From positions 1 through 18,760 of the forward strand of contig JAFYAB010000142.1 of NCBI GenBank assembly GCA_017540945.1: a stretch of 18,760 nucleotides of DNA, written 5' to 3'. The notes under the pieces were generated by a model. That model had not been told where the DNA came from, ran no database searches, and saw only the letters and a program-made list of their open reading frames with translations. Source of the stretch: Oscillospiraceae bacterium (GTDB lineage: Bacteria > Bacillota_A > Clostridia > Oscillospirales > Oscillospiraceae). The translations under genes were made by a program, and so were the position numbers. Below are positions 1-18,760 of the stretch, piece by piece. Positions within the stretch are counted from its first letter, which is position 1; each line of letters begins with the position of its first letter.

Positions 1-240
1 CCTACTACTACAAGGCTGTGCTGTGGGCCTATGAGAACGGCATCACCAAGGGCGTCAGCGATACCGAGTTCGGCAGAAAGAAGTCCGTGTCCCGCAGAGA
101 CATGATGGTGTTCCTGTACACGCAGCAGGGCAAGCCCACCTTCACGCTGTCTGAGAGCCCCTACACCGATGTGACCGATCCGAAGGCCTACTACTACAAG
201 GCTGTGCTGTGGGCCTACGAGAAGGGCATCGACAAGGGCG
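1..240 (+). repeat. Direct repeat within SLH coding sequence
   Basis: Bases 1-54 recur at 187-240 with four mismatches, a period of 186 bases that matches one SLH unit (62 codons). Both copies encode YYYKAVLWAYE followed by a glycine-rich turn. Confidence 0.85.
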
Positions 241-335
241 CCGACGGTATGTTCAACGGCAAGTCCGACTGCCTGCGCGAGACGGTGGTCCTGTGGATGT
301 ACCGCACCCTGCAGGGCAAGGCGCTGGCTGAATAA
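1..335 (+). CDS. SLH-domain protein, C-terminal fragment
   Basis: The gene enters from the left edge (reading frame starts at base 3) and stops at TAA 333-335, leaving about 110 residues. Two S-layer-homology units are visible: the end of one (YYYKAVLWAYENGITKG onward) and a full one starting YTDVTDPKAYYYKAV and ending near LWMYRTLQGK. The DNA of the two units is nearly identical over 54 bases (1-54 and 187-240, four differences), pointing to recent unit duplication or gene conversion. SLH units normally bind pyruvylated secondary cell-wall polymer and anchor exported proteins to the Gram-positive wall. The functional N-terminal part lies outside the window, so the protein's job cannot be told. 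A terminator follows about 85 bases downstream. Confidence 0.9.
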   Translation, partial: YYYKAVLWAYENGITKGVSDTEFGRKKSVSRRDMMVFLYTQQGKPTFTLSESPYTDVTDPKAYYYKAVLWAYEKGIDKGADGMFNGKSDCLRETVVLWMYRTLQGKALAE

Positions 336-420
336 GCCGACCGCTCTTTCGAGCACACCCGTTCCCGCGGCATAAGCGGCCGTCGGCCGCCTGCCGCGAC
401 GGACCCAACGCAAACCAAAG

Positions 421-444
421 CCCGGAGCGGGCAACCGCTCCGGG
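421..444 (+). terminator. Hairpin downstream of SLH gene
   Basis: A perfect 10-bp stem (CCCGGAGCGG / CCGCTCCGGG) with loop GCAA. It lacks a T tract of its own but sits just before a second hairpin that has one. The stem core CCGGAGCGG recurs in the terminator at 7270-7310, downstream of the other SLH gene. Confidence 0.55.
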
Positions 445-463
445 CAACCGGAAAAACAAAAGG

Positions 464-493
464 CCCTGGCCGCGCAAGCGGCCAGGGTTTTTT
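464..493 (+). terminator. Rho-independent terminator of SLH gene
   Basis: Stem CCCTGGCCGC / GCGGCCAGGG (10 bp) with a GCAA loop, followed directly by six T. It is the best terminator for the SLH gene ending at 335. Confidence 0.85.
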
Positions 494-537
494 GTTGGGT
501 AAGTCGAGAAATCGGGATTTGTCGGACTCTCCGCAAA

Positions 538-695
538 GCCTTCCCCCTCGGGGGAAGGTGGCATCCGGCGTCTCACGGAAGCCGGATGACGGATGAGGGG
601 CGCTGCATGTTCAATGCTCGTTGATGGGGGGCGCTCTGTCGTCGATACCTCCGCTCATCCGGCGCTTCGCGCCACCTTCCCCCCGAGGGGAAGGC
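538..695. repeat. Inverted-repeat intergenic element (25-bp ends)
   Basis: Bases 538-562 and 671-695 form imperfect 25-bp terminal inverted repeats, each itself palindromic (CCTTCCCCC / GGGGGAAGG type). The inner arms also pair partly (GCCGGATGA near 580 with TCATCCGGCG near 655). No open frame with protein character lies inside. A related hairpin is at 11349-11374. Similar CCTTCCCC...GGGGAAGG elements are common in Oscillospiraceae-type genomes (recollection, not searched). Together with the two terminators it fills most of the 389-base gap 336-724; the remainder shows nothing recognisable. Confidence 0.7.
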
Positions 696-724
696 ATCCC
701 GCCAAATCCGATGTTGCGTTTCGC

Positions 725-2227
725 TTACAGTCCGTAGATTTTGCTGAACTTTTCCTCCAGGTAGTCGGTGAAGTATCTCGGATCGAAGGGTGCGCCGACG
801 GCCCTTTCCAGCAGCTCCATGGGGTCATAGAGCTTGCCGTACTTCCAGATATGCTCCTCCAGCCAGCCGGTGACGGGCCGCAGGTCGCCGGAGCGGATGG
901 CCGCCTCCACGTCCACGGTCTGCTTCATCTTCGCCAGCATCTGGGCGCCGTAGGCGGAGCCCAGGGCGTAGGAGGGGAAGTAGCCCACGTTGCCGCCGGA
1001 CCAGTGGCTGTCCTGGAGCACGCCCCGCTTGTCGTCGGGCACCTCGATGCCCAGGTATTCCTTGTATTTGGCGTTCCAGATCCCGGGCAGCTCCTCCACG
1101 GCGATGGAGCCGTCGAAGAGGCCCTTTTCGATCTCGTAGCGGACCAGCACGTGCAGGGCGTAGGTCAGCTCGTCGGCCTCCGTGCGGATCAGGCTGGGCT
1201 CGACCTTGTTGACGGCCAGGTACATCTGCTCGGCGGTGACGCCCGCCAGCTGCTCCGGGAAGAGCTCCCGCATCCTGGGGAAGATCAGCTCGATAAAGGG
1301 CTTGCTGCGGCCGATGTAGTTCTCCAAGAAACGGGACTGACTCTCGTGCATGGACATGGACACGCCGCCCCGCAGCAGGGTCCCCTCCAGCTCGTCGGCG
1401 GAATGGAGCTCATAAAGGGCGTGGCCGCCCTCGTGGATCACCGAGTACATGGAATAGACGGGGGTTTGCTCGTGGTAGTGGGTGGTGATGCGCACGTCCT
1501 TCTTGTTGAACATGGTGGTGAAGGGATGCTCGGTCTCGCCGATGGAGCAGCGCTTGCGGTCGATGGTGATCACGTCCATCAGGTAGTCGGAGAACTGCTT
1601 TTGGGCCTCGATGGGATAGCGCTTGCCCCAGATGAAGCTGTCGTCCACCTGCGGCTTTGCCATGACCTTTTTCAGCAGGGGCACGATCCGTTCCTTGAGG
1701 GCGTTGAAAAAGGCGTCGGTCTTCTCCATGGTGAGGCCCCGCTCGTAGCGGCTGAGCTGGGTGTCGTAGGGGGCCTGGTCCGGCTTATAGTATTTGGCGA
1801 AGCGGACGTTGGTGGCGAAGATGTCCCGGATGATGGGGGCGAAGGAGGCGAAGTCGCTGTCCTGCTTGGCCTTGTGCCACACGGCGTCGGCCTTGTTCAG
1901 CAGGGTGACGTAGCCCACGTACTCCTCCTGGGGAATAGAGGCGGTGTATTCGTTCTCCCGCAGGAAGAGCTGGATCTCCCGACGGTCCCGGGGGCTGAGC
2001 TCGTCTGCGTGCGCGTTCAGAAAACCAACGGCCTCCAGCAGGGCGGGGGCGGTCTCGATCTCGTAGGCGCAGCCGGAGAGATAGGCCAGGGTCTTGCCGC
2101 GGCCCTCGGCGGATTCCACCGGCGCCGCCGTGGCGCCGTCATAGTGCATCACGCCCATGGCGTGGTGCAGGGCCTTCATCTGGGCGATCTTTTCACGGTA
2201 GGTGTTCAGGGCTTCTTGGGTGGTCAT
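725..2227 (-). CDS. M32 family metallocarboxypeptidase
   Basis: A 500-residue protein, the usual length for thermostable carboxypeptidase 1 (Taq carboxypeptidase, M32), a cytosolic zinc enzyme that removes C-terminal residues from peptides. Diagnostic motifs appear in order: DVRITTHY at 244-251, the zinc site HEGGH at 265-269, HESQSR at 294-299 (third ligand Glu295), IRTEADELTY at 347-356, and the C-terminal block QDSHWSGG...GYFPSYALG near 408-425. The start ATG at 2227 follows GGAGGGAGAATACTGCC on the minus strand, a good ribosome site. It lies 128 bases downstream of psuG on the same strand with a repeat hairpin between; no promoter was found in the gap, so read-through from psuKG is possible. 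Likely role: intracellular peptide turnover. Confidence 0.95.
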   Translation of the reverse strand: MTTQEALNTYREKIAQMKALHHAMGVMHYDGATAAPVESAEGRGKTLAYLSGCAYEIETAPALLEAVGFLNAHADELSPRDRREIQLFLRENEYTASIPQEEYVGYVTLLNKADAVWHKAKQDSDFASFAPIIRDIFATNVRFAKYYKPDQAPYDTQLSRYERGLTMEKTDAFFNALKERIVPLLKKVMAKPQVDDSFIWGKRYPIEAQKQFSDYLMDVITIDRKRCSIGETEHPFTTMFNKKDVRITTHYHEQTPVYSMYSVIHEGGHALYELHSADELEGTLLRGGVSMSMHESQSRFLENYIGRSKPFIELIFPRMRELFPEQLAGVTAEQMYLAVNKVEPSLIRTEADELTYALHVLVRYEIEKGLFDGSIAVEELPGIWNAKYKEYLGIEVPDDKRGVLQDSHWSGGNVGYFPSYALGSAYGAQMLAKMKQTVDVEAAIRSGDLRPVTGWLEEHIWKYGKLYDPMELLERAVGAPFDPRYFTDYLEEKFSKIYGL

Positions 2228-2270
2228 GGCAGTATTCTCCCTCCGTTAGATTTCAGATAGTTTTGTGAAT

Positions 2271-2342
2271 GTAGGGGCCGATGCCCACATCGGCCCTCCG
2301 TATCATTCTGGGAAAAGGGCCGATGTGGGCATCGGCCCCTAC
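2271..2342. repeat. Long double hairpin, GTAGGG family (copy 1)
   Basis: Bases 2271-2297 are the exact reverse complement of 2316-2342 (27 bp), with an 18-base spacer. Each arm is itself a hairpin with stem GGGCCGATG / CATCGGCCC. Near-identical copies lie at 10863-10932 and, decayed, at 14936-15014. It sits between psuG and the M32 gene. Confidence 0.9.
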
Positions 2343-2355
2343 GGCTATTCACCGG

Positions 2356-3276
<921 letters not shown>

Positions 3277-3351
3277 GGATCGATTCTCCTTTTCGAGTGA
3301 ATAGATAAGAGTGAATCGTGAATAGTTGAGATGTCGCTTCAATTTTAATTC

Positions 3352-3378
3352 ATTTTTCAAATCGGAGATTTGAAAAAT
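3352..3378. repeat. AT-rich hairpin between psuK and psuG
   Basis: A perfect 12-bp stem ATTTTTCAAATC / GATTTGAAAAAT with loop GGA. It is embedded in GTGAATAG-like repeats (3297-3330, and inverted at 3380-3412). The right-hand repeats overlap the last codons and stop of psuK. Confidence 0.65.
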
Positions 3379-3390
3379 ACCGATTATTCA

Positions 3391-4311
3391 CTATTCGCTA
3401 TTCATTATTTTATGTACTACGGTGTCATAACAGAGCTCCGGGTTGACGGTTTCAGCGCTCTCGACGGCCAGGGAGCTGCAGGCCAGGGCGAAGCGGGCGG
3501 AGGTCTCCAGGGAGAGGCCGTCCAAAAAGGCCCGGACGAAGCCCGCCATCATGGCGTCGCCGCCGCCGCTGGCGTTCACCAGCCGGGTCTCGGGACAGGG
3601 CATCAGGCAGCGCGCCGTGTCCCAGGCGCAGTAGACGCCCTTGCTGCCCAGGGAGATGCAGACCCGCTGCAAGCCCGAGCGCAGCAGCTTGGAGGCCGCC
3701 AGCTCCAGACTGAGCCGGTCCGTGATGGCGATGCCGGAGAGCAGCTCCGCCTCGATGCGGTTGGGCTTGAGGGTGTGGAGCCTGCCCAGCACGGGCCGAA
3801 GCTTCTCCGCCTTGCTGACGGAGACCGGGTCCGCGAAGAGAGGGGCCGTGACCTGCCCGGCCAAAAACCCAATGGCCTCCCGGGTCAGGTTGGCGTCCAG
3901 CACCACCGCCGCCGCGCCGTTCAGCAGCGCCAGCTGTGTTGACAGGTAATCAGGTGTGATTTCGGCGGCCAAGGCGTTGTCGCAGAGGGCCAGCGCCATG
4001 TCCCCCTCGGGGCCCTCGATGGCCAGATAGCAGGAGGTGGTCCCTGTGGGGACGGGGCGGGCGTGGGAAAGATCAATGCCCGCGGCCTCACAGGCGCCGC
4101 GGATCGTCTCCTCCCAGGCGTCCCCCGCCAGGGCCGTCAGCAGGCAGACCCGCGCTCCCAGCAGGGCCAGGTTGTGGGCCACGTTCCGGCCCACGCCGCC
4201 CACGGAGCGGCGCACCTGCCCGGGGTTGGAATCCCGCGGGATCAGGGGCCCAAAGGCCTTGCCGCAGATATCGATGTTGATTCCGCCGACCACGGCGACA
4301 TAAGGCTTCAT
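3391..4311 (-). CDS. psuK: Pseudouridine kinase (PfkB family)
   Basis: A 306-residue ribokinase-fold sugar kinase that phosphorylates pseudouridine to pseudouridine 5'-phosphate, feeding PsuG. Seen: VVGGINIDICG at 7-17; DSNPG followed by GGVGRNVAHNLALLG at 38-52; HTLKPNRIEAELLSGI at 179-194, matching PsuK rather than general PfkB kinases; and the signature NASGGGDAMMAG at 246-257 with the catalytic base Asp252. A start five codons further upstream is possible, but ATG 4311 is preceded by GGAGGTGTTCCGG, a strong site. The final residues KIMNSE and the TAG stop lie in AT-rich repeat DNA. A consensus promoter lies upstream at 4332-4360. Confidence 0.94.
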   Translation of the reverse strand: MKPYVAVVGGINIDICGKAFGPLIPRDSNPGQVRRSVGGVGRNVAHNLALLGARVCLLTALAGDAWEETIRGACEAAGIDLSHARPVPTGTTSCYLAIEGPEGDMALALCDNALAAEITPDYLSTQLALLNGAAAVVLDANLTREAIGFLAGQVTAPLFADPVSVSKAEKLRPVLGRLHTLKPNRIEAELLSGIAITDRLSLELAASKLLRSGLQRVCISLGSKGVYCAWDTARCLMPCPETRLVNASGGGDAMMAGFVRAFLDGLSLETSARFALACSSLAVESAETVNPELCYDTVVHKIMNSE

Positions 4312-4331
4312 CCGGAACACCTCCATTTGCT

Positions 4332-4360
4332 ATTATATCATATCGGAATACAAAAGGCAA
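4332..4360 (-). promoter_or_regulatory. Sigma-A-type promoter of psuK
   Basis: On the minus strand TTGCCT (4360-4355), a 17-base spacer and TATAAT (4337-4332), about 20 bases upstream of the psuK ATG. It is divergent from the holB promoter. Confidence 0.8.
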
Positions 4361-4374
4361 CGACGGAAAAATAC

Positions 4375-4403
4375 TTGCATATCCTATTTATTTGTGTTAT
4401 TAT
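4375..4403 (+). promoter_or_regulatory. Sigma-A-type promoter of holB-ricT
   Basis: TTGCAT (4375-4380), a 17-base spacer and TATTAT (4398-4403), about 30 bases before the holB ATG. Nothing else of note lies in the 123-base divergent gap. Confidence 0.75.
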
Positions 4404-4434
4404 ATACAATCAGGAACACTATGGGGGTGTGGGC

Positions 4435-5388
4435 ATGGAGACGCTGCTTGGCAACGAACGGCTCAAGTCCGGCTTGGCTGCGGCCTTCGCCGCGGACAAG
4501 CTCTCCCATTGCTATCTGATCGCCGGACCCGCCGGCAGCGGCAAGCGCAGCCTGGCCCGCATCCTGGCCGCCGCCATGGAGTGTACCGCCGGGGCCAAGC
4601 GGCCCTGCGGGACCTGTCTCCAGTGCCGCAAGGTCCTGGACGGCGTCCACCCGGACGTCATCACCGTGGACGATCCCGCCAAAAAGACCGTCACCGTGGA
4701 CCAGATCCGCAAGGCCCGGGCCGATGTCTGGATCAAGCCCAACGAGGGCCGCCGGAAGGTCTACCTCTTTCCCCGGGCGGCGGACATGAACCCTGCGGCG
4801 CAGAACGCTCTGCTGAAGGTCATCGAGGAGCCTCCCCCGTACGCGGCTTTCCTGCTGCTGACGGAGGCGGCGGAGCGGCTGCTGCCCACGATCCGCTCCC
4901 GGGCCGTTCTCCTGCGCCTGTCGCCCCTGCGGGAGGCCGAGGGCGTGGCGGCCCTGGCCCGGCGGCACCCCGAGCAGGAGCGGGCCGCGCTGACCGCGGC
5001 CTGGCAGCGCTCCGAGGGGTATTTGGGCCAGGCGGAAGCCCTGCTGGCCGCCGGAGAGGGCCTTTCCCCGGAGACCCGGGCCTTTGCCGACAGCTTCGCC
5101 CGCCGGGATCGGCTGGGACTCACGGAGCTGCTGGTCCCTCTGGAGCGGAAGAAGCGGGACGAGCTGATCTCCCTGCTGAACCAGTGGGCGGAGCTTCTGA
5201 GCCGGGCCCTGGCGGTCCGGGCCGGCCAGCCGGGACGCTGGGAGGCGGCCGAGCGCATCGGCCGCAGCCGCACCTCCGCCGAAAGCCTGCGGGCCCTGCA
5301 AAGCCTGCGGAGGGCCGTGGAGCTGCTCCAGGGCAACGTCAGCCCCGGCGCCGTCTGCGGCGCGCTCCAGGTCTGGCTGGCGGAATAA
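4435..5388 (+). CDS. holB: DNA polymerase III delta' subunit
   Basis: A 317-residue AAA+ clamp-loader subunit that helps load the sliding clamp onto primed DNA. Seen: LSHCYLIAGPAGSGKRSLA with an intact Walker A (GPAGSGKRS, 31-39); zinc-module cysteines C50, C58, C61 and C64; VDQIRKA; the Walker B region RKVYLFPRAADMN near 107-119; NALLKVIEEPP at 124-134; and the TIRSRA segment at 152-157, the SRC-motif position with Ala in place of Cys. The C-terminal half is helical collar. ATG 4435 is chosen because translation then begins METLLGNERLKSGL, the family start; the ribosome site is weak (GGGGGTG). ricT follows after 78 bases, the same order as in Bacillus subtilis. Confidence 0.93.
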   Translation: METLLGNERLKSGLAAAFAADKLSHCYLIAGPAGSGKRSLARILAAAMECTAGAKRPCGTCLQCRKVLDGVHPDVITVDDPAKKTVTVDQIRKARADVWIKPNEGRRKVYLFPRAADMNPAAQNALLKVIEEPPPYAAFLLLTEAAERLLPTIRSRAVLLRLSPLREAEGVAALARRHPEQERAALTAAWQRSEGYLGQAEALLAAGEGLSPETRAFADSFARRDRLGLTELLVPLERKKRDELISLLNQWAELLSRALAVRAGQPGRWEAAERIGRSRTSAESLRALQSLRRAVELLQGNVSPGAVCGALQVWLAE

Positions 5389-5466
5389 GCCCGGCCCGCC
5401 TCGCCGGCAATCCCCCGGCCATCCCGCAACGAAACAGGAAATTGTATGAAGTAATAAGGAACAACT

Positions 5467-7041
5467 ATGGAACACGAACATGAAGAGATTCGGGAGCAGG
5501 AAGCTCCCGTCAGCGTAAACGAGCCCCGTCCGGCCCTCACCGCCGTCTCCGCCAAGAAGCAGGCGCCGAAGCTGAGCGCGCCTGTCGCGGAGCCCTCCGC
5601 GGCCCTGCCCGCCCCGCCGGAGGCGGACCCCAACGAGCGGGTCCCGGTCTGCGACGTGCAGTTCCGGCCCGGCAGCAAGATCTATTTCTTCGACCCCGGC
5701 AAGCTGGAGCTGAAAAACGGCGACCATGTGATCCTGGACACCTCCCGGGGCGCGGAGTACGGCTACTGCGTCATCGGCAACCACCGCGTCGCCCGCCGGG
5801 AGCTGGTGCAGCCCCTGCGCCGGGTCCTGCGGGTGGCCACCCCCATCGACGAACGGATCAAGGAGGAGAACGAGAAGCGGGAGAAGGAGGCCTACGCCTT
5901 CTGCCAGCGGAAGATCGAGGACCTGGGCCTGGATATGCAGCTGGTCTCCACCGAATGCGCCTTTGACGGCAGCAAGCTGCTGTTCTTCTTCACCGCCGAC
6001 GCCCGGGTGGACTTCCGGGAGCTGGTGAAGATCCTGGCCTCCAACTTCCACACCCGCATCGAGCTGCGGCAGATCGGCGTCCGGGACAAGGCCAAGATGC
6101 TGGGCGGCCTGGGCATCTGCGGCAGACCCTTCTGCTGCGCCAGCTTCCTGGACGACTTCCAGCCCGTCTCCATCAAGATGGCCAAGACCCAGAACCTGAG
6201 CCTGAATCCTACCAAGATTTCCGGCACCTGCGGCCGCCTGATGTGCTGTCTGAAATACGAGCAGGAGGCCTATGAGGACCTGATCCGGACCAGCCCCAAG
6301 GCGGAGTCCTTCGTGGATACCCCCGACGGCCGGGGCACGGTCACCGGCGTCAATCTGATGAAGCAGAGCGTCAACGTCCGCATGGAAAAGGACGAGGACG
6401 AGATCCACTGCTACCGCAACGACGAGATCTTTATCTTGCGCAGCGGCAAGCCCAAGAAGAACGACCCGCCCATCCCGGAAAACCTGGCTCCGATCTCCGG
6501 AAACCGGGATAACGAGCGCTTTTTGGAGCGGCGGCCCTTCCTGGACCACCGCCTGACGGTGGACCCCGAGGAGGCAGCGGAGGAGCCGCAGGACCCCGAG
6601 GAGGCGCAGCCGGAGCAGCCGGTCCGGGAGCCGGAGCAGAAGAACACCCGCCGCCAGCGCTGGGACCGGAAACCCGAGCAGCCGGAGCCGGACAAGCAGG
6701 AGAAAGCGGAGAAATCCGAGAAGCCCGCCCAGGAGAAGCAGGCCGAAGGCAGCCGCCGGGGGAAGAACCGCCGGGGCGATAAGCCCGCCGACCAGGGCGA
6801 AAAAGCGGCCAAGGCCGAAAAGCCGGAGCGCGTCGAAAAGGCGGAGACCGCGGAAAAACAGCCCTCCCGCCAGCAGCGCCGCCGTCAGCAGCAGGGCAAG
6901 CACGAGCCCAAGCTTCCCCTGCCGGAGCAGCCCAAGCGCCCCGTCCCGGAGAAGCGCCCCGAGGACCAGCCCGCCCCCAAGCCCGAGGGCAAGAAAAACA
7001 ACAAGCGGCGCTACTACCACAACCGGAAGCCGAAGGGATAA
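5467..7041 (+). CDS. ricT: PSP1/RicT (YaaT) family protein with long charged tail
   Basis: 524 residues, about twice the Bacillus subtilis RicT (YaaT). The PSP1-type core runs roughly 58-330, starting VPVCDVQFRPGSKIYFFDPG. The cysteine-rich centre is GGLGICGRPFCCASF (C218, C223, C224) and GTCGRLMCCLKYE (C255, C260, C261). In Bacillus, RicT joins RicA and RicF in an Fe-S complex that supports RNase Y-dependent mRNA processing and acts in sporulation and biofilm control. Residues 1-55 are a Pro/Ala-rich leader; about 345-524 are low-complexity Glu/Lys/Pro/Gln/Arg, ending in a basic cluster (NNKRRYYHNRKPKG) that could bind RNA (inference). Start ATG 5467 follows AAGGAACAACT. It is likely cotranscribed with holB. 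Confidence 0.92.
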   Translation: MEHEHEEIREQEAPVSVNEPRPALTAVSAKKQAPKLSAPVAEPSAALPAPPEADPNERVPVCDVQFRPGSKIYFFDPGKLELKNGDHVILDTSRGAEYGYCVIGNHRVARRELVQPLRRVLRVATPIDERIKEENEKREKEAYAFCQRKIEDLGLDMQLVSTECAFDGSKLLFFFTADARVDFRELVKILASNFHTRIELRQIGVRDKAKMLGGLGICGRPFCCASFLDDFQPVSIKMAKTQNLSLNPTKISGTCGRLMCCLKYEQEAYEDLIRTSPKAESFVDTPDGRGTVTGVNLMKQSVNVRMEKDEDEIHCYRNDEIFILRSGKPKKNDPPIPENLAPISGNRDNERFLERRPFLDHRLTVDPEEAAEEPQDPEEAQPEQPVREPEQKNTRRQRWDRKPEQPEPDKQEKAEKSEKPAQEKQAEGSRRGKNRRGDKPADQGEKAAKAEKPERVEKAETAEKQPSRQQRRRQQQGKHEPKLPLPEQPKRPVPEKRPEDQPAPKPEGKKNNKRRYYHNRKPKG

Positions 7042-7050
7042 GCCCCGCCT

Positions 7051-7174
7051 GTAGGGACAAGCATTGCTTGTCCGCCGTCCCGCTCCCGTACCAGCCCGTA
7101 GGGACGGCTCTCAGCCGTCCGCGCTCCCCCGCCCCGCCCGCTGTACCCCGCCGTAGCGGCGGTCATTGACCGCC
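7051..7174. repeat. Array of three GTAGGG-family hairpins
   Basis: Three short hairpins in the same orientation with different stems: 7051-7073 (GGACAAGC / GCTTGTCC, loop ATT), 7098-7120 (GGACGGCT / AGCCGTCC, loop CTC) and 7153-7174 (GGCGGTC / GACCGCC, loop ATT). Each is preceded by GTAGGG or GTAGCG. They lie directly after the ricT stop and are separated by about 25-30 bases of C-rich DNA. Confidence 0.75.
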
Positions 7175-7189
7175 ACATCCCGCCCGGGG

Positions 7190-7255
7190 CGAATTGAAAA
7201 TTGAGAATTGAAAATTGAAAATGGCGGAATGATCCAATTCTGCGAATTGGATCAT
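7190..7255. repeat. AATTGA-type tract and 12-bp hairpin
   Basis: 7191-7222 is a run of GAATTGA/AAATTGA units like the tract at 12270-12305. A perfect 12-bp stem follows: ATGATCCAATTC (7229-7240), loop TGC, GAATTGGATCAT (7244-7255). No coding frame has protein character here. Confidence 0.55.
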
Positions 7256-7269
7256 AAAAAAGAAGAAAA

Positions 7270-7310
7270 GTCGCCCCGGAGCGGTTCAACACGAACCGCT
7301 CCGGGGCGAC
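7270..7310. terminator. Strong terminator between convergent ricT and SLH gene
   Basis: A perfect 18-bp stem (GTCGCCCCGGAGCGGTTC and its complement) around the loop AACAC. On the minus strand it is followed by the T-rich run CTTTTCTTCTTTTTT, so it should terminate the SLH gene ending at 7397; on the plus strand the tail is only TGTCGTTTTG. Bases 7311-7396 show nothing else. Its stem core is shared with 421-444. Confidence 0.8.
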
Positions 7311-7396
7311 TGTCGTTTTGCTCAGCTTTCGGATTCCGGCAGGCAGTCGATGGCGTCCGCAGCCTCCGCGCGGACTTCCCGGCCGACGAGAAGGGA

Positions 7397-8065
7397 CTAT
7401 CCCGCTGCGGGTGCGGGGACAATCTGCCACGCCAGCACCATCAGCACCTGGGCGGCCTCGGCCCGGGTGGCGGTCTTTTTGGGCAGGCAGCGTCCGGCGG
7501 CGTCTCCGGCGAAGAAGCCCCGGTGGGCGCAGAAGACTACGGCGTCCCGGGCATAGGGGGAAACCTGTTCTATGTCGGAAAAGGCCCGCTCGATGACGTT
7601 GTCGTCCGTCACCAGCTCCGGCTTCACCGCCTGGGCGAAGCGCAGCAGCATCACGGCCATCTCCTGCCGGGAAATGGGGGCCTTAGGGTCAAAGCGCCCG
7701 TCCCCCCGTCCGGCGACGATGCCCTGGGACGCGGCCCAGGCCACGGGCTTGGCGTACCAGGCTGTCGCGGCAACGTCGGCAAAGTCGGCGGCGGGCGTCT
7801 CGGCGGGCAGCTCCGTCCAGAGCGCCGCCATTCGGTAGAGGGCGGTGACGAACATGGCCCGGGTCATGGACGCCTTGGGAGCAAAGCGTTGGCCGCCCAC
7901 CCCGTTCATGTAACCCATCTGGCTGACCCGGCAGACGGCGTCCGCGTACCAGGCGTCCTCCGGCACGTCGTCAAAGCCATAGGCCGCGAAGGCCCCGCTT
8001 ACCAGGCCCATGGTCAACAGCGCCGCCATCAGCAGCGCCCCAAGCTTCACAGAGATTTTTTTCAT
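7397..8065 (-). CDS. Small secreted protein of three SLH repeats
   Basis: 222 residues: a signal peptide at 1-28 (MKKISVKL start, hydrophobic core LGALLMAALLTMGLV, AFA-A cleavage region), then three SLH units at about 31-80 (FDDVPEDAWYADAV), 93-146 (DFADVAATAWYAKPV) and 161-215 (AFSDIEQVSPYARDAV). No other domain is present, so it may be a wall-binding module, a competitor for anchoring sites or a partner protein. The second unit has a typical GRFDPKAPISRQEMA ending; the third is more divergent. Start ATG 8065 follows AAGGAGG. It is divergent from the ECF sigma gene and has a matching promoter at 8128-8154, suggesting it is a target of that sigma factor (inference). A terminator lies at 7270-7310. 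Confidence 0.9.
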   Translation of the reverse strand: MKKISVKLGALLMAALLTMGLVSGAFAAYGFDDVPEDAWYADAVCRVSQMGYMNGVGGQRFAPKASMTRAMFVTALYRMAALWTELPAETPAADFADVAATAWYAKPVAWAASQGIVAGRGDGRFDPKAPISRQEMAVMLLRFAQAVKPELVTDDNVIERAFSDIEQVSPYARDAVVFCAHRGFFAGDAAGRCLPKKTATRAEAAQVLMVLAWQIVPAPAAG

Positions 8066-8127
8066 TGTTTTTTCCTCCTTGATTTTTTCGGAAGCACAGC
8101 GCAGCGCTGTTTGCTTTCTGCCTGTAT

Positions 8128-8154
8128 AACGAGACAGGGATGAAAAAGGTCACA
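8128..8154 (-). promoter_or_regulatory. Putative ECF-sigma promoter of SLH gene
   Basis: On the minus strand TGTGACC (8154-8148), exactly 16 bases, then CGTT followed by ATAC (8131-8124). The same -35, spacing and CGTT occur on the plus strand at 8186-8212. The predicted transcript start is about 55-60 bases before the ATG. Confidence 0.65.
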
Positions 8155-8196
8155 GGGAGCGGAAAAAATTTATTTTTCTCATACCTGTGACCTTTT
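8144..8196. repeat. 13-bp inverted repeat between SLH and sigma genes
   Basis: AAAAGGTCACAGG (8144-8156) is perfectly inverted as CCTGTGACCTTTT (8184-8196) around a 27-base AT-rich centre. The arms carry the two predicted divergent -35 elements. Confidence 0.85.
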
Positions 8197-8212
8197 GTCC
8201 TGCTGGATCGTT
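8186..8212 (+). promoter_or_regulatory. Putative autoregulated promoter of ECF sigma operon
   Basis: TGTGACC (8186-8192), exactly 16 bases, then CGTT (8209-8212) followed by GTATAAAT. An AAC/GAC-type -35 plus CGT-type -10 is the usual ECF pattern. It lies about 85 bases before the chosen sigma start. Confidence 0.65.
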
Positions 8213-8297
8213 GTATAAATAATCAAGCTTGAAAACGGAAACGCGAACCGTTATAATCAAGGGGCGATTTATCGGACGAGCGAGGAGATACAGACCC

Positions 8298-8780
8298 ATG
8301 GAATTGGAATTTGAACAGCTGGTGCGGGAGCTGAGCCCGTCCCTGTTTCGGCTGGCTGTGAGCTACACCGGCATCCGGGAGGACGCGGAGGACGCGGTGC
8401 AGGAGGCCTTTCTGAAATACCTCCGCGGCGGCAGGCGCTTCGACAGCCCGGAGGAGGCCCGGCGCTATCTCATGACCGCCGTGGCCAACCAGTGCAGGGA
8501 CCTGCTGAAAAGCGCCGCCCGTCGGCGGAACCGGGCCCTGGAGGAGGCGGAGCGCTTCGCCGCCCCGGCGGAGGACCCGGACACCCGGCTGGAGGTGCAG
8601 CGGGCCCTGCAGGCCCTGGACCCCAAATACCGGGGTGTGGTGTATCTCTTCTATTATGAGGACTACCCCGTAAAGCGCATTGCCCAATGTCTGGGGCTGA
8701 CCCAGACCACCGTCCGCACCCGGCTGGACCGGGCCAGAAAACAGCTGAAGCAATTGTTGGGAGGGGAAGACTGTGGCTGA
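8298..8780 (+). CDS. ECF-type RNA polymerase sigma factor (sigma-70 family)
   Basis: 160 residues, normal ECF length. Region 2 spans about 5-75, with YTGIREDAEDAVQEAFLKYL (23-42) and the region 2.4-like YLMTAVANQCRDLL. Region 4 spans about 100-155: LDPKYRGVVYLFYYEDYPVKRIA followed by the helix-turn-helix LGLTQTTVRTRLDRARKQLK. There is no region 3, as expected. ATG 8298 is preceded by GAGGAG; an in-frame TTG at 8229 would leave almost no 5' leader after the predicted promoter and adds a stretch unlike the family. It overlaps the downstream membrane gene by eight bases, the typical sigma/anti-sigma layout. The predicted promoter matches that of the divergent SLH gene. Confidence 0.93.
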   Translation: MELEFEQLVRELSPSLFRLAVSYTGIREDAEDAVQEAFLKYLRGGRRFDSPEEARRYLMTAVANQCRDLLKSAARRRNRALEEAERFAAPAEDPDTRLEVQRALQALDPKYRGVVYLFYYEDYPVKRIAQCLGLTQTTVRTRLDRARKQLKQLLGGEDCG

Positions 8781-9453
8781 CGAAAAGCAAAAGATCAAGG
8801 GATATTTCGACGGCGTGCAGCCCTCGGAGGACTTCACCCGGCGGCTTTTGGAGCTGGAGCAGAGGGAGCGGCCCCCGGAAGCGGCTCCCCGGCCCATCCC
8901 CCTCCGGCGGCGCTGGGCCCCAGCGGCCATTGCCGCCGTGATGGTGCTGGTGAGCCTGGCGGGGCTGCGGCTGCTGGAGCAAAGTCGGCCCGAGCCCCTG
9001 CCCACCGGGACGGAGCGCGCCGCCTCCGATACGGTCACGGAGACAGCAGGCACGAAGCCCGTGGAAGGGATCACGGATTCCACCATGCCGGGCACAGACC
9101 CGCTTCCCCCGGTCACGGAGCCCATCCCGCCGGTCACGGAGCCCATCCCGCCGTTCACGGAGCCGCCCGTCCCCGGCACGCCGGATGGCGAATACGTCAA
9201 CGGCGATCGTCTGGGCTGGGACTACGCCCTGCAGCGGCAGGAGGGCCGGGTCCTGCTCCGGGTCACCGACCGGGCCAGCGGCGAAGGCTGCAGCCTGGAC
9301 ATCACCGACCAATGGAAAGAGGAGGGCTTCTATGAGGGCCGCGCCGCCTTCTTCGGCCTGGAGCGGGACTACCGCGTCTTCCTCCCGGAGGGCCCTCAGG
9401 AAGAGGGCTGTATGCTGCTGGTCACAATATCAGAAAACGATACCTTGCCCTGA
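8773..9453 (+). CDS. One-TM putative anti-sigma factor with extracytoplasmic domain
   Basis: 226 residues starting at GTG 8773 inside the end of the sigma gene, after GGGAGGGGAAGA. The N-terminal ~48 residues are cytoplasmic and charged (YFDGVQPSEDFTRRLLELEQ), the position where anti-sigma factors hold their sigma. One membrane segment lies at about 49-68, after the positive stop RRR. A Ser/Thr/Pro linker follows, with two exact 21-base DNA repeats encoding PVTEPIP (110-136). A beta-rich outer domain of about 90 residues (139-226) carries Cys173 and Cys213, which could pair. No zinc-anti-sigma HxxxCxxC motif is visible. I do not recognise the outer domain; the role is inferred from layout. 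The stop codon lies inside a terminator hairpin. Confidence 0.75.
   Translation: MADEKQKIKGYFDGVQPSEDFTRRLLELEQRERPPEAAPRPIPLRRRWAPAAIAAVMVLVSLAGLRLLEQSRPEPLPTGTERAASDTVTETAGTKPVEGITDSTMPGTDPLPPVTEPIPPVTEPIPPFTEPPVPGTPDGEYVNGDRLGWDYALQRQEGRVLLRVTDRASGEGCSLDITDQWKEEGFYEGRAAFFGLERDYRVFLPEGPQEEGCMLLVTISENDTLP
9109..9163 (+). repeat. Tandem 21-base repeat in anti-sigma linker
   Basis: Two exact copies (9109-9129 and 9130-9150) and a partial third (from 9151) encode the Pro/Thr-rich linker PVTEPIP. Copy number is a likely site of length variation between strains (inference). Confidence 0.8.
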
Positions 9454-9474
9454 AGCAGGACAAGGTATCGTTTT
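9434..9474. terminator. Bidirectional terminator overlapping anti-sigma gene end
   Basis: A 14-bp perfect stem AAAACGATACCTTG (9434-9447) / CAAGGTATCGTTTT (9461-9474), followed by further T. The TGA stop at 9451-9453 lies in the loop. Both strands give T-rich tails, suiting the convergent M29 gene ending at 9571. Confidence 0.85.
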
Positions 9475-9521
9475 TACTTCCAGGAGATATTCGGCGTTTT
9501 GCGTTATCCCCCGTGCGGGAA

Positions 9522-9547
9522 GGCGGACGGCAAGGTGCCGTCCCTAC
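9522..9547 (-). repeat. GTAGGG-family short hairpin
   Basis: On the minus strand GTAGGG leads a stem GGACGGCA / TGCCGTCC with loop CCT. It lies in the 117-base gap between the convergent anti-sigma and M29 genes. Confidence 0.75.
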
Positions 9548-9570
9548 AGGCGGGGGCGTCCCGGGCGGGA

Positions 9571-10794
9571 TCAGAAGGCCCAGCGGCCCTTGCGGAAGAT
9601 GGGGACGGTCTTGCCGTCCCGGGTGACGGCGTCGATGTCCAGGCCCTCGTAGCCGATCATGAAGTCCACGTGGATCATGGAGTCGTTGATGCCCAGCTTG
9701 CGGCACTCCTCCAGGCTCTTGCTCTCGAAGTCCTTGATGGTGTCGGCGAAGCCCCGGCCCATGGCCAGATGGCAGGCGGCGTTTTCGTCAAAGAGGGTTT
9801 CATAGAACAGCAGGCCGGACTCGGAGATGGGGGAATCCACGGGCACCAGCGCGCACTCGCCCAGGAAGGCGGCGCCCTCGTCCATGGTGACCATCTTCTT
9901 CAGCAGCTCCTCGTTGCGCTCGGCGTGGACCTCCACGGCCTTGCCGTTCTCGAAGCGCAGGGAGAAATTCTCGATCAGCTGGCCCTGGTAGGACAGGGGC
10001 TTGGTGGCGTAGACGATGCCCTCGGCCTTGCCCCGCATGGGGGAGATGAAGCATTCCTCGGTGGGGATGTTGGGATTGAAGAAGACGCCGCTCAGGGTGC
10101 GGTCGCCGCCGCCCTTGAACTCGGCCTCGGGGATCATGCCCACGGTGAGGTCGGTGCCGTTCTCACCCTTGTAGCGGAGCTCGGCAATGCCCAGGCTGTT
10201 GAGATAGGCGCAGCGGTCGTGCAGATCCTGGTTGTGGGCGTCCCAGGCGGCCACGGGGTCCTCGGTGACCCGGGAGGTGAAGAGAATGGCCTCCCACAGC
10301 TTCTCCATGGCGCGGCTCCTGGACAGCGTGGGGAAGAGCTTCTTGGCCCAGGCGGGACCGGGCACCGCGGCGATGCACCATTGATACTTGTTGTCCATCT
10401 GGTCCCGGTAGGGCTTGATGATGGGATAGCGCTTTTTGCCGGCCTTGGCCATCTTCTCCTGGTTGATTCCCTTGAGACCGTCGGGGTCCTCGGAGGCCAG
10501 GTAAATCCGGCAGGGCAGGGTATCCACGTAATGCTGGAGCCGGGCCTTTTCCCACTCCTCTACCTTGGACAGGCTGGTGACGCTGCGATGGCGGTAGTGG
10601 AGCTTGGTCAGAGGCTGGTAATTGAAGTCCACCGTGACCTTTTTGGCCCCGGCCTTGTAGCATTCGTCCACCAGCAGCTCCACAAACTTGGGCTGGTCCA
10701 GATCGCAGTTGATGATAACGTCCTGGCCCTTCTGGATGTTGACGCCGACCCGGGCGATGAGGCGGGCATACTTGCGCAGGATGGTTTGCTTCAT
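9571..10794 (-). CDS. M29 family metallo-aminopeptidase
   Basis: 407 residues, the normal size for the AmpS/aminopeptidase T (M29) family, cytosolic dimeric two-metal enzymes that remove N-terminal residues from peptides. The family's metal ligands are in place: Glu in NPNIPTEE (240-247), Glu313 in FLGECALV, His342 in ENAACHLAMG, and His375/Asp377 in SMIHVDFMIG (372-381). The C-terminus GKTVPIFRKGRWAF is also typical. The frame is open for 48 codons further upstream through a repeat hairpin; ATG 10794 is chosen because AAGGAG precedes it at the right distance and it begins MKQTILRKYARLI as in the family. It is the last gene of a minus-strand group after ung and the lipoprotein, but is separated by repeats. 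Confidence 0.94.
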   Translation of the reverse strand: MKQTILRKYARLIARVGVNIQKGQDVIINCDLDQPKFVELLVDECYKAGAKKVTVDFNYQPLTKLHYRHRSVTSLSKVEEWEKARLQHYVDTLPCRIYLASEDPDGLKGINQEKMAKAGKKRYPIIKPYRDQMDNKYQWCIAAVPGPAWAKKLFPTLSRSRAMEKLWEAILFTSRVTEDPVAAWDAHNQDLHDRCAYLNSLGIAELRYKGENGTDLTVGMIPEAEFKGGGDRTLSGVFFNPNIPTEECFISPMRGKAEGIVYATKPLSYQGQLIENFSLRFENGKAVEVHAERNEELLKKMVTMDEGAAFLGECALVPVDSPISESGLLFYETLFDENAACHLAMGRGFADTIKDFESKSLEECRKLGINDSMIHVDFMIGYEGLDIDAVTRDGKTVPIFRKGRWAF

Positions 10795-10838
10795 GGTGTT
10801 TGTCTCCTTATGATGATTTATTACATGATCAGCAAATT

Positions 10839-10963
10839 CGGATTTGTAGGGATCTTTCTTTCGTAGGGGCCGATGCCCACATCGGCCCTCACACCGATAC
10901 GGGAAAGGGCCGATGTGGGCATCGGCCCCTACGGGCATTTTCGCAACATCCCTACAAATCCCG
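10839..10963. repeat. Nested inverted repeats: GTAGGG double hairpin (copy 2) inside an outer repeat
   Basis: The inner part (10863-10889 against 10906-10932) is the same exact 27-bp inverted repeat as at 2271-2342, with a 16-base spacer. The outer part is CGGATTTGTAGGGAT (10839-10853) inverted as ATCCCTACAAATCCCG (10948-10963) with one extra G. The outer module resembles ATCGGGATTTGT at 511-522 and its inverted form at 702-712. Confidence 0.85.
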
Positions 10964-10980
10964 ATCTACGCGCTTCGGAC

Positions 10981-11331
10981 CTATTGCCCCCGCTGATAGA
11001 CGACCTCCTTGCCGCTGCCGGTCAGGGTGAGGGTGCTTTCCGTGAGGGCGTAGGTGTAGACGCGGTCCTTCGTGTTCGGATCGGTAAAATCGACGGAGAG
11101 TTTGTTCCCCTCCGTGCTCCAGCGGCCCTCCAGGGTGGCGTAGGGCTTGCCCCGGTATTGCAGATCCACCGTGGCCGTGCCGTCCTCCCGGAGGATCAGG
11201 GTCTCCACAAAGTCCCGGCCCTCGGTGTATTGGCCTTCGTTGACCCAGGCGCCGGTCAGGGCAGGGGCTTTTTCCCCGCAGGCGGCCAAAATCAGACAGA
11301 GCAAAGTGAGGCAGGCAAACAGACGTTTCAT
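10981..11331 (-). CDS. Small lipoprotein
   Basis: 116 residues with a clear lipoprotein signal: MKRLFACLTLLCLILAAC, lipobox LAAC, with Cys18 as the predicted lipidated residue and so anchored on the outer face of the membrane. The mature part is about 98 residues, rich in beta-strand patterns (LTGAWVNE, TATVDLQYRG, ATLEGRWSTEGNKLSVDF, YTYALTESTLTLTG). This repeated GxW/EGxW pattern is seen in small lipocalin-like or DUF-type lipoproteins of Clostridia, but I cannot assign a function. Start ATG 11331 follows AAAGGATG. It lies 28 bases after the ung stop on the same strand, so cotranscription is plausible. The stop lies just outside the repeat block at 10839-10963. Confidence 0.8.
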   Translation of the reverse strand: MKRLFACLTLLCLILAACGEKAPALTGAWVNEGQYTEGRDFVETLILREDGTATVDLQYRGKPYATLEGRWSTEGNKLSVDFTDPNTKDRVYTYALTESTLTLTGSGKEVVYQRGQ

Positions 11332-11348
11332 GAGGCCATCCTTTCGGG

Positions 11349-11374
11349 AAGCCTTCCCCTCAAAGGGAAGGCTT
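11349..11374. repeat. AAGCCTTCCC hairpin at ung 3' end
   Basis: A 10-bp stem AAGCCTTCCC (11349-11358) / GGGAAGGCTT (11365-11374). It supplies the last ung codons (KPSL) and its TGA stop. It resembles the ends of the element at 538-695. Confidence 0.7.
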
Positions 11375-12319
11375 TGGAGCGGTCCAGTCGATGGGGGCTT
11401 CGCCGTGGGCGGCGAGGAAGGCGTTGATCCGCGAAAAGGGCTTGCTGCCGAAAAAGCCCCGATAGGCGGACAGGGGGCTGGGATGGGGGGCGCTGAGGAT
11501 CAGGCGGGGAGGCGGACAGGTGACAGGTGACAAGGGACAGGAATCGTCCCCCAATTCTGTCATTCTGAGCGAAGCGAAGAATCCGCATCCCCCGTCCCCT
11601 GCTGCCTCTTCGGAGCCGGGAACGGCGTGGCGCACACTGTGCGCCGCTGCAGGCGCTTCTGATGCCTGATGCCTGAACTCTTCAGAGTCACGAAGTATGC
11701 CTGATGCCTCGTCGGAAGCGTCTGCCTCGGGCTGGCGGCCAATGGCCGCCCCTACGGCGGTGGCGTAGGCTTTTTGGGCGGGAGCGCCCCAGAGGACGAA
11801 GGCGATGGGCTGGGGGAGGCGGGAGACGGCGGCCAGGATCTCGGTCGTCAGAGCCTGCCAGCCCAGGTTCTTATGGCTGTTGGCCCGACCCGCCGCCACG
11901 GTCAGCACCGTGTTCAGCAGCAGGACGCCCTGGGCGGCCCAGGGGCTCAGATCGCCGGTTTCCGGGGTGGGGCGGCCCAGGTCGGTCTCCAGCTCCCTGT
12001 AAATATTCCGCAGGGAGGGGGGCAGCTTCACGCCGGAGCGCACCGAGAAGGCCAGACCCATGGCCTGGTCCGGTTCATGATAGGGGTCCTGGCCCAGGAT
12101 CACCACCCGGACCCGCTCCGGCGGGGTCAGCCGGAGGGCGGCAAACCAGTCAGCCCGGGGCGGATAGACGGTCTCCAGCTCCGCCGCGGCCTCCGCCACC
12201 GCCAGGGTCCGGCGGTGGGGCTCCCGGGCAAAGGGCCGGGACAGCAGGGCGTCCCAGGCGGGGGGGAGGGAAAATTGAGGATTCAGAATTGAGAATTGAG
12301 AATTGTCGGGGGGGCTCAT
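11360..12319 (-). CDS. ung: Uracil-DNA glycosylase with repeat-derived insertion
   Basis: A family-1 UDG that cuts uracil from DNA to start base-excision repair. It has 319 residues against about 220-230 usual. Intact motifs: water-activating GQDPYH (76-81, Asp78), GLAFSV (88-93), GVLLLNTVLTV (131-141), FVLWGAPAQK (174-183) and the catalytic/intercalation loop APHPSPLSAYRGFFG (277-291, His279). Between AQK and HPSPLSA the family has about 16 residues; here there are about 95. The extra ~80 residues (about 189-270, DNA 11510-11755) are encoded by repeat DNA with no stop or frame shift. Residues 6-18 (NSQFSILNPQFSL) and the last four residues also come from repeat-like DNA. ATG 12319 overlaps the xpaC-like stop as ATGA, implying coupled translation. 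Activity is uncertain but the gene is not obviously broken. Confidence 0.9.
   Translation of the reverse strand: MSPPDNSQFSILNPQFSLPPAWDALLSRPFAREPHRRTLAVAEAAAELETVYPPRADWFAALRLTPPERVRVVILGQDPYHEPDQAMGLAFSVRSGVKLPPSLRNIYRELETDLGRPTPETGDLSPWAAQGVLLLNTVLTVAAGRANSHKNLGWQALTTEILAAVSRLPQPIAFVLWGAPAQKAYATAVGAAIGRQPEADASDEASGILRDSEEFRHQASEAPAAAHSVRHAVPGSEEAAGDGGCGFFASLRMTELGDDSCPLSPVTCPPPRLILSAPHPSPLSAYRGFFGSKPFSRINAFLAAHGEAPIDWTAPKPSL
11510..11756. repeat. Composite repeat block inside ung
   Basis: It contains, left to right: GACAGGTGACAGGTGACA-type direct repeats (11514-11540); TGTCATTCTGAGCGAAGCGA followed by AGAATCC (11558-11585), a string I recall as widespread in Firmicute intergenic DNA; TGATGCCTGATGCC repeats (about 11657-11708); and a minus-strand GTAGGG-family hairpin GGCGGCCA / TGGCCGCC (11735-11756). 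All are noncoding-type modules found elsewhere, here read in frame. Confidence 0.75.
12270..12305. repeat. AATTGAG direct-repeat tract within ung 5' end
   Basis: Repeated AATTGAG/AATTCAGAATTGAG units encode NSQFSILNPQFSL of ung on the minus strand. A similar tract is intergenic at 7191-7222. Confidence 0.65.
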
Positions 12320-13437
12320 TTCAGATTTCCCGTGACGGCGGAGACGATCTCGTCCTCCTTCAGGCCGTCCTTGTGGAGCATCTTGCGCATCACGTCGATG
12401 TCGGCGGTGATATCCACCACGTCGTCCTCAAAGAGCTTGTCCAGCTGCTTTTCGTAGCCGTCGGCCAGCTCGTCCAGGGCGTGATTGATCTTCTGCTTGG
12501 CCTCCTTGATGGAGGCGGTCTCCACCCCCTGGGCCTCCAGCCGGGCATAGCTCTCCAGGGCCTTCAGGGTGGTGGGCAGGTAGTAGTTCATGAAGTTGTA
12601 GAGCTGGGGCTCCTTCTCGGGCCGCTGCTCCAGAATGGCGAAGATTTTTTTGGTCAGGTCCTCGATGCGGTTGATCTTCCGGCTGACCTCCTCGTCGGCG
12701 ATCAGGTCGTTGTCGGCCCGGATCTGCCGCAGGATGCGGTCGTTGCGGGGGATGGCCTCCTCCTTTTTCTCCTCGGGCTTCACGGCCTGGCTTTCGCTGT
12801 ACTCGGTCATCATCAGCCGGTAGGTCTTCAGATCCAGCCAGGCGGGCTGGAGGATGCCCCGGGAGATCATCTCCCGCAGATCCTTGATGACCTTGTGGTA
12901 GTCGATGCCCATGACGTCCGCCAGATAGTGGATGGGGACGGCCTGCTTGTCGCCGATGAGCTTCAGATAGTTCTCAAAGCGCTGGGCCTTCTTCTTGCGG
13001 ATGTTGCCGTAGATGCCGGCCACCAGGCCCGCCGCGGCGATGCAGAGGGAGACCACCGGGGTGATGAGACCCGAGAAGGAGAAGCCGGTGTCCAGCATCT
13101 CCAGGCCGGAGCTGACCGCGCCCACCACGCCCATGGCGGCCACGATGGCGCCGATGGCGGTGATCAGAGCCCCGTGCTTCGGCATGCCGTTGACGTGCTT
13201 CTTCTGCTCCGGCACCTCGGCCACGGGCTTGTTCACCGGGCCTCTGATATCCAGGTCCTGAATGGACTTTTTGAGGTCCACGCTGCCGCCGATGTTGGGC
13301 AGAATGTCCATGGCGTTGGCGATCAGCACGCCCACGCCCACCGGGGCGCTGATGCCCAGGCACAGCAGGGCGAGGCCGATGAAATTCCACCGCCGCTTGC
13401 TGCGGGCCTTGCGCTCTTTGGTTTCGTTGTATGTCAT
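12316..13437 (-). CDS. XpaC family membrane protein
   Basis: 373 residues of the XpaC family, named for 5-bromo-4-chloroindolyl phosphate hydrolysis in Bacillus; the true function is unknown. Membrane segments lie at about 18-43, 88-108 and 120-144. A cytoplasmic winged-helix-like segment follows (RFENYLKLIGDKQAVPIHYL, then KVIKDLREMISRGIL, about 153-200). The family's helical C-terminal domain has ADNDLIADEEVSRKI, FMNYYLPTTLKALESYARL (282-300), EKQLDKLFEDD and IDVMRKMLHKDGL. ATG 13437 is preceded by GGGAGG; an in-frame start 15 codons earlier lies almost at the predicted transcript start and is unlikely. The partner often seen next to XpaC, a TelA-like toxic-anion protein, is not in the window. 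The stop overlaps the ung start by four bases. Confidence 0.88.
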   Translation of the reverse strand: MTYNETKERKARSKRRWNFIGLALLCLGISAPVGVGVLIANAMDILPNIGGSVDLKKSIQDLDIRGPVNKPVAEVPEQKKHVNGMPKHGALITAIGAIVAAMGVVGAVSSGLEMLDTGFSFSGLITPVVSLCIAAAGLVAGIYGNIRKKKAQRFENYLKLIGDKQAVPIHYLADVMGIDYHKVIKDLREMISRGILQPAWLDLKTYRLMMTEYSESQAVKPEEKKEEAIPRNDRILRQIRADNDLIADEEVSRKINRIEDLTKKIFAILEQRPEKEPQLYNFMNYYLPTTLKALESYARLEAQGVETASIKEAKQKINHALDELADGYEKQLDKLFEDDVVDITADIDVMRKMLHKDGLKEDEIVSAVTGNLK

Positions 13438-13487
13438 GGAAGAACCTCCCTGATCAGTATCCATAGGCCGCAATCGGGCCAACTCTT

Positions 13488-13516
13488 ATTCTATCGCAAA
13501 AAACGCCGCCTGTAAA
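13488..13516 (-). promoter_or_regulatory. Sigma-A-type promoter of xpaC-like/ung group
   Basis: On the minus strand TTTACA (13516-13511), a 17-base spacer and TAGAAT (13493-13488), about 50 bases before the xpaC-like ATG. Confidence 0.75.
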
Positions 13517-13558
13517 GGGATTGTTGCCCATTTTGAATGTAAATTTTCTGTTTTCTCA

Positions 13559-13587
13559 TTGACAAGCCGGGGAAATGGTGGTAAAGT
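13559..13587 (+). promoter_or_regulatory. Sigma-A-type promoter of pfk
   Basis: TTGACA (13559-13564), 17 bases, TAAAGT (13582-13587). The -10 is weak but the -35 is consensus; the pfk ATG is about 40 bases downstream. Confidence 0.7.
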
Positions 13588-13627
13588 GAGGGCCGGATAA
13601 CAATTCTTTCTTTGGAGGAACTACACT

Positions 13628-14869
13628 ATGACCAACAAGCCCCTCATCGGCGCGGCGCTCATCGGCCAGTCCGGCGGCCCCTCCGCCGTCATCAACGCGT
13701 CCACCTACGGCGTCATCAAGACCGCCATGGAGAGCGAATACATCACCACTGTTTACGGCGCCAACCACGGCATCAAGGGCGTCCTGGACGACCGCCTGTT
13801 CATCATGAACGAGGAGGATCCCAAGGAGCTGGAGAAGATGCTCTATACCCCGGCCTCCGTGCTGGGCTCCTGCCGCTACAAGCTCGCGGACCCCGACGCG
13901 GACGAAACCGATTTCAAGCGCATTCTGGAGATCTTCCGCAAGTACAACATCCGCTATTTCTTCTACAACGGCGGCAACGACTCCATGGATACCTGCAACA
14001 AGATCAGCCGCTTCTTTGCCAAGAACGACTTCGAGTGCCGCATCATCGGCGTGCCCAAGACCATTGACAACGACCTGGCCGGCACCGACCACTGCCCCGG
14101 CTTTGGCTCCGCCGCCAAGTACATCGCCACCTCCATCATGGAGGTCAACCGGGACACCAAGGTCTACGACGTGGGCATGATCACCATCGTGGAGTGCATG
14201 GGCCGTCACGCCGGCTGGCTCACCGCCTCCGCCGCCCTGGCGAACCTCAAGGGCGAGGGCCCCGATCTGATCTACCTCCCCGAGGTGGACTTCGATATGG
14301 ACAGCTTCATCAACGACGTGAAGCGGGTCTACGAGGATAAGCACGACGTGCTGATCGCCGTCTCCGAGGGCATCCACTACGCGGACGGCTCCTTCGTCTC
14401 CGAGGCCAAGACCTCCGGCACCGACGGCTTCGGCCACGCCCAGCTGGGCGGCCTGGCCACCCGTCTGGCCGCCATCGTCAAGGCCGCCACCGGCGCCAAG
14501 GTCCGGGGCATCGAGCTGAGCCTGCTCCAGCGCTGCGCCTCCCACTGCGCCTCCGCCACCGACATGCAGGAGAGCTTTGAGGCCGGCAAGTTTGCCATGG
14601 AGTCCGCCCTGGCCGGAGAGAGCGGCAAGATGGTGGGCTTCGTCTGCAACCGCGTCGGCGGCTACAAGTGCGAATACGCCCTCTTCGATCTGGCCCAGGA
14701 GGCCAACACCGAGAAGAAGGTCCCCCTGGAGTGGATCACCACCTCCCACAACGGCGTGACCCGGGAGTTCTTCGACTACTGCCTGCCTCTGATCCAGGGC
14801 GACGTGCAGCAGCCCAAGGAGGACGGCCTGCCCTGCTTCGTCACCCTGAAGCGGGTCATGGCGAAATAA
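13628..14869 (+). CDS. PPi-type 6-phosphofructokinase
   Basis: 413 residues of the phosphofructokinase family, converting fructose 6-phosphate to fructose 1,6-bisphosphate in glycolysis. Seen: GQSGGPSAVINAS (13-25), YNGGNDSMDT (113-122), VPKTIDNDL (142-150), PGFGSAAKY and MGRHAGW (191-197). ATP enzymes carry GGDGS; here it is GGNDS (115-119), with Asp at the position that blocks the ATP alpha-phosphate, and PKTIDND carries the Lys (144) typical of pyrophosphate users. PPi is therefore the predicted phosphoryl donor, giving a reversible reaction. Catalytic Asp147 and Asp149 are present. Start ATG 13628 follows TTTGGAGGAACTACACT. It appears monocistronic: its own promoter and a strong terminator at 14870-14910. 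The coding bias toward C-ending codons suggests high expression. Confidence 0.93.
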   Translation: MTNKPLIGAALIGQSGGPSAVINASTYGVIKTAMESEYITTVYGANHGIKGVLDDRLFIMNEEDPKELEKMLYTPASVLGSCRYKLADPDADETDFKRILEIFRKYNIRYFFYNGGNDSMDTCNKISRFFAKNDFECRIIGVPKTIDNDLAGTDHCPGFGSAAKYIATSIMEVNRDTKVYDVGMITIVECMGRHAGWLTASAALANLKGEGPDLIYLPEVDFDMDSFINDVKRVYEDKHDVLIAVSEGIHYADGSFVSEAKTSGTDGFGHAQLGGLATRLAAIVKAATGAKVRGIELSLLQRCASHCASATDMQESFEAGKFAMESALAGESGKMVGFVCNRVGGYKCEYALFDLAQEANTEKKVPLEWITTSHNGVTREFFDYCLPLIQGDVQQPKEDGLPCFVTLKRVMAK

Positions 14870-14910
14870 GTTTTTTGGGGAGCCGCGCCGCGGCTCCCCA
14901 AAAATTTTTG
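14870..14910 (+). terminator. Terminator of pfk
   Basis: The stem GGGGAGCCGCG / CGCGGCTCCCC, overlapping at its tip, is flanked by TTTTTT on the left and AAAAATTTTTG on the right. It starts immediately after the pfk stop. Confidence 0.85.
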
Positions 14911-15031
14911 TATCTGTTCAGTCGCCCCCTTCTTCGTAGGGGCGGATGCCCACATCCGCCCTCGTTTGCAGGCAAAAATCGGCAGGCAGGGCCGATGTAG
15001 GCATCGACCCCTGCGGGCGACTGAACAGATA
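14911..15031. repeat. Nested inverted repeats: GTAGGG double hairpin (copy 3, decayed) inside a 17-bp outer repeat
   Basis: The outer arms TATCTGTTCAGTCGCCC (14911-14927) and GGGCGACTGAACAGATA (15015-15031) are a perfect inverted repeat. The inner double hairpin is 14936-14962 (stem GGGCGGATG / CATCCGCCC) and 14988-15014 (GGGCCGATG with CATCGACCC). It ends about 24 bases before the infC promoter and fills the middle of the 363-base gap 14870-15232. Confidence 0.85.
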
Positions 15032-15054
15032 TAAATATTTTTTTGTTTTTCCTC

Positions 15055-15083
15055 TTGACAAACGAGGCGAGGGACTATATAAT
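15055..15083 (+). promoter_or_regulatory. Consensus sigma-A promoter of infC-rpmI-rplT
   Basis: TTGACA (15055-15060), 17 bases, TATAAT (15078-15083): a perfect match to consensus in both boxes, fitting a highly expressed ribosomal operon. The predicted start is near 15090, giving a leader of about 140 bases. Confidence 0.92.
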
Positions 15084-15089
15084 AGCGGC

Positions 15090-15232
15090 GCGAAAACAAA
15101 GAAGGCTGCCTGCGCCGCCTCACCTCCCGCCAATGGCAAAGAGGTCAACACAGTACTTCCCGGGTCGTCCGGGTGTTTGTGCGGGTGCAGTCGGCATCCG
15201 CCTTTTTGTTGTATTTTATGGAGGTGTTTTTC
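15090..15232 (+). promoter_or_regulatory. infC operon leader with attenuator hairpin
   Basis: The leader holds CCCGG / CCGGG (15159-15173) and then a terminator-like hairpin GCGGGTGC (15181-15188) / GCATCCGC (15194-15201) followed by CTTTTTG, only about 20 bases before the infC ribosome site. In Firmicutes this operon is controlled by L20 binding to the leader and premature termination. I infer the same logic here; the fold has not been compared with the known L20 leader family. Confidence 0.65.
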
Positions 15233-15760
15233 ATAGCAGCGAAAATGACTCATCAGCTCAACGAAGAAATTCAGGACAAGGAGCTCCGCGTTATCGGGCC
15301 CGACGGGGCGCAGCTGGGGATCATGTCCAGCGAGGCCGCCCTGGAGCTGGCTGCCGAGCAGGAACTGGATCTGGTAAAGATCTCTCCCACGGCCAACCCG
15401 CCCGTCTGCAAGATTATGGATTACGGCAAGTACCGCTTCGACCAGATGAAGAAGGAAAAGGAAAACCGTAAAAACCAGCGCGTGGTGGAGATCAAGGAGA
15501 TCCGCATGTCTCCCGGCATCGACACCAACGATCTCAACACAAAAATGAAGAGCGCCTGCAAGTTCCTGAAGGAGGGCAACCGGGTCAAGGTCTCCGTCCG
15601 CTTCCGCGGCCGCGAGATGGCCCACACCAACATCGGTGAAGAGCTGCTCATCCAATTCGCGGAGGGCTGCTCCGAGGTCGCCAACATGGAAAAGAACCCC
15701 AAGCTGGAGGGGCGCTTCATGTTCATGTTCCTCTCCCCCAAGGCGGAGAACAAAAAGTAG
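15233..15760 (+). CDS. infC: Translation initiation factor IF-3
   Basis: 175 residues. IF-3 binds the 30S subunit, blocks 50S joining and checks the start codon-initiator tRNA pairing. Seen: QLNEEIQDKELRVIGPDGAQ, LGIMSSEAALELA, ISPTANPPVCKIMDYGKYR (the linker-edge motif), then the C-terminal domain VKEIRMSPGI-like segment, DLNTKMKSACKFLKEGNRVKV and RFRGREMAH. The ribosome site GGAGGTG (15220-15226) stands eight bases before an ATA codon at 15233; the first in-frame ATG downstream (15245) is too far from it and ATG 15218 has no site. I therefore favour the ATA start, as infC is known for rare start codons through which IF-3 represses itself. If ATG 15245 is used the protein is four residues shorter. 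It is first in infC-rpmI-rplT. Confidence 0.93.
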   Translation: MAAKMTHQLNEEIQDKELRVIGPDGAQLGIMSSEAALELAAEQELDLVKISPTANPPVCKIMDYGKYRFDQMKKEKENRKNQRVVEIKEIRMSPGIDTNDLNTKMKSACKFLKEGNRVKVSVRFRGREMAHTNIGEELLIQFAEGCSEVANMEKNPKLEGRFMFMFLSPKAENKK

Positions 15761-15826
15761 GACGGGATTCCGCCGTCCGCGCGGACAATTCGAAAAGTCA
15801 ACAATTCATGATAAGGAGAATCAACT

Positions 15827-16024
15827 ATGCCGAAACTGAAGACCCACAGCGGTGCCAAGAAGAGATTCAACCTGACCAAGACCGGTAAGGTTAAGCGGGC
15901 ACACGCGTTCAAGAGCCATATCCTCACCAAGAAGGACACCAAGCGTACCCGTCGTCTGCGCACGACCACCTACGCCGATGTCACCAACCAGGAAGCCATC
16001 AAAAAGATGATTCCTTACAAGTAA
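15827..16024 (+). CDS. rpmI: 50S ribosomal protein L35
   Basis: 65 residues, normal size, very basic. It begins [14 protein letters not shown], the universal L35 start, followed by [20 protein letters not shown] and RTRRLR. ATG 15827 follows AAGGAGAATCAACT. It is the middle gene of the conserved operon, 66 bases after infC and 19 before rplT. L35 sits in the large subunit close to L15 and 23S rRNA. Confidence 0.97.
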
Positions 16025-16043
16025 GAGATAGGAGGATATACAA

Positions 16044-16418
16044 ATGGCACGTGTAAAAGGCGCAATGATGACGCGCAAGAGAAGAAACAAGGTCCTGCGG
16101 CTTGCCAAGTCCTACTGGGGCTCCAAGTCCACCCACTTCAAGATGGCCAAGCAGGCCGTCAAGAAGTCCCAGACCTATGCATATGTCGGCCGCAAGCTGA
16201 AGAAGCGTGATTTCCGCCGTCTGTGGATCACCCGTATCTCCGCGGCTGTCAAGCCCTACGGCATGAACTACAGCTGGTTCATGTACGGTCTGAAGCAGGC
16301 CGGCATCGAGATGAACCGCAAGGCTCTGTCCGAGATGGCCATCGCCGACCCCAAGGCCTTCGAGACCTTGGTGGAGACCGCCAAGAAGGCCGCCAACGAC
16401 GCCAAGAAGGCGAAGTAA
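16044..16418 (+). CDS. rplT: 50S ribosomal protein L20
   Basis: 124 residues, slightly longer than the usual 117-119 through a C-terminal Lys/Ala tail ([13 protein letters not shown]). It begins [18 protein letters not shown], then [38 protein letters not shown] and [26 protein letters not shown], all classic L20. Strong AGGAGG before ATG 16044. L20 is needed early in 50S assembly and in many bacteria also represses this operon by binding its leader, consistent with the attenuator at 15181-15208. Confidence 0.97.
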
Positions 16419-16436
16419 TTTGAGCCGCTGCGCGGC

Positions 16437-16478
16437 GCAATACAAAAGGCACTCCGGAAGGAGTGCCTTTTGTATTGC
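16437..16478 (+). terminator. Terminator of infC-rpmI-rplT
   Basis: A 19-bp perfect stem: the left arm 16437-16455 contains AAAAGGCACTCC, the loop is GGAA, and the right arm is 16460-16478 with GGAGTGCCTTTT. The T run lies within the descending arm. Confidence 0.88.
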
Positions 16479-16553
16479 GGGGAACAGGCCGCAGCCCCGC
16501 CCTCTTTCCGAATGCCAGCATCCGGAAAAAGGGAAACAACAGAAACGCGCAGC

Positions 16554-16582
16554 TTGTCAATGGGATCCAAATGTGTTATAAT
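16554..16582 (+). promoter_or_regulatory. Sigma-A-type promoter of the ion-channel gene
   Basis: TTGTCA (16554-16559), 17 bases, TATAAT (16577-16582). It lies about 60 bases before the chosen start and after the ribosomal operon terminator, so the channel gene has its own promoter. Confidence 0.82.
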
Positions 16583-16641
16583 CCTTCTGGGCAGGAAGTC
16601 TTTGTTCCAAAACACAAACCCTTCGGATCCGGGAGGCATTG

Positions 16642-18504
16642 ATGGTGATGAAACGAAGTGACACGACAAATTGCAGAAAACGCAATATCAAAAAACGATT
16701 CCTGTATTGGTTTGATAATCGAATGGCAAAAGGCTCCCTCGGCTTGATCCGGGTCCTGATCATTGCGACGGTTCTTTTGGCGCTTGTGATAGCGGCTGCG
16801 ATTATTTTGCTTGGGTTCAACGAGGACGGAGAAACTGCGCCCGTGCTTTGGGACAGTATTGCAACCGTGATCAACGCTTGGATGCCGTCCTTTGAAGACG
16901 GAAGTCCGGGCTATCTGATTTTGATGTCGATTACGGCGATTGCCGGCGTCCTGTTCACAAGCGTATTGATCGGTATTATCACCAGCGCGATTGAAGAGAA
17001 GATCATAGAGCTGAAAAAGGGCAATTCAGACGTGCTGGAAAGGGATCATACGGTGGTATTAGGCCTGTACTCCGGCGAATATACGTTGTTGAGACAACTG
17101 ATTCTCGCGGAAGCGGGAAAAGAAGCGTGCATTGTGATTGGCGAAGATATGGAACGCGGGGAGATGGAGCAGAGCATCAAAGAAAATCTCGAGGTTCCGA
17201 AAAATATAAAAATCGTATGCCGCACAGTGGACATCACCGATCCCGCATCAATTGAAAAGTGCTCGATTGAAACCTGCAAAACCGTTATTATCAGCCCAAC
17301 CGAAGACGCGCGCACGGTTAAGGCGGTTTTGGCGGTATCTGCGCTGCTGCAGGAGAAGGAAGCCGAGGGAATCCGCATCAATGCGATCGTCGCCAAAAAA
17401 GAACACCGGGTTCCGATTTCACTTGCGAATTCCCATAATATTTCAACAATCCAAACAAGCGAGATCCTTGCGAAGATGATAGCGCATTCCTGTACGCAGA
17501 CCGGTTTATCGGAGACGTTCCGGGAGGTGTTTAATTTTGAAGGCTCAGAGTTCAACCTGATCGATTTGGAAGGAATCGAGGGAATCTCATTTGAGGAGCT
17601 TATGCTGCGATTGGACAATGCGGTTCCGGTCGGGGTTCAAAGAGATGCCAAAGTCACAGTGAATCCTCCCTCGGACTATGTTTTGTCTCAGGGCGATCGC
17701 ATATTAGTCTTTTCAGAAGAAAAGGACTCTGTGAGCTTAACGGCGCCGTATCTTGACGCGGAAGCAGCACTTCCCGATCAGGCCTGGACCAACAAGGAAG
17801 ATATGACCGATACCGTGATTATCGGATACAACGAAACGCTCCCTACGATTCTCAAGGAACTTCCGGAAAATGTCGCGCACGTTTTCCTCAACAATTATAA
17901 GCTGCCGGAGACAGAGATGGCGGAGATTCAAAGAGTCGCGGAATCCAGAAATCTGCGTATTCAGTATCTGCAAGGAAATCCTCGCGTAGAAGAAGAGCTG
18001 CTTTCGCTGGCGAACATCGCGGAACATATCGTGATATTGAGCGATCACGAAAAAACGCCGGAAGAAGCGGACATGGAAGCGATCTTTATTCTTCTGAATC
18101 TGCGGGATATTCGCTCCAGATATCAACTGGCGTTTAATATTACGATGGAAATGCAATTGGAACGGAATCAGAATCTGGTGGGCCATGGAGATCATACAGA
18201 TTTTTTGGTGGCATCCAGTATGTCCTCGCTGTTCCTGGCACAGCTGGCAGAAAGCCCGGAATCGCTCTCGGTGTTCCGAGAAATACTTTCCAACGAGGGA
18301 AATGAGCTTTATCTGAAGAACGCGAAAACCATCCGTGCAACAGGCCGTTACACCGTGCGCGCGCTGCGAAGAGGCCTGCTGAAACAGGGATGTATTCTGT
18401 TGGGCTATCTTGACGGCGAAAAACACAGTTACTTTAGCCTCCCCCTTGATTCCGAGCTCGAGTTGTCGGCGGAAGACAGCCTGATTGTGATAGGAGAACA
18501 ATGA
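16642..18504 (+). CDS. CASTOR/POLLUX-type ion channel with two RCK-like domains
   Basis: 620 residues. Membrane segments lie at about 33-58 and 90-116, with a short pore-like segment between (VLWDSIATVINAW). The family's linker IGIITSAIEEKIIELKKGNSDVLE..HTVVLG (110-141) leads into the first RCK/TrkA-N-like domain, followed by FNFEGSEFNLI (298-307), ISFEELMLRLDNAVPVGV (315-332) and YVLSQGDRILVFSE (346-359), all characteristic of CASTOR/POLLUX/SYM8 channels. A second nucleotide-fold unit starts near TVIIGYNE (391-398). Plant homologues are nuclear-envelope channels for symbiosis; the bacterial role is unknown, probably gated cation flux. ATG 16642 is five bases after GGGAGG; ATG 16648 is an alternative. 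Codons are markedly more A/T-ended than in all neighbours, suggesting transfer. The plant-type filter motif is not recognisable. Confidence 0.85.
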   Translation: MVMKRSDTTNCRKRNIKKRFLYWFDNRMAKGSLGLIRVLIIATVLLALVIAAAIILLGFNEDGETAPVLWDSIATVINAWMPSFEDGSPGYLILMSITAIAGVLFTSVLIGIITSAIEEKIIELKKGNSDVLERDHTVVLGLYSGEYTLLRQLILAEAGKEACIVIGEDMERGEMEQSIKENLEVPKNIKIVCRTVDITDPASIEKCSIETCKTVIISPTEDARTVKAVLAVSALLQEKEAEGIRINAIVAKKEHRVPISLANSHNISTIQTSEILAKMIAHSCTQTGLSETFREVFNFEGSEFNLIDLEGIEGISFEELMLRLDNAVPVGVQRDAKVTVNPPSDYVLSQGDRILVFSEEKDSVSLTAPYLDAEAALPDQAWTNKEDMTDTVIIGYNETLPTILKELPENVAHVFLNNYKLPETEMAEIQRVAESRNLRIQYLQGNPRVEEELLSLANIAEHIVILSDHEKTPEEADMEAIFILLNLRDIRSRYQLAFNITMEMQLERNQNLVGHGDHTDFLVASSMSSLFLAQLAESPESLSVFREILSNEGNELYLKNAKTIRATGRYTVRALRRGLLKQGCILLGYLDGEKHSYFSLPLDSELELSAEDSLIVIGEQ

Positions 18505-18508
18505 AAAA

Positions 18509-18544
18509 GAGACGGCCTTTCCCAAGCCCGGGAAAGACCGTCTC
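18509..18544. terminator. Hairpin after the channel gene
   Basis: GAGACGGCCTTTCCC (18509-18523) pairs with GGGAAAGACCGTCTC (18530-18544) with one mismatch. The T run (TTTTTC) is on the minus-strand side, so it would work best for a minus-strand gene entering from the right, but it directly follows the channel stop. Confidence 0.65.
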
Positions 18545-18760
18545 AGATTGTCAAAAAACTTTGAAGCGCTTCCCATACAGGCTGATCAGGACAAAAGGGA
18601 ACGGGGAACAGGCAAAAGGAAACAGGAGAACGCCGTAGGGGCAAACATCGATCAGCTCACAATATACAGATACGGTGCGTAATACGCACGCCGGGATCAC
18701 GTTTTGTTCTTATCGCCAGCGCGGGCGGTATCTCGGGGTTTTCCAAAAGGGGGATGACCC
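18545..18760. other. Right-edge DNA without a supportable gene
   Basis: The 216 bases contain only short open stretches in all six frames and no ribosome site with a fitting start. A minus-strand fragment reading LLENPEIPPALAIRTKRDPG ends in a stop near 18657, and could be the end of a gene lying mostly outside, but I see no family signal. Confidence 0.4.

Follow-up and report, generated by a model that had tools for sequence, protein, structure and literature searches.

Pairs in which an autoregulated ECF sigma factor is partnered with a membrane anti-sigma factor are the subject of a review (PMC8103513), and several described systems lie close to this arrangement. In the SigV/RsiV lysozyme response (PMC4183432, PMC5014341), the cited portions of the two papers describe an ECF sigma factor that is held by a membrane anti-sigma factor, which in turn receives a surface protein. 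The cited part of a study of cellulosomal clostridia describes SigI–RsgI as autoregulated, with an anti-sigma factor that combines a transmembrane domain with an extracellular module, and a figure legend of the same study includes SLH among the modules shown (PMC6056542). In Bifidobacterium breve, a serpin is protease-induced through a two-component system that adjoins the serpin gene, according to the cited part of PMC8012564.

The stretch of DNA analyzed here, 18,760 nucleotides from an Oscillospiraceae bacterium (contig JAFYAB010000142.1; hereafter the window), carries an ECF sigma gene, an overlapping gene for a membrane protein, and a divergent SLH gene. We consider it likely, with a probability of roughly 0.8, that these genes constitute a dedicated ECF sigma/membrane anti-sigma module serving to produce one or a few surface proteins of the SLH type, a reading drawn from sequence comparison. 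As in the pairs of PMC8103513, the sigma factor comprises sigma2 and sigma4 only, the putative anti-sigma gene lies downstream, the –10 element is of the CGT type, and positive autoregulation is predicted; unlike the pairs in the cited part of that review, the putative anti-sigma factor matched no Pfam anti-sigma family, and the predicted output is SLH proteins, with SLH-serpins in some relatives. Predicted autoregulation and a putative anti-sigma protein with a transmembrane domain and an extracellular module are also shared with SigI–RsgI, although SigI, in the cited part of PMC6056542, is without the usual sigma4 and has promoters with an A-tract, whereas here the sigma factor is a full ECF factor and a T-tract follows the –35 element. 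A T-tract in ECF promoters of Bacillus subtilis is cited in that same part (Gaballa 2018). The likeness to SigV/RsiV lies in an ECF sigma factor presumably held by a membrane anti-sigma factor; the differences are that the sigma factor scores below the SigV model cut-off (79.1 bits against 190) and that an RsiV-type domain was matched in none of 10 anti-sigma homologues (Pfam, up to E 0.1). As in the cited part of PMC8012564, a signaling system can adjoin a serpin gene, with protease induction being the feature of B. breve; the system there is two-component rather than sigma/anti-sigma, and SLH anchoring does not figure in that part. The features of the locus are as follows.

7269–7311, minus strand: strong terminator-like hairpin 3' of the SLH gene, 20 pairs with a T-rich tail
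7397–8065, minus strand: SLH gene, 222 amino acids, three SLH domains (PF00395, 3.2e-32, three stretches)
8125–8154, minus strand: ECF-type promoter of the SLH gene, TGTGACC at 8154–8148, N16, CGTT at 8131–8128, then ATA
8144–8156, minus strand: arm of a 13-bp inverted repeat containing the SLH –35 element, exact CCTGTGACCTTTT
8184–8196, plus strand: arm of the 13-bp inverted repeat containing the sigma –35 element, exact CCTGTGACCTTTT
8186–8215, plus strand: ECF-type promoter of the sigma operon, TGTGACC at 8186–8192, N16, CGTT at 8209–8212, then GTA
8229–8257, plus strand: sigma-A-type promoter TTGAAA-N17-TATAAT 5' of the sigma gene, 11 of 12 consensus letters
8298–8780, plus strand: ECF sigma factor, 160 amino acids, ATG at 8298 (PF04542, PF08281, TIGR02937)
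8773–9453, plus strand: anti-sigma-like membrane protein, GTG start, 8-nucleotide overlap with the sigma gene
9105–9164, plus strand: 2.9 tandem copies of a 21-bp repeat, within the P/T-rich stalk region of the anti-sigma-like gene

With PF04542 at residues 8–76, PF08281 at residues 98–150, and a short linker between them, the sigma factor has the domain content of an ECF (group IV sigma-70) factor. Recognition of its partner as a class I (ASD) anti-sigma factor is less direct. The anti-sigma-like protein matched the NCBIfam antisigma model weakly (9.3e-4, with 19.3 bits where the cut-off is 100), and no Pfam anti-sigma family was matched when 10 members were scanned up to E 0.1. Its predicted structure (mean pLDDT 65.6) begins with two short helices, followed by a membrane-length helix at residues 44–69, a disordered P/T-rich stalk at about 71–137, and a mostly confident beta domain at 141–218; the 51 homologues listed span 179 to 303 amino acids, some of them partial. 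From position and modeled topology, we infer that this second protein is the anti-sigma factor of the local sigma factor. The SLH protein has a signal-peptide-like start, as read by eye, and a Pfam scan recognized no domain besides SLH in it, a serpin domain being absent. The C-terminal end of a second SLH protein (PF00395) occupies window positions 18–335 on the plus strand, at the window edge.

The intergenic stretch between the SLH and sigma genes (8066–8297) holds TGTGACC-N16-CGTT exactly once per strand, as the preliminary description had reported, and the perfect 13-bp inverted repeat it had seen in the two –35 elements is likewise exact: 0.01 matches to CCTGTGACCTTTT are expected, and two copies arose in 0 of 200 shuffles. 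When up to two mismatches are allowed, the spaced pattern occurs four times in the window against 3.37 expected, which is chance level; weight therefore attaches only to the exact pair and to its conservation. In G001, a 98% relative, both ECF-type promoters are kept at the corresponding locus (L001), where the minus-strand copy reads TGTGACT, the 13-bp repeat is imperfect, and the box-to-box gap is 30 bases against 31 in the window. The ECF boxes alone are identical at 26 of 28 positions between window and L001 (p = 0.09 to 0.11 against the rest of the stretch); p = 0.017 (38 of 40 positions versus 155 of 192 elsewhere) is reached only with the 12 sigma-A hexamer positions counted. Since the ECF boxes by themselves are not significantly better kept than their surroundings, the strong evidence is the wider comparison below. 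The sigma-A hexamers are identical at 12 of 12 positions in L001, against 8 of 17 in the spacer between them, and TTGAAA-N17-TATAAT at 8229–8257 is a sigma-A-type promoter overlooked at first. The circuit described earlier as closed is therefore not fully so, because this promoter also precedes the sigma gene and is kept in L001; its self-regulatory part is supported by N16 sites in all 10 sigma upstream regions. A short palindrome, ACAGCGCAGCGCTGT, lies in the SLH leader at window positions 8096–8110; L001 keeps its stem and differs at the centre.

Genome comparisons were run on relatives, which are mostly metagenome assemblies. The search for sigma relatives covered 59 relatives (E ≤ 1e-20) together with 400 genomes taken from a larger family and 23 from a genus (both E ≤ 1e-36), in overlapping sets, and a scan of genome contigs kept the best 80 loci. 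Nine genomes encode a sigma factor 49–98% identical to that of the window, giving 10 loci with the window itself. The matches listed next, with identities of 45% or less, were taken to be paralogues; the top one is in G001, a genome that also has an orthologue. At all 10 loci the sigma gene is followed by a membrane-type protein gene, and a three-SLH gene adjoins the pair. It is the third gene of the operon in eight (G002, G007, G011, G021, G150, G296, G364, and G419) and divergent in two (the window and G001). By comparison, at none of nine paralogous ECF loci of G001, G002, and G007 is an SLH gene adjacent; at one locus an SLH match lies roughly 3.7 kb off, and two loci sit on contigs of only 4.5–5.5 kb. 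For the 78 more distant loci retained from the best 80 (L003–L080), an SLH match lay in the fetched region of two, L074 being one. The 10 of 10 should not by itself be read as a probability, given the common descent of the loci and the abundance of SLH genes in these genomes (in each of five, 74 to at least 150 domain matches); the SLH genes of the loci, moreover, are not clearly one orthologous family.

Some individual loci merit mention in their own right. At L074 (3–1385 and 1501–2024), a 35%-identical ECF gene is preceded by an SLH frame in the same orientation, and TGTGACC-N16-CGTT occurs exactly in its upstream region; the same exact site lies upstream of the sigma gene of L014, whose fetched stretch contains no SLH match. 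The operon SLH gene of G011 (L139, 5141–6611) spans two overlapping reading frames, reflecting either a broken gene or an assembly fault. The wall-polymer pyruvyl transferase family PF04230 is present in seven of the nine relatives, whose assemblies may be incomplete; it was not found in the possibly incomplete assemblies of G021 or of the closest relative, G001, despite their numerous SLH domains.

Upstream of the sigma gene, a –35 box separated by 16 bases from CGT is present at all 10 loci. The –35 element reads TGTGACC in the window and G001, TGTGACA in G007, TGTCACA in G002, TGCGATA in G021 and G011, TGCAACA in G296, G364, and G419, and TACAACA in G150. It has AAC, the –35 type of autoregulated ECF promoters, at four loci, GAC or CAC at four, and GAT at two (G011 and G021), with a T-tract after it; the –10 element is CGTT throughout, except for CGTA in G021. 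With a profile built without the locus's own lineage, a spacer of 16 scored highest in nine of the 10 upstream regions; in G021 it ranked second (10.4 against 10.6 at a spacer of 22). The eight operon-type loci each have one site scoring at least 15 in the fetched stretch around the sigma gene, and an inverted partner is absent.

SLH promoters outside the operon repeat the –35 element of their own genome's sigma promoter: TGTGACC in the window, TGCAACATTT in G296 and G364, and TGCGATATTT in G011. Searching G296 for TGCAACATTTC-N12-CGTTATA at up to two mismatches returned three matches: one is the sigma promoter, one belongs to an unlinked SLH gene, and one lies ahead of a membrane protein. The same type of pattern returned two in G364, at the sigma promoter and at the orthologue of that SLH gene, likewise unlinked; two in G419, at the sigma promoter and at the site corresponding to the membrane-protein match; and none in G150; reversed-pattern controls gave no match in these four genomes. 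Between G364 and G296, the boxes before the unlinked SLH gene are kept, and the spacer and the upstream neighbor differ. In G011, TGCGATATTT-N13-CGTTTT at up to two mismatches occurs in exactly two places, both exact (two for the control): one is the sigma promoter, and the other belongs to an SLH gene located on a different contig. That pattern was built from the letters common to both sites after the second, a serpin site, had been seen, so finding both was certain and the result is the absence of a third place. Together with the linkage at 10 of 10 loci, these lineage-matched promoters in G011, G296, and G364 support the proposed tie between the sigma factor and an SLH gene.

Who reads these promoters is a separate matter. 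Similar TGNNA(C/T)–T-tract–N16–CGT sites lie upstream of paralogous ECF loci, among them an exact TGTGACCTTTT ahead of an ECF gene of 37% identity in G003 and TGTTACCTTTT before another ECF gene in G001. Because such sites precede many paralogous ECF genes, the pattern marks an ECF promoter family in which only the –35 variant is more specific; since the variant itself is present before paralogues, another sigma factor could read these sites. A paralogous ECF factor, its gene having the same promoter architecture, might thus be the main reader, with the local sigma factor a follower rather than a driver. We regard this as improbable, given that the –35 variant of the SLH promoter follows that of its own lineage's sigma promoter. 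The putative –35 recognition helix (alignment A2) also points away from it, reading VRTRL at the four TGT loci and VRSRL at the six TGC/TAC loci, although that split may be one change on the tree. We infer that the local sigma factor reads both promoters of the window.

The divergent arrangement has a plausible history. In the sigma tree, G002 and G007 join the window and G001 in one group (97/96), and a single operon-to-divergent change explains the tree. The SLH promoter and leader of the window match the operon promoter of G007 at 37 of 50 positions, whereas the sigma promoter of the window itself reaches 26 of 50; for the leader part of this match, 13 of 20, 18 of 20000 shuffles did as well. 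The two promoters of L001 make up a 35-nucleotide inverted repeat that is 80% complementary, and their spacers agree at 11 of 16 positions (reached by 22 of 20000 shuffles), against 8 of 16 in the window (2929 of 20000). On the strength of the likeness to the sister-lineage operon promoter and of the inverted repeat in L001, the arrangement probably arose through an inverted promoter duplication in which the SLH gene kept the older copy.

New here is that the unlinked targets and several operon SLH proteins are SLH-serpins. The serpin domain PF00079 occurs in the unlinked SLH targets of G011, G296, and G364 and in the operon SLH proteins of G007, G021, and G150, with E-values of 4.5e-61 (G011), 1.3e-66 (G296), 2.3e-65 (G007), 6.9e-67 (G021), and 2e-171 over two stretches (G150) in a Pfam scan, and of 1.9e-67 (G364) in a genome search. 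No second domain was recognized in the operon SLH proteins of G002, G296, and G364. Two of the SLH-anchored serpin genes are located as follows.

L198, 3687–5420, minus strand: SLH-anchored serpin with an ECF-type promoter upstream
L218, 246–1976, plus strand: SLH-anchored serpin with an ECF-type promoter upstream

The nine genomes contain 18 distinct serpin frames, seven with SLH domains and 11 without. Six of the seven SLH-serpins either lie in the sigma operon (three) or have a promoter scoring 24.5 to 26.3 (three); the exception is an SLH gene of G419, which matches serpin in part and lacks the promoter (score 5.1). No such promoter was found at the 11 serpins without SLH, with scores of at most 13.1 near the frame start and no site of 15 or more on either strand of the fetched locus. 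The difference (6/7 versus 0/11) gives a Fisher p of 0.0004 with related genes treated as independent, an assumption that fails for G296 and G364. The scan was centered on the start of the open frame, whose start codon is unproven, and two loci offered only 162 and 229 bases upstream. The sites of G296 and G364 were found by pattern before the serpin had been recognized, and that of G011 in the serpin scan itself; the profile was built without the SLH-serpin sites of all three. At E ≤ 1e-60, a database search listed 58 homologues, and both Pfam domains are present in 53. Inhibitory serpins carry an alanine-rich motif in the hinge of the reactive loop, and one pattern for it is present in 39 of the 58 listed homologues.

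From these sequence relationships, the same switch appears to control wall-anchored, putative protease inhibitors in some relatives. The window's SLH protein lacks a serpin domain, and all four serpins of its closest relative, G001, are without SLH and without the promoter, so a serpin output is not claimed for the window's species. In the literature searched, with limited terms and over titles and the beginnings of abstracts, we recognized no description of an ECF-controlled SLH-serpin. For the window's SLH protein, the wall or S-layer stress response proposed in the preliminary description is, like protease defense, at most a conjecture. Serpin is the sole second domain identified in the relatives' SLH proteins, and in the window's protein none was recognized.

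Given how widespread SLH domains are here, the resemblance of the two promoters to an inverted duplication, and ECF boxes that by themselves are not significantly better kept than the rest between window and L001, the linkage could be a chance neighborhood in SLH-rich genomes, with the SLH promoter copy an idle by-product of duplication. This is very unlikely in view of the linkage at every orthologous locus, the lineage-matched promoters on unlinked SLH genes in G011, G296, and G364, and the uneven distribution of the promoter among serpins, with the reservation on independence given above. That the inverted repeat serves as the operator of a dimeric regulator, or as a cruciform element, with the CGTT elements incidental, would suit its exactness over 13 bp and the folding of its single-stranded DNA at –17.5 kcal/mol (z = –6.6), and is equally far-fetched, as the L001 repeat is imperfect with its centre gap shifted by one base while each –35/–10 pair keeps N16, and the eight operon-type loci have their single site without an inverted partner.

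A dedicated sigma/anti-sigma switch would operate as follows. The sigma factor would read TGTGACC-TTTT-N12-CGTTRTA promoters, one copy driving the sigma and anti-sigma genes and the inverted second copy driving the divergent SLH gene, with basal sigma factor supplied from the separate sigma-A-type promoter. The anti-sigma factor, exposing its P/T-rich stalk and beta domain outside the cell, would hold the sigma factor until a surface signal removes the anti-sigma factor; the freed sigma factor would then feed back positively and raise production of the SLH protein, making a self-amplifying switch with a small surface-protein regulon. In relatives, this output would be encoded third in the operon, and in the window's lineage divergently behind the duplicated promoter.

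Serpin being the only second domain identified in the relatives' SLH proteins points to proteases. Proteolysis is our preferred guess for the inducing signal, on the grounds that the recurrent identifiable target is a predicted protease inhibitor and that the B. breve serpin is reportedly protease-induced. More speculatively, a host or rival protease might cut the exposed stalk or beta domain of the anti-sigma factor and free the sigma factor, whereupon the wall would be covered with SLH-anchored serpins (in the window's lineage, an SLH-only protein) that neutralize or shield against that protease; we hold this scenario as possible but rather doubtful. If true, such a protease-sensing ECF system would parallel, with a sigma factor, the protease-induced serpin system of bifidobacteria. 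For an apparently unstudied group of ECF factors from gut and rumen clostridia, the analysis provides a candidate promoter together with a small candidate regulon and a role that can be tested, and the data suggest that wall-anchored serpins may be an inducible surface defense under sigma-factor control in some species. Three lineages in which the –35 variant of the target is that of the self-promoter also offer natural data on ECF promoter specificity.

The motif had been put forward as a means of finding the rest of the regulon, for which it proved of limited use: lineage-specific patterns scanned over the nine relatives and G003 yielded few further targets. In G001, TGTSACMTTT-N13-CGTTATA at up to two mismatches found both intergenic promoters and added only a paralogous ECF gene promoter and one coding-frame site (control none). 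The exact TGTGACY-N16-CGT has three further places there, two in coding frames and one intergenic (control two); the intergenic site, on G001:C116 before a 372-amino-acid frame, has neither the T-tract nor CGTT. A broad regulon was rejected. The sites beyond sigma promoters and SLH genes fall before ECF paralogues (G001:C55, G002:C1, G002:C202, and G003:C54), within coding frames (G001:C8, C96, and C121; G002:C95 and C115; G021:C14), or at other positions. For one pattern in G003, one of the eight matches was examined. Other sites lie on G002:C3, before a lipoprotein-like gene near an ECF paralogue, and on G002:C9, G003:C61, and G003:C74. The TGCGATATTT-N13-CGTTTT pattern left the sigma promoter of G021 unmatched and gave three matches elsewhere in that genome, one being the coding-frame site on C14. 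The other two are at L243 and L244 of G021, where TGCGATATTT-N13-CGTAAT stands upstream of two genes, which we take to be YidC-like and GyrB-like, as real targets or by chance. The membrane-protein site shared by G296 and G419 (L187 and L188) reads TGCAACAATTC-N12-CGTTATT.
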